A DNA stretch of 64,000 bases from positions 62,001 to 126,000 of the forward strand of contig JADCDI010000031.1 in assembly GCA_020251025.1 (NCBI GenBank), in the 5' to 3' direction. The notes beneath the pieces are model-generated. The model was not told the DNA's origin, did no database searches, and saw only the letters and a list, made by a program, of their open reading frames with translations. This stretch comes from Rhodobacter sp. (GTDB lineage: Bacteria > Pseudomonadota > Alphaproteobacteria > Rhodobacterales > Rhodobacteraceae). Both the position numbers and the translations under genes were made by a program. The number at the start of each line of letters is the position of its first letter. Positions within the stretch are counted from its first letter, which is position 1. Shown in pieces: positions 1-64,000 of the stretch.

Positions 1-162
1 ATCCATAAGGTGGCTGATCGGCGCGCCCTGATAGCCGCCGACATAACCGACGCCGTTTTCCAAAAGGGCCTTGGTCAGCGCCAGAATGCCTTCGCCGGTA
101 AAGGTTGCCCCCGCCCCAAGACGAAGGTCTTCGACTTCTGCCCTGAACGACCGTTCCGCCAT
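1..162 (-). CDS. Indolepyruvate ferredoxin oxidoreductase, alpha-type (N-terminus only)
   Basis: Only the first 54 residues lie in the window; the gene runs off the left edge. The N-terminus reads MAERSFRAEVEDLRLGAGAT and continues with FTGEGILALTKALLENG and GGYQGAPISHLMD. This is the start of the thiamine-diphosphate-dependent 2-oxoacid:ferredoxin oxidoreductase fold as found in indolepyruvate ferredoxin oxidoreductases, which oxidatively decarboxylate aryl-pyruvates to aryl-acetyl-CoA. The start is ATG at 162, ten bases after the stop of the MarR gene, so it looks like the last gene of the leftward operon. With so little of the protein visible, other ThDP-dependent oxidoreductases of the family remain possible. 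Confidence 0.75.
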   Translation of the reverse strand, partial: MAERSFRAEVEDLRLGAGATFTGEGILALTKALLENGVGYVGGYQGAPISHLMD

Positions 163-172
163 GCCCGCCCCT

Positions 173-649
173 TCAGAAATCGTGTTTACGGATATTGCCC
201 AGCATCTTCTGCAGCGTCGCGACGAAGGCGCGACGCTCGTCTTCGGGAATGCCCTGAAACATCCGGGCATAGGCGGCGGCCATCTGCGGCCATATCGCCC
301 CGAAAGCGGCGCGGCCGGCTTCGGTGATGTGCACGCGGGTCGCGCGGCTGTCGCCGGCATCGGTTTCGCGCTGGATCAGACCTTCGCCCGCCAGTTGATC
401 AAGGGCGCGCGACAGGGTGGACTGTTCCACCACGGCATAGACCGCCAGTTCCCGGATCAAGGGCGCGTCAATCACCGAAAGAACCGCCAGCGCCCGCATT
501 TTCGGCGTGGTCAGCCCAAGCCCGGCCAGGTCCGCCCGCAGGCTGGCGTTGTAGCGGCCCATGATGCGGTTCATCAGATAGGGCGCGAAATTGCCCAGGC
601 CGATCTCGCCCAGCCCCGGCAGGCCCGCGATGCGGCGCTGATCGGTCAT
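173..649 (-). CDS. MarR-family transcriptional regulator
   Basis: This 158-residue protein has the length of a typical MarR repressor, a dimeric winged-helix DNA-binding protein often relieved by aromatic or phenolic ligands. The core is at residues 45-115: a helix-turn-helix ending in STLSRALDQLAGEGLIQRE, followed by the wing DSRATRVHITEAG, where the conserved D-x-R of the MarR wing is visible. The start overlaps the stop of the upstream oxidoreductase by four bases (646-649), so the two are translationally coupled. As the only regulator in the locus, it is the likely controller of the divergent operons that meet near 3.05 kb; this is inference from position. Confidence 0.9.
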   Translation of the reverse strand: MTDQRRIAGLPGLGEIGLGNFAPYLMNRIMGRYNASLRADLAGLGLTTPKMRALAVLSVIDAPLIRELAVYAVVEQSTLSRALDQLAGEGLIQRETDAGDSRATRVHITEAGRAAFGAIWPQMAAAYARMFQGIPEDERRAFVATLQKMLGNIRKHDF

Positions 650-2208
650 GCGCCCAGCGCCTTTGCCGCCAGATAGCCCGACCCGCCGCCCAGACCCGGG
701 CCGGGATGGGTCGACGCCCCGATATGGCGCAGCCCGCGCAGGGCGAAAGTGCCGTTCGCTGAATGGGCGAAGGGTCGCCAGACAAGGAACTGGTCGATGG
801 AACAGGCCCCGCCATAGGGATCGCCGCCGACAAGGTTCATGTTCATCGCCGCCAGATCGGCGGGCGAAAAGGCACGCCGCGCCAGCCGGATGCGGTCAAA
901 GCCCCGGATGTGGCGCGACAGGATGCGCTCGATCCGGTCGGCAAAGGCCTCTCGCGTGGCGTCGGTCCATTCAGGTGTCGTTTCGATCTCGGCCGCGGCA
1001 TCGCCTTTGATGATGCGCGGCGCATCGGGGATCTGCAGCCAGAGCACCGCCTTGCCGTCAGGCGCGCGGGTGGGGTCCAGCCGGTGGGGTTGGCCCACAC
1101 AGATCGTCGGCGTGACGGGCAGCAGGCCGCGTTCCGCCTCGTTGGCGGATTTCGACACGCTGTCGATCCCGTCGGCCAGGTGGATCAGCGCGACATCACC
1201 CAGACCGGGCGTCAGCCAGTCCGGGGCGCGGTCCAGCGCATAGTGCACCTGGAAGTTGCCGCGCCCGTGGCGGAAGGCGGCGGCTGCGGCACGGTCCTGG
1301 GGCAAATTCACATCGCGCAGCAACCGGTGCAGGAGTTGCCCCGGCGCGACCGAGGCAAGCACCGATTTCGCCGCAATGGTTTCACCGCCTGCAAGCACCA
1401 CGCCCGTCACGCGCCCGTCGCGCTGCGTGATCCGGTCCGCATCCGCGCGGGTGCGGATCCGGCCACCCTCAGCCTCGATCAGGCGGCGGAAGGCGGCGGC
1501 GGCCTGCCCTGCCCCGCCCTTGACCACGGGTGCGCCCGCAGCCTCCAGCGCAAAGGCGATGACCCGGCCCATCTTGCCGGAAAAGGCGCTTTCCGGGGTC
1601 AGCCCGGCATGCAGGACCCACGGCGCCCACAGCGCCTGTACCAAAGGACTGTCATAGGTTTCCAGCCAGCCGCGCGCCGGGGCCAGGGCGGCCCCGAACC
1701 ACGCAAGCAGCCCGCGCGCCCCGCGTCGGCGCATCTGGCCCAAAAGCAGCCGCGCCGTCGCCCAGGACCAAAGCGACCCGCCCAGCAGCGCGAACAGAAA
1801 GGGCGCTTCGGCCCCGATCGCGCCGACATCGGCGGCGTGCCTGTCGCCATCGCCCGCAGCCAGCGCGTTCAGCGCCGCCACGTTGCGCGCCCGGTCGGTT
1901 GTCAGCACAAGGGCCGAGCCATCCGGGCGCAGCACGGCAGTCGGCTGTGCCGTATGGCAGAATTCCAGCCCGTGACGGGCCAGGTCTTCGGCCAGCGCCG
2001 CATAGGCGGGCGAGGTCAGGAACAGAACAAAGGTCGCCGCCATCACGTCATGGTGGAAGCCGGGCAGGGTCACCTCATCGGTCACCATGCAGCCGCCGAT
2101 CCGGTCTTCGCGTTCCAGCACCAGCACGCGGTCGCCCTTGCGCGCCAAAAGCGCGGCCGCGACCAGCGCGTTGATGCCGGACCCGATGATGACGTGATCT
2201 ACGGCCAC
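646..2208 (-). CDS. CrtI/phytoene-desaturase-like NAD(P)/FAD-dependent oxidoreductase, copy 1
   Basis: A 520-residue flavoprotein. The N-terminus has a dinucleotide-binding Rossmann signature (IIGSGINALVAAALLARKG, residues 7-25) and the second FAD contact GGCMVTDEVTLPGFHHD. The C-terminus has the flavin-closing motif GLGGGSGYLAAKALG. The architecture is that of the phytoene desaturase/amine oxidase-like superfamily, in which FAD removes hydride from C-C or C-N bonds. No carotenoid genes are nearby, so carotenoid synthesis is unlikely. The gene lies four bases downstream of the cyclase gene and overlaps marR by four bases. It is a paralogue of the divergent gene at 3109; both contain VGQP...P(T/S)RAP.GK.VLWLQ. 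The substrate is unknown. Confidence 0.88.
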   Translation of the reverse strand: MAVDHVIIGSGINALVAAALLARKGDRVLVLEREDRIGGCMVTDEVTLPGFHHDVMAATFVLFLTSPAYAALAEDLARHGLEFCHTAQPTAVLRPDGSALVLTTDRARNVAALNALAAGDGDRHAADVGAIGAEAPFLFALLGGSLWSWATARLLLGQMRRRGARGLLAWFGAALAPARGWLETYDSPLVQALWAPWVLHAGLTPESAFSGKMGRVIAFALEAAGAPVVKGGAGQAAAAFRRLIEAEGGRIRTRADADRITQRDGRVTGVVLAGGETIAAKSVLASVAPGQLLHRLLRDVNLPQDRAAAAAFRHGRGNFQVHYALDRAPDWLTPGLGDVALIHLADGIDSVSKSANEAERGLLPVTPTICVGQPHRLDPTRAPDGKAVLWLQIPDAPRIIKGDAAAEIETTPEWTDATREAFADRIERILSRHIRGFDRIRLARRAFSPADLAAMNMNLVGGDPYGGACSIDQFLVWRPFAHSANGTFALRGLRHIGASTHPGPGLGGGSGYLAAKALGA

Positions 2209-2211
2209 CTG

Positions 2212-3003
2212 TCAGCCCTTCGGAACCAGCGCCAGCGCCCGGATGGGAGATCCCGTGCCGCGTTCGATCTTCAGCGGGGCCGCAATCAGGATCGCCCCCC
2301 TGGGGGGCAGCCTGTCGAGGTTGGCCAGGCTTGCCAGACCATAGCGGTTGGCCTTGTGCAGCAGGTTATGCGCCGGGTAAGGCGGGGTCATGCCGCCGGC
2401 CTGCCCCGCATCGGTGCCGATGCACTGGCTGCCCCAGCCGACAATCCCCTTGCCGATCAGATACTCAATCACTTCGGCGGTCGGCCCCGGGGTGTGGGGG
2501 CCGGTCCCGTCGGCATTCAGGAACAGGGCCTCGTCATGCGCGCGCCTGTCCCAGTCAGACCGCAGCACCACCCATTCGCCGGAATTGATCGCGCCATGCT
2601 TGGCTTCCCAGGCCTTGACATGGTCGATGGTCAGCAGGAAATCGGGGCTCGCGGCACAGTCGGCGGCGAAATCCAGCACGTTGACCGGCGCGACAAGGCG
2701 CTGGACGGGCAGCGTGTCGGTATAGCCATCGGCATAGTCCCTGCCGGTGATCCAATGGTGCGGCGCGTCGAAATGGGTGCCGGAATGCTCGCCAAGCTTA
2801 AGCCAGTTCCAGGCCCAGAACGGACCATCCTGATCGTATTCGCTGATCCGGTGAATCTCGATCCTGGGCGTGTCTTTGGCGAAATCGGGGGGAAGTTTCA
2901 AAAGCGGCGTATTCGGGCCAAGCGTGCCCGAGCAATCCACCACCTCGACCCTGCCCGACAGAAGCATCGCGCCAAGGCTTTCAAGAACATTCGCTGAGGT
3001 CAT
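2212..3003 (-). CDS. Cyclase-family (kynurenine formamidase-like) metal-dependent hydrolase
   Basis: A 263-residue protein of the cyclase/KynB-like family. The metal-binding signature HSGTHFDAPHH is at residues 73-83. Members hydrolyse amide or ester bonds of small molecules, for example N-formylkynurenine, isatin or lactones. The start is ATG at 3003, preceded by a good Shine-Dalgarno sequence (GGGAGAG). The frame is open further upstream, but that stretch lacks homology and would cover the divergent promoter. It is the first gene of the leftward operon with the FAD oxidoreductase, marR and the iorA-like gene. Its fit next to an aryl-pyruvate oxidoreductase suggests breakdown of an aromatic or amino-acid-derived compound, but the substrate cannot be read from the sequence. 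Confidence 0.85.
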   Translation of the reverse strand: MTSANVLESLGAMLLSGRVEVVDCSGTLGPNTPLLKLPPDFAKDTPRIEIHRISEYDQDGPFWAWNWLKLGEHSGTHFDAPHHWITGRDYADGYTDTLPVQRLVAPVNVLDFAADCAASPDFLLTIDHVKAWEAKHGAINSGEWVVLRSDWDRRAHDEALFLNADGTGPHTPGPTAEVIEYLIGKGIVGWGSQCIGTDAGQAGGMTPPYPAHNLLHKANRYGLASLANLDRLPPRGAILIAAPLKIERGTGSPIRALALVPKG

Positions 3004-3108
3004 CACACTCTCCCTGATCTGTCCGGGTCTGCGGCCCGGTAGGTGAATCATGCTAGACAGAATTAAATGCGTTTGCAAATATCCCGGCATCAACAGCGGT
3101 AGGGCGGA
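3004..3108. promoter_or_regulatory. Divergent promoter/operator region with TTTGCAAA palindrome
   Basis: This 105-bp gap separates two divergent operons. It is locally AT-rich (3055-3082) compared with its surroundings. A perfect 8-bp palindrome TTTGCAAA is at 3072-3079. A weak -35-like TAGACA is at 3054-3059 with a poor -10 match 17 bases on. The palindrome is a plausible operator for the MarR protein at 173-649. TTTGCAAA is also the half-site reported for the propionate regulator PccR, but only one copy is present here. Confidence 0.4.
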
Positions 3109-4680
3109 ATGACCGGGGCCTATGACGCGATCCTGATCGGGGCGGGCCACAACACGCTTGCCGCAGCGCTGCACCTGTCTGCCCGGGGCTGGCGGGTGGC
3201 TGTGTTCGAACAGGCCCCGGTGGCGGGCGGCGCGGTCAAGACCGGCGCCTATACCCTGCCCGGTTTCCGGCATGACTGGGCGGCGATGAACCTGTCGCTT
3301 TTCGCAGGATCGCCGTTTTTCAAGGCTTATGGGCCGGAACTGATGCGGCACGGCCTGGAATTCGTGCCGGTTTCCGCCCCCTTCGCCTCGGTCTTTGCGG
3401 ACGGAAGCTGGCTGGGGGTGACCACCGATCCGGCGGAAACGGGGGCGCGGCTGGCGACGGCCTCGGCCGCCGATGCCGAAACCTGGGGGCGGCTGGTTGC
3501 GGCCTTTGCGGGCGAGGCCCCGCATCTTTTCGGGCTTCTGGGCAGCCCGATGCATATGCGTGCGCTTGGATATTTCATGTTCAGAACGCTGCGTGCCAAG
3601 GGCCTGGGCGGCACGCTCGACTTTGTCCGGTTCCTGCTGTCATCCCCGCGCGGCTGGCTGACCGAGACGTTCGAGGATGACAGGGTGCGCGCCTTGCTGG
3701 CCGCCTGGGGGATGCATCTGGATTTTGCGCCCGATGTCGCGGGCGGGGCGATGTTTCCGTATCTGGAGGGGATGGCGAACCAAAGCTTTGGCATGGTGCT
3801 GGGCAAGGGCGGGGCGGATACGGTCATCCGGGCCCTGGTGGCCGCCGTCACCGCGCGGGGCGGCATGGTGGAATGCAACGCGCCGGTGGTGCGGATCGTT
3901 CATTCGGGCGGGCGGGCCACGGGGGTTGAACTGGCCGACGGGCGGCGGATGACGGCATCGCGCGCCGTGATCGCCGGGGTGGCCCCGCGCGCGCTGGCAC
4001 GTCTGGCGGGGCCGACCGGCGAGGCCCGGTTTGACGAAGGCATGGCCAGGTTCAGCCATGCGCCCGGCACCATGATGATCCATCTGGCGGTGGCGGGGCT
4101 GCCCGAATGGGCCGCAGGGCCAGCGCTGCAACGCTTTGCCTATGTCCATCTTGCCCCGTCGATGGACCAGATGGCGCGGACCTATGCCCAGGTCAGGGCA
4201 GGGCTGCTGCCGGACGAGCCGGTTGTCGTTGTCGGGCAGCCCACCGTCGCCGACCCCTCGCGCGCGCCACAGGGCAAACATGTGCTGTGGCTGCAGGTGC
4301 GCATGGTGCCGGGCACGATCCGGGGCGATGCGGCCGGGGTGATCGGGGCCAGGGACTGGGCCGAAGCCGCCGGGCCCTTTGCCGACCGGGCGCTGGCGCT
4401 GCTGGAACGCCATGCGCCGGGCACGCGCGCCGGAATCCTGGGCCAGCGCATTGTCACCCCGGCGGAGCTGGAGGCGGAAAACCCCAATCTGGTCGGGGGC
4501 GACCAGATTTGTGGCAGCCACCACCTGACGCAGCATTTCCTGTTCCGCCCGCTGCGGGGGCGGGCAGATGGCTCTACCCCGATCCGGGGGCTGCACCTGA
4601 CCGGTGCCGCCGTGTGGCCGGGGGCCGGAACCGGTGCCGGACCCGGCTTTCTTCTTGCCCGCAAGCTGGCGGGCGTGTGA
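3109..4680 (+). CDS. CrtI/phytoene-desaturase-like NAD(P)/FAD-dependent oxidoreductase, copy 2
   Basis: A 523-residue flavoprotein paralogous to the divergent product of 646-2208. The FAD-binding N-terminus is LIGAGHNTLAAALHLSARG followed by GGAVKTGAYTLPGFRHDW. The C-terminal flavin motif is GAGTGAGPGFLLARKLAG. The middle contains VGQPTVADPSRAPQGKHVLW, aligned with the same block in copy 1. The reaction is inferred to be an FAD-linked oxidation on a substrate imported by the adjacent ABC transporter, since the transporter genes start only two bases after this stop. Having two copies, one per divergent operon, suggests successive oxidations or a hetero-oligomer; neither is proven. Confidence 0.88.
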   Translation: MTGAYDAILIGAGHNTLAAALHLSARGWRVAVFEQAPVAGGAVKTGAYTLPGFRHDWAAMNLSLFAGSPFFKAYGPELMRHGLEFVPVSAPFASVFADGSWLGVTTDPAETGARLATASAADAETWGRLVAAFAGEAPHLFGLLGSPMHMRALGYFMFRTLRAKGLGGTLDFVRFLLSSPRGWLTETFEDDRVRALLAAWGMHLDFAPDVAGGAMFPYLEGMANQSFGMVLGKGGADTVIRALVAAVTARGGMVECNAPVVRIVHSGGRATGVELADGRRMTASRAVIAGVAPRALARLAGPTGEARFDEGMARFSHAPGTMMIHLAVAGLPEWAAGPALQRFAYVHLAPSMDQMARTYAQVRAGLLPDEPVVVVGQPTVADPSRAPQGKHVLWLQVRMVPGTIRGDAAGVIGARDWAEAAGPFADRALALLERHAPGTRAGILGQRIVTPAELEAENPNLVGGDQICGSHHLTQHFLFRPLRGRADGSTPIRGLHLTGAAVWPGAGTGAGPGFLLARKLAGV

Positions 4681-4682
4681 CC

Positions 4683-6242
4683 ATGCCAACAAGAAACCTC
4701 AACAGGGATAGCATCAGGAACCTGAACCGCCGCAGTCTGCTGCAACTTTCTGCCGCTTCTGTCGCCCTGGGGGTGGCGGGCCTGCCCGCCCGCGCCCAGG
4801 CGATTGACGAACTGGTCATCGCCTATAACGTCTCCCTGCCCGGCTGGGACCCGACCGTTGGCCCCAGCGCCGTCAACCCGACCATCCAGGGCATCTACCA
4901 GTCGGTCTTCGACATGTTCATCGCCCAGAACCCCGACCTGAGCTTTGCGCCGGGGCTGATCACCGAATGGGGCTGGAACGGGGACCGGACAAAGATCAGC
5001 ATGACCGTGCGCGAGGGCGTGACCTGGCATGACGGATCGCCCTTCACCCCCGAAGATGTGGTCTGGTCGCTGGAACGCGCCGCCAACCCGGACACGGGCA
5101 ACCCCATCCAGTTCGTCTGGTCCACGATCGGCAATTTCAGCATCGACGGCAACACCATCACCGCCGACGTGCTGCGCTTTGACCCGACGCTGTTCAAATG
5201 GATGAGCTTCCTGACCGGCTATGTCCTGCCCAGGGCCTATTACGAAAAGGTCGGCGCCGAAGGGTTTGAGGCCGCCCCCGTCGGCACCGGCCCCTATATG
5301 GTCGAGAAGTTCGAACGCAACGCCTTTGTCCGGCTCAAGGCCAACCCGGCCTATTGGGGCGGCAAGCCCGAGTTCGAAACGGTGACCATCAAATTCGTGA
5401 CCGATGCGGCATCGCGCGTGGCCGAGATCGAAAGCGGCAACGCCCATGTCACGCTGGAAATGCCCTATGAGGAATATGACCGGCTCAGGTCGGGCGGTAC
5501 CCTGACCGGCACCGCGATTCCGGTTTCGGACATCGGCATGATCTTTCTGAACGACATCGAGGTGATGACCGACCCGAACGTGCGCATGGCCGCTGCCCTG
5601 GCCATCGACAAGCAGCTGATCGTGGACCGGCTGCTGTCGGGCTATGGCGTGCCGATCGACACGCTGCAAACACCGGACTATGCGGCCTTCGATCCCTCGA
5701 TCAAGGTGCCCCACGACGAGGCGAAGGCCATCGAGCTGCTGGCGGCATCGGGCTACAGCCCCGAAAACCCGGTCAAGTTCAAGATCCAGACCACCCGGGG
5801 CTTCAAACCCAAGGACTTTGAGATGATCCAGGCCATTGTCGGCCTGTGGCGCAAGGTCGGCATCGAGGCCGAGATCGAGGTCTACGAGATCGCCAAGCAT
5901 TTTGAGTTGCGCGGGGCGGATCAGCTTGCCCCTGCGGCCTTCTACAACTGGGGAAATGCGGTGGGCGACCCCACCACATCCACCGGCTTTGCGATGTTCG
6001 GCCCCTCGCCGCATTCGGTCTGGGACGGCGAAGACCTGATCGCCATGATCGGCCCGCTTTGGGGCGAGGCGGACGAGGCAAAGCGGATCGAAGGCTGGAA
6101 GGCGGTGGACAGATACATTGCCGACAATGCGCTGGTCATTCCGCTGATCCAGTATGTGCAGCCGATCCTTGCGGCCCCCGGCGTGGCGGTGACGCCGCAT
6201 GCCTCGGGCGCGCTGCTGCCCGCGCTGATGAAACGGTCCTGA
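4683..6242 (+). CDS. ABC transporter periplasmic substrate-binding protein (family 5, peptide type)
   Basis: A 519-residue solute-binding protein of the DppA/OppA family. Residues 1-40 are an export signal with a twin-arginine-like core (NRRSLLQLSAASVALGVAG) and an ARAQA cleavage site, so Tat export is plausible. The mature part has family hallmarks such as GLITEWGWNGDRTKISMTVR, VTWHDGSPFTPEDVVWSLER and a VGTGPYMVEKFERN block. It captures a peptide or other small solute in the periplasm for the permeases that follow. The ATG at 4683 is two bases after the upstream stop. A strong hairpin follows the gene and probably sets the ratio of binding protein to permease. Confidence 0.92.
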   Translation: MPTRNLNRDSIRNLNRRSLLQLSAASVALGVAGLPARAQAIDELVIAYNVSLPGWDPTVGPSAVNPTIQGIYQSVFDMFIAQNPDLSFAPGLITEWGWNGDRTKISMTVREGVTWHDGSPFTPEDVVWSLERAANPDTGNPIQFVWSTIGNFSIDGNTITADVLRFDPTLFKWMSFLTGYVLPRAYYEKVGAEGFEAAPVGTGPYMVEKFERNAFVRLKANPAYWGGKPEFETVTIKFVTDAASRVAEIESGNAHVTLEMPYEEYDRLRSGGTLTGTAIPVSDIGMIFLNDIEVMTDPNVRMAAALAIDKQLIVDRLLSGYGVPIDTLQTPDYAAFDPSIKVPHDEAKAIELLAASGYSPENPVKFKIQTTRGFKPKDFEMIQAIVGLWRKVGIEAEIEVYEIAKHFELRGADQLAPAAFYNWGNAVGDPTTSTGFAMFGPSPHSVWDGEDLIAMIGPLWGEADEAKRIEGWKAVDRYIADNALVIPLIQYVQPILAAPGVAVTPHASGALLPALMKRS

Positions 6243-6250
6243 GCGTGACG

Positions 6251-6276
6251 GGGGCCGTCCCGAGGCGGACGGCCCC
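6251..6276 (+). terminator. Intercistronic hairpin between binding-protein and permease genes
   Basis: A perfect 10-bp inverted repeat GGGGCCGTCC / GGACGGCCCC surrounds the loop CGAGGC. It begins ten bases after the binding-protein stop and ends a few bases before the permease start. There is no U-run, so it is more likely an attenuator or 3'-end stabiliser than a full terminator. Such hairpins are common after periplasmic binding-protein genes and favour their expression over the permease. Confidence 0.6.
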
Positions 6277-6285
6277 TGCCTTGTG

Positions 6286-7296
6286 ATGCAGCTCTTCCGC
6301 GCCGTCATCCTGCGTTTGCTGACCATGGCGGTCACGCTCTCTGGCGTGGCGGTGATCGTCTTTGTCGTGATCCGCGTCGTGCCGGGCAACCCGATTGCGA
6401 TGATGCTGCCCCCCGGTGCCACGGACGAGGACGTGGCCCAGCTGACGGCGCTTTATGGTCTGGACAAATCGGTCTTCCGGCAGTTCCTGATCTGGGCGGG
6501 CGGCGTGCTGCAGGGCGATTTCGGCACCTCGATCACCACGCGCCAGCCGGTGCTGGGGCTGGTGCTGGGCCGTCTGCCGGCGACGCTGGAATTGTCGGTC
6601 ATGGCACTGGTCATCGCCACGGTCATCGGTGGCTTCGCCGCCCTGACCGGCACGCGGCTGCGCGGCACCCGCAGCGAGGCCGCCATCGACGTGGCCAATG
6701 GCATGGCCCTGTCGGTGCCCGATTTCCTGTGGGGGCTGGTCTTGATCCTGCTGTTCGGGGTGCTTTGGCCGGTGTTCCATATCTCGGGCCGGGTCACCCC
6801 GTCGATAGACCTGCCCTTCACCACCAATTTCTACCTGTTCGAAAGCCTGGTCCGGCTGCGTCCGGACCTGTGGTGGGACATCGTTTCGCACATGCTGCTG
6901 CCCGCTTTGGCGCTGGCGATTCCGCTGGCGGCGATCATCGGGCAAGTGCTGAAGCAATCGCTGAAGGAAACCATGCATCTGGATTATGTCACGCTGAGCC
7001 GCACCAAAGGCTACAGCGAAAGCCATGTCATCACCCGCGAGGCGCTGCCGAACGCGGTCCTGCCCGCGCTGACGCTGGTGGGGGTGCAGTTCACCTTCCT
7101 GATCGGCGGCACGGTGATCATCGAGCGGCTGTTTTCCTATGAAGGGCTGGGCAACATGGCGATCGATGCGGTGATCAACCGCGACCTGCCCCTGATTCAG
7201 GGCATCGTGATTCTGTTTGCGGTGATCTTCACGGGCGTGAACCTGATCGTTGATCTGGCCTGTGCCGCCCTGAACCCCCGGCTGCGCCATGGCTGA
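6286..7296 (+). CDS. Peptide-type ABC transporter permease (DppB-like)
   Basis: A 336-residue inner-membrane protein with about six hydrophobic segments. The first is residues 5-30 (RLLTMAVTLSGVAVIVFVVI), followed by a periplasmic part with VVPGNPIAMMLPPGATDEDV, typical of DppB/OppB. The EAA coupling loop is visible near residue 240 (REALPNAVLP). A GTG three bases earlier (6283) could also start it, and no clear Shine-Dalgarno sequence lies between the hairpin at 6251-6276 and either start. It forms the translocation pore with the product of 7289-8140. The last eight bases overlap the next gene. Confidence 0.92.
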   Translation: MQLFRAVILRLLTMAVTLSGVAVIVFVVIRVVPGNPIAMMLPPGATDEDVAQLTALYGLDKSVFRQFLIWAGGVLQGDFGTSITTRQPVLGLVLGRLPATLELSVMALVIATVIGGFAALTGTRLRGTRSEAAIDVANGMALSVPDFLWGLVLILLFGVLWPVFHISGRVTPSIDLPFTTNFYLFESLVRLRPDLWWDIVSHMLLPALALAIPLAAIIGQVLKQSLKETMHLDYVTLSRTKGYSESHVITREALPNAVLPALTLVGVQFTFLIGGTVIIERLFSYEGLGNMAIDAVINRDLPLIQGIVILFAVIFTGVNLIVDLACAALNPRLRHG

Positions 7297-8140
7297 CGGG
7301 CGCGGACAGGTGCGGCGCAGGCTGGGGCTGCGGCTGTGGCTTTCGGCGGGGTGGCTGACGCTGCTGCTTCTGGCGGCAGTTCTGGCCCCCTGGATCAGTC
7401 CGAAAGACCCGCTGGCGCAGGACCTGTTTCTGGCCCGCCTGCCGCCCTTCTGGATGGCGGGAACCGAACCCGGCTACTGGCTGGGCACAGACAGTCTGGG
7501 CCGTGACGTACTGAGCCGCATCCTGCACGGGGCGCGGGTGGCGATGACGGTGGCACTGGTTGCGGGCGCGGCCACCTGTGTGATCGGGGCCACCCTGGGG
7601 CTGCTGGCGGGCTTCCTGCGCGGCTGGGTGGACATCGTGATTTCACGCCTGATCGACATCTGGATGGCCTTTCCGCCGGTGCTGTTTTCCATCCTGCTGA
7701 TTGCGGTGATCGGGCCGGGGCTGGGCGCGATCATCCTGGCCATCGTGGTGATCGACTGGACGCGGTTTGCCCGCGTGGTGCGGGCCGAAGCGATGGCGCA
7801 GGGGGCGATGGACTATGTCGCTTCGGCGCAGGTGGCCGGGCGCGGACGGACGGGAACGATGCTGGTCGAGGTTCTGCCCAATGTTCTGCCCCTGATCGTG
7901 GTTCTGCTGACCCTGGAAATGGGGATCGCCGTGATCGTCGAGGCGATCCTGAGCTTTGTGAACCTGTCGATTTCCACCGATGATCCGACCTGGGGCGGGA
8001 TGATCGCCGAAGGGCGGACCAGCGTGCATCAGGCCTGGTGGGTGCTGGTCTTTCCGCTGATCACGCTGTTTCTGACGGTCCTGAGTTTCAGCCAGCTTGG
8101 CGAAGGGTTGAAGGACCGCTTCGATCCGGTGCTGCGGTGA
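7289..8140 (+). CDS. Peptide-type ABC transporter permease (DppC-like)
   Basis: A 283-residue permease of the DppC/OppC type. An N-terminal membrane segment (LWLSAGWLTLLLLAAVLAPW) is followed by the family block YWLGTDSLGRDVLSRILHGA near residues 65-85. Several more hydrophobic helices and a C-terminal EAA-type loop (VEVLPNVLPLIVV) follow. It pairs with the DppB-like permease to move the substrate across the inner membrane. The start overlaps the upstream gene by eight bases, and the stop overlaps a GTG start of the ATPase gene (GTGA at 8137-8140), so the operon is tightly coupled. Confidence 0.92.
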   Translation: MADGRGQVRRRLGLRLWLSAGWLTLLLLAAVLAPWISPKDPLAQDLFLARLPPFWMAGTEPGYWLGTDSLGRDVLSRILHGARVAMTVALVAGAATCVIGATLGLLAGFLRGWVDIVISRLIDIWMAFPPVLFSILLIAVIGPGLGAIILAIVVIDWTRFARVVRAEAMAQGAMDYVASAQVAGRGRTGTMLVEVLPNVLPLIVVLLTLEMGIAVIVEAILSFVNLSISTDDPTWGGMIAEGRTSVHQAWWVLVFPLITLFLTVLSFSQLGEGLKDRFDPVLR

Positions 8141-9007
8141 GTTTCCTTGAGGTGCGCAACCTGTCGGCCCGCGTGCGCGGTGCCCCCGGCCGTCTGCTGC
8201 GCGATGTGTCATTGTCGGTGGCACCGGGCGAGGTGCGCGGACTGGTGGGCGAAAGCGGGGCCGGGAAATCGATGATCGGCAAGGCGGTTCTGGGCATTCT
8301 GCCGCGCGCGGTCGAGGTGCTGTCGGGCGAGATTCTGCTGGAGGGGACCGACCTTCTGCGTCTTGCCCCGGCCGAGCGGCGGCGGCGCATCGGCGCAAGC
8401 TGCGCGCTGATCCCGCAGGACCCGCTGACGGCGCTGAACCCGTCGCGCCGGATCGGGCCGCAGATGACCGACCGGCTGGTCGACATCCTGGGCTGGGGCC
8501 GGACGACAGCGCAAGACCGCGCGCGCGCTGCTGGCCGAAGTGCAGATCACCGACCCCGACCGGGTGCTGCGCCAGTATCCGCACGAGCTGTCCGGCGGCA
8601 TGCGCCAGCGCGTGCTGATAGCCGCAGCCTTTGCAGCCGAGCCGAAGCTGATCGTCGCGGACGAGCCGACGACGGCGCTGGACGTCACGGTGCAGAAAGA
8701 GGTGCTGCGGCTGATTGCGGGCATGCAGGCGCGGCACGGCACCGCGCTTTTGTTTGTCACGCATGATCTGGGGGTTGTGTCCAAGGTCTGCCAAAGCCTG
8801 ACGGTGCTTTACGCGGGCCTTGTGATAGAGGATGCGGCCTTGCGTGATTTCTTCCCTGCCCCGGCGCATCCCTATTCGCGCGCCCTGCTGGCGGCAACGC
8901 CGAAGTACACGGACCCCGGCAGTTCCCTTGTTCCGGTGCCGCAGGAGGTGCTGGACCGCGTGCAGGCGCAGGTTGCTGCGGCCGACCGGGGGTGGCGGAA
9001 TGGCTGA
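8137..9007 (+). pseudogene. Peptide-type ABC transporter ATPase (DppD-like), frameshifted
   Basis: The frame that opens at GTG 8137 encodes Walker A (GESGAGKS) and the Q-loop (IPQDPLTALNP). It then goes out of frame around 8515-8530, and the rest of the protein is in the +1 frame: signature LSGGMRQR, Walker B LIVADEPTTALD, H-loop VTHDLG and the C-terminal oligopeptide-transporter tail. The shift lies in a (GC)n tract at 8518-8528. Adding one GC unit would restore D-R-A-R-A-L-L-A-E-V and a protein of about 290 residues. As written, no single product has both Walker motifs. The gene is either a recent pseudogene, a phase-variable or recoded gene, or carries a sequencing error. The last eight bases overlap the next ATPase. 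Confidence 0.85.
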
Positions 9008-9800
9008 TCTTTATCAGGTGCGCGATCTGCGGCTGTCCTTGCCGGACCTTGGCCGCAAGCCGCTGCTAGGGGCGGCACCGCGGATCGAGATTCTGCGGGG
9101 CCTCAGCTTTGACATCGCACGGGGCGAGGTGCTGGGCATTGTCGGCGGATCGGGGTCCGGCAAATCCACGCTGGGGCGCGCGCTGGTGCGTCTGCTGGAA
9201 CCCACAGGGGGCCGCATCATCTTCGACGGCACCGAGATCACGCATCTGGATGAGACCGGCCTGCGCCCCTTGCGGCGGCGGTTTCAGATGATCTTTCAGG
9301 ATCCGATGTCCTCGCTCAATCCGCGCCACCGGATCGGCACCATCATCGGCGCGCCGCTGGCATTGCACGGGTTTGACGGCATCCCGGGGCGGGTGGCGCA
9401 GGCCCTGGATCAGGTCGGCCTGCCTGCGGCCTTTCGCACCCGCTATCCGCACGAGCTGTCAGGCGGCCAGCGCCAGCGCGTGGGCATCGCGCGGGCCATC
9501 GCGATGGAGCCGGAGTTCATCCTGGCTGATGAGATCGTCTCGGGGCTGGATGTGTCCAGCCAGGCCCAGGTGCTGAGGCTGCTGGAACGGCTGGTGGCCG
9601 AGCTTGGTCTGACGCTTGGCTTCGTCAGCCATGATCTTTCGGTGATCCGCCGGCTGTGCTCGCGGGTTCTGGTCCTGCATCACGGGGCAATCGCCGAGCA
9701 GGCGGCGACCGGCCGGCTGTTTGCCGCGCCGCAGGCGGCCTGTACGCGCGAATTGCTTGATGCCATTCCCCTGCCCGACCCCGATCAGGTCTGGGTCTGA
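9000..9800 (+). CDS. Peptide-type ABC transporter ATPase (DppF-like)
   Basis: A 266-residue nucleotide-binding subunit. Walker A is GGSGSGKST (about residues 49-57), the Q-loop is [16 protein letters not shown], the signature LSGGQRQRV, Walker [14 protein letters not shown] and the switch histidine is in FVSHDLSVI. Walker B reads ADEIVSGLD rather than the usual ADEPVSALD, with the catalytic Glu retained. It hydrolyses ATP to drive import together with the DppD-like subunit. The ATG at 9000 overlaps the upstream stop. If the neighbouring ATPase is truly broken, this subunit would have to work as a homodimer or the transporter is inactive. Confidence 0.9.
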
Positions 9801-10149
9801 CCCCCGGCCCGGTTCCGGACCGGCGCATGATGCGGCGGGGCGATGGCGGGGCATGTAGCTGTGGCCCCCCGGACGTGATGCGGGCGCGCACGGAAAGCCC
9901 GGCCGGATCAGACCGACAGGGCGCGATGCCCCTGCGATCCGACTGCCCTGGGGGGGCTTTGGCCGCGCGCGGTCTGTCCCGGCCACGGACCCCGGGCAAA
10001 GTCCCCGGCCGGCCCCGGCCCCCCCCTGCCCGGAGATGGTCCTTGCCGTACCCGCAACGGCTGTTGCGGACCAGGCACGGTTTCCGGCGGGAAGCGGTTG
10101 CAGATTGCTGCGGTTTGCCTAACCTGCCTGCGCAAACCGCAAAGGCAGC
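9801..10149. other. Non-coding gap between transporter operon and FAH-family gene
   Basis: No coding region is supported in these 349 bases. The first 250 bases are GC-rich, with short C- and G-runs but no hairpin-plus-T-run terminator. The only clear structure is the inverted repeat described separately at 10109-10141, just upstream of the next start codon. Confidence 0.6.
10109..10141 (+). promoter_or_regulatory. 10-bp inverted repeat just upstream of the FAH-family start
   Basis: The perfect arms TGCGGTTTGC (10109-10118) and GCAAACCGCA (10132-10141) are separated by 13 bases. The right arm runs into the probable Shine-Dalgarno sequence AAAGGCAG before ATG 10150. It could be a repressor operator, or an RNA hairpin that masks the ribosome-binding site. 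Confidence 0.5.
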
Positions 10150-11292
10150 ATGATGATCGATCTTCCCCCCGACGGGCTTTTTGTTGGACGTGTCTGGCGC
10201 GCAGGGCTTGGCCCGGCCGTGGTTACCCTGCGCGGGGGGCGGGTTGTCGACATCACGTCGCGCGCGGCCCCCACCTTGCGCGATCTTCTGGAAATTACTG
10301 ACATACCTGGCTTTGTCGCCGCCCAGACCGGCGAGGACATCGGCGCGCTGGACGGGATTGCCGCGATGTCGACCGAAGCCGGCAGCGACCGGACGCGGCT
10401 GCTGGCCCCGTGCGATCTGCAGGCCATCAAGGCCTGTGGCGTGACCTTCGCGGGATCAATGGTCGAGCGCGTGATCGAAGAGCGGGCCGCAGGCGATGCC
10501 AGCCGGGCCGAAGCGATCCGCAACCGGATTGCCGCTGCGATCGGTGACAGCCTGCAGGGGCTCGTCCCCGGCTCTGACAAGGCGGCCGAAGTGAAGCGCG
10601 TTCTGCAGGCCGAAGGCCTGTGGTCGCAGTACCTGGAGGTTGGCATCGGACCGGATGCCGAGGTTTTCACCAAGGCGCAGCCGATGGCTGCGGTTGGCTG
10701 GGGCGCCAGTGTCGGGCTGCATCCGGTGTCCTCGTGGAACAACCCGGAGCCCGAGGTGGTGCTTGCGGTAGATTCAACGGGCCGCATCGTGGGGGCAACG
10801 CTGGGCAATGACGTGAACCTGCGCGATGTCGAAGGCCGCTCGGCGCTGCTGCTGGGCAAGGCCAAGGATAACAACGCCGCCGCCGCCATCGGGCCTTTTG
10901 TGCGGGTCTTCGACGGCAGCTTCGGTCTGAACGAGGTGCGCGGGCTTGAGCTTTCGCTGCGGGTCGAGGGCAGGGACGGCTTCGTGATGACCGGCCAGTC
11001 ATCCATGAACCGGATCAGCCGCGATCCGGCCGATCTGGTGCGCCAGACATGCGGGCGCCACCATCAGTATCCTGACGGCTTCATGCTGTATCTGGGAACG
11101 CTCTTTGCCCCCGTGCAGGACCGCGATGCGCCCGGCCAGGGCTTCACCCATCACATGGGCGATGTCGTGACCATTTCCTCGGCGGCTTTGGGCACGCTTG
11201 TCAACACGGTTCGCCTGGCGACCGAGGCCCCGGAATGGACCTTCGGCACGGCGGCCCTGATGCGCAACCTTGCCGGGCGGGGCCTGATCTGA
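10150..11292 (+). CDS. Fumarylacetoacetate hydrolase (FAH)-family protein
   Basis: A 380-residue protein of the FAH superfamily, whose members cleave C-C bonds or dehydrate/hydrate 2-oxo acids in aromatic and sugar-acid catabolism. Metal-ligand blocks are visible: EVFTKAQPMAAVGWG, WNNPEPEVVLAVDS with the E-x-E pair, and NDVNLRDVEGRSALLLGKAK. The long N-terminal extension and the MNRISRDPADLV block near the C-terminus resemble the larger 2-oxo-3-deoxy-acid dehydratase-like members. It follows the transporter operon in the same direction after a 349-base gap with its own inverted repeat, so it is probably separately controlled. The substrate is not determinable. ATG codons at 10150 and 10153 are both possible starts. 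Confidence 0.8.
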   Translation: MMIDLPPDGLFVGRVWRAGLGPAVVTLRGGRVVDITSRAAPTLRDLLEITDIPGFVAAQTGEDIGALDGIAAMSTEAGSDRTRLLAPCDLQAIKACGVTFAGSMVERVIEERAAGDASRAEAIRNRIAAAIGDSLQGLVPGSDKAAEVKRVLQAEGLWSQYLEVGIGPDAEVFTKAQPMAAVGWGASVGLHPVSSWNNPEPEVVLAVDSTGRIVGATLGNDVNLRDVEGRSALLLGKAKDNNAAAAIGPFVRVFDGSFGLNEVRGLELSLRVEGRDGFVMTGQSSMNRISRDPADLVRQTCGRHHQYPDGFMLYLGTLFAPVQDRDAPGQGFTHHMGDVVTISSAALGTLVNTVRLATEAPEWTFGTAALMRNLAGRGLI

Positions 11293-11398
11293 CAGGGCGC
11301 GGAAAAGGTGCCGGTCTCAGGGGCTGGCTGACCGGAAAGCGGGAAAGACTTGCGCCTGCGCGCCCGGCAGGTCCTGGCTGGGGCCATCGCCCTAGGCC

Positions 11399-12114
11399 CA
11401 GCGCTGCGCCGGGATCAGGACCGGCCGGGGGTCAACGCCCGCAGCCAGCGCCCGCCGCGCCCATGGTGGGCGCTTCCCGCCCGCCGGGTCGGGCGCTGGC
11501 CTCTGTGTCGCCCGGACCTGCCGGTTTACGGGGCACCGTCCCGCGCGGGCGGGGGAAACGCGATGCGTTTCCTGTTCCCGCCCGTACGGGCGAAGGGACC
11601 CTCACCGTTGCAATGGCAGGGGCCATCGCCCCTGCCACAGCGCTGCGCCGGGATCAGGACGGGCCGGGGGCCAAAGCCCCCGGCCAGCGCCCGCCCCGCC
11701 CTCGGCGGGCGCTTCCCGCCCGCCGGGTCGGGCGCTGGCCTCTGTGTCTCCCGGACCTGCCGATCTACAGGGCACCGTTGCGCGCGGGCGGGGAAACGCG
11801 ATGCGTTTCCTGTTCCCGCCCGAACGGGCGACAGCACCCTCACCGCTTGACTGGCAGGGGCCATCGCCCCTGCCACAGCGCTGCGCCGGGATCAGGACCG
11901 GCCGGGGGCCAAAGCCCCCGGCCAGCGCCCGCCCCGCCCACGGCGGGCGCTTCGCCCCCGCCGGGTCGGGCGCTGGCCTCTGTGTCTCCCGGACCTGCCG
12001 ATCTACAAGGCACCGTCCCGCGCGGGCGGGGGAAACGCGGGTCGCGTTTCCTGTTCCCGCCTGAACTGATGACAGCACCATCACCGCTTCAATGGCAAAG
12101 GCCATCGCCCCTGT
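11399..12114. repeat. Tandem array of three about 239-bp hairpin-rich repeats
   Basis: Landmark CAGCGCTGCGCC recurs at 11399, 11638 and 11876, giving periods of 239 and 238 bases; the third unit decays near 12114, and a partial unit precedes the first. Each unit can fold into several stems. One is GGCCGGGGGC with CAAA loop and GCCCCCGGCC (11662-11685, 11900-11923). A second is GGAAACGC-GAT-GCGTTTCC (11554-11572, 11792-11810), extended by an outer CGGGCGGG/CCCGCCCG stem. A third is GGCAGGGGC-CATC-GCCCCTGCC (11615-11636, 11853-11874). In copy 3 the second stem gains a G on one side and a C on the other, which keeps the pairing. Open frames cross the array because stop codons are rare in such GC-rich DNA; none looks like a protein. 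The array fills most of the 876-bp gap between the FAH-family gene and the MlaC-like gene, and the flanks hold nothing else recognisable. Confidence 0.85.
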
Positions 12115-12168
12115 CCGGGCGCAACCTCGCCCCAAGCCCGCCGGGAGCCGACCGGCCCCCGCGCCCGG

Positions 12169-12783
12169 TCAGGTCCTTTGCAGTTCCGCGATCAGCGCAT
12201 CAAGATTGCCGCCCTGACGGTCCAGCATCGCCCCGATCTCGGTGCGCGCAGAGGCAAGCATGTTCACGCCTTCGATGATGATGTTGAAGAACAGCAGTCT
12301 GCCGGACTTGTCCGACACATGAAAGCGCACCTCGAAAGGGGATTCGCCCTGAAGGAAGGCCGTGGTGATGACCTCGTAATAGCTTTTTACCGCACGGGCA
12401 TCGCCAACCTCGATCCGCCCGCCGATGAACTCGCGGAACCGCCGACCGTACCTGCGCGAAATATAGCCCTGGAACGCCGTGGTGAACCCGGAAATCTGCT
12501 CGGGGCTGGCCTGCCGCCCCGCCGGGCCAAGCACGGACCGCGCAATCACCGGCACGTCGGCATATCGCACGAAGAGCGCCTCGAACTGCGTGAGCATCGC
12601 CGCCTCGGACTCGCCCGAGTTGATCACGCGGTTGATCTCGTTCACGACATCGTCGATCAGCCCGCGCGCCTGACCCACATCCAGCGCCCAGACGGCGCGG
12701 GGCAGGCCCGGTGCCAGACAGATTGCAGCACCTGCCGCCAGACCAAGGCCCAGCACCCGGCGCCTGGAAAGATCATTGGCCAT
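12169..12783 (-). CDS. MlaC/Ttg2D-family ABC transporter periplasmic protein
   Basis: A 204-residue periplasmic protein of the MlaC (tolerance to toluene) family. It ferries phospholipids between the MlaA outer-membrane complex and the inner-membrane MlaFEDB transporter. Residues 1-38 form an export signal with a twin-arginine-like core (SRRRVLGLGLAAGAAICLAPG). The body contains the family pattern SPEQISGFTTAFQGYISRRYG and a C-terminal VEGVNM-like segment (IIIEGVNMLASARTEIGAML). ATG 12783 is preferred because it puts the signal peptide at the N-terminus; it overlaps the mlaA stop by 11 bases. No mlaB/D/E/F genes are in the window. Confidence 0.85.
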   Translation of the reverse strand: MANDLSRRRVLGLGLAAGAAICLAPGLPRAVWALDVGQARGLIDDVVNEINRVINSGESEAAMLTQFEALFVRYADVPVIARSVLGPAGRQASPEQISGFTTAFQGYISRRYGRRFREFIGGRIEVGDARAVKSYYEVITTAFLQGESPFEVRFHVSDKSGRLLFFNIIIEGVNMLASARTEIGAMLDRQGGNLDALIAELQRT

Positions 12784-13552
12784 AGATATCCTCATAGGGG
12801 TCAACAAAATCCGCATCATTCTCTACCGTCTGGCCCAGCTGAAACCGCCGGTTCTGCAGGTAAAGCAGCTTCAGCTGCGCATAGCTGTCGGCACTGTCAT
12901 ACAGGATCGAATCGATCGTGTCGGAATAACGGTAGCGCCGCCCGAGGCCGGCCAGAATCTGGACCCCGGTCGAGACATTGGCCTCGACCGTCGGCAGGGT
13001 GAAACGCAGCGGATCAAGGAAGATGTCCATCACCAGACCCAGCGCATCGCGGTCGGTCGACGGGCCGATCAGCGGAACTTCCACATAATTCCCTTCCGCC
13101 ATGCCCCAGACATGCAGCGTTTCGCCATATCCGGTCGGCTCGCCTTCAATTCCCATCGCCGTGGCGGGGTCGAACACGCCGCCGATGCCGATCGTGGTGT
13201 TCACCGCCAGGCGCACGGTGTTTTCCAGCGCCGCACCCGGGCGGGCCTGCAGCAGGCTGTTCACGATATCCGAAGGAAGCCCAAGGTTCAGCGAAATGTT
13301 CTGGATGCCACTGCGCAGCGGCCCCGGCGCCACACCGCCATAGCCGAATGCCGACGGGCGCACGACCGTCTGGTCAAGCGTCTTGTTGAAGCCGTGAACA
13401 CTGCGGTTGCGCGCCTCATAAGGGTCGGGCGTCACGGCCGGCAGCGGCGGTGCCGAACAGCCGGCAACGGCAACACACGTCAGGCCGGCGGCGCTGATCA
13501 GGGGTGTCAGGCACCGCCGGACTGCGGAAAAGGAAAGATCAGAAAAAGCCAT
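12773..13552 (-). CDS. mlaA: MlaA/VacJ-family outer-membrane lipoprotein
   Basis: A 259-residue lipoprotein. The signal peptide ends in the lipobox VAGC with the lipidated cysteine at residue 32. Next come the family block DPYEARNRSVHGFNKTLDQ, the amphipathic region with LGLPSDIVNSLLQ, and EGEPTGYGETLHVWG, GNYVEVPLIGPSTDRDALG, all typical of MlaA. In the Mla system it removes mis-placed phospholipids from the outer leaflet of the outer membrane and hands them to MlaC, encoded by the overlapping next gene. The start at 13552 is chosen because it gives a proper lipoprotein signal; an upstream ATG would add 28 residues before it. Confidence 0.92.
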   Translation of the reverse strand: MAFSDLSFSAVRRCLTPLISAAGLTCVAVAGCSAPPLPAVTPDPYEARNRSVHGFNKTLDQTVVRPSAFGYGGVAPGPLRSGIQNISLNLGLPSDIVNSLLQARPGAALENTVRLAVNTTIGIGGVFDPATAMGIEGEPTGYGETLHVWGMAEGNYVEVPLIGPSTDRDALGLVMDIFLDPLRFTLPTVEANVSTGVQILAGLGRRYRYSDTIDSILYDSADSYAQLKLLYLQNRRFQLGQTVENDADFVDPYEDIYGQ

Positions 13553-13580
13553 GCGATGCGTCTGATTTGCTTGACCCCAT

Positions 13581-13607
13581 ATCATAGGCCCCGGGAAGCG
13601 ATGGCAA
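13581..13607 (-). promoter_or_regulatory. Candidate promoter for mlaA-mlaC
   Basis: On the minus strand TTGCCA (13602-13607) and TATGAT (13581-13586) resemble -35 and -10 boxes with a 15-bp spacer, about 30 bases before the mlaA start. The spacer is shorter than ideal, so this is only a candidate. Confidence 0.3.
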
Positions 13608-13741
13608 GGCATAAGCCCCACATTCCGGCGATACAATTCCTGATCGTGATATCTGTTACAGGTGCGGGGCCGCAGCTTTCCCGCCCTTGCCGTGCTGCAA
13701 GACCCCGGCTAGCGTCAGATCAAGTGCAATGGAGATAAGCC

Positions 13742-14206
13742 ATGACCGTGATCGAAGCCCGCCTTGCCGACCTTGGCGTCACCCTGCCCGATGCCCCCGC
13801 CCCGGCGGCCAACTATGTGCCCTTCGTCACTGTCGGCCCGGTGGTTTATGTCTCGGGTCAGATCAGCCAGGACGGGAACGGTCTGATCAGGGGCAGGCTG
13901 GGTGATGACATGACGGTGGCCGAAGGTGCCGCCGCCGCCCGGCACTGCGCCATAAGCTTGCTGGCCCAGCTGCGCAACGCCTGCGGCGGCGATCTTTCGC
14001 GACTGGTGCGGGTGATCAAGCTGACCGGCTTTGTCAATTCAACGCCCGGCTTCACCGACCAGCCCAGGGTGATCAATGGGGCCTCCGACTTTCTGGTGTC
14101 CGTTCTGGGTGATGCGGGCCGCCACGCACGCTCTGCCGTCTCTGCGGCCAGCCTGCCGCTGGGTGTGGCGGTCGAGATCGAAGCCATGTTCGAGATCCGT
14201 CCGTGA
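13742..14206 (+). CDS. RidA/YjgF-family protein
   Basis: A 154-residue member of the RidA superfamily, close to the longer YjgF-like subgroup. It contains VVYVSGQISQDGNG near residues 38-51, the central LVRVIKLTGFVNSTPGFTDQPRV segment in two blocks, and the C-terminal ARSAVSAASLPLGVAVEIEA. The conserved Arg of RidA enzymes, which binds the substrate carboxylate, corresponds to R in HARSAVSAA. Archetypal RidA hydrolyses reactive enamines and imines made by pyridoxal-phosphate enzymes. Its stop overlaps the GTG start of the phosphodiesterase gene (GTGA), so the two form an operon divergent from mlaA. Confidence 0.9.
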   Translation: MTVIEARLADLGVTLPDAPAPAANYVPFVTVGPVVYVSGQISQDGNGLIRGRLGDDMTVAEGAAAARHCAISLLAQLRNACGGDLSRLVRVIKLTGFVNSTPGFTDQPRVINGASDFLVSVLGDAGRHARSAVSAASLPLGVAVEIEAMFEIRP

Positions 14207-14979
14207 TCACCCGCGTGCCGCTGCCCGCTGCCTTCCTGACGCGGCCACTGGCGCACCGCGCCCTTCACGACCGCGCCGCAGGCCGCCCCGAGAATTCCCG
14301 CGCCGCGGTGCGGGCCGCAGTGGCGGCGGGCTACGGGATCGAAATTGACGTCCAGATGTCATCGGACGGGCAGGCCATGGTCTTTCACGACGAGGACCTT
14401 GACCGGCTGACCAGCCTGCACGGCCCCGTCAAGGCCCGCACGGCCGCCGCCCTGGGTCAAATCCGCCTGCGGGATGCAGAGGACGGCATCCCGACCCTGC
14501 CCGAGGTGCTGGCCCTGGTTGCCGGGCGCGTTCCCCTGCTGATTGAGGTAAAGGACCAGACGCTGACCATGTCCGAAACCGACGGCAGGCTCGAGGCGGC
14601 AACCGCCGCCGCCCTGCACCCCTATGCGGGTCCGGTCGCCGTCATGTCCTTCAATCCGCACGCGGTCGCCTGCATGGCCCGGCTTGCCCCGCAGCTTCCG
14701 CGCGGGCTGACCACATCGGCCTATGATCCCGACGACTGGGCACCTTTGCCGGATGCCACCTGCAGCCGTCTGCGCGGCATCCCCGACTATGACCGCACCG
14801 GTGCCTCCTTTATCTCGCACGAGGCTGCCGATCTGGACCGCCCGCGCGTGGCCGACCTGAAGGCGCAGGGGGCCGCGATCCTGTGCTGGACAATCCGGTC
14901 CCCCGAAGCCGAAGATCAGGCGCGCCGGGTGGCCCACAACATCACCTTCGAAGGCTACGCCCCCCGCCTGCAAGCTTGA
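14203..14979 (+). CDS. Glycerophosphodiester phosphodiesterase
   Basis: A 258-residue TIM-barrel enzyme that splits glycerophosphodiesters into glycerol 3-phosphate and an alcohol, recycling phospholipid head groups in the cytoplasm. The catalytic pattern is complete: H18-R19, P29-E30-N31, E47-I48-D49 and H62-D63 in AMVFHDEDLDRLT. A later metal or substrate contact is in LLIEVKDQT. The C-terminal AILCWTIRS is the usual barrel closure (the W-T motif). The start is a GTG overlapping the RidA stop, so translation is coupled. No signal peptide is present. Confidence 0.93.
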   Translation: MITRVPLPAAFLTRPLAHRALHDRAAGRPENSRAAVRAAVAAGYGIEIDVQMSSDGQAMVFHDEDLDRLTSLHGPVKARTAAALGQIRLRDAEDGIPTLPEVLALVAGRVPLLIEVKDQTLTMSETDGRLEAATAAALHPYAGPVAVMSFNPHAVACMARLAPQLPRGLTTSAYDPDDWAPLPDATCSRLRGIPDYDRTGASFISHEAADLDRPRVADLKAQGAAILCWTIRSPEAEDQARRVAHNITFEGYAPRLQA

Positions 14980-15031
14980 TCCTGGCTCCGGGCATGCCAC
15001 TTTCCGACCGCAGAAGGCGTCGCATCATTAT

Positions 15032-15077
15032 CTGTTCAGAAATATCCTCGGGGGGTGCGGGGGGCAGACAGCCCCCC
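15032..15077 (+). repeat. Dispersed AAATATCC-plus-hairpin element, copy A
   Basis: CTGTTCAGAAATATCCTCGG at 15032-15051 is followed within ten bases by the perfect hairpin GGGGGGC-AGACA-GCCCCCC (15059-15077). The same motif and the same 7-bp stem recur at 45407-45468. Both copies sit in short intercistronic gaps, here between the phosphodiesterase stop and the DUF482 gene start, so a terminator or attenuator role is plausible. Confidence 0.6.
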
Positions 15078-15115
15078 GGCCCGGCCCGCACCCGGCGCCC
15101 CGAAGAGAGGTTCCA

Positions 15116-16294
15116 ATGCCCGCCGAACCGGAAGTGACCGTCCACAACAGCCTTGCGGACATCCCGGCGCAGGACTGGGACAGTGTCGCCTGCCCGGAAA
15201 GCGCAGAGGGCGGCAGGCCGGTTGACCCCTTTACCACCCACCGCTTTCTGATGGCGCTGGAGCGGTCGGGGTCCACCGGAACGGGCACCGGCTGGCAGCC
15301 CTGCCCGCTTGTCGCGCGGCACGGGGGGCGCATCATTGCGGCGGCACCGCTTTATGCCAAGTCCCACAGCCAGGGCGAATACATCTTCGATCACGCCTGG
15401 GCCGACGCCTGGCAGCGCGCGGGCGGACGGTACTATCCCAAGCTGCAGCTTGCCGTGCCCTTCACGCCGGCCACAGGACGGCGCTTTCTGACCCTGCCGG
15501 GGTTCGAGGCCGAAGGCACGGCAGCGCTGATCGGGGGGGCCATCGGCCTGGCCGAGGCCAACCGACTGTCATCGCTGCATGTCACCTTCTGCACCGAAGC
15601 CGAGGCAGACCGGGGCGAGGGCCTTGGCCTTTTGCGACGCACGACGCAGCAGTTCCACTGGGAAAACGCCGGTTACACCCGCTATGATGATTTCCTCGGT
15701 CAACTGGCCTCGCGCAAGCGCAAGGCCCTGCGAAAAGAGCGCAGCATCGCCCAGGGCTTTGGCGGCACCATCCGGGCCCTGACCGGAGATGCCATCGAAC
15801 CGCAGCACTGGAACCATTTCTGGGCCTTTTACCAGGACACGGGGTCACGCAAATGGGGCACGCCCTATCTGACGCGCCGGGCCTTTGACGAATTCCACGC
15901 GACCATGCGCGATGACATCCTGCTGATCCTGGCGGAACGCGGCGGCAGGCCGGTTGCCGGGGCGCTGAATTTCATCGGGCGCGACACGCTTTACGGCCGT
16001 TACTGGGGATGTATCGAAGACCATCCCTTCCTGCATTTCGAACTGTGCTACCATCAGGCCATCGACTGGGCGATCGCCCATGGCCTGAAGCGGGTCGAGG
16101 CGGGCGCGCAGGGCGAACACAAGCTGGCGCGCGGCTATCTGCCGGTGCCGGTGCATTCGCTGCACTGGATCGGCGATCCCGGTTTTTCCGGCGCCGTGGC
16201 GCGCTATCTTGCAGCGGAACGTGCCGCCGTGGGCGAAGAGATCGGGGTGATGACCGCTTATGGCCCGTTCCGCCGATGTGAACCGCCCGAATAG
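15116..16294 (+). CDS. DUF482/COG3146 GNAT-fold acyltransferase-like protein
   Basis: A 392-residue protein of the DUF482 family, often labelled peptidogalycan biosynthesis protein, with two GNAT-like halves related to FemABX. Recognisable blocks are YAKSHSQGEYIFDHAWADA and YYPKLQLAVPFTPATGRRFL in the first half, RKRKALRKERS in the middle, and RYWGCIEDHPFLHFELCYHQ plus GLKRVEAGAQGEHKLARGYL near the C-terminus. The biochemical role is not established; transfer of an amino-acyl or acyl group to a cell-surface or lipid substrate is a family-based guess. It follows dispersed element copy A and is probably read through from the phosphodiesterase gene. Confidence 0.85.
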   Translation: MPAEPEVTVHNSLADIPAQDWDSVACPESAEGGRPVDPFTTHRFLMALERSGSTGTGTGWQPCPLVARHGGRIIAAAPLYAKSHSQGEYIFDHAWADAWQRAGGRYYPKLQLAVPFTPATGRRFLTLPGFEAEGTAALIGGAIGLAEANRLSSLHVTFCTEAEADRGEGLGLLRRTTQQFHWENAGYTRYDDFLGQLASRKRKALRKERSIAQGFGGTIRALTGDAIEPQHWNHFWAFYQDTGSRKWGTPYLTRRAFDEFHATMRDDILLILAERGGRPVAGALNFIGRDTLYGRYWGCIEDHPFLHFELCYHQAIDWAIAHGLKRVEAGAQGEHKLARGYLPVPVHSLHWIGDPGFSGAVARYLAAERAAVGEEIGVMTAYGPFRRCEPPE

Positions 16295-16371
16295 GCCGGG
16301 GGTAAACCACCCCAAAGATCGACATCCGCCACCGTGCCGCACGGTGCCCTGATCGAAAAGGATAACTGACG

Positions 16372-16737
16372 ATGCCCGACCTGTTGACAGAAGCCGAACG
16401 CCGTGCAGACCTGCCCGCCCTTGGGGCCAGCGGCTGGGGGGCGGTGCCCGGCCGGGATGCCATCCGCAAAGTCTGGAAATTCCGCAGCTTTGTTGATGCC
16501 TGGGGCTTTATGTCCCGCGCGGCGCTGGTGGCGGAAAAGCTGAACCACCACCCGGAATGGTCGAATGTCTACAATGTTGTCGATGTTACCCTGTCCACCC
16601 ATGATTGCCACGGTCTCAGCCGGCTGGACATTGATCTTGCGAAACGGATGGATGCGCTGGCCGGTGCGGCAGAAGTGCAGCAGGACCTGACGCTGCCCGT
16701 GGAAAGCCTGTGCCAGATCCGCGCCGGGCACAGATGA
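16372..16737 (+). CDS. phhB: 4a-hydroxytetrahydrobiopterin dehydratase (pterin carbinolamine dehydratase)
   Basis: A 121-residue protein of the PCD/DCoH family. The active-site signature [20 protein letters not shown] is intact, with the paired histidines and the downstream STHDC block. The enzyme dehydrates 4a-hydroxy-tetrahydropterin, regenerating the cofactor of aromatic amino-acid hydroxylases; some bacteria use the fold in molybdopterin or folate metabolism. No phenylalanine hydroxylase gene is in the window, so the physiological partner is unknown. The C-terminus is slightly longer than in the shortest family members. A Shine-Dalgarno-like AAAGGATAA precedes ATG 16372. It converges with the peroxiredoxin gene. 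Confidence 0.93.
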
Positions 16738-16738
16738 A

Positions 16739-16786
16739 GGGCGCGCACCACAGGGCGCGCGCCTCCGGTTTTGCGGCGCAACCGGA
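16739..16786. terminator. Convergent hairpins between phhB and peroxiredoxin
   Basis: Two stems fill the 49-bp gap: GGCGCGC/GCGCGCC (within 16739-16763) and TCCGGTT/AACCGGA (16764-16786). Lying between convergent genes, they probably act as a bidirectional terminator; T-runs are short. Confidence 0.5.
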
Positions 16787-17275
16787 TCAGATCGCGGCCA
16801 AAAGGGATTCGCCCCCCGAGGTGTCGCAGATGCCCGGGTTTTCTTCCAGGTGCAGCACCTTGACCACGCCGTCTTCGGCATAAAGCGCAAAGCGCTTTGA
16901 CCGGCCGATCAGGCCCGCGGCAGCCGCAGTGAATTCCAGTCCGGCGGCACGGGTGAACTGCCCTTCGGCATCGCCCAGCATGCTGATGCCTGCCTTGTCG
17001 GCACCGGTGCTTTCGCCCCAGGCCTTCATCACGAAGGGGTCGTTGACCGACAGGCAGATGATTTCATCCACGCCTTTCGCGGCGAACTTTTCCCGGGTGC
17101 GGATGAAGCTGGGCACATGCACCGTGCTGCAGGTGCCGGTAAAGGCCCCCGGCACGCCGAAAACCACGATTCTGCGCCCCCTGGCGCGGTCAAGAAGCGA
17201 AACCTGCTCGGGGCCCTGGTCCCCGATGCGGACCAGGGTCGCATCCGGCAGCGGATCGCCAACAGAAATCGTCAT
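16787..17275 (-). CDS. Peroxiredoxin, Prx5/AhpE-like redoxin
   Basis: A 162-residue thiol peroxidase of the Prx5 group. The catalytic block GVPGAFTGTCSTVHVPSF carries the peroxidatic cysteine at residue 49. Further family signals are ICLSVNDPFVMKAWGE and the C-terminal FALYAEDGVVKVLHLEE. It reduces peroxides in the cytoplasm, probably with glutaredoxin or thioredoxin as reductant. ATG 17275 gives the usual N-terminus (MTISVGDPLPDATL); the frame stays open further upstream but without homology. The gene is divergent from the ferredoxin reductase gene, 81 bases away. Confidence 0.93.
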   Translation of the reverse strand: MTISVGDPLPDATLVRIGDQGPEQVSLLDRARGRRIVVFGVPGAFTGTCSTVHVPSFIRTREKFAAKGVDEIICLSVNDPFVMKAWGESTGADKAGISMLGDAEGQFTRAAGLEFTAAAAGLIGRSKRFALYAEDGVVKVLHLEENPGICDTSGGESLLAAI

Positions 17276-17356
17276 TTCAAACCCCTCATGCGTTGCGTTT
17301 ACATCCTGCACGATTATAGGGTCCGCGCCGGTGGCGACCAGAGAAAAGGCGAAGCG

Positions 17357-18565
17357 ATGTCTCATGTGGTGGTGATCGGGGCCGGGCAGGCGGGGGCCGC
17401 GCTGGTGGCGCGGTTGCGCAGCGGCGGCCATGCGGGGCCGGTCACCCTGATCGGCGCGGAACCGCTGCTGCCCTATCAGCGCCCCCCCCTGTCGAAAGGC
17501 TATCTTCTGGGCCAGACCGGTGCCGACCGTCTGACCCTGCGGTCTGCCGACTTCTATGGCGAACACGACATTGCCCTGCGCCTTGGTTCGCCCGTGTCAG
17601 CGATTGATCCGCAAGCCCGGACAGTGACCCTGGAAAGCGGCACGATCCGCTATGACGATCTGGTCCTGGCAACCGGTGCGGTCCCGCGCCGTCTGCCTGC
17701 GGACATTGGCGGTGATCTGGCGGGCGTCTACACGCTGCGCAGCGTCGCCGATGTGGATGGAATGCGCGCCGAATTCCGGCCCGCACGCCGCCTTGTCATC
17801 GTCGGCGGCGGCTATATCGGGCTGGAGGTGGCGGCAGTGGCGGCCGGGCTGGGGCTGGATGTGACGGTTCTGGAAATGGCCCCGCGCATCCTGCAGCGCG
17901 TGGCGGCACCGGAAACCTCCGGTTACTTCCGCGCGCTGCATGCGGCGCATGGCGTGAAGATCCTGGAAAGCGCCGGGCTTGACCGCCTGTCGGCCAGGGC
18001 CGGGCGCGTCACCGCCGCCCGCCTGACGGACGGGCGCGAAATTCCGGCCGATTTCGTGATTGCCGGCGTGGGCATCCTGCCCGATACCCGCCTGGCCGAA
18101 GCCGCAGGCCTGGTGATCGAGAACGGCATCCGCACCGATGCCCATGGCCGCACCTCGGACCCGCAGATCTGGGCGGCAGGCGATTGCGCCAGCTTCCCCT
18201 GGCAGGGCGGGCGCCTGCGGCTGGAATCGGTGCAGAACGCCATCGATCAGGCAGAAGCTGTGGCCGACAACATTCTGGGCGCGGGCAAGGACTATGTCCC
18301 GATGCCGTGGTTCTGGTCGGATCAGTATGACTGCAAGTTGCAGATCGCCGGGCTGAACAGCGGGTATGACCGGATCGTGACGCGCGGGCCCGACGGGGCC
18401 GCAGTGTCGTTCTGGTATTTCAGGGGCGACCGGTTGCTGGCCGTCGATGCGATGAACGACAGCCGCGCCTATATGGTGGGCAAGCGCCTTCTGGAAACGG
18501 GCCGCAGCCCGGATCCGGCCGCGCTGCGCGACCCGGCGACAAACCTCAAGACCCTGCTGGCGTGA
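17357..18565 (+). CDS. NAD(P)/FAD-dependent ferredoxin (rubredoxin-type) reductase
   Basis: A 402-residue reductase of the oxygenase-coupled ferredoxin reductase type. FAD binding is shown by GAGQAGAALVARL (residues 7-19) and the later IWAAGDCASFPW. NAD(P)H binding is shown by IVGGGYIGLEVAAVAAGLGL near residue 150. The early motif YQRPPLSKGYL is characteristic of this group. It passes electrons from NAD(P)H to a 2Fe-2S ferredoxin that feeds a monooxygenase or dioxygenase; the partner is not adjacent, and the 7Fe ferredoxin at 58.3 kb is of another type. ATG 17357 follows AAAAGGCGAAG. It probably forms an operon with rsmD and the HAD gene. Confidence 0.92.
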   Translation: MSHVVVIGAGQAGAALVARLRSGGHAGPVTLIGAEPLLPYQRPPLSKGYLLGQTGADRLTLRSADFYGEHDIALRLGSPVSAIDPQARTVTLESGTIRYDDLVLATGAVPRRLPADIGGDLAGVYTLRSVADVDGMRAEFRPARRLVIVGGGYIGLEVAAVAAGLGLDVTVLEMAPRILQRVAAPETSGYFRALHAAHGVKILESAGLDRLSARAGRVTAARLTDGREIPADFVIAGVGILPDTRLAEAAGLVIENGIRTDAHGRTSDPQIWAAGDCASFPWQGGRLRLESVQNAIDQAEAVADNILGAGKDYVPMPWFWSDQYDCKLQIAGLNSGYDRIVTRGPDGAAVSFWYFRGDRLLAVDAMNDSRAYMVGKRLLETGRSPDPAALRDPATNLKTLLA

Positions 18566-19128
18566 TGCGGATCATCGGCGGCGCACGGCGGGGCCTGAAA
18601 CTTGCCGACATCGGCACGGGTGACCCGGCAGCCCGTCTGCGCCCCACGTCAGACCGGGTGCGCGAGGCGATCTTCAACCTGCTGATCAACGGACGCTACG
18701 CCAACCCGGTGCAGGGCGCGCAGGTGCTGGACCTGTTTGCAGGCACCGGCGCGCTGGGGCTGGAGGCGCTGTCATCCGGCGCGTCCCGGGCGACCTTCGT
18801 CGATGACGGCGCAAAGGCGATTTCCCTGTTGCAGACGAACATCGCAAGGATGAAGGCCGAAGATGCCGCAGAATGTCTGCGCCGCGATGCCACCGCCCTG
18901 GGTCCAAACCCGTATCCCCCCTTTACGCTGGTCTTCCTTGATCCGCCCTATGGCAGGGCGATGGGCGAACGCGCCCTGGCCTCGGCCCTTGCGGGCGGCT
19001 GGCTTGCACCCGGCGCGATGATCGTCTGGGAAGAAAGCATCGCGCCCGTCCCCCCCGCCGGGGTCACGCAGCTTGACCAGCGCAGGTATGGCGACACGCT
19101 TGTCACGCTGCTGCGGGCACCGCAATGA
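18565..19128 (+). CDS. rsmD: 16S rRNA (guanine(966)-N2)-methyltransferase RsmD
   Basis: A 187-residue AdoMet-dependent methyltransferase. It begins MRIIGGARRGLKL, the usual RsmD start, and has the AdoMet-binding block LDLFAGTGALGLEALSSGA and the catalytic D-P-P-Y in VFLDPPYGRAMGE, the variant that marks N2-guanine methylases. It modifies G966 of 16S rRNA in the 30S subunit. ATG 18565 overlaps the upstream TGA by one base; a GTG at 18562 could add one residue. It overlaps the HAD phosphatase gene by four bases. Confidence 0.94.
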   Translation: MRIIGGARRGLKLADIGTGDPAARLRPTSDRVREAIFNLLINGRYANPVQGAQVLDLFAGTGALGLEALSSGASRATFVDDGAKAISLLQTNIARMKAEDAAECLRRDATALGPNPYPPFTLVFLDPPYGRAMGERALASALAGGWLAPGAMIVWEESIAPVPPAGVTQLDQRRYGDTLVTLLRAPQ

Positions 19129-19772
19129 CCCCGCGCGCCGTCATCTTCGATTGCGATGGCGTTCTGGTGGACAGCGAGCCTGCCGCCTTCGATCTTCTGG
19201 CGGAAGATCTGGCTGCGCATGGCCTTGTGCTGCCGCGCGCCGAGATGGAAAGCATTTTCATCGGCGGCACCATTGCCGGGGTGCATGTCAAGGCCCGCAG
19301 CCTGGGGGCCACGCTGCCGGACGGCTGGGTGGCCGAATTCTACGAACGGCTTTATGCGCGGCTGGCGCGGGGCACGCCACTGGTGCCGGGTGTGCTGCAT
19401 ATGCTGGATGCGCTGGATGCCGCCGGTATCCCCTATGCGGTCGGTTCCAACGGATCGGACCGCAAGATGCAGGTGACACTTGGCCAGCATCCCGGCCTTC
19501 TGGACCGCTTTGGCGACCGGCTGTTTTCCGGCCAGACCCTTGGCGCACCGAAACCCGCACCCGATCTTTACCTGCACGCCGCCCGGGCCTTGGGTCAGCC
19601 CCCGGCGGCCTGTGTCGTGATCGAAGACAGCCCCACAGGTGCCAGGGCCGCGGCAGCGGCCGGGATTGCCTGCTTTGGATTTGCCCCGCATGGCGGCGGC
19701 GCCGCCCTGGCCGCCGAAGGGGCCATCCTTTTTCGGTCGATGGCGGACCTGCCGCGCCTTTTGGGGCTGTAG
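19125..19772 (+). CDS. HAD-superfamily hydrolase (phosphatase/phosphoglucomutase-like)
   Basis: A 215-residue HAD hydrolase of subfamily IA. Motif I is FDCDGVLVDSE with the nucleophile aspartate at residue 9 and the acid at 11, motif II lies in AVGSNGSDRKM, and motifs III/IV are GAPKPAPDLYLHAARALG and CVVIEDSPTGARAAAAAG. These enzymes dephosphorylate small sugar or nucleotide phosphates; the exact substrate cannot be inferred. The stop codon TAG (19770-19772) is the first three bases of the 13-bp terminal inverted repeat of the adjacent element, so the true C-terminus may have been changed by insertion of that element. Confidence 0.9.
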   Translation: MTPRAVIFDCDGVLVDSEPAAFDLLAEDLAAHGLVLPRAEMESIFIGGTIAGVHVKARSLGATLPDGWVAEFYERLYARLARGTPLVPGVLHMLDALDAAGIPYAVGSNGSDRKMQVTLGQHPGLLDRFGDRLFSGQTLGAPKPAPDLYLHAARALGQPPAACVVIEDSPTGARAAAAAGIACFGFAPHGGGAALAAEGAILFRSMADLPRLLGL

Positions 19773-20156
19773 AGCATGATGATGATTTGTGGAAACACCG
19801 CATCGCAGTCTTGTGTCGCGCAGGCGTCGGCAGGACCAGGTGCAAACCGAAGACACTGGGCGAAAATCCTTCAGGAAAACGCGCGGCAAGGTTGGAAACC
19901 GCGCGCCCAGAGGATCGACCGGAAAGGCTCCGGTGGAGCCTTTCCGCGATCCGATTGCCGAAGGGCTTAAGCCCGCAGGCAAGGGGCGAGCCACAGACCT
20001 GACGCTGGTAATCCGGTCGCGCCTGCCTGGGCTGGCGCGTCTTCGCGCCTGCCAAGGGGCAGGCAGGCGCGACCGGATTTGACGCGGGTCAAATCCGGCA
20101 AGAAAAGATGGCACAGCCCTGTGCCGACTGATTCAATGATCCGTCATCATGCTCTA
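19770..20156. repeat. 387-bp non-coding element with 13-bp terminal inverted repeats
   Basis: TAGAGCATGATGA at 19770-19782 matches TCATCATGCTCTA at 20144-20156 exactly. The interior holds no supported gene but many perfect stems. These are GGAAAGGCTCC-GGT-GGAGCCTTTCC (19921-19945), the palindrome GGGCTTAAGCCC (19963-19974), a 20-bp inverted repeat (20010-20029 with 20060-20079), an 11-bp stem (20073-20083 with 20088-20098) and GGCACAG/CTGTGCC (20110-20125). The 20-bp and 11-bp stems share bases 20073-20079, so they are mutually exclusive. The layout resembles a MITE or the palindromic intergenic repeats known in alphaproteobacteria. It fills the gap between the HAD gene and the convergent hydrolase gene. 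Confidence 0.7.
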
Positions 20157-20173
20157 GCGCGGCCCGCCCCGGC

Positions 20174-21676
20174 CTAGCCTGCGAACATCGGAAAGGTCAC
20201 GGCCAGCGCCCAGCCCAGAAACAGGCCAAGTCCCACCCCGGCCGCTGCCGGCCGCCAGGTGGCACGCCCCACCCAGCCGCCAACGGTGCCGAACAGCACA
20301 AAGAACACCAGGATCACCGGCAGGATGATCAGCAGGAAGAAAAGCCGCTCAAAGTTCAGCGCCACCGCCAGCCCAAGCGAGGCAAGCGCCAGGCTGCGGA
20401 CCGCCAGCACCCGCCACAGGGGCGCGCGCCCGCCTTCGGTCAGCACGGCATCGGCCAGAAGAAAGGGCACCGCCCCTGCGGCCATGGCCAGCATTACCGG
20501 AATGCGCCCCGCAACCGGCAGGAACGAGGCCACATAGCGGTCAAGCGCAACGCCGAAAAGGCACAGGCCGAACAGCGCCACCGGCAGCGCCAGCAGCAGT
20601 GCCGTGCCCGCATCATTCCCCCGGCGCAGCCCGCCCAGGCCCGCCACCAGCGCCAGGGCGACAAGCCCGTAAACCCCCAGATGCACCGCCAGATAATCGG
20701 CCACCAGAACCGGCAGGAATCGCAGATCGAACGGGGCCAGCAGCAAGGGTGTCGCCACCGCTGGCAGGCCCAGCGCCAGCAGAAACCGCCCGCGCGAAAG
20801 CTGCGGCGGCGGGGCCTGTGCCCTGAAGCGCTGCAACAGCCCGGCCAGCGGCCAGCCCAGGGCCACCACCGACACCAGCAGCAGCACGATCCAGCCCCCC
20901 CGCGCCGGCACCCCGCCGTTACCCGTCCGCGCGAAAGCGGCGTTCAGCCAGTCGCGGGACTCGCGCAGCGTTGTCTGCGCGTAAAGCACGCCCACATGTT
21001 CGACCATGGGCGCCAGCACCGCGCGCCGCCCGCTGCCCGCCGCCGGATCACCCAGGGTTTGCCCCAGCCGCGCCGCAGGGTCGGCCAGTTGCAGCGCGCG
21101 TTCCGCCTCGGCGGCAAGCAGGGTTTCCCAGGCACCGGCAACGACCAGCAGATTGCGCGGGGCGCTTGCCGTCACCGCGCCGGAAAACATCGATACCGCC
21201 ACCACCGCGCCGACACGGGGATCACGGATCGCCTGTCGCACGACAAGGTCAGAGGCCATCGAATGGCCCAGCAGCGCCAGCCGCCCGTCGGTTCCGGGCA
21301 AGGCCAGGGCAGCGTCACTGACACGGCCCAGCTCATCCATCAAAAGCCGCATGGTGCCGCCCGGCTGCGTCACATCGCCCGACATCGGCACCGGATTGCG
21401 CCCATGCCCTTGCAGATCATAGCTGACGGCGATGTAACCCGCCCGCGCCAGCACCAGGCCAAAGCCTTCCATAAGCTGGCGCGATCCGGCAAATCCATGG
21501 GCGATGACGGCAACGGGTGCGGGCCCGGTGTCCGGCAGGCGATAGACCGTGGCGGGGGTGCTGCCGACCAGCAGCGGCGTGATCACAACCCCGGACCGGG
21601 CACGTTCAAGCTGCCAGACGGACAGGGCCGCCGCGACCAGCGCCAGGACCAGAACCGCCCGGCGGGCGCGGCTCAC
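20174..21676 (-). CDS. Alpha/beta-hydrolase domain fused to a polytopic membrane domain
   Basis: A 500-residue protein. After an N-terminal membrane segment (AVLVLALVAAALSVWQLE) comes an alpha/beta-hydrolase domain (about residues 40-260) with the oxyanion block VIAHGFAGSRQLMEG and the nucleophile elbow GHSMAS. The C-terminal half (about residues 265-500) has six or seven hydrophobic helices, for example WIVLLLVSVVALGWPLAGLL and FFLLIILPVILVFFVLFG. The hydrolase domain should sit on the periplasmic side if the first helix is a signal anchor. The function is unknown; an esterase acting on lipids or envelope compounds is a guess. The GTG start overlaps the map stop (GTGA), so the two are coupled. 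Confidence 0.8.
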   Translation of the reverse strand: MSRARRAVLVLALVAAALSVWQLERARSGVVITPLLVGSTPATVYRLPDTGPAPVAVIAHGFAGSRQLMEGFGLVLARAGYIAVSYDLQGHGRNPVPMSGDVTQPGGTMRLLMDELGRVSDAALALPGTDGRLALLGHSMASDLVVRQAIRDPRVGAVVAVSMFSGAVTASAPRNLLVVAGAWETLLAAEAERALQLADPAARLGQTLGDPAAGSGRRAVLAPMVEHVGVLYAQTTLRESRDWLNAAFARTGNGGVPARGGWIVLLLVSVVALGWPLAGLLQRFRAQAPPPQLSRGRFLLALGLPAVATPLLLAPFDLRFLPVLVADYLAVHLGVYGLVALALVAGLGGLRRGNDAGTALLLALPVALFGLCLFGVALDRYVASFLPVAGRIPVMLAMAAGAVPFLLADAVLTEGGRAPLWRVLAVRSLALASLGLAVALNFERLFFLLIILPVILVFFVLFGTVGGWVGRATWRPAAAGVGLGLFLGWALAVTFPMFAG

Positions 21677-22491
21677 GCCGCCCGGCCCCAGGTGGGGTGG
21701 AACAGTCCGGCGGGCGACAGGGTGAAAACCTCGCACCCCGTCGCGGTGACGCCCACCGAATGTTCGAACTGCGCCGACAGCGACTTGTCGCGCGTCACCG
21801 CTGTCCAGTCATCGGCCAGCACCTTGGTTTCGGGGCGGCCAAGGTTGACCATCGGCTCGATGGTAAAGAACATGCCCTCTTCCAGCACTGCCGCCGTCCC
21901 GGGCCGCCCGTAATGCAGCACATTCGGCGGGGCGTGAAACACCCGGCCCAGCCCGTGCCCGCAAAAGTCGCGCACAACGCTCATCCGCTGCGCCTCGACA
22001 TAGGTCTGGATGGCATGGCCGATGTCGCCGAAGGTATTGCCGGGGCGCACCGCCTCGATCCCCTTCATCAGCGCGTCATGGGTCACCTGGATCAGGCGTT
22101 CGGACTTGCGCGGCAGATCGCCCGCCACATACATCCGGCTGGTATCGCCGAACCAGCCATCGACGATCACGGTCACGTCGATGTTCAGGATATCGCCGTC
22201 CTTGAGCGTCTTCGGTCCGGGAATGCCGTGGCAGACAACATGGTTGACCGATATGCACGAGGCGTGACGGTAGCCCTTGTATCCGATGGTCGCCGAGGTC
22301 ACGCCGCGCCGCGTCACCTCCTGCATGATGAAATCGTCCAGCGCCTCGGTTGTGACACCGGGTGCAACGCGCGGTCCGATTATATCCAGGATTTCCGCCG
22401 CCACCCGGCCTGCCGCCGCCATGCCGGGAAAATCCGCATCCTCGTGAATGCGGATTCCGTCCCGTGTGATGCGTCCGCGCGTTTCGTCCAA
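21673..22491 (-). CDS. map: Type I methionine aminopeptidase
   Basis: A 272-residue metallopeptidase that removes the initiator methionine from new proteins. The five metal ligands of the pita-bread fold are present: Asp in ILNIDVTVIVDG, Asp in DGWFGDTSRMY, His in FCGHGLGRVFH, Glu in MFFTIEPMV and Glu in AQFEHSVGVT. The substrate-contact histidine is in NHVVCHGIPG. The length is normal for type I enzymes, and the long zinc-finger extension of the Ia class is absent. It is first in a two-gene operon with the membrane hydrolase and divergent from the CinA-like gene. Confidence 0.96.
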   Translation of the reverse strand: MDETRGRITRDGIRIHEDADFPGMAAAGRVAAEILDIIGPRVAPGVTTEALDDFIMQEVTRRGVTSATIGYKGYRHASCISVNHVVCHGIPGPKTLKDGDILNIDVTVIVDGWFGDTSRMYVAGDLPRKSERLIQVTHDALMKGIEAVRPGNTFGDIGHAIQTYVEAQRMSVVRDFCGHGLGRVFHAPPNVLHYGRPGTAAVLEEGMFFTIEPMVNLGRPETKVLADDWTAVTRDKSLSAQFEHSVGVTATGCEVFTLSPAGLFHPTWGRAA

Positions 22492-22629
22492 AACCGTCCG
22501 GTCCCTGGCTTTGGCCCCTAGATAGTGAATATGGCCCGGCTTGGCCAGAGGCCGGGAACCGACAGCCGGGGTTTGAAACCCGGCGCGCGCGCGCCTATAC
22601 CGGGGCCGTCAGTGGCACAGGGGCATCCG

Positions 22630-23361
22630 ATGACCAACCCAACCGCAGCCATGCTGGTGATCGGCGACGAGATTCTTTCGGGGCGCACCCGCGACGGCAA
22701 TACCTTTTACCTTGCGGGCGAATTGACCCGCCACGGCATCACGCTGCGCGAAGTGCGGGTTGTGGCCGATGACCATGGGGCGATTGTGGCCGCTGTCAAC
22801 GCCCTGCGCGCCGCTTATGACCATGTCTTCACCTCGGGCGGGATCGGCCCCACGCATGATGACATTACCGCCGATGCCGTCGCAGCCGCCTTCGCTGTGT
22901 CCATCGGCATTCGGGCCGACGCCCGCGCCCTGCTTGAGGCGCATTACCGCCGTGCGGGGCTGGAGTTCAACACCGCACGCCAGCGCATGGCCCGCATTCC
23001 CGAAGGCGCGCGCCTGATCGACAATCCCGTGTCCACCGCGCCCGGCTTCACGCTGGGCAATGTCCATGTCATGGCCGGTGTGCCGAACATCTTTCAGGCC
23101 ATGGTCGCCTCGGTCCTGCCCACACTGACGGGGGGCGCGCCACTGCTGAGCCAAAGCCTGCGCGTGAACCGGGGCGAAGGCGAGATTGCCGCGCCCTTTG
23201 CGGCCCTTGCGGCAGAATTTCCGGACCTGAGCATGGGAAGCTATCCCTTCGTGCAGAACGGGGCGCTTGGCACCAATCTGGTCATCCGCGGCACCGACAG
23301 CGGCAGGCTGGCCCTTGCGATGACGCGCCTTGCCGCCCTGTTTCCCGAAAGCCTGGCATGA
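22630..23361 (+). CDS. CinA-like molybdopterin-binding-domain protein
   Basis: A 243-residue protein with the MoCF_biosynth (MogA/MoaB/CinA N-terminal) domain. It shows LVIGDEILSGRTRDGNTFYL at residues 8-27 and the substrate-site block TSGGIGPTHDDITADAVAAA around residue 75. The C-terminal part resembles the CinA stand-alone forms found in alphaproteobacteria that lack the nicotinamide-nucleotide amidase domain. Possible roles are ADP-ribose pyrophosphatase activity or molybdopterin handling. ATG 22630 follows AGGGGCATCCG. It overlaps the next gene by four bases (ATGA). Confidence 0.88.
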   Translation: MTNPTAAMLVIGDEILSGRTRDGNTFYLAGELTRHGITLREVRVVADDHGAIVAAVNALRAAYDHVFTSGGIGPTHDDITADAVAAAFAVSIGIRADARALLEAHYRRAGLEFNTARQRMARIPEGARLIDNPVSTAPGFTLGNVHVMAGVPNIFQAMVASVLPTLTGGAPLLSQSLRVNRGEGEIAAPFAALAAEFPDLSMGSYPFVQNGALGTNLVIRGTDSGRLALAMTRLAALFPESLA

Positions 23362-24074
23362 TCCTGCTGTCCGCCCTTCTTGCGGCGAACGAGGCGACCT
23401 GGCCCGCAGGGCGCCGCCTTGCGGTCGGCGGTTTCACGCTGCGCGAAGGCGGGGGCGGCGGCAGACGGGTGTCCTGTGCGACCTGCGACGGCGACTGGAC
23501 CGAAGATCATCTGGATCAGGCAGAGGCTGCAATGGCGGGTCTGGGGCAGGCGGCGCAGTTCATGATCCGGCCGGGCGATGGGCTGCTTGAGGCCAGCCTT
23601 GAACGGCGCGGCTACCGGGTTGCCGATCCGACGGTGATCTGCGCGGCCCCGATCGCCGCCCTGGGGCCCGCGCCCGATCCGATGACAGCCTTTCCCCACT
23701 GGCCCCCGCTGGCCATCACCCGGACGCTTTGGGAAAGGGCCGGCATCGGCCCGGCCCGCCTTGCGGTCATGCACCGCGCCCCCCCGCCCCGTGCCGCCCT
23801 GCTGGGACGCAGCGCGGACCGGCCTGCGGGGGCAGCCTTTGTCGCCCTGCATGAGACGACGGCGATGCTGCATGCATTGGTCGTTCCCGAACCGATGCGC
23901 CGCGCCGGGGTTGGCGGGACCATTGTGCGCCGCGCCGCCGTCTGGGCGGGTGAAAACGGGGCGCTTGCCCTTGCCGTGGCCGTGACAGAAGCCAACGGGC
24001 CGGCACGCGCGCTCTATGCTTCCCTCGGCATGAAAGCTGTGGGACAGTACCACTACCGCGTGAAGGGAGCCTGA
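23358..24074 (+). CDS. GNAT-family N-acetyltransferase
   Basis: A 238-residue protein. The acetyl-CoA-binding GNAT motif is in the C-terminal third: MLHALVVPEPMRRAGVGGTI, followed by WAGENGALALAVAVTEAN and ARALYASLGMKAVGQYHY. The N-terminal half is poorly conserved. The acceptor is unknown. The gene is translationally coupled to the CinA-like gene. Its last 109 bases plus two bases downstream (23966-24076) are duplicated at 25135-25245, on the other side of an insertion, and the OmpA-type gene that originally followed now lies 1.2 kb away. Confidence 0.85.
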   Translation: MILLSALLAANEATWPAGRRLAVGGFTLREGGGGGRRVSCATCDGDWTEDHLDQAEAAMAGLGQAAQFMIRPGDGLLEASLERRGYRVADPTVICAAPIAALGPAPDPMTAFPHWPPLAITRTLWERAGIGPARLAVMHRAPPPRAALLGRSADRPAGAAFVALHETTAMLHALVVPEPMRRAGVGGTIVRRAAVWAGENGALALAVAVTEANGPARALYASLGMKAVGQYHYRVKGA

Positions 24075-24076
24075 AG
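23966..24076 (+). repeat. 111-bp direct duplication, left copy (3' end of GNAT gene)
   Basis: This stretch recurs at 25135-25245 with only two substitutions (A/C in GCCGGCACGCGC and A/G in GTACCACTACCG). The left copy is in frame with the acetyltransferase gene. Downstream the sequences diverge at once: TGATCGGCC here, AGGCCAAAA at the right copy. Confidence 0.92.
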
Positions 24077-24104
24077 TGATCGGCCTGCCCGCTATCTTGC
24101 CGCC

Positions 24105-24290
24105 GTGTCAACCCTGATCGTCAACGCACATCAAAACGGTCGTTCCGTCCGGTTGAACACCTTTATGACACTGACTGATGCGAACCCCGCCAAGGTGCTC
24201 TGGCGGTATCGGCTGGGCTACGATGCATGCGGCGCACCCAGTTAGAGACGCGCCGCAGCAACTGTTGCTCGTTCTCACTCCACACGCATG
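24105..24290. repeat. Direct repeat R1 (about 186 bp), left of the secreted-protein gene
   Basis: From GTGTCAACCCTGATC to CACACGCATG this stretch matches 24952-25136 at roughly 80-85 % by eye, with equal length. It covers the last codons (F-M-R-V-E-stop) and the 3' flank of the minus-strand gene at 24275-24856. It contains a short stem AGCAAC/GTTGCT. Confidence 0.8.
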
Positions 24291-24856
24291 AAAACGTCGG
24301 TGGAAAGCTCTACAGGACGCTCAACACACCGGTCTACGCCGCCACCGCCATAGCGCAGGCGCTTGCCCCCCTCGTCGACCAACACGATGTCCTTGTCAAT
24401 GCAGTTGGTGACGGTGAACGGGGGGCCGTTAACACAGTTTGTGATGTCCACGGCTTCGCCGACTGTCATCGGGCATTCCGCCAGGCTCACCGATGCCCAG
24501 AGGTCGGGAGCATCGACAAAGATCGTCGCAAGAGAGTAATCGTTTGTCAGGTTGATCGCCATCGCACCATCTACCCCCTCGGCTGGCCCCTGTTGCTCCC
24601 AGGGACCTCCGGACGAGTATTCGAACAGCTTAATCTGACGTTCCGGATCGGCGTACACCGACACAATAAGCTCCTGCTTGTCTTCGGTGAAGGTCGTGCT
24701 CATGGTCATATAGGTCATGCTACCATCGGCAGCAGGTTGTTCTTTGGCTTCCGTCTGCCATGTCCCCATCACGTCTGCAGGCGTCGTATCGGCCATTGCA
24801 AGTCCGGCAGACAGGGGCAGGGCGCACAGGATAACCCCAAGCAAGCTATGTCTCAT
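24275..24856 (-). CDS. Secreted hypothetical protein on an inserted segment
   Basis: A 193-residue protein that I do not recognise. Residues 1-22 (MRHSLLGVILCALPLSAGLA...) are a Sec signal peptide, so it is periplasmic or exported. The mature part starts near ADTTPADVMGTWQTEAKEQ, is acidic, and has four cysteines (AEC, ITNC, VTNC, VDRC) that could form two disulfides. MGTWQTEA followed by beta-rich sequence recalls small lipocalin-like or DUF2147-like proteins, but no family motif is evident. A strong ribosome-binding site AAAAGGA precedes ATG 24856, and a small palindrome GATGT-ACG-ACATC lies upstream at 24906-24918. Base composition is less GC-rich than the neighbours, which fits horizontal acquisition. 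It is flanked by the direct repeats R1 and R2. Confidence 0.75.
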   Translation of the reverse strand: MRHSLLGVILCALPLSAGLAMADTTPADVMGTWQTEAKEQPAADGSMTYMTMSTTFTEDKQELIVSVYADPERQIKLFEYSSGGPWEQQGPAEGVDGAMAINLTNDYSLATIFVDAPDLWASVSLAECPMTVGEAVDITNCVNGPPFTVTNCIDKDIVLVDEGGKRLRYGGGGVDRCVERPVELSTDVFMRVE

Positions 24857-24951
24857 ATCGTCGTCCTTTTGCGTTTCCTGATTGCGACGCGCACGCTTCG
24901 CGCGGGATGTACGACATCGCACAATCTCTATCAGCCGACTGTCCTGCCTGC

Positions 24952-25136
24952 GTGTCAACCCTGATCATCAACGCACACAAGAAAGTCATTCCGTCCGGGT
25001 GAACACCTTTATCACAATGACTGTTGCGAACACCGCCAAGGTGTTCTGGCGCTAACAGTTGGGCCATCATGCACGCGGCGCACCCAATGAGAGACACGCC
25101 GCAGCAACTGTTGCCCGATCTCACTCGACACGGATG
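24952..25136. repeat. Direct repeat R2 (about 185 bp), right of the secreted-protein gene
   Basis: It matches R1 at 24105-24290 with about 30 scattered differences. On the minus strand its right end still encodes R-V-E-stop, the same last codons as the intact gene. R2 therefore looks like the 3' end and 3' flank of a second, otherwise deleted copy of that gene. It joins the 111-bp duplication at a TG microhomology (25135-25136). Confidence 0.75.
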
Positions 25137-25245
25137 CCCTTGCCGTGGCCGTGACAGAAGCCAACGGGCCGGCCCGCGCGCTCTATGCTTCCCTCGGCAT
25201 GAAAGCTGTGGGACAGTACCGCTACCGCGTGAAGGGAGCCTGAAG
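25135..25245 (+). repeat. 111-bp direct duplication, right copy (GNAT 3' end)
   Basis: A copy of 23966-24076 with two substitutions. It is not joined to any start codon in the acetyltransferase frame and is a fragment. It restores the original junction with the OmpA-type gene, whose start lies 12 bases after the end of this copy. Confidence 0.9.
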
Positions 25246-25257
25246 AGGCCAAAAGCC

Positions 25258-26262
25258 GTGCCCGTTTTTCGAAGACCCAGCCTGCGTTACGGGGTTCTGC
25301 CGGGGGCCGCCTGCCTGCTGCCCTCGATGGCGCTGGCTGTCGCGCTGGAATTTCCCGCCCCGGCCAGCACAACAGCCACCCGCCGCGAACCGCTGGCCAG
25401 CTATGCCTTGCCCGTCGGCCCCTGGCAGGACGGGCAGGTGCCCAGCCGCATCCTTGAAGGCCCGCTGGAACAGACCGGCTGGAGGCTTGCCGCCCCGGGC
25501 ATGACGACCTTGCAGATTCTGGCACCCCTGCGCGGCCAGCTTGACCGGGCCGGGTTCCGTACCCTGTGGGAATGCGAGACGGATGCCTGCGGCGGCTTCG
25601 ACTTTCGCTATTCGATCGATGTGCTGCCAGAGCCTGACATGCATGTCGATCTGGGCGATTTCCGCTTTCTTTCGGCAGAACGCACCGGCGTTGATGGGCC
25701 GGAAGCGGTCAGTCTGCTGGTCAGCCGGTCTGCCGAAGCGGGCTTTGTCCAGGTGGTGTCGATCGGCGCAGCGGTGCCCGCCGCAGGGCCAGTCCCCCCG
25801 GCAGAGCAGGCGGGCATGGCGGCACCCGTCCCGGTCCCGGATCAGGCGGATGCGGTTCTGCGGCCCCCGGGCCTGGTTGCCGCACTGCAAGCCAATGGCT
25901 CTGCCGTTCTGGAAGACCTGGTCTTCGGCTCGGGCTCGGCAACGCTGGGGCCGGGTCCCTTCGCAACGCTGGCCGCGCTGGCCGATTTCCTGAAGCAGGA
26001 TCCGGCGCGCCGCGTGGTGCTGGTGGGCCACACCGATGCCTCTGGCGGGCTGGCGGGAAACACCGCGCTGTCGCGGGCGCGCGCGGCGTCGGTGCGCGAA
26101 CGGCTGATTGCCGAATATGCGGTGCCTGCCACGCAGATCATCGCCGAAGGTGTGGGATACCTTGCCCCCCGGGCCAGCAACCAGACCGAAGAAGGGCGCG
26201 CCAGAAACAGGCGGGTCGAGGTTATCCTGACACCGGCCGGCACGGCGGCACCGATCCCGTAG
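25258..26262 (+). CDS. OmpA-family (peptidoglycan-binding) envelope protein
   Basis: A 334-residue protein. GTG 25258 begins a signal peptide (RRPSLRYGVLPGAACLLPSM ending in ALAVA). The middle is a poorly conserved domain with a likely disulfide pair (LWECETDACGGF). The C-terminal 110 residues are an OmpA-like peptidoglycan-binding domain: VFGSGSATLGP, VVLVGHTDASGG, LSRARAASVRERL and the Arg-rich end ARNRRVEVIL. It anchors the outer membrane to the cell wall. No ATG is available at the expected place. Without the insertion the gene would start 14 bases after the GNAT stop. Confidence 0.88.
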   Translation: MPVFRRPSLRYGVLPGAACLLPSMALAVALEFPAPASTTATRREPLASYALPVGPWQDGQVPSRILEGPLEQTGWRLAAPGMTTLQILAPLRGQLDRAGFRTLWECETDACGGFDFRYSIDVLPEPDMHVDLGDFRFLSAERTGVDGPEAVSLLVSRSAEAGFVQVVSIGAAVPAAGPVPPAEQAGMAAPVPVPDQADAVLRPPGLVAALQANGSAVLEDLVFGSGSATLGPGPFATLAALADFLKQDPARRVVLVGHTDASGGLAGNTALSRARAASVRERLIAEYAVPATQIIAEGVGYLAPRASNQTEEGRARNRRVEVILTPAGTAAPIP

Positions 26263-26399
26263 ATGCGTCATTCCGTGCCTTGGGCAGGGGGGGTGACGGT
26301 CACGGGCAGCCCCCGCGCCCGCAAGGCCGGGAACAGGTATGCCGGCGGACCGGCATGATCTCCCCGCCCGGCAAGGGGGGGATGCCTGTCGGCACCCTG

Positions 26400-28535
26400 C
26401 TATGCCCCGGCCCGCCCTTCGCGGATCAGGCGCAGGATATCCCTGGCCGCTTTGGGGATATTGGTACCGGGGCCGAAGATGGCCTTGACGCCGTGGTCAT
26501 ACAGAAACCGGTAATCCTGCTGCGGAATGACGCCGCCGCAGATCACCAGAATCTCGCCCGCCCCGGCGGCTTTCAGCGCCTGCACCAGTTTCGGGGCCAG
26601 CGTCCGGTGGCCGGCGGCCTGGGATGAAATGCCCACGACATGCACGTCATTGTCGATGGCATCCTGCGCGGCCTCTTCGGGGGTCTGGAACAGGGGCCCC
26701 ACATCCACGTCAAAGCCGATGTCGGCAAAGGCGGTGGCGATGACCTTGGCCCCCCGGTCATGCCCGTCCTGCCCCATCTTGACGACCAGCATGCGCGGAC
26801 GGCGGCCTTCCTGTTCTGCGAAAGCCTCTACATCCTTCTGGATGGCGGCAAAGGCATCGTCGCCCTCGCTGGCGGCACCATAAACCCCGGCAAGGGTCTT
26901 CACCTCGGCCCGGTGGCGGCCAAAGACCTTTTCCATGGCCATGCTGATCTCTCCGACGGTGGCGCGGGCGCGGGCGGCGGTGACGGCGGCCTCCAGCAGG
27001 TTGCCGCCCTGGGCCGCCCGGCGGGTCAGTTCGGCCAGCGCCGCATCGCAGGCCGCGCTGTCGCGGGTGGCGCGAACGGCGGCAAGGCGGGCGATCTGCA
27101 AGTCGCGCACGGCGGCATTGTCGATGCTGCGGCAGTCGATGGGGTCTTCGCTGTCCAGACGGTACTTGTTGACGCCCACGATCACCTCTTCGCCCCGGTC
27201 GATGGCGGCCTGGCGGCGGGCGGCAGAATCCTCGATCCTGAGCTTGGGCATGCCAGAGGCGACCGCCCTGGTCATGCCGCCCATCGCCTCGACCTCTTCG
27301 ATCAGCTTCCAGGCCTCGTCGGCCAATTGGGCCGTCAGGCTTTCAACATAGTAGCTGCCCGCCAGCGGATCGATCACATGCGCCACGCCGGTTTCTTCCT
27401 GCAGGATCAACTGGGTATTGCGGGCGATGCGGGCGGCGAATTCGGTGGGCAGGGCAATGGCCTCGTCCAGCGCGTTGGTGTGCAGCGACTGGGTGCCACC
27501 CAGCACGGCGGCCAGCGCCTCATACGCCGTGCGCACGATGTTGTTGTAGGGGTCCTGTTCCTGCAGGCTGACGCCGCTGGTCTGGCAATGGGTGCGCAGC
27601 ATCAGGCTGGCGGGTTTCTTCGGCCCGAATTCCGACATGATGCGATGCCACAGCAGGCGGGCCGCGCGCAGCTTGGCCGCTTCCATGAAGAAATTCATGC
27701 CGATGGCGAAGAAGAAGGACAGCCGTCCCGCGAAATCATCCACATTCATGCCGCGCGCCAGCGCGGTGCGAACATATTCCCGCCCGTCGGCCAGGGTGAA
27801 GGCCAGTTCCTGCACCAGGTTCGCGCCCGCTTCCTGCATGTGATAGCCGGAGATTGAGATGGAGTTGAACTTCGGCATCTCTGCGGCGGTGTATTCGATG
27901 ATGTCGGCCACAATGCGCATCGACGGCTCGGGCGGATAGACATAGGTGTTGCGCACCATGAATTCCTTGAGGATGTCGTTCTGGATCGTGCCGGACAACA
28001 GGCTGCGGTCCACGCCCTGTTCCCCGGCCGCGACGATGAAGCTGGCAAGGATCGGGATGACCGCGCCGTTCATGGTCATCGATACGCTGATCCTGTCCAG
28101 CGGGATGCCGTCGAACAGAAGCTTCATATCCTCGACCGAGTCGATGGCGACACCGGCCTTGCCGACATCGCCCACCACCCGGGGATGGTCGCTGTCATAG
28201 CCGCGGTGGGTGGCCAGATCGAAGGCGACCGAGACGCCCTGCTGCCCCGCCGCCAGCGCCTTGCGGAAAAAGGCGTTCGATTCCTCTGCCGTCGAAAAGC
28301 CCGCATATTGCCGGATGGTCCAGGGGCGGCCCGCGTACATCGTGGCTTTCACGCCCCGCGTGAAGGGTGCAAAACCGGGCAGCGAGCCCAGATGGGACAG
28401 GCCCGCCAGGTCTTCGGCGGTGTAAAGCGGTTTGACCGCAATGCCTTCCAGCGTGTGCCAGATCAGGCTGTCGGGGCTGGTTCCCTTCAGCTCTTTCGCG
28501 GCAAGGGCCGCCCATGCCTTCTGCGCATCGGTCAT
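26400..28535 (-). CDS. scpA: Methylmalonyl-CoA mutase
   Basis: A 711-residue adenosylcobalamin-dependent mutase that interconverts (R)-methylmalonyl-CoA and succinyl-CoA. The N-terminal TIM barrel has [17 protein letters not shown] and the substrate channel block [17 protein letters not shown]. The C-terminal cobalamin domain carries D-x-H-x-x-G as [10 protein letters not shown], with the lower axial histidine at residue 592, then GISSQAAGH and [10 protein letters not shown]. The length equals single-chain bacterial mutases. ATG 28535 is chosen by similarity of [18 protein letters not shown]; an ATG at 28550 is possible. It completes the propionyl-CoA route with pccA and pccB on the same strand. 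No epimerase gene is in the window. Confidence 0.96.
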
Positions 28536-28630
28536 CGCCTGTCCTTCCATCGGCCCGGGGTTCGATTTCCCGGGCAATCCGCTTTGGTTTTGCATGGTCC
28601 TGCCCTATATCAACAGGCAGGGGGGCGTCC

Positions 28631-29074
28631 ATGAAACTGCTTCACATCCTTGTTCTGTCTGGTTTTCTGCCGCTGGCTGCCGCCGCGCAGGATGCAGCCG
28701 CCCCGGTCTTTGGCCCGGTGGATGCGGCAGAGGTGACGCTGGAGCAGTTCCTGTGGCTCAAGCGCCCGATCGTGGTCTTTGCCGACACGCCCGACGACCC
28801 CGCCTTCCAGCGCCAGATGCAGCGCATCACTGCCGACCTTGCGCCGCTGGAAGAGCGCGACGTTGTGATTATCACCGACACCGACCCTGCGGCGCGGACC
28901 GAGGTGCGCCAAAGGCTGCGCCCGCGCGGCTTTTCGCTGGTTCTGATGGACAAGGACGGCGAGGTGAAGCGGCGCAACCCCGCGCCCTGGGGCGTGCGCG
29001 AGATCACCCATGCCATCGACCGCTTTCCCCTGCGGCGGCAGGAAATGCTGGAGCGGCGGCCGGCGGGGCGGTAA
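28631..29074 (+). CDS. DUF4174-domain exported protein
   Basis: A 147-residue protein with a Sec signal peptide (MKLLHILVLSGFLPLAAAAQ). The mature part matches the DUF4174 pattern: LEQFLWLKRPIVVFADTPDD, RDVVIITDTDPAARTEVR, FSLVLMDKDGEVKRRNPAPW and the end EITHAIDRFPLRRQEM. The fold is thioredoxin-like without a CxxC, and its role is unknown. It sits alone on the plus strand between two minus-strand genes of propionyl-CoA metabolism, four bases from the convergent pccA stop, so it is unlikely to belong to that pathway. Confidence 0.85.
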   Translation: MKLLHILVLSGFLPLAAAAQDAAAPVFGPVDAAEVTLEQFLWLKRPIVVFADTPDDPAFQRQMQRITADLAPLEERDVVIITDTDPAARTEVRQRLRPRGFSLVLMDKDGEVKRRNPAPWGVREITHAIDRFPLRRQEMLERRPAGR

Positions 29075-29078
29075 GGGG

Positions 29079-31082
29079 TCATTCAAACTCCATGATCACA
29101 TCATCGACCTTCAGGCTGGCTCCGGCGGCGGCGTTGATCCTGGCGACCACGCCGCGCCGTTCGGCGCGCAGGATGTTTTCCATCTTCATCGCCTCGACCG
29201 TGGCAAGGGCCTGACCTTCCTGCACCTCGTCGCCGACCCCGACGCTGATCTTCACGATCAGGCCGGGCATCGGGCACAGCAGGTAGCGCGAGGTGTCGGG
29301 TGGTGTTTTTTCCAGCATCAGAAGCGCCAGTTCCGCCGCGCGCGGGGTGCGGACGTGGCATTTCAGATCCGCCCCGCGCAGCCGCAGCCGGAAGCCGGAG
29401 GGGATCTTGCCGACCTTCATCACCAGAGGTTCACCATCAACCATCAGGCGCGCCAGCGGCTGGCCCGGCGTCCAGCCGGAGGTCACGCGGTGATGCGATC
29501 CATCGGGGAAATGCACGGTGGAACCGTCGCGGTCCGCCTCGATCCGCACGGTGTGGGATTCGCCCTGCAGTGTAACCACCCAGTCGTCGCCGACCTTGCG
29601 GGTGTGATTGTCCATGGTGCCTGAAATGCGGGTGCGCCGGATTTCGGCAACGCGGTTCATCGCGGCGGCGGCGGCGGCAACGCGGCGAATGGTATGACCG
29701 CCAAGCGTGGCCCCCTGAAACCCGTCGGGGTATTCCTCGGCGATGAAGGCGGTGGTGATGGTGCCGGACACAAAGCGGGGATGGTCCATGACCGCGCCGA
29801 CAAAGGGCAGGTTGTGGCCGATGCCTTCCACCTCGAAGGTATCAAGGGCGATGCGCATTTCGCTGATCGCCCCTGCCCGCGTCGGTGCCCAGGTGCACAG
29901 CTTGGCAATCATCGGATCGTAGTACATGCTGATCTCGCCGCCTTCGAAGACGCCGGTGTCGTTGCGCACGATGCCGCCCGTCGGGGTCGGCCCCTCAACC
30001 GGCGGGCGGTAGCGGGTAAGCCTGCCGATCGACGGCAGGAAGTTGCGGTAGGGGTCTTCGGCGTAAAGCCTGCTTTCCATGGCCCAGCCGTTGATCTTCA
30101 GGTCCGCCTGCGCAAAGGGCAGCGGTTCACCGGCGGCAATGCGGATCATCTGTTCCACCAGATCGACACCGGTGATCAGCTCGGTCACGGGATGTTCGAC
30201 CTGCAGGCGGGTGTTCATTTCCAGAAAGTAGAAATTGCGCGACCCGTCGACAATGAATTCGACAGTGCCGGCGCTGGTATAGCCCACCGCGCGGGCCAGC
30301 GCGCAGGCCTGCTCGCCCATCGCCTTGCGCGTCGCGGCATCCAGAAAGGGCGAAGGTGCCTCTTCGATGACCTTCTGGTTGCGGCGCTGGATGGAGCATT
30401 CGCGTTCGTGCAGATAGACGCAGTTTCCGTGCCGGTCGGCCAGCACCTGAATTTCGATGTGGCGCGGTTGCGTGACGAATTTCTCGATGAAGATGCGGTC
30501 ATCGCCAAAGCTGGCGGCGGCCTCGTTTCTGGACGATTCGAAGCCTTCGCGCGCCCCGTCATCCTGCCAGGCGATGCGCATGCCCTTGCCGCCGCCGCCC
30601 GCGCTGGCCTTGATCATCACCGGATAGCCGATCTGGCGGGCGATCCTGACAGCCTCCTGCGCATCGGCGATCAGGCCCATATGGCCCGGCACGGTCGAGA
30701 CACCGGCGGCCTGCGCCAGTTTCTTCGAGGTGATCTTGTCGCCCATCGCCTCGATCGCCGGGCTGGGCGGGCCGATGAACACAATGCCGGCCGCCTCCAG
30801 CGCGGCGGCAAAGGCCCGGTTTTCGGACAGAAAGCCATAGCCGGGATGTACGGCTTCTGCCCCGCTGGTGCGGACCGCCTCCATGATCCTGTCGATCACG
30901 ATATAGCTTTGCGCGGCAGGCGGGGGGCCGATGTGCACCGCCTCGTCCGCCATGCGGACATGCAGCGCGTTGCGGTCGGCGTCCGAATAGACCGCAACGG
31001 TCTGAATGCCCATCTTGCGCGCCGTCTTGATGATACGGCAGGCGATTTCGCCCCTGTTGGCGATCAGGATTTTCTTGAACAT
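29079..31082 (-). CDS. pccA: Propionyl-CoA carboxylase, alpha (biotin) subunit
   Basis: A 667-residue protein with, in order, biotin carboxylase N-domain (MFKKILIANRGEIACRII), ATP-grasp domain (KASAGGGGKGMRIA, FIEKFVTQPRHIEIQVLAD, FLEMNTRLQVEHPVTE), a BC C-terminal domain, a BT linker and the biotinyl domain. The biotinylated lysine is in VEAMKMENIL at about residue 633. It carboxylates biotin with bicarbonate and ATP; the beta subunit at 33.0-34.6 kb transfers CO2 to propionyl-CoA. ATG 31082 gives the canonical N-terminus. The gene is the last of the pccB...pccA series and probably needs its own promoter, since 325 bp precede it. Confidence 0.96.
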   Translation of the reverse strand: MFKKILIANRGEIACRIIKTARKMGIQTVAVYSDADRNALHVRMADEAVHIGPPPAAQSYIVIDRIMEAVRTSGAEAVHPGYGFLSENRAFAAALEAAGIVFIGPPSPAIEAMGDKITSKKLAQAAGVSTVPGHMGLIADAQEAVRIARQIGYPVMIKASAGGGGKGMRIAWQDDGAREGFESSRNEAAASFGDDRIFIEKFVTQPRHIEIQVLADRHGNCVYLHERECSIQRRNQKVIEEAPSPFLDAATRKAMGEQACALARAVGYTSAGTVEFIVDGSRNFYFLEMNTRLQVEHPVTELITGVDLVEQMIRIAAGEPLPFAQADLKINGWAMESRLYAEDPYRNFLPSIGRLTRYRPPVEGPTPTGGIVRNDTGVFEGGEISMYYDPMIAKLCTWAPTRAGAISEMRIALDTFEVEGIGHNLPFVGAVMDHPRFVSGTITTAFIAEEYPDGFQGATLGGHTIRRVAAAAAAMNRVAEIRRTRISGTMDNHTRKVGDDWVVTLQGESHTVRIEADRDGSTVHFPDGSHHRVTSGWTPGQPLARLMVDGEPLVMKVGKIPSGFRLRLRGADLKCHVRTPRAAELALLMLEKTPPDTSRYLLCPMPGLIVKISVGVGDEVQEGQALATVEAMKMENILRAERRGVVARINAAAGASLKVDDVIMEFE

Positions 31083-31407
31083 GGCATTCCCTGCAATTGG
31101 ACGATGCGGCCATGACGCGGCCGGATCAAGGCGCGTCGCTTTTTCTTGCCTGATTTGCCAGCCGCATCCCCGGCCCAACCCCTCTGGCCCTGTGGTTTGC
31201 GCCTTCGGGCGTTGGGCTGTGCCATGCCCCGCCGGAGCGTGGGCCTGTCGGTCCGGGCGCGGGATCGGACGGTGTTGAATGGGATCGGGCGAAGGTCTTC
31301 CCGCGCCGGGTTCCAGCAGGCAGGCGGATGCACCAAACGGATACTGAACCACCGTTCCGGAATGCCCGTCGCGATATCGGATTTGTACCGTGCTTCGGCG
31401 GGCCGGA
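31083..31407. other. Non-coding gap upstream of pccA
   Basis: No gene is supported in these 325 bases. There is no clear terminator after the hypothetical gene at 31408 and no convincing promoter consensus before pccA, though a leftward promoter is expected here. Confidence 0.5.
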
Positions 31408-31812
31408 TCATTTCCAGCCCCCGTCATCCCGGTCGTCACCGTCATGATCCGCAGGACCCGCTTCTTGCGCGAAGACCTCGGGAAAGGCGGCACGGGCGCG
31501 CTTCACATCGATGCGCAGCAGCGCCTCATAGCTGGCGGGGTTGAACGGGTCTTCTGCGGGCACAACCTCGCGCCCGAACAACCAGGACAGGCGTCCGGCA
31601 TCCAGATTGCCGCGCTCGAAAGGATCAGGGCCGAAATGCGCCCAGAGCGCGGCCATGAAGGCGGCATCGGCAAGCCTGTCGCCAGGCTTGCGGTCGCGGT
31701 AGCGCTCGCGCGGAACAAGCTTCGCCGGTCCATCCCTGTGGTTGGCGTGACGGATGACGAACTGGTGATCTGTGCCGGGAAGGCGGCCCGGAAAGCCGCG
31801 ATGCTTCAGCAT
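31408..31812 (-). CDS. Hypothetical protein in the pcc cluster
   Basis: A 134-residue cytoplasmic protein without signal peptide or membrane segments. It begins MLKHRGFPGRLPGTDHQFVI and contains DRLADAAFMAALWAHFGPDP and RLSWLFGREVVPAEDPFNPA; the C-terminus is acidic and low-complexity (DHDGDDRDDGG). I do not recognise a domain. The codon pattern is consistent with real coding, and the gene sits between the small lipoprotein gene and pccA on the same strand. A role linked to propionyl-CoA carboxylase is possible from position only. ATG 31812 is preceded by AGGGGCAG; a start seven codons upstream is also possible. Confidence 0.65.
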   Translation of the reverse strand: MLKHRGFPGRLPGTDHQFVIRHANHRDGPAKLVPRERYRDRKPGDRLADAAFMAALWAHFGPDPFERGNLDAGRLSWLFGREVVPAEDPFNPASYEALLRIDVKRARAAFPEVFAQEAGPADHDGDDRDDGGWK

Positions 31813-31878
31813 GACTGCCCCTGGACCGGGCAAGCGGCAAAACGGGCGAAGTGCCGGGTGGCACCCCGCCCGCCTCGA

Positions 31879-32010
31879 TCAGTTGTACTTGCCGGTCGGT
31901 GCCGGTTCGGTCGTGACCGGTTCCGGAGCAACTTCCGAAGCTCTCGGGGCGCAGGCCGCCGCGAAGGCGACAAGGCAAAGGGCAAGCAGGGTACGCGTGC
32001 TCGTAGACAT
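31879..32010 (-). CDS. 43-residue lipoprotein
   Basis: A very short gene of 44 codons including the stop. The product begins MSTSTRTLLALCLVAFAAAC, a complete lipoprotein signal with the lipidated cysteine at residue 20. The mature part is only about 24 residues, rich in Pro, Glu and Thr, ending PAPTGKYN. The start ATG 32010 has a strong ribosome-binding site (AGGAG, seven bases upstream), which supports translation. It lies between the DUF6497 gene and the hypothetical gene of the pcc cluster, 66 bases before the latter. The function is unknown; such entericidin-like or linker lipoproteins are often missed in annotation. Confidence 0.8.
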   Translation of the reverse strand: MSTSTRTLLALCLVAFAAACAPRASEVAPEPVTTEPAPTGKYN

Positions 32011-32224
32011 TCCAATCTCCTGTGTTCTTGGAGGGCCGGTCCCGGCAACGCATTGCCGGAAGGCCCCCGACGCGAGGTTATGGCCGCTTGGGATGGGCCG
32101 CTTTTGACCCTAGCGCATCCACCCTGCACTGCACACCCGAAAAGTGGCAATTTTCCCCGCTGTGGCGCGAAAGAACCATCCCACGGCCGGCCTGCCCTTC
32201 TTGCGCCATGATCCGGGGCAGGCA

Positions 32225-32629
32225 TCAGAAAAGCTCCACCGTGCAGTGACCGTCGGTCACACTGTAGGCTTCGAAGAACTGGACGGCATCGGGCGCAGCC
32301 TCGCCAAAGCGCAGCGGCCGGTCGGACAGAGAGATGATGATCTGCGCCGGTTCGGGGCCCAGCGCGGACAGGCGCGGCAGGGCGTAGAACTGGCAAAGCC
32401 AGGCCATGTCGCCCGCAGCCGTGTCGAAATCAACCGCAGGACCGGTTCCGGTTCCGGCAATGGCAGGGGCGATGAAGCGGAAGCGCAGCGTCAGGCCCGC
32501 GGGTCCCGGCGCGTTCCAGACGACATCCTGCAGGGTCACGACCTGGCCCGAGGGCAGCGTGATCTTCCCCGGATCGCCGGCAAGCGCCTGCGTCCCTTCC
32601 GTCGGCACGGGCTGCACCGGATCGGTCAC
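32225..32629 (-). CDS. DUF6497-family protein
   Basis: 134 residues from GTG 32629. The family pattern is clear from residue 25: KITLPSGQVVTLQDVVWN, GLTLRFRFIAPAI, VDFDTAAGDMAWLCQFYALP, AQIIISLSDRPLRFGE and AVQFFEAYSVTDGHCTVELF. Family members known from Rhodobacterales usually have an export signal, but none is visible here in any frame upstream, so the N-terminus may be altered or the start misplaced. GTG 32629 overlaps the stop of an unassigned open frame (GTGA). The function is unknown. It lies downstream of pccB on the same strand. Confidence 0.75.
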   Translation of the reverse strand: MTDPVQPVPTEGTQALAGDPGKITLPSGQVVTLQDVVWNAPGPAGLTLRFRFIAPAIAGTGTGPAVDFDTAAGDMAWLCQFYALPRLSALGPEPAQIIISLSDRPLRFGEAAPDAVQFFEAYSVTDGHCTVELF

Positions 32630-33020
32630 GCGGTGCCCCCGGCGGCGGCGCGGAACGGCGCGCAATCCACACCGACAGGCGCGCCCTGGGTCTGGGCGTC
32701 CGCGCCGACCATGGTGCGCGCCGCGTGACGGCCCGGCGGGCAGCGGCTTGCGCAGACCCTGCTGAACGCTGTGGAAGGCCGGTCCCATTCGGCCGACAAA
32801 CACCGGCATTGCCGCGCAAGCGCCACCCTCGGTCCGATGGGGTTCCGCACGACCGCAGGATTTCCCGGGATCGGGCGGGGCCGCCGCACAGCGGGGCGTG
32901 CAGGATCGGCCGGCACCATCCGGCCAACCGCCGCGACCGCATGGCCGCAGCAGACCACAGGACGCAACCCGCCTGTCATCATGGGAATTGCCGATGTGTC
33001 ACACACCATTCACCAAAGAC
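32630..33020 (-). other. Unresolved stretch between pccB and the DUF6497 gene
   Basis: These 391 bases contain one open frame of 127 codons (33009 to 32626) ending in a GTGA overlap with the DUF6497 start. Its product is Pro/Arg/Ala-rich, with VDCAPFRAAAGGTA at the end, and lacks a recognisable domain or signal peptide. It could be a real small gene, a decayed DUF6497 N-terminus or spurious. No terminator was seen after pccB. Confidence 0.35.
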
Positions 33021-34553
33021 TCACAGCGGGATGTTATCGTGTTTCTTCCACGGGTTTGTCTGCTTTTTCGTGCGCAGCGCCGCAAAGGCGCGGGCGACGC
33101 GGCGGCGGGTGGAATGGGGCATGATCACCTCGTCGATAAAGCCGCGTTCGGCGGCGACGAAGGGATTGGCAAAGCGGTCTTCATAGTTCCTGGTGCGCTG
33201 CGCGATCTTGTCGGCATCGCCAAGCTCGCTGCGGTACAGGATTTCCACCGCGCCGCGCGCGCCCATGACGGCAACCTCTGCGGTGGGCCAGGCATAGTTG
33301 AAATCGCCGCGCAGGTGCTTGGACGACATCACAACATAAGCCCCGCCGTAGGTTTTGCGGGTCAGCACCGTGACCTTGGGCACGGTCGCCTCACCATAGG
33401 CAAACAGCAGCTTCGCACCGTGCTTGATCACACCGCCATATTCCTGCCCGACGCCGGGAAGAAAGCCCGGGACATCGACAAAGGTCAGGATCGGAATTTC
33501 GAAGGCGTCGCAGAAGCGGACAAAGCGCGCGGCCTTGCGGCTGGCGTCGATATCCAGACAGCCCGCCAGCACCACAGGCTGGTTGGCGACAACGCCCACA
33601 GACTGGCCTTCGATGCGGATGAAGCCGGTGATGATATTGGCCGCAAAATCCTTCTGGATCTCGAAGAAATCGCCTTCGTCCGCGACCTTCAGGATCAGCT
33701 CCTTCATGTCATAGGGCTGGTTCGGGTTGTCGGGAACAAGCGTGTCCAGGCTGGGCTCGATCCGCGCCGGATCATCGAAGAACGGGCGGACCGGGGCCTT
33801 TTCGCGGTTGTTCAAGGGCAGGAAGTCAATCAGGCGGCGGGTTTCGGCAAGGGCTTCGACATCATTCTCAAAGGCACCGTCCGCGACGCCTGATCGTCTG
33901 GTATGGGTCGAGGCACCGCCAAGTTCCTCGGCTGTGACCACCTCGTTCGTCACGGTTTTCACCACATCGGGGCCGGTGACAAACATGTAAGAGGAATCCT
34001 TCACCATGAAGATGAAGTCGGTCATGGCGGGGGAATAGACCGCACCGCCCGCGCAGGGCCCCATGATCAGGCTGATCTGCGGCACCACGCCCGAGGCCAG
34101 GATGTTGCGCTGGAACACCTCGCCATAGGCGGCAAGCGAACCCACACCTTCCTGAATGCGTGCGCCGCCCGAATCGTTCATGCCGATCACCGGCGCGCCG
34201 TTCTGTACGGCCATGTCCATGATCTTGCAGATTTTCGCCGCATGGGTTTCCGAGACGGAGCCGCCAAGCACCGTGAAATCCTGACTGAATACATAAACCA
34301 TGCGCCCGTTGACGGTGCCCCATCCGGTGACAACGCCATCGCCGGGGTGCTGCATGTCCTGCATGCCGAAGTCGGTGCAGCGGTGGGCGACGAACATGTC
34401 GAATTCCTCGAACGAGCCTTCATCAAGCAGAAGGTCGATCCTTTCGCGGGCGCTGAGCTTGCCCTTGGCGTGCTGGGCCGCGACGCGGCGCGCGCCACCG
34501 CCGGCGCGGGCAACCTCGCGGCGGTCCTCGAGCTGCTGCAGAATGTCTTTCAT
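33021..34553 (-). CDS. pccB: Propionyl-CoA carboxylase, beta (carboxyltransferase) subunit
   Basis: A 510-residue carboxyltransferase. It begins [20 protein letters not shown], typical of alphaproteobacterial PccB. The two crotonase-like halves carry the oxyanion-type glycine motifs: [20 protein letters not shown] and [19 protein letters not shown] in the N half, and [19 protein letters not shown] with [19 protein letters not shown] in the C half. It transfers CO2 from biotin on PccA to propionyl-CoA, giving methylmalonyl-CoA in the cytoplasm. This route serves propionate, branched-chain amino acid and ethylmalonyl-CoA pathway carbon flow. A TTCGCAAA sequence at 34622-34629 upstream resembles one half of the TTTGCAAA repeat reported for the regulator PccR. 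Confidence 0.96.
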
Positions 34554-35689
34554 CGTCGCCTCCCCGAAGTGCCCTTCAGCATAACGGGGTGACGCGGTGC
34601 CAGAAAGTGGAATTGAGGACGTTCGCAAAGTAAAGTCGGTTCCGGACCTGCCAAGGGCAACTTGGCGACGCCATTGAATGGCTTTGCCCGCCTGCCAGGG
34701 AAAGGCGGGGTGCGGGCGCGGATCAAGATGCCGGGTGGCCTGACCGGGGGTGCCGCGTGTTTGCCCGCCGGACACGCCTGATGCATGGCGGCAGCGGCCA
34801 TTTTCGCAGCGGAATCGTTTGATGCCCTTATTGCCCCCGGTTTTGGTATCCTTCCGGGCTGTCACCTGCCGGAGGCAGCACTTGCGACCGGTTTCGGGAT
34901 GCCGCGCGCGGTCGTTCGCGACAGGGTTTCGCAGTGCCGGCACGGTGCGATATCCTTGCCGCAGCTTCCGGTGCCACCCGCGCCGTGAACGCCGCATCGT
35001 GGTTGCTGTTTCGTATCGGCATGTCCTGATCCCCTGTTGCCTCAAGATCAGCAGATGTCAGATCGCAGCTTCCGGCACTGTCCGATATCGGTGTGGCAAC
35101 CAGGGATGCGCCGGGCGGGGTTGGTACCTTTGTCAATCGCGCCCGATTTCGAACCGGGACGCCACCTGTCGGGACCGGACCCATCCGCTTGGCTCTGCAC
35201 CGTCCCGATGCACACGCCGTCGCGCAAGCGGCGGATCACCTTTGCGCGTAGCCGCAGGCAGCCCAGATGTTGCCGCCTTGACCTGGGCCAACCCAGACCC
35301 GGCGGGTCCGATCCGCCGCCTGAACGGTGCGGGAAAGCGACTGACGGCCGTTGCTCTTCGGTCAGGTGTTCGCGCAGGCGGGCCAAGGCCGGGAAAGCGT
35401 GGCAGGGGGCAATCCCTTCGCCCGGCGGGTCAGACACCGTTCCGTGGCACAGACCCCGCTATTGGACGAGACAGAGGGCAGCAACTGATCCCCGCCCGGC
35501 ACCAGATGATCCTCAAGGCTGAACGGCACCGCGTGTTCGGGGGCGTGGCCCTGGCGCATATGCACCCGCCGGCGCCGCCCGGCGATGGTCGTCACATCGC
35601 CTGCGGTGATGCGCGCAGATCCCGGCGGCAGGGGTGCCACGACCCCCGCCCACCCCCGCAGGGCGGTGTGTCGAAGACGGGGCGGATGG
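34554..35689. other. Gene-poor 1.1-kb region upstream of pccB
   Basis: No coding sequence here is supported. Several open frames exist on both strands, the longest running 34750-36183 (+), but their products are Arg/Pro/Cys-rich, lack domains and switch frame without continuity. The minus-strand pieces around 35362-35640 (for example SLEDHLVPGGDQLLP) look slightly protein-like and could be remnants of a degraded gene. No tRNA or terminator was found. The left 150 bases should hold the pccB promoter. Confidence 0.5.
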
Positions 35690-37393
35690 TCAGGGCGGCA
35701 GGGGTGACGCCGCCAGATCGCCGGGCGAGACATCGAACAGCCCGCCCGCCCCTTCGCGCGCCTGCGCCAGAAGGCCGGTATGTTCCGGCATCAGGCGGCG
35801 GATCGCCACCCGCGCCAGCGGCTGGCGGGCTGCATCGGCCAGCGCGGCCCGCAAATGCAGATGCCCGCCCAGAACCCGCGCGAAGGCGCGCAGATAGGCA
35901 ACCGATCCGGCGAACCGGTCTTCCATACTTTGCGCCACCATCCATTCCGTCGCCTGACGCAGGGTTTCCGCCGCCGTCCGGACATCTTGGGCCAGATCGG
36001 GCAGGGTCTGGCGGGCGGCTTCGGCATCCGCCTGCACCTCGTCCAGCAGGCGGAAGGCGGCTTCGCCCCCGTCCATCATCTTGCGGCCCACCAGGTCCAT
36101 CGCCTGGATGCCGTTGGTGCCTTCGTAGATCGTCGTCACCCGCACATCGCGCAGGTATTGCGCCGCACCGGTTTCTTCGATGAAGCCCATGCCGCCATGC
36201 ACCTGGATGCCCATCGATGCCACGTCCACGCCCGTGTCGGTCCCGAAGGCCTTGGCAATCGGTGTCAGCAGGGCCGCCCGTGCCTGCCAGTCGGGCGCAC
36301 CCGTGGCGCGGGCCATGTCGATGGCAACAGCACAGGACAGCGCGATGGCGCGGGCCGAAAACACCTCGGCCTTCATGGTGGCCAGCATCCGGCGCACATC
36401 GGCGTGGTTGATGATCGCACCCGCGCCGCCCTGCACGCGGCCCATCGCGTGACGGACTGCCGCCTGGGTCGCCGCTTCGGCAATGCCGACGCCTTGCGCG
36501 CCTACGGCCAGACGGGCGTTGTTCATCATCGTGAACATCGCGGCCATACCCCCGTTCGGCGCGCCCACCATCCAGCCCCTTGCCCCGTCATACTGCATCA
36601 CAGCGGTGGGAGAGCCGTGCAGGCCCAGCTTGTGTTCCAGGCTCACGACCTGCAGCGCATTGCGCAGCCCCGGGTTGCCCGCCGCATCGGGCAGGAACTT
36701 CGGGACCAGAAACAGGCTGATGCCACGGGTACCCGCCGGGGCACCGGGCAGGCGGGCCAGCACCAGATGACAGATGTTCGCCGCGAAATCAGTGTCGGCC
36801 CAGGTGATGTAGATTTTCTGACCGGTGATGGCATAGCTTCCATCGTCCCGCGCCTCGGCCCGGGTCCGCAGCGCGCCCACATCGCTGCCGGCCTGGGGTT
36901 CGGTCAGGTTCATCGTTCCGAGCCATTCGCCCGAAACAAGGCGCGGCAGGTACAGCGCCTTGACCCTGTCATCGGCGTGATGCTCCAGCGCCTCGATCTG
37001 GCCCTGGTTCAGCAGGTTGCACAGATGCAGGGCGATGCAGGCCCCCGACATCATGTCGTTCACGGCCGTGGCCAGGGTCACCGGCAGCCCCATGCCGCCA
37101 TAGGCCGGATCGGCCGCAACCGAAAACCAGCCGCCTTCGGCCATGGCGCGGCAGCCCCCGGCAAAGCCCGGCGGGGTCCGCACAAGACCGTTTTCCAGCC
37201 GGGCGGGATGTGTGTCGCCCAGCCGCTGAAGCGGGGCCAGCACCTCTTCGCACAGCCGCGCGGCCCCTGACAGAATCGCCCCGACCGTCTCGTCGCTGGC
37301 CTCGGCGAAGCGGGCGGTTGCGGCGACGCGGGGAAACCCCGCGACATGGGACGGCAGAAAGCGCAAGTCGGCAACGGGCGCGCGGTAGGGCAT
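35690..37393 (-). CDS. Acyl-CoA dehydrogenase, DmdC/long-chain type with C-terminal extension
   Basis: A 567-residue flavoprotein. It starts MPYRAPVADLRFLPSHVAGF, the signature N-terminus of the DmdC-like group. FAD/substrate blocks follow: MNLTEPQAGSDVGALRTRAE, YAITGQKIYITWADTDFAAN and HGGMGFIEETGAAQYLRDVR, with the catalytic glutamate in TTIYEGTNGIQAMDLVGRK. The C-terminal 130 residues are the extra helical domain of this subfamily. It introduces a trans-2,3 double bond into an acyl-CoA, passing electrons to electron-transfer flavoprotein. Whether it acts on 3-methylmercaptopropionyl-CoA or fatty acyl-CoA cannot be told. ATG 37393 fits homologues; another ATG lies eight codons upstream. Confidence 0.92.
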   Translation of the reverse strand: MPYRAPVADLRFLPSHVAGFPRVAATARFAEASDETVGAILSGAARLCEEVLAPLQRLGDTHPARLENGLVRTPPGFAGGCRAMAEGGWFSVAADPAYGGMGLPVTLATAVNDMMSGACIALHLCNLLNQGQIEALEHHADDRVKALYLPRLVSGEWLGTMNLTEPQAGSDVGALRTRAEARDDGSYAITGQKIYITWADTDFAANICHLVLARLPGAPAGTRGISLFLVPKFLPDAAGNPGLRNALQVVSLEHKLGLHGSPTAVMQYDGARGWMVGAPNGGMAAMFTMMNNARLAVGAQGVGIAEAATQAAVRHAMGRVQGGAGAIINHADVRRMLATMKAEVFSARAIALSCAVAIDMARATGAPDWQARAALLTPIAKAFGTDTGVDVASMGIQVHGGMGFIEETGAAQYLRDVRVTTIYEGTNGIQAMDLVGRKMMDGGEAAFRLLDEVQADAEAARQTLPDLAQDVRTAAETLRQATEWMVAQSMEDRFAGSVAYLRAFARVLGGHLHLRAALADAARQPLARVAIRRLMPEHTGLLAQAREGAGGLFDVSPGDLAASPLPP

Positions 37394-37498
37394 GTGGAAC
37401 TCCGGGCACCTTGGCAAGGGGCGGGGGTGGGGATATGGGTCAGGGCGCGGCGATGGTGAACCCGGGGGCCGTTCCTTTCAAGGTCAACGCTGCGTCCC

Positions 37499-38455
37499 AT
37501 GATGCCAGTCACCGCATGTCTTGCCCCCACGCCTGAAGGGATCGCGCAGGCGGCAGACCTTCTGCGCAAGGGCGGGCTTGTCGCCTTTCCGACCGAGACG
37601 GTTTACGGCCTTGGCGGCGACGCCCGGTCCGACCATGCCGTGGCGCGGATTTTCGCGGCAAAGGGGCGACCGCACTTCAATCCGCTGATCGTGCATCTGC
37701 CGGATGCGGCGGCGGCGCGCGGGCTGGCGGTCTTCGATGCGCGCGCCGATGCGCTGGCGGCCGCGTTCTGGCCGGGGCCGCTGACGCTGGTCCTGCCGCT
37801 GCGCGCCGGGTCCGGCCTGTCCGGTCTTGTGACGGCGGGTCTGCCGACCGTGGCGCTGCGGGTCCCGGCCCATCCTGTGGCCCAGGCGCTGCTGCAGCTT
37901 TTCGGCGGGCCGCTGGCGGCACCTTCGGCCAACCCTTCGGGCCGGGTCAGCCCCACGCGCGCCGCCCATGTGACCGAAGGTCTGGGCGGGCGGATCGAGG
38001 CGGTGATCGATGGTGGCGCCTGCGCGGTGGGCGTGGAATCGACCATCGTCGGGCTGGATGGCGCGGCCAGGCTGCTGCGCCCCGGCGGCGTCCCGGTTGA
38101 AGCGCTGGAGACAGCCCTGGGCCAGCCGCTGCTGCTGCGAGAGGCGGGCAAGATCACCGCACCGGGGCAGCTTGCCGCGCATTACGCGCCGGGCGCGCCC
38201 GTGCGCCTTGACGCCATTGCGGCGCGGCCGAATGAGGTGTGGATCGGTTTCGGCCCGCAGTCTGCCGGGGCCGCGCTGACCCTGTCCGGAACGGGCGACC
38301 TGGCCGAGGCGGCGGCCCGCCTGTTTCACACCCTGCGCGAGGCGGACCGTCTGGCAGGCCCCGGCGGCGCGATCGCCGTGGCCCCGATCCCCGAAAGGGG
38401 ACTGGGCCGCGCCATAAATGACCGTCTGCGACGGGCGGCGGCCCCAAGGGCGTAG
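37499..38455 (+). CDS. L-threonylcarbamoyladenylate synthase (Sua5 type)
   Basis: A 318-residue enzyme of tRNA t6A biosynthesis, making threonylcarbamoyl-AMP from threonine, bicarbonate and ATP. The YrdC domain (about residues 12-205) has FPTETVYGLGGDARSDHAV, KGRPHFNPLIVHL, LPTVALRVPAHPVAQALL and APSANPSGRVSPT. The C-terminal about 100 residues are the Sua5 domain, starting after the linker PGQLAAHYAPGAPV, so this is the long Sua5 form rather than TsaC. ATG 37499 or 37502 may be used. It is divergent from the acyl-CoA dehydrogenase gene. Confidence 0.94.
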   Translation: MMPVTACLAPTPEGIAQAADLLRKGGLVAFPTETVYGLGGDARSDHAVARIFAAKGRPHFNPLIVHLPDAAAARGLAVFDARADALAAAFWPGPLTLVLPLRAGSGLSGLVTAGLPTVALRVPAHPVAQALLQLFGGPLAAPSANPSGRVSPTRAAHVTEGLGGRIEAVIDGGACAVGVESTIVGLDGAARLLRPGGVPVEALETALGQPLLLREAGKITAPGQLAAHYAPGAPVRLDAIAARPNEVWIGFGPQSAGAALTLSGTGDLAEAAARLFHTLREADRLAGPGGAIAVAPIPERGLGRAINDRLRRAAAPRA

Positions 38456-38662
38456 TGCCGGGGCGGGTCATCCCGCCTTCCGGGTCTGCACGCCCGTCCG
38501 CCGCGGGGGGGGCTGGCCTGCCCCGTCTTCCTGCCGGCCCCTGCAATCGGAAATTCCGCTGACAACCCCCTTTGTTCTGTGTGATAGTCGGGGCGGCTTT
38601 GTGCAGAAGCGCACGGCAAACTGGCCGGAACGGCCACAGAACAACGGGGGGAACCGGCAGCT

Positions 38663-39094
38663 ATGCTAAACGAATTCAAGACGTTCATCGCACGGGGCAA
38701 TGTTCTTGATCTGGCGGTGGGGATCATCATCGGGGCGGCGTTCACGGCGATTGTCAATTCGATGGTGGCCGATCTGATCAATCCGGTCATCGGCGTCATC
38801 ATCGGCGGCATCGACTTCAACAACATGTATCTGGTGCTCAGCGGCAACCCGCCCGAAGGGGCAAGCCTGCAGGCTGCGCGCGACAGCGGTGCGGCGGTCT
38901 TTGCCTATGGGGCCTTCATCATGGCGCTGCTGAACTTTCTGATCATCGCCTGGGTTGTCTTTCTTCTGGTAAAGGCCGTGAACCGGGCCAAGACGACGCT
39001 GATCAAGCCCGAAGCAGTTGCCGAAGCGGCCAAGGGCCCGACGCAGGAAGAGCTTCTGACCGATATCCGCGACCTGCTGAAATCGCGCGCCTGA
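38663..39094 (+). CDS. mscL: Large-conductance mechanosensitive channel MscL
   Basis: A 143-residue inner-membrane channel that opens under membrane tension to release osmolytes. The N-terminal helix and TM1 contain [20 protein letters not shown] and [20 protein letters not shown], both strongly conserved pore elements. A periplasmic loop follows, then TM2 ([20 protein letters not shown]) and the charged C-terminal helical bundle ([18 protein letters not shown]). The loop is somewhat longer than in E. coli. The gene has its own leader of about 200 bp and a clear terminator after the stop. Confidence 0.97.
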
Positions 39095-39112
39095 CCCTGG
39101 GCCGCCGGGGCA

Positions 39113-39137
39113 GAAAAGCGCCCCCGGGGCGCTTTTC
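39113..39137. terminator. Terminator after mscL
   Basis: The perfect 11-bp stem GAAAAGCGCCC-CCG-GGGCGCTTTTC lies 19 bases after the mscL stop. A-rich and T-rich arms on each side suit both strands, and it lies between convergent genes, so it probably acts bidirectionally. Confidence 0.8.
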
Positions 39138-39205
39138 GCAGGTTCCGTACGGCCCTTGGCACAGGGCATCGCGGCAAAGACAGGGGGGCCGCGCCGACAG
39201 CAAAC

Positions 39206-41242
39206 CTACCAGCGAATGCCGTAGCGCAAGGCGTCGTAGATACCGGCATGGATGTTGCGCGACGCCACCGCATCGCCGATCCGGTAAATGCGGAAACGTC
39301 CGTTCGGGTTGGTGTCGGGAAAGATTTCGCCCTTGCCGGTCAGTGCGCCATGATCAACGGCCCCCAGATTGCGGCTGTGCGGTTTCAGGGCCAGATACAG
39401 CGCGTCCAGCGGCACGGTGCCATGTTCCACCACCACCTGATCGACGTGCCGCTCCTCGGCATAGCCGGGCGCAAAATCCGATCCCAGCACCGCGATCAGC
39501 GCGTTCCCGTCCCGGCGCACCGATGTGACGCGGGTGGCCACGGTCACGCGCACCCCGTTTTCCTGAAAGGCGCGCATGTAGGGGACGTGGTTCATCCCCC
39601 CCACTTCGGGCGCAAAGGACCGCTCGGGGCTGATGATTTCCACCTTTGCGCCGCCACGGGCCAGAACCTCGGCCGCGCTCATGCCCGGATGCGCCCCGTT
39701 GTCGTCATAGACCAGAACGCGGTCTGCGGCCTTGACCGCCCCCGACAGGATGTCCCAGCTGGACAGGGTCAGATCCGTGCCCGCCATCTGCGGCGGCTGC
39801 GGCAGCCCGCCGGTGGCGATCACCACCATGTCGGGATCAAGGGCAAGCACATCGGCAGGTTCGGCAAGAAGATTGTATCGCAGATCAACGCCGAGCCGCG
39901 CCAGTTCCGCCAGCCGCCAGTCGACGATGCCGATCATCTCGCGCCGCCGCGGGTTCTTGACCAGCAGGTTGATCTGCCCGCCTGCGCGGTCCGACGCCTC
40001 GATCAGCGTCACCCGGTGCCCACGCTCTGCCGCGACCCTGGCGGCTTCCAGCCCGGCGGGCCCCGCGCCGACGATCACGGCCCGCAGCGGCTGCGCAGAC
40101 CGGGCAATCACATGCGGCATCCGCGCCTCGCGGCCCGTGGCGGCATTGTGGATGCACAGCGCCTCGCCGCCTTCGTAGATGCGGTCGAGGCAATAGGTCG
40201 CCCCGACACAGGGGCGGATGCGGTCTTCGGTGCCGGCCCGCACCTTGGCCACGATATGGGGGTCCGCCAGATGGGCGCGGGTCATGCCCACCATGTCCAG
40301 CATGCCCGCCGCAATCGCATGGCGGGCCGTTGCCACATCGGGGATGCGCGCGGCGTGGAAGACCGGAAACTTCGTCGCCGCCCGCACCTCGGCCGCGAAA
40401 TCCAGATGCGGGGCCGACCGCATGCCCTGGATCGGAATGACTCCGGTCAGGGCGACATCGGTGTCGATATGGCCCCGGATCAGGTTCAGGAAATCGATCT
40501 TGCCGCTGGCCGACAGGCGGCGGGCAATCTCCATCCCCTCGGCTTTGGACAGCCCTTTGTCCCAGTCCTCATCGGCCACCAGCCGCAGGCCGACAATGAA
40601 ACCGGGGCCAACAAGGGCGCGGACCGCATCCAGCACACGGTGGGTAAAGCGCAGACGGTTGTCCAGCGACCCGCCGTAGTCATCCGTGCGGCGGTTGGTG
40701 GCGGGCGACCAGAAGCCGTCCATCAGGTGGCCATAAGCCTCGAATTCGATCCCGTCCAGCCCGGCGGCCTGCATGCGCTGCGCCGCTGCGGCATAGTCGG
40801 CGACGATCCGGTCCAGATCCCAATCCTCGGCCTCTTTCGGAAAGGCGCGGTGTGCGGGTTCGCGCACCGGCGACGGGGCCAGCACCGGCAGCCAGTCGCC
40901 CTTGTTCCACCCTGTGCGGCGGCCCAGATGCGTCAGCTGGATCATCACCGCCGCACCTTCTTCGTGGCAGGCATCGGTCAATTCCGCCAGCCAGGGCACG
41001 ATGGCGTCATCCCAGGCGTGCAGGTTGCCGAAGGCCTGGGGGCTGTCGCGGCTGACCACGGCCGAACCTGCCGTCATCGTCAGGGCAACGCCGCCGCGCG
41101 CCTTTTCCTGATGGTAGAGCCGGTAGCGGGCCTTTGGCATGCCGTCTTCGGAATAGGCCGGCTCGTGCGAGGTGGACATCACCCTGTTGCGCAGCGTCAG
41201 ATGTTTCAGCCGGTAGGGTTGCAGCAGGGGATCGGTCGTCAT
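39206..41242 (-). CDS. NADH:flavin oxidoreductase, N-methylproline demethylase-like
   Basis: A 678-residue two-part flavoprotein of the trimethylamine dehydrogenase/2,4-dienoyl-CoA reductase family. Residues 1-370 are the FMN TIM barrel: LTLRNRVMSTSHEPAYSEDG, IQLTHLGRRTGWNKGDW, GIEFEAYGHLMDGFWSP and TRAHLADPHI. A cysteine cluster (CVGATYCLDRIYEGG...CIHNAA) binds a 4Fe-4S centre. A Rossmann FAD/NAD part follows, with AVIVGAGPAGLEAARVAAER. The SHEPAYSEDGMPKARYRLYH and HLMDGFWSPATN blocks resemble stachydrine/N-methylproline demethylases. It probably removes N-methyl groups from methylated proline or glycine-type compounds. ATG 41242 is chosen by homology. It is divergent from an FAD oxidase/MFS pair. 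Confidence 0.88.
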   Translation of the reverse strand: MTTDPLLQPYRLKHLTLRNRVMSTSHEPAYSEDGMPKARYRLYHQEKARGGVALTMTAGSAVVSRDSPQAFGNLHAWDDAIVPWLAELTDACHEEGAAVMIQLTHLGRRTGWNKGDWLPVLAPSPVREPAHRAFPKEAEDWDLDRIVADYAAAAQRMQAAGLDGIEFEAYGHLMDGFWSPATNRRTDDYGGSLDNRLRFTHRVLDAVRALVGPGFIVGLRLVADEDWDKGLSKAEGMEIARRLSASGKIDFLNLIRGHIDTDVALTGVIPIQGMRSAPHLDFAAEVRAATKFPVFHAARIPDVATARHAIAAGMLDMVGMTRAHLADPHIVAKVRAGTEDRIRPCVGATYCLDRIYEGGEALCIHNAATGREARMPHVIARSAQPLRAVIVGAGPAGLEAARVAAERGHRVTLIEASDRAGGQINLLVKNPRRREMIGIVDWRLAELARLGVDLRYNLLAEPADVLALDPDMVVIATGGLPQPPQMAGTDLTLSSWDILSGAVKAADRVLVYDDNGAHPGMSAAEVLARGGAKVEIISPERSFAPEVGGMNHVPYMRAFQENGVRVTVATRVTSVRRDGNALIAVLGSDFAPGYAEERHVDQVVVEHGTVPLDALYLALKPHSRNLGAVDHGALTGKGEIFPDTNPNGRFRIYRIGDAVASRNIHAGIYDALRYGIRW

Positions 41243-41420
41243 CGGTCGGGTCTTTCCTTGGCGCGCCTGCCCCTTCGCCGGGGGCCGGATCAGGCCACAA
41301 GATGCCGACATGCGGCAATGTGCAAGTCTTGCCGGATGCGGCGGCGCGGCAGTGACGGATTCCTCTGGTATTGGCGCGGCGGATTTGAAATCAACGCAGG
41401 CGATGCAAAAGGGGGGCGGC

Positions 41421-42827
41421 ATGGGTCTGATTGCGGAACTGACGGCGTGCCTTGGGGCCGGGCATGTGCTGACCGGGGCCGATACGGCGCGCTATGCCAG
41501 CGACTGGACAGGCAAGTACACAGCCACCCCCCTGGCCGTCGTACGCCCGGGATCGACCGCAGAGGTCGCGCAAACGCTGCGTCTGGCGGCCCGGCACGGT
41601 ATTCCGGTGGTTCCCCTGGGGGGCGGGACCGGCCTCGTCGGCGGTTCGATGACCGAAGGCGGACTGATGCTGAGCCTCGAGCGGCTGAACCGCATCCGCA
41701 GGCTGCGCCCAGATGCGCGCCTTGCGGTTGTCGAGGCCGGTGTCGTGCTGTCGCGGCTGCACGATGCCGCCGATGCGGCGGGGCTGAATTTTCCGCTGTG
41801 GTTCGGGGCGCGCGGATCGGCGACGATCGGCGGGGTTCTTTCAACCAATGCCGGGGGATCGAACGTGCTGCGGTTTGGCTCCACCCGCGGGCTGTGCCTG
41901 GGGCTGGAGGTGGTTCTGGCCGATGGCCGCGTGCTGAACCTGATGAGTGAGCTGCACAAGGACAACTCCGGCTACGACCTGAAATCTCTGTTCATCGGGG
42001 CGGAAGGGACGCTGGGCATCATCACCGCTGCCGTGATGAAGCTGGTGCCAAAGGCCCGTGCCCATGCCACCGCCACGCTGGCCGTGCGCAGCCTGCCCGA
42101 TGCGCTGATCCTGCTGAACCGCCTGCAGCAAGCAAGCGGCGGGCTGGTCGAAGCCTTTGAATTCATGCCGCGCACCTACATGAACCGCCTGTCGGTGGTG
42201 CGGCCGGACCTGGGGCAGCCCTTCGGCACGGTGCATGATGTGACGCTTCTTGCCGAACTTGGATCAACATCGCCGCGCGATACCGAACCGGGGCCGGACG
42301 GCAGCCTGCCGCTGGTCACGCTGATGGAAGACACGCTGGATGCGATGATGCAGGAGGGCGTCGTCCTGGACGCTGTCCTAGCCACCACCGGGGCGCAGCG
42401 CCAGGTCATGTGGGCACGGCGCGAGGCGGCGGCAGAGCTGACGCAGGGCTGGCTTCCCTCGATCGATACCGATATCGCCGTGCCGCTGACGGCGGTGCAG
42501 GATTTCATGGAACAGGCATTGGCACGCCTGCGCGACATCGACCCGGGGGCGCAAACCCTGACGGTGGCGCATCTGGGCGACGGCAACCTGCATTTCACCG
42601 TCTTTCCGACAGCCGACGATCCGGCGCTGGGCGATGCGATCCTGACTGCGGTCGAAGACGTGGTCCAGGACCTTGGCGGCAGCTTTTCAGCGGAACATGG
42701 CGTGGGCCTGTCAAAGCGGGCGTCCATGGCGCGGCGCAAGGACCCCGTGGCCCTTGATGTGATGCGCAGCCTCAAGGCGGCGCTGGACCCCGGCAATCTG
42801 CTGAACCCCGGCAAGATCCTGCCATGA
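41421..42827 (+). CDS. FAD-binding oxidoreductase, D-lactate/2-hydroxyacid dehydrogenase (GlcD) type
   Basis: A 468-residue FAD-linked oxidase. The PCMH-type FAD-binding domain shows VPLGGGTGLVGGSMTEGG and GSATIGGVLSTNAGGSNVLR. The C-terminal half has HLGDGNLHFTVFPT and the terminal FSAEHGVGLSKR...LDPGNLLNPGKIL, the hallmark of D-lactate, glycolate and D-2-hydroxyglutarate dehydrogenases. It oxidises a 2-hydroxy acid and reduces ETF or quinone. ATG 41421 follows a strong GGGGGG-rich ribosome-binding site; another ATG at 41403 is possible. It is coupled to the MFS gene by an ATGA overlap. Confidence 0.9.
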   Translation: MGLIAELTACLGAGHVLTGADTARYASDWTGKYTATPLAVVRPGSTAEVAQTLRLAARHGIPVVPLGGGTGLVGGSMTEGGLMLSLERLNRIRRLRPDARLAVVEAGVVLSRLHDAADAAGLNFPLWFGARGSATIGGVLSTNAGGSNVLRFGSTRGLCLGLEVVLADGRVLNLMSELHKDNSGYDLKSLFIGAEGTLGIITAAVMKLVPKARAHATATLAVRSLPDALILLNRLQQASGGLVEAFEFMPRTYMNRLSVVRPDLGQPFGTVHDVTLLAELGSTSPRDTEPGPDGSLPLVTLMEDTLDAMMQEGVVLDAVLATTGAQRQVMWARREAAAELTQGWLPSIDTDIAVPLTAVQDFMEQALARLRDIDPGAQTLTVAHLGDGNLHFTVFPTADDPALGDAILTAVEDVVQDLGGSFSAEHGVGLSKRASMARRKDPVALDVMRSLKAALDPGNLLNPGKILP

Positions 42828-44035
42828 CAGCCTCGCTTGCCCTGATCTGGCACCACCCGACGCTGCGGCTGATTGCCGGGCTGATGGTGCTTTTCGGTGC
42901 CGTCAACGCATCGCTTTTCCCCTATCAGTCCTATGTCGCGATCAACCGCATCGGCCTGTCTGACGCCCGGTTTGCCCTGGTGCTGCTGCTGGCCTCGGTG
43001 CTGGCGGTGGGGGCCTCGGTTTCGGCGGGGATCATCACGGATCAAAGGGCGAACCGCAGGCAGGTGGCCCTGGCCACGGCTGCGGCGGCGGTGATCGGGC
43101 CGGTTCTGATGCTGGCGGCCCCCTCGCCGCTCAGCCTTGTGCTGTGCCACGGAATCCTGATTCCGGTCTCGGGTACGCTGTTCGGTCAGGGGTTTGCGCT
43201 GGCACGGCTGGCCTGCGCCGACCGGCCCGATCAGCGCGATGCCATCCTGTCGGGTCTGCGCGCCCTGTTGTCGCTGACCTTTCTTGTGGTTCTGCCGCTG
43301 TGGTCCCTGGCCTTCGCGGCGGGAACGGATGTGATGGCGATCTACGGCCTTGCCGCCGCCTGCGGCGCGCTTTTGTTGCTCATGACATGGCGGTACTGGC
43401 CCGTGGATGGCACAACGGCCTGGGCCGACCCGCCGTCGGGCCTGAGCCTGACGGCATCGCTGCGTGAAATCGCCAGGGGCCGCGTCATGCTGCGGCTGGG
43501 TCTGCTGGGGGCGATCACGGCGGCGGCGGCGCTGTATATGGTTCTCATATCGCTCGTTTTTGCGGCCACGCCTGGCCGGACCCCGGGCGACGTGGCCCTG
43601 TTCGTGGCGCTGGTCGCCGGGTTCGAGGTACCGTTCATGCTGCTGCTGCCGCGCCTGCTGCGCTTTGCCTCGCGCAGCCTGCTCATCGCGGCGGGCGGTG
43701 TGCTTTATGCCTGCTTTCTTGCGCTGATGCCGGTTCTGGCGGCATCACCGCTGGTCTGGCTTTTGCCGGTGCTGGCCGGCCTGTCGGGTGCCGCCACGCT
43801 GACCCTGCCCATCGCCTATCTTCAGGACCTGATGGCGGATCGCCCCGGCGCGGGATCTTCCCTTCTGGCCGTTCAGAAGGTGGCGGCGGATTCCATCTGT
43901 GCTGCGGTTTTCGCCGCAGGAATGACAATCGGCGGATACGGGCTGACGGCCCTGGCCGGGGCGCTGATCGCCGCCGCTGGTGCGGTCGCACTGCTGCTGG
44001 CGGACCGCTGGCGTCAGCGGCTGGACGCCGCTTAG
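42824..44035 (+). CDS. MFS transporter
   Basis: A 403-residue protein with about twelve hydrophobic segments, for example LRLIAGLMVLFGAVNASLFP, FALVLLLASVLAVGASVSAG, LPLWSLAFAAGTDVMAIYGL and ALAGALIAAAGAVALLLADR. The loop after TM2 (ITDQRANRRQVALAT) corresponds to the MFS motif A region. The overall pattern resembles the sugar-efflux (SetA-like) group, but the substrate is not determinable. It overlaps the FAD oxidase gene by four bases, so the exporter or importer probably handles the substrate or product of that enzyme. Confidence 0.85.
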   Translation: MTASLALIWHHPTLRLIAGLMVLFGAVNASLFPYQSYVAINRIGLSDARFALVLLLASVLAVGASVSAGIITDQRANRRQVALATAAAAVIGPVLMLAAPSPLSLVLCHGILIPVSGTLFGQGFALARLACADRPDQRDAILSGLRALLSLTFLVVLPLWSLAFAAGTDVMAIYGLAAACGALLLLMTWRYWPVDGTTAWADPPSGLSLTASLREIARGRVMLRLGLLGAITAAAALYMVLISLVFAATPGRTPGDVALFVALVAGFEVPFMLLLPRLLRFASRSLLIAAGGVLYACFLALMPVLAASPLVWLLPVLAGLSGAATLTLPIAYLQDLMADRPGAGSSLLAVQKVAADSICAAVFAAGMTIGGYGLTALAGALIAAAGAVALLLADRWRQRLDAA

Positions 44036-44146
44036 CGGGGTGCCGAAACGCATCCCCGCCGCTTGCAGAAGGGAAGATCATCCTGATCCGTCTCAAAAGC
44101 GGCTTCCGCTACGGGCGGGCAAGGGGTCGTACCGCACTGCCGCGAG

Positions 44147-44536
44147 TTACTGCACGCGCGTCCAGGTACCGCCATCGCGGCAGATGCCAAGCACGCAGCC
44201 CGACACCGACAACTTGTCACCGTTCAGCTTCAACTTGCCGTTATAGGTTCTGTTGCGGTCCGGTTCCCAGATCTTGCCGCTGCCGTAGGCGCCATCACCT
44301 TCGGCCACCATGTCCCAGACAACCGGCCTGCCGATGTCGGGCGAGGCAGCCTCTTCCCCCGCCGGCGTGAAGGCGCGCACCAGCACACCGCACAAAGCAG
44401 GCCCACAGGGCTTGATCTCGACATGCCCGTAACTGCCGTCATTGAGCGGCATCGTCTGCCACGTCCCTTCCACCGGATCGGCAAATGCCGCCACAGCCGT
44501 GCAACAAACCAAAGCTGAAGCAAGAATGATCCTCAT
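44147..44536 (-). CDS. DUF2147-family exported protein
   Basis: A 129-residue protein with a Sec signal (MRIILASALVCCTAVAAFA). The mature domain has the DUF2147 pattern: DPVEGTWQTMPLNDGSYGHV, GPALCGVLVRAFTPAGEEA, GSGKIWEPDRNRTYNGKLKL and the end VSGCVLGICRDGGTWTRV. Four cysteines in the mature part may form disulfides. The function is unknown; some family members appear under envelope stress. A strong ribosome-binding site (AGGAGGG) precedes ATG 44536. It is divergent from hisA. Confidence 0.9.
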   Translation of the reverse strand: MRIILASALVCCTAVAAFADPVEGTWQTMPLNDGSYGHVEIKPCGPALCGVLVRAFTPAGEEAASPDIGRPVVWDMVAEGDGAYGSGKIWEPDRNRTYNGKLKLNGDKLSVSGCVLGICRDGGTWTRVQ

Positions 44537-44678
44537 GCGTCCCTCCTGAACCGAACAGGGCCGGATCATGCGGCACCGGCACCCTTTGTGGCAAGCACCC
44601 TCGATTCCCGCACAGGGGGACCTTGCGTCTTGGCAAGGCGGCAGCGCCGTGCCAAAGACCGGCACAAGGAGCGGCCGG

Positions 44679-45398
44679 ATGATCCTCTACCCTGCGATAG
44701 ACCTCAAGGACGGCCAGTGCGTGCGCCTGCTGCGCGGCGAAATGGCGGCGGCAACCGTGTTCGGCGACGATCCGGCGGCGCAGGCGGCAGCCTTTGTTGC
44801 GGCGGGCTGCGACTGGCTGCATCTGGTCGATCTGAACGGGGCCTTCGCCGGGCAGCCGGTGAACGGGGTTGCGGTCGCGGCGATCCTGGCGCGTGTGGCC
44901 GTGCCCTGCCAGCTGGGCGGCGGCATCCGCGATATGGCCACCATCGAAACCTGGCTCGACCGCGGCCTGGCCCGGGTGATCCTGGGCACCGCGGCGGTGG
45001 AAGACCCCGCACTGGTGCGCAAGGCGGCAGGCAGCTTTCCGGGGCGCATCGCCGTGGGGATCGACGCGCGGGGTGGCCGGGTCGCCACACGGGGCTGGGC
45101 AGAGACGACCGATGTCATGGCCACAGATCTGGCGCGCCGCTTTGAGGATGCGGGGGTTGCCGCGCTGATCTACACCGATATCGACCGCGACGGCGCGATG
45201 GGGGGGCCGAACATCGCCGCAACGGTGGCGCTGGCCCGCGCCGTCAGCATTCCTGTCATCGCCTCGGGCGGGGTCGCCGCGATGGCCGACCTTCTGGCGC
45301 TGCGCGACACCGGGGTGATTGCGGGTGCCATTTCGGGCCGTGCGCTTTATGACGGCACCATTGATCTTGAAGCGGCACTTCGGGCTTTGCGCGAATAG
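44679..45398 (+). CDS. hisA: ProFAR isomerase HisA
   Basis: A 239-residue TIM barrel that isomerises 5'-ProFAR to PRFAR in histidine synthesis. It starts [20 protein letters not shown], with the catalytic aspartate at residue 8. The second catalytic aspartate region is [15 protein letters not shown]. Phosphate-binding loops are [15 protein letters not shown] and [12 protein letters not shown]. The frame is open upstream, but ATG 44679, preceded by AAGGAGCGG, is the standard N-terminus. hisF and hisE follow; hisB and hisH are not adjacent, so the his genes are split. Confidence 0.97.
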
Positions 45399-45406
45399 TC
45401 CATTTT

Positions 45407-45472
45407 CTGTTCACAAATATCCCCGGGGGGAAGGCCGCGCAGCGGCCTTGGGGGGCGGAAAGCCCCCCTTTT
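45407..45472 (+). repeat. Dispersed AAATATCC-plus-hairpin element, copy B
   Basis: CTGTTCACAAATATCCCCGG (45407-45426) matches copy A at 15032 except for two bases. It is followed by AAGGCCGC-GCA-GCGGCCTT (45431-45449) and GGGGGGC-GGAAA-GCCCCCC-TTTT (45450-45472). The last stem equals that of copy A, and the T-run makes it terminator-like. It lies between hisA and hisF and may reduce read-through within the his cluster. Confidence 0.65.
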
Positions 45473-45513
45473 CCCAGCCGTCGCAACAGGCCAAAAGGAT
45501 GGCGGAGGCGCAG

Positions 45514-46275
45514 ATGCTCAAGACCCGGATCATCCCCTGCCTGGACGTGGCCGATGGCCGCGTGGTCAAGGGCGTGAACTTTGCCGATCTGATCGATGCG
45601 GGTGATCCCGTGGCGGCGGCGCGGGCCTATGATGCCGCCGGCGCGGACGAGCTGTGCTTTCTGGACATCCATGCCACGCACGAGAATCGCGGCACGATGT
45701 TCGATCTGGTCACCCGCACCGCCGAACAGTGCTTCATGCCCCTGACCGTGGGGGGCGGCGTGCGCACGCCGGGGGATGTGCGCGCGCTGCTGCTGGCCGG
45801 GGCGGACAAGGTCAGCTTCAATTCCGCCGCCGTGGCCAACCCCGATGTCGTGGCCGAAGCCGCCGACCGGTTCGGCGCGCAATGCATTGTCGTGGCGATC
45901 GATGCCAAGACCGTGGCCCCCGGCCGGTGGGAGGTGTTCACCCATGGCGGCCGCCGCGCCACCGGCATCGACGCGGTCGGTTTTGCCCGCACCGTGGCGG
46001 CGCGGGGGGCGGGGGAAATCCTGCTGACAAGCATGGACCGCGACGGCACAAGGGCGGGGTTCAACCTGGCGCTGACGCGGGCGGTTGCCGATGCCGTCCC
46101 GGTGCCGGTGATTGCCAGCGGCGGGGTGGGCACGCTGGACCATCTGGTTGACGGCGTGACCATCGGCGGTGCCAGTGCGGTGCTGGCCGCCTCGATCTTC
46201 CACTTCGGCGATTTCACCATTGCACAGGCCAAGGCCCATATGGCTGCCGCCGGCATACCGATGAGGCTGACATGA
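45514..46275 (+). CDS. hisF: Imidazole glycerol phosphate synthase cyclase subunit HisF
   Basis: A 253-residue TIM barrel. It starts [20 protein letters not shown] with the catalytic aspartate at residue 11; the second is in [20 protein letters not shown]. Phosphate loops are [17 protein letters not shown] and [18 protein letters not shown]. It closes the imidazole ring of IGP using ammonia from HisH, which must be encoded elsewhere. ATG 45514 has a GGCGGAGGCG ribosome-binding site; MAEAQ at 45499 is an alternative. The start follows dispersed element copy B and the stop overlaps hisE. Confidence 0.97.
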
Positions 46276-46583
46276 CCGCACTTGACCGTCTTGCCGTAAC
46301 CGTGGCCGGCCGCAAGGGGGGTGATCCGGCCCAAAGCTGGACGGCAAGGCTTCTGGCCGCCGGACCCGAGGCCTGCGCGAAGAAGTTCGGCGAAGAGGCG
46401 GTGGAAGCGGTGATCGAGGCGGTGAAGGGCGACCGCGACCGTCTGACATCGGAAGCGGCGGACGTGCTGTATCACCTTCTGGTCATGCTGGCCGCGCGCG
46501 ATGTGACGCTGGACGCGGTCATGGCGGAACTGGACCGGCGTGCGGGCACCTCCGGCATCGCGGAAAAGGCCGGTCGCGCCTAG
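46272..46583 (+). CDS. hisE: Phosphoribosyl-ATP diphosphatase HisE
   Basis: A 103-residue all-alpha NTP-pyrophosphohydrolase that converts PR-ATP to PR-AMP. The MazG-like helical motif is complete: [20 protein letters not shown] followed by [20 protein letters not shown], with the acidic Mg-binding residues. It overlaps hisF by four bases (ATGA). The stand-alone form is usual in alphaproteobacteria, where hisI is separate. Confidence 0.96.
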
Positions 46584-46607
46584 CGGGCGGGCGGATCGGT
46601 CAGGGCA

Positions 46608-46626
46608 GAATTTTCGCAGAAAATTC
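46608..46626. terminator. AT-rich palindromic hairpin between hisE and a convergent gene
   Basis: The perfect 8-bp arms GAATTTTC-GCA-GAAAATTC lie between the hisE stop (46583) and the stop of the convergent CoA-binding gene (46631). The T-rich arm on each strand suits a bidirectional terminator. Confidence 0.6.
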
Positions 46627-46630
46627 AGTG

Positions 46631-47053
46631 CTACAAGCCAAGGCGCGGGATTTCGATGGCAGGGCAGCGGTTCTGGACAACCTTCAGACCGCGTGCTTCG
46701 GCAAGGGCGGCGGCTTCGGCGTTTTCGACGCCCAGCTGCATCCAGACCGTCTTCAGCCCCGGCAGGGCGGCCAGTGCCTGTTGCACCACGGGCAGAACCG
46801 CGTCGCTGCGCCGGAAGATGTCAACCATGTCCACCGGTTCGGAAATGTCGGCCAGGCTGGCGCGGACGGTCCCGCCCAGTGCCGCCTGCCCGGCCTGACC
46901 GGGATTGACGGGAATGACACGATAGCCGCGTGCGGCCAGAAAGCGGGCCACATGGTGGCTGGGACGATCCGCGTTGGGCGACCAGCCGACAAGGGCAATG
47001 GTCCGCGTTGTCCGCAGGATATGGGCAAGGTCGGCGTCATCGGGCTGTGTCAT
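46631..47053 (-). CDS. CoA-binding domain protein (YccU/DUF-type)
   Basis: A 140-residue Rossmann-fold protein of the CoA_binding_2 family. It contains [58 protein letters not shown] and the end [16 protein letters not shown] with the conserved NRC motif. Family proteins bind CoA and are thought to act in CoA-linked regulation or protection; the cellular role is uncertain. The start lies just downstream of the rlmB terminator, so it needs its own promoter. Confidence 0.9.
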
Positions 47054-47067
47054 GCCGGTGGCCCCAC

Positions 47068-47097
47068 AAAAAAGCGCCCGGATAAAGGACCGGGCGC
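47068..47097 (-). terminator. Rho-independent terminator of rlmB
   Basis: Read leftward, an 8-bp stem GCGCCCGG/CCGGGCGC with an 8-base loop is followed by six T residues (A-run 47068-47073 on the plus strand). It lies about 85 bases after the rlmB stop. Confidence 0.85.
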
Positions 47098-47182
47098 AGT
47101 GCGGAACGAGGGACAGTGCAGGCGAAACGGCGTGTTCCGGCGCGCCGCTTCCACGGAGGAAAATAAGCAGTTGTCCGCAGGA

Positions 47183-47989
47183 TTAAAGAAGTGTCGCAAA
47201 GTCGTGATCCGCCGGGCGCTGCGTTGCTGCGTAAAGCGCGATCGCCGCCGCGTTCGAGACATTGAGCGACCCGAAGCTGCCGGCGCAGGGAATGCGCACC
47301 AGCCGGTCACAACTGTCGCGCGTGCGGTCGCGCAGGCCGGGGCCTTCGGCACCCAGAACGATGCCTAGGGGGCGGTTGCCCGCCTCGGCCAGGGCATCGG
47401 CCAGGGTCATGGGGGCACCGCTGTCAAGGCCGAGGAGGATATAGCCCATCGATTTCAGCGCCCCCATGGCCCCGGCCAGGTTCTGCACCCGCAGATAGGG
47501 CTGGCGTTCCAGCGCGCCGCTGGCGGTCTTGGCCAGTGCCCCGGTCTCGGGCGCGGAATGGCGGTGCGGGGCGATGACCGCGCGCGCGCCGAACACCTCG
47601 GCCGAGCGCAGCACAGCCCCGACATTGTGGGGGTCCGTCACACGGTCCAGCAGCACGACCAGCGCTGCGCCGGTGCCGCCGGTGCAGACCTTTTCCAGAT
47701 CGCCCCATTGCAGCGGGCGCGCTTCCAGCGCGGCCCCCTGATGCACCGAGCCGTCGTCGATGGGCACATCAAAGCGGCGCGGATCGACGATTTCCGGGGT
47801 CATGCCGCTGGCCGCTATGGCATCGCCCAGCTTGTCGGCGGCGTTCCTTGTCAGCACCAGGCGCAGGCGGTCGCGCGCGGGGTTGCGCAGCGCATCGCGC
47901 ACGGCATGCAGGCCGAACAGCCAGACGGTTTCGCGCGCCTGGCGGCTGCGGCTGCGTTCCTTTTCGATGACCCAGGCCGGTTTCTGCAT
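47183..47989 (-). CDS. rlmB: 23S rRNA (guanosine-2'-O)-methyltransferase RlmB (SpoU family)
   Basis: A 268-residue SPOUT methyltransferase. The N-terminal substrate-binding domain starts at about residue 22 (VWLFGLHAVRDALRNPARDR). The catalytic knot has motif 1 LDRVTDPHNVGAVLRSAEVF, motif 2 PLGIVLGAEGPGLR and motif 3 VRIPCAGSFGSLNVSNAAAI. It 2'-O-methylates G2251 of 23S rRNA. ATG 47989 is chosen because MQKPAWVIEKERSRSRQARE is a plausible basic N-terminus; the frame extends upstream over the tRNA region without homology. It is divergent from the tRNA gene and ends at a strong terminator. Confidence 0.95.
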   Translation of the reverse strand: MQKPAWVIEKERSRSRQARETVWLFGLHAVRDALRNPARDRLRLVLTRNAADKLGDAIAASGMTPEIVDPRRFDVPIDDGSVHQGAALEARPLQWGDLEKVCTGGTGAALVVLLDRVTDPHNVGAVLRSAEVFGARAVIAPHRHSAPETGALAKTASGALERQPYLRVQNLAGAMGALKSMGYILLGLDSGAPMTLADALAEAGNRPLGIVLGAEGPGLRDRTRDSCDRLVRIPCAGSFGSLNVSNAAAIALYAATQRPADHDFATLL

Positions 47990-48119
47990 GAGGTGTTCCC
48001 TGTTGCGGGGCGCAGGATGCGGTGCCCGCCGGGCCTTCGCAAGCGGAAAGACCGGCGGGCCGGGGCAAAGACTTTCGCGCTTGACGCCCCATGGACCCTT
48101 CGCTATCCACCCCCACATC

Positions 48120-48203
48120 GGGCGACGAGCTGCAAGGTGCGGCAGCGGACTGTAACTCCGCCGGGGAGACCCATGCCTGGTTCGATTCCAGGGTCGCCCA
48201 CCA
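48120..48203 (+). tRNA. tRNA-Tyr (anticodon GTA)
   Basis: An 84-nt class II tRNA with encoded CCA. Acceptor arms are GGGCGAC (48120-48126) and GTCGCCC (48193-48199). The anticodon stem is GCGGA/TCCGC with loop CTGTAAC (anticodon GTA at 48152-48154). The long variable arm has the stem GGG-AGA-CCC, and the T arm is CCTGG-TTCGATT-CCAGG, all perfect. The D arm (48127-48144) is atypical: it has GG in the loop, but only a short, partly wobble stem, and G in place of the usual U8. The class II shape and GTA support Tyr; a tRNA search should confirm it. Confidence 0.75.
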
Positions 48204-48353
48204 GCCCGCCGCACAGGCCAGCGGCACGGTCGCCGGACAGGCAGGACAGGGATGCCACCGCTGACCGCAGAAGGGCAGCGTCACGGTTCGTGCCCGCGCC
48301 CGACGCGGCTGTGACGCGGCGCTGTCACCGCGAAACCCTTTGCGTGGATTGCG

Positions 48354-49148
48354 ATGACCGACCGTTCCTTCCGCTTCACCCATGCGATCACGCGCCGACC
48401 GGGGCACAGCATCACCGCCGGATTGCGCGCGGTGGACACAGGTCCCCCCGATCTGGCGCAGATGCTGGTCCATCATGGCGATTACGTGGCGGCGCTGCGC
48501 GCAACCGGCGCCACCCTGGTGGAACTGGATCCGCTCGAGGCCTTTCCCGACAGCGTTTTTGTCGAAGATACGGCGCTTTGCCTGCCTGAAGGGGCAGTGG
48601 TGATGCGCCCCGGCGCGCCGTCGCGTCTGGGCGAGGCAGCCCTGATGGCCCCGCATCTGGCGGCGCTCTATGGCGAAGTGGTGCAGATCAGCGGCCCGGG
48701 CTTTATCGAGGGCGGCGATATCCTTGTGACCGAACGTGAGATTCTTGTCGGACGTTCGGCCCGGACCAATGCGGCAGGCATTGCGGAACTGGCCCGTCTG
48801 GTTGCGCCCTGGGGGTATTCCCTGCGCGAGGTGATCACGCCGCCCGGCGTGCTGCACTTCAAGACCGACTGTTCGCTTCTTGATGCCGAAACGGTGCTTG
48901 CGACGGACCGGCTTGCCGCCTCGGGCTGCTTTGACACCTACCGGGTGATCCCGGTCGCCACGGGCGAAGAGGCGGCGGCGAACACCATCCGCTTCAATGA
49001 TCTGGTGCTGATGCCCGCCGGATTTCCGCGCACCGCCGACCGGCTGGCGGCGGCCGGATATGACCTGCGCCAGATCGCCAACAGCGAATGCGCCAAGCTG
49101 GATGGCGGCATGTCCTGCCTGTCGCTGCGCTTCACGCCCCGCGCCTGA
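48354..49148 (+). CDS. ddaH: Dimethylarginine dimethylaminohydrolase (DDAH)-like amidinohydrolase
   Basis: A 264-residue pentein-fold enzyme. The substrate-binding acids are in FPDSVFVEDTALCLPEGAVV and GPGFIEGGDILVTERE. The catalytic histidine is in GVLHFKTDCSLL and the catalytic cysteine is C255 in KLDGGMSCLSLR. DDAH hydrolyses methylated arginines to citrulline and dimethylamine; arginine deiminases share the fold, but their length and motifs differ. It has no evident operon partner. ATG 48354 gives a normal N-terminus (FTHAITRRPGHSI). Confidence 0.92.
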   Translation: MTDRSFRFTHAITRRPGHSITAGLRAVDTGPPDLAQMLVHHGDYVAALRATGATLVELDPLEAFPDSVFVEDTALCLPEGAVVMRPGAPSRLGEAALMAPHLAALYGEVVQISGPGFIEGGDILVTEREILVGRSARTNAAGIAELARLVAPWGYSLREVITPPGVLHFKTDCSLLDAETVLATDRLAASGCFDTYRVIPVATGEEAAANTIRFNDLVLMPAGFPRTADRLAAAGYDLRQIANSECAKLDGGMSCLSLRFTPRA

Positions 49149-49164
49149 AGGGCGCAGCACGCCG

Positions 49165-49758
49165 TCAGTGCCACAGCACCGGGGCAAGCGACAGCACCAG
49201 CAGCCCGGCCATCGTCCAGTTGAAGATGGTCAGGCGCCGCGGATTGGTCAGAACGCGGCGCAGTTGCTGTCCGGTCAGCGTCCAGAGACTGACCGACGGC
49301 AGGTTGACTGCGCCGAAGATCGCCGCCACAAGGGCGACGGTCCACAGGCTGCGGTCGGGCGCATATAGGGTGACGGCGCTCAGCGCCATGGCCCAGGCCT
49401 TCGGGTTGACCCATTGGAAGGCTGCCGCCTGCAGAAAGGTCATCGGGGTGCCCCCGGCCTGCCGGTCTTTGGGCGCGGCCGCATGGGCGATCTTCCAGGC
49501 AAGCCACAGCATATAGGCCACGCTGACCACCTCCAGCGCCGTCGTCGCCACGGGGTGTGTCTGGAACAGTCCGGTCAGGCCCGCGCCCACCAGAAAGGTC
49601 ATCATCGCAAAGCCCAGGCTGACGCCCAGCATATGGGGCACCGTGCGGCGAAAGCCGAAGTTGGCCCCCGACGCCATCAGCAGCAGATTGTTGGGGCCGG
49701 GTGTCACCGAGGTGACAAGGGCAAAAAGCACAAGCGCAGGCAGGGTTTCCATCATCAT
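49165..49758 (-). CDS. LysE/RhtB-family amino-acid exporter
   Basis: A 197-residue inner-membrane protein with about six helices. The family N-terminal block is LFALVTSVTPGPNNLLLMAS, followed by GFRRTVPHMLGVSLGFAMMT and, in the second half, FQWVNPKAWAMALSAVTLY. These transporters export amino acids or their derivatives. It begins with three ATG codons (49758, 49755, 49752). It is divergent from an Lrp-type regulator, the usual arrangement for amino-acid-sensing control of such exporters. Confidence 0.93.
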   Translation of the reverse strand: MMMETLPALVLFALVTSVTPGPNNLLLMASGANFGFRRTVPHMLGVSLGFAMMTFLVGAGLTGLFQTHPVATTALEVVSVAYMLWLAWKIAHAAAPKDRQAGGTPMTFLQAAAFQWVNPKAWAMALSAVTLYAPDRSLWTVALVAAIFGAVNLPSVSLWTLTGQQLRRVLTNPRRLTIFNWTMAGLLVLSLAPVLWH

Positions 49759-49761
49759 GGC

Positions 49762-49796
49762 GCAATAATTGCTGCTTTCTTGCGGAGATATATTGC
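49762..49796. promoter_or_regulatory. Candidate Lrp-type operator in the LysE/Lrp divergent region
   Basis: The AT-rich 72-bp gap between the divergent genes contains GCAATAATTGC (49762-49772, a 5-1-5 palindrome) and, 19 bases on, TATTGCAAAA. Repeated TTGC/GCAA half-sites in an AT-rich tract fit an Lrp/AsnC operator. This is inferred from position and sequence character. Confidence 0.4.
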
Positions 49797-49830
49797 AAAA
49801 TGCGGCCTTGATTCAGTAATCCTGCAACAA

Positions 49831-50283
49831 ATGACGAAGATTGACGCCATAAACCACCGGATATTGCAAGAGCTGTCACGGGACGGGCGGATCAGCAACC
49901 TTGTTCTGGCGGACCGGATCGGGCTTTCGCCCTCGGCCTGTCTGCGCCGGGTGCAGGAGCTGGAGCGTGCGGGCGTGATCACCGGATACCGCGCCGTCTT
50001 GAACCCGGCGAGGATGGGCACGGGATTTCTGGCCTATGTCACCGTCGGGCTGTCGCAACATACCAAGACGGCGCAGGAGGTGTTCGAACGCGCCATGGCC
50101 CATGCGCCCGAGGTGCGCGAATGCCACAATGTAACCGGGGCCATCGAGTATCTGCTGCGTGTGGAGACGGCCGATCTGGCCGCCTACAAGCATTTCCACA
50201 CCGATGTCCTGGGAATGGTGCCGGGGGTGGGCACGATTTCCACCATGGTGGTCATGGGATCGCCAAAGGATGCGCGGGCGTGA
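49831..50283 (+). CDS. Lrp/AsnC-family transcriptional regulator
   Basis: A 150-residue regulator. The N-terminal helix-turn-helix is in MTKIDAINHRILQELSRDGR and LADRIGLSPSACLRRVQELE. The C-terminal RAM domain has YRAVLNPARMGTGFLAYVTV, VRECHNVTGAIEYLLRVETA and FHTDVLGMVPGVGTISTMVV. Such proteins form octamers and sense amino acids. It is divergent from the LysE-type exporter and probably controls it. ATG 49831 is the family start; the longer open frame upstream is antisense to lysE. Confidence 0.94.
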   Translation: MTKIDAINHRILQELSRDGRISNLVLADRIGLSPSACLRRVQELERAGVITGYRAVLNPARMGTGFLAYVTVGLSQHTKTAQEVFERAMAHAPEVRECHNVTGAIEYLLRVETADLAAYKHFHTDVLGMVPGVGTISTMVVMGSPKDARA

Positions 50284-50422
50284 AAGCGGCAGGGCTTGCG
50301 GCACAGGAACGCAAGGGCATTCCACGGAAGCCCGGATAACGCCTGCTTTGTTCTCTCTTCGCCCGCTTGTCTGGCCGAAGAACGCGCCCTAGTCTCCGCC
50401 CGACCACAAGGGAGACCCGACC

Positions 50423-51709
50423 ATGACCAGAACCTTGGCTTTCGACACGCTGCAAATTCATGCCGGGGCAAAGCCCGATCCGGCGACAGGCGCGCGGCAG
50501 GTGCCGATCTATCAGACCACGGCCTATGTATTCCGCGATGCGGACCATGCCGCCATGCTGTTCAACCTGCAGGAGGTTGGATACATCTATTCGCGCCTGA
50601 CCAACCCGACCGTGTCGGCCCTGGCCGAACGGGTGGCCGCACTGGAAGGCGGCGTGGGGGCGGTGTGCTGTTCGTCCGGGCATGCGGCGCAGATCATGGC
50701 GCTGTTCCCGCTGATGCAGCCGGGTTGCAACGTGGTGGCGGCGACAAAGCTGTATGGTGGCACGATCCAGCAGTTCGGCAACACGATCCGCAAATTCGGC
50801 TGGTCGGCGAAATTCGTGGATTTCGACGATCTGGCGGCGGTCGAGGCGGCGGTGGATGAGAATACCCGCGCGATCTTCTGCGAATCCATCGCCAACCCCG
50901 GCGGCTACATCACCGATCTGGATGCGGTTGCGTCCCTGGCCAACAAGGTGGGGCTGCCGCTGATCGTCGACAACACCACGGCCACGCCCTATCTGTGCCG
51001 TCCCATCGAACATGGCGCGACGCTGGTGGTGCATTCGGCGACGAAGTACCTGACCGGCAACGGCACCGTGACGGGCGGTGTCGTGGTGGATTCGGGCAAG
51101 TTCGACTGGTCGGCCTCGGGCAAGTTTCCCAGCCTTGCCGCACCCGAACCGGCCTATCACGGGCTGAATTTCCATGCGGCCCTGGGTGGCATGGCCTTTA
51201 CCTTCCATTCCATCGCGGTCGGGCTGCGCGATCTGGGGATGACGATGAACCCGCAGGGCGCGCATTACACGCTGATGGGGATCGAGACGCTGTCGCTGCG
51301 GATGCAGCGGCATGTGGCCAACGCGGCCCGGATTGCCGCCTGGCTGGAAAAGGATCCGCGCGTGGAATACGTGACCTATGCCGGGCTGGCGTCATCGCCC
51401 TATCATGCCCGCGTGGCAAGGATCTGCCCCAAGGGGGCGGGGGCGCTGTTCACCTTTGCGGTGAAGGGCGGCTACGACGCCTGCGTGAAGCTGGTCAACG
51501 CGCTTCAGCTTTTCAGCCATGTCGCAAACCTGGGCGACACGCGCAGCCTGGTGATCCATTCCGCCTCGACCACCCACCGTCAGTTGTCACCCGAACAGCA
51601 GGTGGCGGCAGGGGCCGCGCCCAATGTGGTGCGCCTGTCGATCGGGATCGAGGATGCGGATGACCTGATTGCGGACCTTGACCAGGCGCTGGCCAAGGCC
51701 ACCGCCTGA
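50423..51709 (+). CDS. metY: O-acetylhomoserine sulfhydrylase/aminocarboxypropyltransferase
   Basis: A 428-residue PLP enzyme of the Cys/Met metabolism family, of the usual MetY length. The PLP lysine is K208 in VVHSATKYLTGNG. Other family blocks are RQVPIYQTTAYVFRDADHAA, YIYSRLTNPTVSALAERVAA and GDTRSLVIHSASTTHRQLSP. It makes homocysteine directly from O-acetylhomoserine and sulfide. ATG 50423 follows AAGGGAGACC. The 139-base leader was inspected for a SAM-type riboswitch and none was recognised. A strong hairpin follows the stop. Confidence 0.95.
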   Translation: MTRTLAFDTLQIHAGAKPDPATGARQVPIYQTTAYVFRDADHAAMLFNLQEVGYIYSRLTNPTVSALAERVAALEGGVGAVCCSSGHAAQIMALFPLMQPGCNVVAATKLYGGTIQQFGNTIRKFGWSAKFVDFDDLAAVEAAVDENTRAIFCESIANPGGYITDLDAVASLANKVGLPLIVDNTTATPYLCRPIEHGATLVVHSATKYLTGNGTVTGGVVVDSGKFDWSASGKFPSLAAPEPAYHGLNFHAALGGMAFTFHSIAVGLRDLGMTMNPQGAHYTLMGIETLSLRMQRHVANAARIAAWLEKDPRVEYVTYAGLASSPYHARVARICPKGAGALFTFAVKGGYDACVKLVNALQLFSHVANLGDTRSLVIHSASTTHRQLSPEQQVAAGAAPNVVRLSIGIEDADDLIADLDQALAKATA

Positions 51710-51715
51710 CACAGC

Positions 51716-51742
51716 GCCCGCCCCGGCCATGCCGGGGCGGGC
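51716..51742. terminator. Convergent hairpin after metY
   Basis: The perfect 12-bp stem GCCCGCCCCGGC-CAT-GCCGGGGCGGGC begins seven bases after the metY stop and ends seven bases before the stop of the convergent SIMPL gene. There is no T-run, but its position and strength suggest a bidirectional terminator. Confidence 0.65.
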
Positions 51743-51748
51743 AGCGGA

Positions 51749-52435
51749 TTATTCGGACAGTTCAAAGATCATCGTGACACTGGCCGATGAGGTGATTTCG
51801 CCGGCAGCGACCGGGACCGCGCGGGAGAGTTCGGCGTCCGCCGCGCGGAACATCGGCATCGGGATGCCTGCACCGCCTTCGGTGATCGACACCACCGGTC
51901 CCAGCGCCAGCCCTGCCGCGTCGGCCAGCAGCTTTGCCCGGGCCATGGCATCGGCCACGGCCCGTTTGCGGGCCTCATTCAGTGCCGGAACCGGGTCTGC
52001 CAGCCCGAAGGTCAGACCGTTGAAGGTATTGGCCCCGTCCTGGATGGTGCGGTCAAGCACGCTGCCCAGGGCCTTAAGATCGCGGACCCGCACAGTGAGC
52101 TGGTTCATCGCAAGGTAGCCCACGATGCGTGGGGTCATCTCGCCTTGGGGCTGCTGCCAGTTCGGGTTCAAGGACAGGCCGGACGTCTGAAGATCGCGCT
52201 CCTCGATACCGGCGGCGCGCAGCTGCTCCAGAACGGCCCCAAGCTGAAGCGAATTGGCGGCCATCGCCTCGGCCGCCGTGGTGCCTTCGGTGGTGACGCC
52301 CAGGTTGATCGTGGCCATGTCAGGCTTTGCCTCGACCGTGCCTTCACCGGTGACGGTAATGCGGGCCGTCTCGGACGCCACAGCGGTTGAACAAAGGACC
52401 GACCCCAGAAGCAGGGCGGTGAACAGGGAACGCAT
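51749..52435 (-). CDS. SIMPL-domain (DUF541) periplasmic protein
   Basis: A 228-residue exported protein with signal peptide MRSLFTALLLGSVLCSTAVA. The SIMPL/DUF541 pattern is present: ARITVTGEGTVEAKPDMATI, NLGVTTEGTTAAEAMAANS, QTSGLSLNPNWQQPQG and NGLTFGLADPVPALNEARKR. Family members (YggE, BP26) form ring-like oligomers in the periplasm and protect against oxidative stress by an unclear mechanism. A strong ribosome-binding site (AAGGAGGTG) decides ATG 52435; the longer open frame upstream is antisense to the neighbouring gene. Confidence 0.92.
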   Translation of the reverse strand: MRSLFTALLLGSVLCSTAVASETARITVTGEGTVEAKPDMATINLGVTTEGTTAAEAMAANSLQLGAVLEQLRAAGIEERDLQTSGLSLNPNWQQPQGEMTPRIVGYLAMNQLTVRVRDLKALGSVLDRTIQDGANTFNGLTFGLADPVPALNEARKRAVADAMARAKLLADAAGLALGPVVSITEGGAGIPMPMFRAADAELSRAVPVAAGEITSSASVTMIFELSE

Positions 52436-52597
52436 GGCAACACCTCCTTGTAAGACTGCGCTATTCACTACCTGTTGCCGCGCCGGGACGCCAGCCGTCC
52501 GGTTCCCCCCGTTCCTTTGGCAGGAAGCTGCCTCAACCACGACCTGCTGCAAGAGGCGGACTCGCCGGGCCAAGGTAATTCGTGCTAGGCTGGCATC

Positions 52598-55500
52598 ATG
52601 AAACCGAATTTCGCCCTGAACTTCACCGATGACGCCGTCACGCTTCTGCATCGCACTGCGCGGGGCTGGATGGACGTGGGCAGTGTTGCGTTTGACGACC
52701 CGGAGATGGAGGCGGGGCTGGCCTATCTGCGCGCCTCGGCCCTGGGGCTTGAACCGCGCGGCATGACCACGAAACTGGTGATTCCGAATTCCCAGATCCG
52801 CTACATGACCCTGCCCGCAGCGGGGCCGGACGTGGCAGGCCGCCGCGCCCGGATCCGGCGCGAACTGGAAGGCAAGACACCCTACGGGGTGGACGAGCTG
52901 GTGTTCGACTGGTGGGGCACGGGCCCCGGTTTGCAGGTGGCCGTGGTCGCCCGCGAAACCCTGGCCGAGGCAGAAGCTTTTGCCACGGCACACCGGCTGA
53001 ACCCGCTGTCTTTCGTGGCGATTCCGGGGGCAGGACAATTCGGGGCCGAACCGTGGTTCGGACCGACAGTGCTGTCGGAAAGCCTGCTTGCCCCGGGCGA
53101 GAAGGTGGACCGCGACCAGGATCCGGTCCAGATCGCCGGGCATGTGCCGCGCGCGCAACTGCCCGCCCGACAGGCTGATGGTCCGGTCGCCCCAATGGCC
53201 GATCCGGGTCTGCCGCCTGCCGAACAGACAGTCACGGATGAACCGGCCAACACGATACCGCCGCCGGATGCCGCCGCAGAGGGGCCTGCACAGGCGGAAC
53301 CGCCCGAAGCCACAGAAGAACCGGCCAACATGATGCCGCCGCCGGATGCCGCTGCGGGGGGGCCTGCGCAGGCGGAACTGCCCGAAGCCGCAGAAGAACC
53401 GGCCAACACGATACCGCCGCCGGATGCCGCCGCAGAGGGGCCTGCGCAGGCGGAACTGCCCGAAGCCGCAGAAGAACCGGCCAACGTGATGCCGCCGCCG
53501 GATGCCGCTGCGGGGGGGCCTGCGCAGGCGGAACTGCCCGAAACCCGGGAACGGGAAGAATGTGTTCCGGCAGCCAGCGACGCCCCCCTGACCGATACCG
53601 GGACGCCGCAGGCAGGGGCTTTCCAAAGTCCGGCCCCCGGCAGCGCCCCGGTGCAGACCATCGCTGCCGAGGTTACGGCCGAAAGAATTCCGGATGAGGC
53701 TGAAAGCAGCCCGCCTGTGGAACGCGCCCCGCAGATTACCCCGGCAATACCTTCGGCAAAGACCGATGCCGCCGGCATGGCCATCGATCCCCGGCCTGGC
53801 AGGAAAGCGGTCCCGCTGCCGCGCCCCGGCGCCAGACCCGCTGCGCAAAAGGCACCGGACGCAGCCCGTGTCAGCACCGCCGGACCGGCGCGGCAGGCAT
53901 CCTTTCCGGCGGGCGGCAGCGGCAGCACCATGTCGGCCGCTGCGGGCGGGGATCGGGCGGCGGCACCGGACCGGCCGGGCGAAGCGCGCAAAGGTCCGGC
54001 GCGGACAGGCGCGGTGATGACCGCAGCGGGAATTGCGCCGCCGCGCGAACGCAAGCCGAAGGTCGTACACAACCGGGACTCCGGTTCGGGCCCGGCCACG
54101 GCGCAGGCGCAGGCCGTGGCGAAGCCGTCAGTGGCGCAGTTCGGCAATCGGACGGTGAATCGCGCCAGGCCCCGGTTCCTTGGCCTGATCCTGACGGTGA
54201 TGCTGCTTTTGCTGCTTGTCGCCGTTGCGGCCTGGTCGTCCTATCTCATCGCCACGAACCTTGGACAAGACGATCCCGCCGTTGCAGTTGCAGCGGTCGA
54301 GGCACCGACGTTGCCGGGGCCTGCGCCTGGGGGGCCTGCCGTGGCGGACCTTTCCGCTGCGACCGGTGAAGTGCTGGCTGCGCTGCGGCACCCGGCAGGA
54401 TTTGCCGATGTCCCGGTTGCACAGTCTGACCCCGCACCGGCCGCCGCATCCTTGCCCGACATCAACCTTGCTGCGGCGGATGCCGCTGCGGCACCAAGGG
54501 TTGAGGCGGCAACCCTGGTGCAACCGGCCATGACAGCGTTCGCCTTTCCCAGCCCCGGCGTGGAACCGCAGGACGAGATGCTTCTGGCAAGCATCGACCC
54601 GGTCATCCCCAAAAGCGATGCCGTGGTCCTTGCCCTGCCCGATACCGCGACCGACCCCGCCCCCCTGACGCAACCCGCGCCGCCGCCCTTCGGCACAGAG
54701 TCCCCGTCTGAAGTGAACCGCCAGACCTTGCCGCCAACGGCAGGCAGCGTGACGCCGGGGGGTGTCCTGATCATGGCCGGTCCGCCGCCGCGCCCCGGGG
54801 TGACGGTGCAGCCCGTGACAGGTCCCGGGGGTGTGGTGCCATCGCCTGCGTCCGCCGGCGACGCCGGTGCTGTGCCGGTCGTCTATGCCGACCCCGCCCT
54901 GCAAGAGGCAAGGCCCCGCCTGCGCCCGGCAGATATGGTGCCGCCTGAAATCGCGCTGCCGGATGGTGCAGCAGAGGTGACGGATGCTGCGGCAGGCCGT
55001 GTGAGCAGCCTCAGGCCGCGCGCCCGCCCGCCCGGGCTTCTTGCCGCAGAGGCTGCGCCGCAGGCCGGCACCGCTGCCGCTCAGGCGGCCGGGGCATCGC
55101 TTGTTGCCACGGCAGGGGAAGGTGCCGCCAGTCCCCTGGCAATTGCCGTTTCCCGCAAGCCGGCCGCGCGTCCGGCGCAGGCCAATGCCGCCATCGAAGC
55201 GGCCGTTTCCGTGGCTGCCGCCGATGCCTCTCTTGTGCCTGACACGGGAACGCTTGCGCCTGTCGTGCCCGCGCCCGATCCGCAGCCTGCGGTGACCGCA
55301 GATGACCCCGAAGCGGTTGAGATCGACGAACCCGAGCTTGCGTCAGCAGCCCCTTCGGTGCCGACGCGCGCATCCGTCGCCAAGCAGGCGACCTTCAGGA
55401 ATTCGATCAACCTGTCGAGGATCAATCTGATCGGTGTCTATGGCAGCTCGTCCAACCGCTATGCCATGGTCCGGCAGGCCAATGGCCGGTTCATCAGGGT

Positions 55501-55609
55501 CACGGTCGGGGATCGTGTCGACGGCGGCCGTGTGGCGGCGATTTCCGACCGCGAACTGCACTACGTCAAGAACGGAACCACGCACAAACTGGCAATGCCC
55601 AAGGGTTAG
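52598..55609 (+). CDS. Large membrane protein with GspL/PilM-like N-terminus and PulC/PilP-like C-terminus
   Basis: A 1003-residue protein. Residues 1-150 (MKPNFALNFTDDAVTLLHRT; LVIPNSQIRYMTLP; ELEGKTPYGVDELVFDWWG) resemble the actin-like N-terminal half of GspL/PilM secretion-platform proteins. Residues 160-520 are Pro/Ala/Glu-rich and disordered, including four 26-residue repeats at about 215-318. One membrane helix follows at about 527-553 (LILTVMLLLLLVAVAAWSSY). After another disordered stretch, the last 75 residues (INLIGVYGSSSNRYAMVRQA; FIRVTVGDRVDGGRVAAISD) resemble the PulC/GspC-PilP homology domain. The topology would put the actin-like part in the cytoplasm and the PulC-like part in the periplasm. 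The function is unproven; no other type II secretion or pilus genes are nearby. Translation-factor labels sometimes given to such sequences are not supported. Confidence 0.75.
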   Translation: MKPNFALNFTDDAVTLLHRTARGWMDVGSVAFDDPEMEAGLAYLRASALGLEPRGMTTKLVIPNSQIRYMTLPAAGPDVAGRRARIRRELEGKTPYGVDELVFDWWGTGPGLQVAVVARETLAEAEAFATAHRLNPLSFVAIPGAGQFGAEPWFGPTVLSESLLAPGEKVDRDQDPVQIAGHVPRAQLPARQADGPVAPMADPGLPPAEQTVTDEPANTIPPPDAAAEGPAQAEPPEATEEPANMMPPPDAAAGGPAQAELPEAAEEPANTIPPPDAAAEGPAQAELPEAAEEPANVMPPPDAAAGGPAQAELPETREREECVPAASDAPLTDTGTPQAGAFQSPAPGSAPVQTIAAEVTAERIPDEAESSPPVERAPQITPAIPSAKTDAAGMAIDPRPGRKAVPLPRPGARPAAQKAPDAARVSTAGPARQASFPAGGSGSTMSAAAGGDRAAAPDRPGEARKGPARTGAVMTAAGIAPPRERKPKVVHNRDSGSGPATAQAQAVAKPSVAQFGNRTVNRARPRFLGLILTVMLLLLLVAVAAWSSYLIATNLGQDDPAVAVAAVEAPTLPGPAPGGPAVADLSAATGEVLAALRHPAGFADVPVAQSDPAPAAASLPDINLAAADAAAAPRVEAATLVQPAMTAFAFPSPGVEPQDEMLLASIDPVIPKSDAVVLALPDTATDPAPLTQPAPPPFGTESPSEVNRQTLPPTAGSVTPGGVLIMAGPPPRPGVTVQPVTGPGGVVPSPASAGDAGAVPVVYADPALQEARPRLRPADMVPPEIALPDGAAEVTDAAAGRVSSLRPRARPPGLLAAEAAPQAGTAAAQAAGASLVATAGEGAASPLAIAVSRKPAARPAQANAAIEAAVSVAAADASLVPDTGTLAPVVPAPDPQPAVTADDPEAVEIDEPELASAAPSVPTRASVAKQATFRNSINLSRINLIGVYGSSSNRYAMVRQANGRFIRVTVGDRVDGGRVAAISDRELHYVKNGTTHKLAMPKG
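53240..53551 (+). repeat. Four in-frame 78-bp repeats coding for 26 residues each
   Basis: Copies start at 53240, 53318, 53396 and 53474. The unit reads EEPANTIPPPDAAAEGPAQA with variants. Copies 1 and 3 carry N-T-I and A-A-E-G; copies 2 and 4 carry N-M/V-M and A-A-G-G. The alternation implies that a 156-bp dimer was duplicated. Confidence 0.92.
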
Positions 55610-55625
55610 GGCCGGGCTGGCCCCC

Positions 55626-56636
55626 CTATCCGGCGGTCACGCCCGCTTCGGCAAAGGTGGCCATGCCGGAATGACAGGCGACGGCCCCCCGAACCACACC
55701 GATCGCCAGCGCCGCACCCGATCCTTCGCCCAGCCGCAGCCCAAGCGACAGCAGCGGAACCTTGCCCAGCGCCTGCAGCAGACGGCCATGGGCGCTTTCC
55801 GCGCTTTGATGCCCGGCGATGCAATGATCCAGCGCGCCCGGCACCTCTGCCTCCAGCACACCGGCGGCGGCGCAGCAGATGAACCCGTCCAGAATGACCG
55901 GAATGCGTTCGGTCCGGGCGCGGGCAATGGCCCCCGCCATCGCGGCAATCTCGCGCCCGCCAAGGCGGCGCAGCGCCTCCAGCGGGGTGGCCCCGGCGTG
56001 CAGGGCCAGGCCTTCGGCCACTGCTTGTGTCTTCAGTGCCAGACCGGCGTCATCGACACCGGTCCCGCGCCCGGTCCAGTCTGCGGCAGTGCCACCGAAC
56101 AGGGCACAGGCAAGGGCGGCGGCAGAGGTGGTGTTGCCGATGCCCATCTCGCCCGTCACCAGAAGATCGGCGGCCGGATCGACCGCGTTCCAGCCTGCGG
56201 CCAGGGACGCAGCGACTTCGGCCTCGGTCATCGCCGCCTGTGCGGTGAAATCGGCAACGGGCCGGTCAAGGTCCAGCGCATGCACTTCCATCCGTGCCCC
56301 GAAGGTGCGGGCAAGCTGGTTGATCGCCGCCCCGCCTGCGCGGAAGTTTGCCACCATCTGCCCTGTGACCTCTGCCGGAAATGCAGACACTCCGCGCGCG
56401 GTGATGCCGTGATTGCCGGCAAAGACCAGGACAAGGGGATGATCGATGCGCGGTTGCGCCCGGCCTTGCCAGGCGGCGACCCACTGCGCCACCTCCTCCA
56501 GCCGGCCAAGAGAGCCGGCGGGCTTGGTCAGCACCGCGTCGCGTGCCAGCGCCTGCGCCCGCGCCGCCGCATCCGGTTGGGGAAGCGTTTGCAGAAGGCT
56601 GCGAAAGGCGTCAAGGCTGGCAAAGGGGGCAGGCAT
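55626..56636 (-). CDS. cobT: Nicotinate-nucleotide--dimethylbenzimidazole phosphoribosyltransferase
   Basis: A 336-residue enzyme of lower-ligand activation in cobalamin synthesis. It transfers phosphoribose from nicotinate mononucleotide to dimethylbenzimidazole, giving alpha-ribazole phosphate. Blocks are [60 protein letters not shown] and the catalytic-glutamate region [16 protein letters not shown]. The substrate-site segment [20 protein letters not shown] is intact. It is divergent from cobS, 81 bases away. Confidence 0.96.
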
Positions 56637-56717
56637 GACGATATCCCTGATTGTGTTCCGGCGCGGGCCTGATTAGCGGTTGGCGGCGGCGGGGACCAGC
56701 ACGGAAGGGGCATTCCT

Positions 56718-57491
56718 GTGACAAGGCGCGACAGTTGGCGGCCGCAGGTCTTTGATGTTCTGGCCGCGCTCGGGCTGCTGACCCGCCTGCCGCTGGATCT
56801 GGACGGCGCGCGGGCACAGGCGCGGGGCGCAGCGGCGGCCTGGGCCTGGCCGCTTGCCGGGGTGGCCGTGGGCCTGCTTGGTGCCGCATCGGGCGGGCTT
56901 GCGCTGTGGCTGGGTGTGGCACCGGGGGCGGCGGCGGCAATTGCGATTGCCGCCCAGATCTTTGTTACGGGTGCCCTGCATGAGGACGGTCTTGCCGACA
57001 GCGCCGACGGGCTGTGGGGCGGATGGAACAAGGAACGGCGGCTGGCAATCATGAAGGACAGCCGGATCGGAACCTTTGGGGTGCTGGCGCTTGTGCTGGT
57101 GACGCTGCTGCGCTGGGTGGCACTGGCCGGGCTGTTTGCCGCCGGCACGCCCTGGGGCGCGCTGGCAGCGGCGGGGGCGCTGTCGCGCGTGCCGATGGCG
57201 GTGCTGACGGCAGCCCTGCCCAATGCGCGCGGATCAGGCCTGGCACACAGCGTCGGTCGCCCCGAAGGGGCGGTTGTTGCCCTGTCCTGCGCAACGGGCC
57301 TGATGTGCGGGTTTCTTGCCCTGGGACCCGCGGCGTTCGGCGCCGCCTTTTGGGTAGGGGGTGTATGCCTTGCCGTCGGACTTGTGGCCCGGGCCAAAAT
57401 TGGCGGTCAGACCGGCGACATTCTGGGCGCATCGCAGCAGATATCCGAGGCCGTCGTGCTGACCCTGATTGCGGCAAGCCTTCGGCCATGA
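56718..57491 (+). CDS. cobS: Adenosylcobinamide-GDP ribazoletransferase (cobalamin synthase)
   Basis: A 257-residue inner-membrane enzyme that joins adenosylcobinamide-GDP with alpha-ribazole phosphate in the last stage of cobalamin synthesis. The acidic metal-binding motif is TGALHEDGLADSADGLWGGW, followed by the conserved MKDSRIGTFGVLALVL. Several hydrophobic helices fill the rest. The start is GTG 56718 after AAGGGGCATTCC. With cobT it forms a divergent pair. The methylmalonyl-CoA mutase encoded elsewhere in the window needs this cofactor. Confidence 0.95.
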   Translation: MTRRDSWRPQVFDVLAALGLLTRLPLDLDGARAQARGAAAAWAWPLAGVAVGLLGAASGGLALWLGVAPGAAAAIAIAAQIFVTGALHEDGLADSADGLWGGWNKERRLAIMKDSRIGTFGVLALVLVTLLRWVALAGLFAAGTPWGALAAAGALSRVPMAVLTAALPNARGSGLAHSVGRPEGAVVALSCATGLMCGFLALGPAAFGAAFWVGGVCLAVGLVARAKIGGQTGDILGASQQISEAVVLTLIAASLRP

Positions 57492-57521
57492 AAAAACCGC
57501 AGCGGCAAGGCTGCGGCTTTT
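57491..57521. terminator. Bidirectional terminator between cobS and carD
   Basis: The stem CCGCAGC-GGCAAG-GCTGCGG is flanked by an A-run on the left (57491-57496) and CTTTT on the right (57517-57521). It lies at the convergent ends of cobS and carD and can act in both directions. Confidence 0.85.
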
Positions 57522-57540
57522 CCCACTTGCATCAGATCAA

Positions 57541-58050
57541 TCAGGCGGCGCGCGATACCAGGACATCGTCCACGGTCTTGGCGGCCCCGGCCTCGTCCAC
57601 ACCGCTGACGGCGGCCACTTCGCGGGTCAGGCGTTCCAGGGCGGCCTCGTAAAGCTGACGCTCGGAATAGCTTTGCTCGCGCTGGTCATCGGTGCGGTGC
57701 AGGTCACGGACCACTTCCGCGATCGACAGCAGGTCACCCGAATTGATCTTCTGTTCATATTCCTGCGCCCGGCGCGACCACATGGCACGCTTGACCTTGG
57801 CCCTGCCCTTGAGGGTATCCAGCGCCTTGGTCACGACATCGGGCGACGAAAGCCCACGCATGCCGATTTCGGTTGCCTTGTGGGTGGGCACCCGCAGGGT
57901 CATCTTGTCCTTTTCAAAAGAGATGACGAAAAGTTCCAGGGTCAGTCCCGCAATCTCCTGTTCTTCGATCGAAATGATCCGGCCGACGCCATGCGCCGGG
58001 TAAACCACGAATTCGTTCGGGCGGAATTCAGCTTTCTTGGACTTGGTCAT
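57541..58050 (-). CDS. carD: CarD-family transcriptional regulator
   Basis: A 169-residue regulator that binds RNA polymerase beta and stabilises open promoter complexes. The N-terminal RNAP-interacting Tudor-like domain has FRPNEFVVYPAHGVGRIISI and GLTLELFVISFEKDKMTLRV. The C-terminal helical DNA-binding domain has KVKRAMWSRRAQEYEQKINS, VVRDLHRTDDQREQSYSERQ and the tail EAALERLTREVAAV. In alphaproteobacteria it acts broadly, including on rRNA promoters. The start is ATG 58050, and a candidate promoter lies upstream. Confidence 0.95.
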   Translation of the reverse strand: MTKSKKAEFRPNEFVVYPAHGVGRIISIEEQEIAGLTLELFVISFEKDKMTLRVPTHKATEIGMRGLSSPDVVTKALDTLKGRAKVKRAMWSRRAQEYEQKINSGDLLSIAEVVRDLHRTDDQREQSYSERQLYEAALERLTREVAAVSGVDEAGAAKTVDDVLVSRAA

Positions 58051-58209
58051 TCAGGTCGCTTCCTAAAGGGCACATCCATCATCCGACGACAATTTCCCTT
58101 GCCGCGGCTGCGCGCCCCGGTGAAAGAGAATATGGCAGTCGCAGGAAATCCTGCCCCCGGAGCCGCCGGTCCAAGGCCAGTGTCAGGCTTTCGTGCACGT
58201 TTATCTGGA

Positions 58210-58240
58210 GTATATAACACGGATTCGCCCGGATTCCAAC
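58210..58240 (-). promoter_or_regulatory. Candidate carD promoter
   Basis: On the minus strand TTGGAA (58235-58240) and TATACT (58210-58215), with a 19-bp spacer, resemble a vegetative promoter in an AT-rich island about 160 bases before carD. The spacing is long, so the assignment is tentative. Confidence 0.35.
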
Positions 58241-58343
58241 GGTGCCAGACCGCCATAAACAGCGGAATCCCGCAGGAAAGTTCCACGGATTAAGGATTTC
58301 TTGCATCCGGGGCCGGTTGCCGCGCGAATCGCCTGCAAAGACG

Positions 58344-58682
58344 TCAGCCGCCCAGCCCGGGTGCCTCGGAAAAGTGTGTCTCAAGCTTGCCGGGCTTGCC
58401 GTCCATCGCATCGGCGCCGGGCAGGGGGTCTTTGCGCGTCACGATGACAGGCCAGGCTTCGGAATACTTGCGGTTGAAGGCAACCCATTTTTCCATGTCC
58501 GGCTCCGTATCCGGCCGGATGGCGTCCGGCGGGCATTCCGGTTCGCACACGCCGCAGTCGATGCATTCATCCGGATGAATGACAAGCATGTTCTCGCCTT
58601 CGTAAAAGCAGTCGACCGGGCAAACCTCGACACAGTCGGTATACTTGCAGGCGATGCAGTTGTCCGTCACCACATAAGTCAT
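58344..58682 (-). CDS. fdxA: 7Fe ferredoxin FdxA
   Basis: A 112-residue ferredoxin with one 3Fe-4S and one 4Fe-4S cluster. It begins [20 protein letters not shown], continues [20 protein letters not shown] and [20 protein letters not shown], and has the long C-terminal tail of the Azotobacter type ([18 protein letters not shown]). It is a low-potential electron carrier in the cytoplasm. ATG 58682 is the family start. It is the last gene of a leftward group that includes the S4 protein and the helicase. Confidence 0.96.
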
Positions 58683-58736
58683 CGCAGGCCCAGGCTCCTT
58701 CGCAGACACGCTGCCTTGCTAGATCAGCTTCCCGCA

Positions 58737-59039
58737 TCATTCAAGCGGCGACGATGCCGCAACGGGTGGCAGATCAAGGTCAAGGTACAACTGCTTCGCC
58801 TCGGGGGCGGAGCCGCGCCGGGGCGCGGTCTGCAGGATGCGGATCAGCCGGATTGCAGTCCCTTGCGGAAAGGTCAGCGTATCGCCCGCGCCGACGGCAC
58901 GGCCCGGCTTTGCCGTGCGCGTTCCGTTCACGCGGACATGGCCTGCGGCAACCTCGGCGCTGGCAAGGCTGCGCGTCCTGAAAAACCGCGCGTGCCACAG
59001 CCATTTGTCCAGCCGGACAGTCACGCGCGGGCCGGTCAC
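58737..59039 (-). CDS. S4-domain RNA-binding protein (Hsp15-like)
   Basis: A 100-residue protein with one S4 domain: RLDKWLWHARFFRTRSLA, AEVAAGHVRVNGTRTAKPGR and VGAGDTLTFPQG. This matches Hsp15, which binds free 50S subunits carrying peptidyl-tRNA after heat shock and helps recycle them. The C-terminus is short, basic then acidic. It lies 15 bases downstream of the helicase gene on the same strand, suggesting a shared transcript and a link to RNA metabolism. Confidence 0.9.
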   Translation of the reverse strand: MTGPRVTVRLDKWLWHARFFRTRSLASAEVAAGHVRVNGTRTAKPGRAVGAGDTLTFPQGTAIRLIRILQTAPRRGSAPEAKQLYLDLDLPPVAASSPLE

Positions 59040-59054
59040 GCCACCCGCCCCCGG

Positions 59055-62000
59055 TCAGATCCGGGTCCTGAGTGCCGCAAGAACGGCAAAGGGGCTGTCC
59101 GGATCAACCTTCTGCTCGCGCGGGGGGCGCGCCTCGAACACCTTGGGCTGGGTGTCGCGCGGGCGATCAGAACGCTCGGGCCGCTCGGGCCGGTCGTCGC
59201 TGGTGCCGGGCTTGCCGCCTTTTGGCTTGGGCTTGCCCTTGAAGCCGTCGCTTTGCCCGCGTGGGCCGTCTTTCCGCCGCTCGCCGCCCCCGGGGCGGTC
59301 GTTGCGGGGGCGGTCCGGGCGTGACGGGCGATCCCCCGCCGTGGCCGGTGCCGCCGCGTCTTCCTGCGCCGGGGCAGGGGCAGGGGCCGGGGCGGCGGAC
59401 TTCGGGCCATGTCCGCGCGCCTCCGGGCGTGCGCGCCGGGGGCCACGGCTTTCGCCGCCGCGCGCGCGCGGTGCCCAGACAAAGGTGTAGAAGCTTTCCA
59501 TTTCCACCGCCGTCGCCGGGGCGGCTTCTGCGCCGGCAAGGGCAGGCTCTGCGTCCGACGGCGGGACAACCGCCCCGCCCCCGGGCGTCTGAACGGCGTC
59601 GGCCGCGGGTGGCTCGGTGCCAGCATCGGCCCCCGCCCCGACATCCACCGGCGCCGCGACAGTCGCGCCTTCGGTCGCCGCACCGGCAGGCGCGGGCACC
59701 GCAGCCGCCGCCTCGGGCCTGACTTTCGGGCGTTCGGACTTTTCGCCGCGATAGCCAAGCCCCGCCATCAGGCCGGCGAACTGATCCAAGGTCATGCCGG
59801 TGATCGACAGCATCTCGGGTGTCGCCTCAAACCCTGCGCGGCTGTCCTTTGCGCGCAGCAGGTCTGCCAGCCGTTCCAGCATGTCGATCCGGATCGCGCG
59901 GCTGCCCGCCGGGTGATAGCCCGCCAGCGTATAGTGATTCTTCGGAACCTCTGTCAGGTAAGGGATCGTCACCAGGCCGGGCGGCGGGCTTTCGGGAAAC
60001 TCGTGCAGCCCCTTCGCCAGCGACCACAGCACCAGGCGCAGCCGCGTCGGCGCGGGCTTGAGCAGCGGCGGCAGGAAAATCGTGAACTGGCCAAAGCGCA
60101 CGCCATGCCGGCGCAGGACCGCGCGCAATTCCTGGTCAAGCGATTTCACATCCCCCGCCACCCCATCGCGCGGCAAGACGCCCATGCCTTCGACAAGGCG
60201 GAAGGCAAGACCACGGGCCAGACCCTGGATGGCGTCGTCCCGGCCCATCGCCAGAAGCGGCTCGAACTGTGTGGCCACCTTGCGGTCGATGAAATGCTGC
60301 AGGCGGCGGCGGACCTTGTCGGCCACGTCAAACCCGGCCTCTTCATCGACAAAGGCCTCGACCTGCGGCTTCATCGCTTCGGCCCCGGCAACCAGCTTGC
60401 CCACGACCGAGGAACCCCACATCAGGCCACCCTGTTCGGTGAAATCAAGTTCCGTGTCGGGCGCATTGTAAAAGCGGTCTGCGCGCAGATGGAATTCCGG
60501 CTTCAGCGCCTCGTAGGCTGCCTGACGCAGTGTGCGCGCCCCGTCGGGCGAGGCCGACGCATCCTGACGAAAGCGGAACCCTTCCAGACGGCCCGCGAAT
60601 TCGCCTTCCACCGCCACTTCGCCCTTGTCGTTCACCTCGGCCACAAGGCTCTCCTTCTGTTTCAACCGGCGCAAGAGCACACTGGTGCGCCGGTCTACAA
60701 ATCTTTGGGTCAGGCGGGCGTGCAGCGCGTCCGACAAGCGGTCTTCTACCGCGCGGGTCCCGTCACGCCAATGGCTTTCATCAGCGACCCATCCCTTGCG
60801 CTGCGCGACATATGTCCAGGTGCGGATATAGGCCAGACGTTTCGAAAGGGCGTCGATATCGCCGTCGGTCTTGTCGATGCGGGCGATGTTTGCGGCGAAC
60901 CAGTCGGTCGGCACCTGCCCCTTGTCGGCAAGAAAGCCAAAGATCCGGGCAAGCAGCCCCGCATGTTCGCCTTCGGAAACCGACCGGAAGTCGGGAATGC
61001 GGCAGACATCCCACAGCAGCCGCACCGTCCGGGGGCCGCGCAGCCTGTCGCGGATCTCGGGCATCGCGGACAGCGCCTTCAGCGCCAGCACATCATCACT
61101 GTCGCGCGCCCGGGTCAGCCAGTCGTTCGAGGTGGGCGCCTCAAGGCTGCCGATCAGCCGCTCGGGCGTGCCGAAATCCGGGACATCGTTGCGCCAGTGC
61201 AGTTTCCTGACCGGTGCGAAGCGGTGGTTTTCGATGGCATCGATCAGCTCTTCGTCAAAGGGGTGTGCCTCGCCCGTCACACCGAAAGACCCGTTGTCGG
61301 TATGCCGCCCCGCCCGGCCGGCGATCTGGCCGATCTCGTGGGGGAAGAGCGGCCGCATGCGGCGGCCGTCAAACTTGGCCGTCGCGGCAAAGGCCACGTG
61401 CCGGATATCCAGATTGAGCCCCATGCCGATGGCATCGGTGGCCACCAGATAGTCGACATCCCCGTTCTGATAAAGCGCCACCTGAGCATTGCGGGTGCGC
61501 GGCGAAAGCGCCCCCATGACCACGGCGCAGCCGCCCTTCTGGCGGCGGATCAGTTCCGCGATCGCATAGACATTCTCAACCGAAAAGCCGACGATCGCGC
61601 TGCGGGGCGGCATGCGGCTTATCTTCCTGGAACCGGCCCAGCCAAGCTGCGACAGCCGGTCCCGTTTGACGAAGGCCGCGTTCGGGACCAGGGCGGCAAT
61701 CGCGCCCCGCATCGACTCGGACCCCAGAAACAGCGTCTCGTGCAGCCCGCGCGCCTTCAGCAGGCGGTTGGTAAAGACATGGCCCCGTTCGGGGTCCGCG
61801 CAAAGCTGTATCTCGTCGATGGCGACGAAATCCGCCCCGATTTCCGGCGGCATCGCCTCGACAGTGCAGACCCAGTATCGGGTGCGGTCGGGAACGATGC
61901 GTTCTTCGCCGGTGACCAGCGCCACCACAGAGGGGCCACGCGCCGCGACGATGCGGTCATAGACCTCACGCGCAAGCAGACGCAGCGGCAGGCCGATCAC

Positions 62001-62096
62001 CCCGGTGCGGTGCGCCAGCATCCTTTCGATGGCATAATGGGTCTTGCCCGTATTCGTCGGGCCAAGGACCGCGACGACCCTTGCTGATGCGCGCAT
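59055..62096 (-). CDS. Suv3-like DExH RNA helicase with disordered C-terminal tail
   Basis: A 1013-residue helicase. Motif I is VLGPTNTGKTHYA (residues 10-22), motif II is FVAIDEIQLCAD (the DEIQ variant of Suv3 helicases), motif IV-V is YLVATDAIGMGLNLDI and motif VI is HEIGQIAGRAGRHT. After the helicase core and a helical domain come about 220 residues rich in Ala, Pro, Gly and Arg with repeated PERPER/PRG stretches, likely an RNA-binding or scaffold tail. Mitochondrial Suv3 unwinds RNA for degradation; alphaproteobacterial homologues probably do likewise. It forms an operon with the S4 protein and fdxA. Long antisense frames exist but are spurious. Confidence 0.92.
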   Translation of the reverse strand: MRASARVVAVLGPTNTGKTHYAIERMLAHRTGVIGLPLRLLAREVYDRIVAARGPSVVALVTGEERIVPDRTRYWVCTVEAMPPEIGADFVAIDEIQLCADPERGHVFTNRLLKARGLHETLFLGSESMRGAIAALVPNAAFVKRDRLSQLGWAGSRKISRMPPRSAIVGFSVENVYAIAELIRRQKGGCAVVMGALSPRTRNAQVALYQNGDVDYLVATDAIGMGLNLDIRHVAFAATAKFDGRRMRPLFPHEIGQIAGRAGRHTDNGSFGVTGEAHPFDEELIDAIENHRFAPVRKLHWRNDVPDFGTPERLIGSLEAPTSNDWLTRARDSDDVLALKALSAMPEIRDRLRGPRTVRLLWDVCRIPDFRSVSEGEHAGLLARIFGFLADKGQVPTDWFAANIARIDKTDGDIDALSKRLAYIRTWTYVAQRKGWVADESHWRDGTRAVEDRLSDALHARLTQRFVDRRTSVLLRRLKQKESLVAEVNDKGEVAVEGEFAGRLEGFRFRQDASASPDGARTLRQAAYEALKPEFHLRADRFYNAPDTELDFTEQGGLMWGSSVVGKLVAGAEAMKPQVEAFVDEEAGFDVADKVRRRLQHFIDRKVATQFEPLLAMGRDDAIQGLARGLAFRLVEGMGVLPRDGVAGDVKSLDQELRAVLRRHGVRFGQFTIFLPPLLKPAPTRLRLVLWSLAKGLHEFPESPPPGLVTIPYLTEVPKNHYTLAGYHPAGSRAIRIDMLERLADLLRAKDSRAGFEATPEMLSITGMTLDQFAGLMAGLGYRGEKSERPKVRPEAAAAVPAPAGAATEGATVAAPVDVGAGADAGTEPPAADAVQTPGGGAVVPPSDAEPALAGAEAAPATAVEMESFYTFVWAPRARGGESRGPRRARPEARGHGPKSAAPAPAPAPAQEDAAAPATAGDRPSRPDRPRNDRPGGGERRKDGPRGQSDGFKGKPKPKGGKPGTSDDRPERPERSDRPRDTQPKVFEARPPREQKVDPDSPFAVLAALRTRI

Positions 62097-62114
62097 GGGT
62101 CTGGTGCCTGTTTG

Positions 62115-62675
62115 CTAAAGTTCCTGCCCGGCCACTTCGGCCTGAAGCCGTTCCACCGATGCCTTTACGCCCTGAAGCTGGGGATGTATAGCAAGGGCCG
62201 CCTGATAGGCGGCAAGGGCACCTTCGCTGTCGCCCAGTTCTTCAAGGATCATCCCAAGCCCCGACAAAGCCCCGAAGTGACGGGGATTGAGCGTCAGCGT
62301 CTTGCCGATATCCGTGATCGAGGGGCCGTATTCCCCTGCCTGAAAGTAGGCGGTTGCCAGCGCGTTCCAGCCTTCCGCAAAGTCAGGCGCATGGTCTGTC
62401 AGGGCTGTCAGGTGTTCGATGGCCGCCTCTGGATTGCCCTCGCGCAGGGCGGTGCGGCCGCGTTCCAGCAAAAGGTCCATGGCCGCAGAGCCGGACTTGG
62501 ACCATTCCGCCACGATTTCCCGTTCGATCCGTGGCGCCGAGCTTTCATCAGCCGTCAACAGCGCGCTGAAAAGCTCGTCCAGCTTTGGTGTCTGCGCCAC
62601 CGACGGGCCGCACAGCAGCAGGATCGGCAGAAATGCCGCAACGATCCGATTGAAGAGCCATGGGCGCGCTTTCAT
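62115..62675 (-). CDS. TPR-repeat exported protein
   Basis: A 186-residue protein with a signal peptide (NRIVAAFLPILLLCGPSVAQ). The rest forms tetratricopeptide repeats: GRTALREGNPEAAIEHLTAL, GWNALATAYFQAGEYGPSIT and LSGLGMILEELGDSEGALAA, plus a terminal helix. It is a periplasmic protein-interaction scaffold of unknown partner. ATG 62675 is picked because it gives the signal peptide. It lies 18 bases upstream of the helicase gene on the same strand. Confidence 0.9.
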   Translation of the reverse strand: MKARPWLFNRIVAAFLPILLLCGPSVAQTPKLDELFSALLTADESSAPRIEREIVAEWSKSGSAAMDLLLERGRTALREGNPEAAIEHLTALTDHAPDFAEGWNALATAYFQAGEYGPSITDIGKTLTLNPRHFGALSGLGMILEELGDSEGALAAYQAALAIHPQLQGVKASVERLQAEVAGQEL

Positions 62676-62742
62676 AATGGCCCCTATGTAACGCAGGGCG
62701 GCAGAAGGTCCATATCCCGGAAAATCACATTCAGAGGATCGC

Positions 62743-63030
62743 ATGAGCAGTGTCATCGAGGCGGCCGTGGCCGCATTGCAGAAAAAAGTGCCTGACGGGT
62801 TCGACGGTGTCGTAAAGTTCGTGCTGGCCGGAGAGGGCGCCATCATGATCGACCGGACCGGGGTGCGCGCCGCCGACGAAGAGGCAGGCGTGACCCTGAC
62901 CGCCGAGGCCGCCCTGTTCAAGGCCATTCTTGACGGAACCATGAACCCGATGAGCGCCTTCATGAGCGGCAAGCTGAGGGTGGACGGATCGATGGCGCTT
63001 GCGATGAAACTCGGTTCGGCCCTGTCCTGA
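62743..63030 (+). CDS. SCP2 sterol-binding domain protein
   Basis: A 95-residue protein made of a single SCP2-like lipid-binding domain. It shows FDGVVKFVLAGEGAIMIDRT, VRAADEEAGVTLTAEAALFK, AILDGTMNPMSAFMSGKLRV and DGSMALAMKLGSAL. The pattern NPMSAFMSGKL is the family core. It binds hydrophobic ligands such as fatty acyl-CoA; the exact ligand is unknown. It precedes a lysophospholipase-like hydrolase by four bases, which fits a lipid-related operon. Confidence 0.94.
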   Translation: MSSVIEAAVAALQKKVPDGFDGVVKFVLAGEGAIMIDRTGVRAADEEAGVTLTAEAALFKAILDGTMNPMSAFMSGKLRVDGSMALAMKLGSALS

Positions 63031-63034
63031 GGTC

Positions 63035-63970
63035 ATGATGCCCGAAGCCCCCTTCTTTGCCGATCTTGCCGACGGCCCGGAGGGCGGGCATGCGATCTGG
63101 CTCACGGCCGCCGACGGGGTGCGCCTGCGGGTCGCGGTCTGGCCGCAGGGCAGCAAGGGCACGGTTCTGATCCTGACCGGGCGCACGGAATGCGTCGAGA
63201 AATACGGCCGCACTGCCGCCGATCTGGCGCGGCGCGGATATGCCAGCCTGGCGATTGACTGGCGCGGCCAGGGTCTTTCAGACCGGCTGGCGGCAATGCC
63301 GATGGCGGGGCATGTCGCCCGGTTCAGCGACTATCAGCGCGATCTTGACGCCGTCAGGGTGGCGCTGGACAGCCTGCATCTGCCGCAGCCGCTGTTTCTT
63401 CTGGCCCATTCCATGGGTGGCACGATTGCCCTGCGCGCCCTGATCGACGGTTTTCCGGTGCGGGCCGCCGCCTTTACCGGGCCGATGTGGGGCATCCACA
63501 TCGCGCCCACATTGCGCCCGCTGGCCTGGGCAATTGCCACCGGCGCACGCGCCGCCGGGCGCGGCCTGTCGCTGGTGCCGGGGACCGGCCCGGACTGCCA
63601 TCTGGTGGTGACACCCTTCGAGCGCAATCTGCTGACGACGGACGCCGACATGTACGGGTGGATGAAAAGCCATGTCCTGCGTCACCCGGAACTGGGTCTG
63701 GGCGGCCCCACCCTTCACTGGCTGTCCGAGGCGCTGCTGGAATGCCGCTGGCTGCGGGCGGCCCCGTCGCCTGCCGTGCCCGCCGTGGTGTTGCTTGGGT
63801 CAGAAGAAAAGATCGTCACCGTGAAAGATGTTTGCCGCCGCATGAAACGCTGGCCCGGCGGCACGCTGGACCTGGTGCCAAAGGCCGCGCATGAAGTGCT
63901 GATGGAGACGCCCGCTATCCGCGCCCGTGCCTTTGACCGGATCGCAGCCCTGTTTGACGCGCAGCGCTGA
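63035..63970 (+). CDS. Alpha/beta hydrolase, lysophospholipase (PldB)-like
   Basis: A 311-residue alpha/beta hydrolase of the monoglyceride lipase/lysophospholipase type. The early block ILTGRTECVEKYGRTAADLA is characteristic of the PldB-like group. Nucleophile elbow: LLAHSMGGTIALRALI with Ser in HSMGG. The acid is near VLLGSEEKIVT and the histidine in VPKAAHEVLMET. It lacks a signal peptide. It follows the SCP2 gene by four bases. ATG codons at 63035 and 63038 are both possible starts. Confidence 0.92.
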   Translation: MMPEAPFFADLADGPEGGHAIWLTAADGVRLRVAVWPQGSKGTVLILTGRTECVEKYGRTAADLARRGYASLAIDWRGQGLSDRLAAMPMAGHVARFSDYQRDLDAVRVALDSLHLPQPLFLLAHSMGGTIALRALIDGFPVRAAAFTGPMWGIHIAPTLRPLAWAIATGARAAGRGLSLVPGTGPDCHLVVTPFERNLLTTDADMYGWMKSHVLRHPELGLGGPTLHWLSEALLECRWLRAAPSPAVPAVVLLGSEEKIVTVKDVCRRMKRWPGGTLDLVPKAAHEVLMETPAIRARAFDRIAALFDAQR

Positions 63971-64000
63971 CAGGGCGCAAGAAACGCATCTCGCTTCCCC

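Follow-up and report, generated by a model that had tools for sequence, protein, structure and literature searches.

Results and Discussion

Structure of the locus

How did a gene for a putative secreted protein come to lie between two host genes, flanked by two copies of the end of one of them and with no recognisable mobile element nearby? This question is raised by a locus in the window, the whole stretch of 64,000 nucleotides of Rhodobacter sp. DNA analysed here. The target gene (23358–24074, plus strand) codes for a GNAT acetyltransferase of 238 amino acids (Pfam PF00583, E = 5e-8), and further downstream on the same strand lies an OmpA-type gene (25258–26262, Pfam PF00691, E = 1.2e-15) with a GTG start at 25258. 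Both genes are intact. Between them lie 1,058 bp of inserted DNA (24077–25134, no strand assigned) with a GC content, computed along the locus, of about 56–60% vs 66–70%, in line with the less GC-rich segment of about 1.06 kb described in the initial annotation. The 3' end of the GNAT gene constitutes the left copy of a 111 bp target duplication (23966–24076), and the right copy follows in direct orientation at 25135–25245, both on the plus strand. Direct-repeat comparison gave 98% identity with two substitutions between them, exactly as first read from the sequence.

The length of the duplication is best given as 108–111 bp, because the right junction could sit up to 3 bp further in: the related genome G004 has ATGACCTTGCC at the positions where the window has ATGCCCTTGCC. 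The left junction is blunt and without homology, and the right one shares the 2 bp TG only. Therefore, the initially proposed joining at a TG microhomology applies to the right junction but not to the left one.

Neither the list of open reading frames nor a Pfam domain search yielded a recombinase, integrase or transposase gene beside the insert, as had been noticed before, and a repeat search detected no terminal inverted repeats at its ends. A scan for promoter and terminator consensus sequences returned no matches. Thus, a transposase gene and inverted ends as in an insertion sequence or transposon are both missing, and the duplication of 108–111 bp stands against the 2–14 bp usual for such elements, which agrees with the earlier remark that it is longer than usual target-site duplications.

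We also scanned sampled stretches, together 597 kb of the genome, for direct repeats of at least 95% identity and at least 40 bp, located 0.2–6 kb apart. The 111 bp pair was the only one found. It is therefore far beyond chance, and the sampled sequence gives no indication that such duplications arise repeatedly. Recent cases could be missed, since short-read assemblies break at exact repeats. Repeats of other kinds occur as well. At 11313–12122 the window has a GC-rich repeat of about 239 bp in at least three tandem copies; this family, with matches in 31 of the 41 sampled stretches of the genome and often at contig ends, is an abundant interspersed repeat. A tandem array of a 78 bp repeat, with copies 90–95% identical, is located at 53230–53541.

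Empty and filled sites in related genomes

The gene order cinA-GNAT-OmpA is kept in genomes of the same genus and in many other genera. In G005, the GNAT gene is directly joined to the OmpA gene with a single copy of the 111 bp sequence, and the flanks are 95% identical to the window. The same empty arrangement, again with one copy, is found at C22 of G001, where the flanks show 86–89% identity. Thus, the insert is absent from both, and comparison with these sites shows that the right copy re-forms the native junction to the OmpA gene. The proposed search for an empty site was hence successful, and the possibility raised at the outset that all relatives might share the filled arrangement does not apply. 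By contrast, G004 carries two copies and matches the window in insert, site and junctions, while having its own substitutions (flanks 91–92% identical to the window; insert 95% over the 1,005 bp stretch common to all three copies of it known so far). G004 (JADCEL010000063.1) and G001 (JADCEN010000016.1) are both MAGs of Rhodobacter sp. Since a second MAG shares insert and junctions but has substitutions of its own, an assembly artefact is ruled out. The insertion between the GNAT and OmpA genes is real.

Its distribution is patchy. In the upstream flank, G005 is 95% identical to the window and 95% to G004, and the window and G004 are 92% identical to each other. G005 either lost the insert or never had it; the latter is slightly favoured because its single copy of the 111 bp sequence is left-like at the informative sites. 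Recombination between the two 111 bp copies would remove the insert without a scar.

A 191 amino acid AhpD/carboxymuconolactone-like gene lies between GNAT and OmpA in G009 (L013, 1983–2558), and gaps of similar size were observed in L010, L015, L016, L017 and L019.

The captured gene and its flanking repeats

The insert contains a single gene on the minus strand (24275–24856), coding for 193 amino acids with a signal peptide recognised by eye. Homologues were detected in 13 of 395 genomes of the family, and the near ones are single copies in varied contexts. No Pfam or NCBIfam model matches this protein family above its cut-off. A weak similarity to the APCDDC domain (PF14921) was found for three out of nine members, with a best E of 0.008; one of these matches scores 13.6 bits vs the curated cut-off of 27 bits. 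A profile of the family matches human APCDD1 structures weakly, too (8e0r, E = 0.033). This bacterial family of secreted proteins is hence weakly similar to an animal WNT inhibitor, APCDD1, over about 100 residues at the profile level, yet the captured protein stays below the curated PF14921 cut-off. Its structure model, with a mean pLDDT of 41, was too poor for a fold search and for a comparison with the lipid-binding beta-barrel of APCDD1. Synonymous and nonsynonymous codon changes amount to 9 and 7 between the window and the copy at a second locus of G001 (C8, see below), 10 and 3 between that copy and G004, and 7 and 7 between the window and G004. Judged from these counts and the intact frame, purifying selection on the captured gene appears at most moderate.

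The gene is enclosed by two diverged direct repeats, both assigned to the minus strand. R1 (24087–24290) comprises the spacer downstream of the gene plus its last codons; R2 (24934–25136) comprises the spacer upstream of it. They align in two blocks (24087–24130 with 24934–24977, and 24132–24290 with 24978–25136), each at 84% identity, and their spacing is 846–847 bp, which bears out the 847 bases first reported. Within the genus, R1 was found only where it adjoins the R1-gene-R2 unit. The minus-strand end of R2 indeed reads R-V-E-stop, as the initial annotation had it, and close homologues of the captured gene end in F-x-x-V-E. Because this C-terminus is conserved, R2 resembles the terminus of a further gene copy, now lost, together with the intergenic spacer that follows it. 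That one unit was captured from a tandem array of paralogues, as originally put forward, is made plausible by these C-terminal codons; however, no intact array was found, no tandem arrays of homologues were seen in the genera bearing them, and the relatives have the gene in single copy.

The repeats could recall the attC sites of an integron cassette, with their GTTRRRY and RYYYAAC motifs. This was rejected: R1 and R2 fold no clearly better than shuffled sequences (z from −0.2 to −1.7), and inspection by eye revealed no GTTRRRY at the unit boundary. Moreover, integron cassettes make no long duplication, whereas the insertion at the GNAT site does.

A second location of the unit

The search for copies elsewhere, suggested at the outset, brought up one. 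At C8 of G001, 1,005 bp of the insert are present at 96% identity in an unrelated, accessory and IS-rich locus, next to a pyruvate-kinase-like gene. The 111 bp GNAT sequence is absent there; therefore the duplication arose at the GNAT site and did not travel with the unit. Between the window and this locus, the insert shows 96% identity vs 86–89% for the GNAT-site flanks of the same two genomes, so that horizontal movement of the unit is probable. No further copies were found in the genome of the window or in 195 related genomes, and no plasmid or viral carrier matched.

On one side, the unit at C8 ends 4 bp beyond the left boundary known from the GNAT site, at the start of an IS256-type end (L022, 2436–2441); on the other, it is cut inside R2 by an IS3/IS5-like sequence. 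With insertion sequences on both sides, the exact ends of the unit cannot be taken from this locus. The near-match of the left boundary may be accidental or may point to a defined end.

Should the end be a defined one, the unit might be a small, hitherto undescribed non-autonomous mobile element with the ends TGATCGGCC (left) and CGACACGGATG (right), whose movement would depend on an enzyme acting in trans and leaving duplications of about 100 bp. Its presence at two unrelated loci, with the same left end to within 4 bp, speaks for this view. However, the boundary at C8 is set by the IS256-type end and the opposite one is cut by an IS, so that neither demonstrates a defined end; neither terminal inverted repeats nor unusual folding were seen, and the 195 genomes and the 597 kb scanned hold no other instance. 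We regard such an element as unlikely. Still less credit can be given to a non-autonomous mobile gene cassette which entered the GNAT site and C8 independently, with a helper that leaves about 110 bp of the target duplicated; duplications of this size are far longer than those known from bacterial transposition. The unit is not a demonstrated mobile element.

A duplicated gene 3' end with the gene itself left intact is the hallmark of islands inserted by tyrosine integrases. The GNAT locus has this layout and could be the remnant of an island or integrative element that integrated site-specifically at the GNAT 3' end, the 111 bp being the att core and the integrase and most of the cargo having been deleted. 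Unlike such islands, the locus has no integrase or remnant of one near the insert, and the unit at C8 carries no 111 bp sequence that would correspond to an att site. Furthermore, none of the relatives compared showed an island at the GNAT 3' end, and G004 shares both junctions without having a larger version. The island remnant is therefore improbable, and both it and a defined element making long duplications are less likely than a one-off insertion.

Divergence of the two target copies

It had been proposed to date the duplication from its two substitutions. This is unsafe. Both 111 bp copies of the window share a derived change of the stop codon TGA to GGA which is absent from G004, G005 and G001, and for this reason gene conversion has probably homogenised the copies in the lineage of the window. 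The copies differ at 2 of 111 sites in the window vs 8 of 110 in G004 (Fisher p = 0.06). If inherited, the insertion goes back at least roughly to the divergence of the genome of the window and G004; a transfer of the insert between these two may have taken place instead.

Possible mechanisms of insertion

On balance, we lean towards a single illegitimate insertion in the common ancestry of the genome of the window and G004, brought about by a backward template switch or an equivalent joining. Synthesis or strand joining would have proceeded past the GNAT stop codon and then changed over to another template, namely small secreted-protein genes in a tandem array of the kind still partly visible at C8 of G001. 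From there about 1.06 kb would have been copied, comprising the spacer R1, one whole gene, the spacer R2 and the final codons of the adjoining gene. The return to the original locus would have occurred at a TG about 111 bp upstream of the exit point, and synthesis resumed from there would have duplicated the GNAT end. Equivalently, a donor fragment could have joined one sister chromatid to a point further back on the other. We infer the array as source and the switching or bridging step from an ectopic, source-like locus (C8), junctions with micro- or no homology and a duplicated target. With a single insertion event known, recurrence offers no clue to the mechanism. Further points weigh against a one-off capture: no intact source array was found, the C8 locus being interrupted by insertion sequences at either end; random breakage would rarely place the left boundary at C8 within 4 bp; and for a simple switch of the polymerase between templates, 1 kb of inserted DNA and a backward step of 111 bp are long.

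The same layout would also result, by ordinary RecA recombination, from a single-crossover (Campbell) integration of a small circle carrying the unit together with the 111 bp piece of GNAT. This requires a prior illegitimate joining of GNAT and unit, however, and recombination between R1 and R2 in an array would release a circle with a single R copy, whereas both are present; nor was a plasmid match found. We consider this route doubtful.

A staggered double-strand break with a 111 nt overhang, filled in on both sides and joined to a captured fragment, as in patch-mediated repair, would yield long duplications with non-homologous junctions such as those observed here. Bacteria without Ku join ends poorly, though, and Ku end joining had to be discarded, as the gene is absent from G000, G001, G004 and G005. 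Fill-in of a staggered break through Ku-LigD joining is hence not available today, which leaves this origin with a small probability. The same four genomes encode a ComEC-type competence domain, so that uptake of DNA is possible.

The single capture favoured here has partial parallels. Judged by its title in the reference list of PMC5730883, the study of Vaughn and Bennetzen (2014) concerns patch-mediated repair in rice. Such eukaryotic patch-mediated or templated insertions resemble the GNAT site in their non-homologous insert, long direct target duplication, little or no junction homology and lack of a transposase, but they are described in plants with end joining, unlike the bacteria studied here, which have no Ku. 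Homology-facilitated illegitimate recombination, known in E. coli conjugation (PMC3240628) and from de Vries and Wackernagel (2002), as cited in PMC3784515, also joins foreign DNA illegitimately at one side; it is described as being anchored by homology on the opposite side, whereas the junctions of the GNAT insert have at most 2 bp each. In Streptococcus pneumoniae, interchromatid integration of donor DNA leads to tandem duplications, a donor fragment bridging two chromatids (PMC3784515). These duplications are driven by repeats and span 100–900 kb, in contrast to the 111 bp at the GNAT site, where no repeat is involved.

Conclusion

The locus provides a clean case in which an empty site, a filled site and a source-like locus are all found in close relatives, and in which a gene was gained without a visible mobile element. 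As far as we know, gene gain of this kind combined with a long target duplication has rarely been documented in bacteria. With this case, it becomes possible to test what template switching contributes to gene gain. Furthermore, the 111 bp repeats offer a simple recombination route to precise loss of the insert, which could explain its patchiness among sister species.
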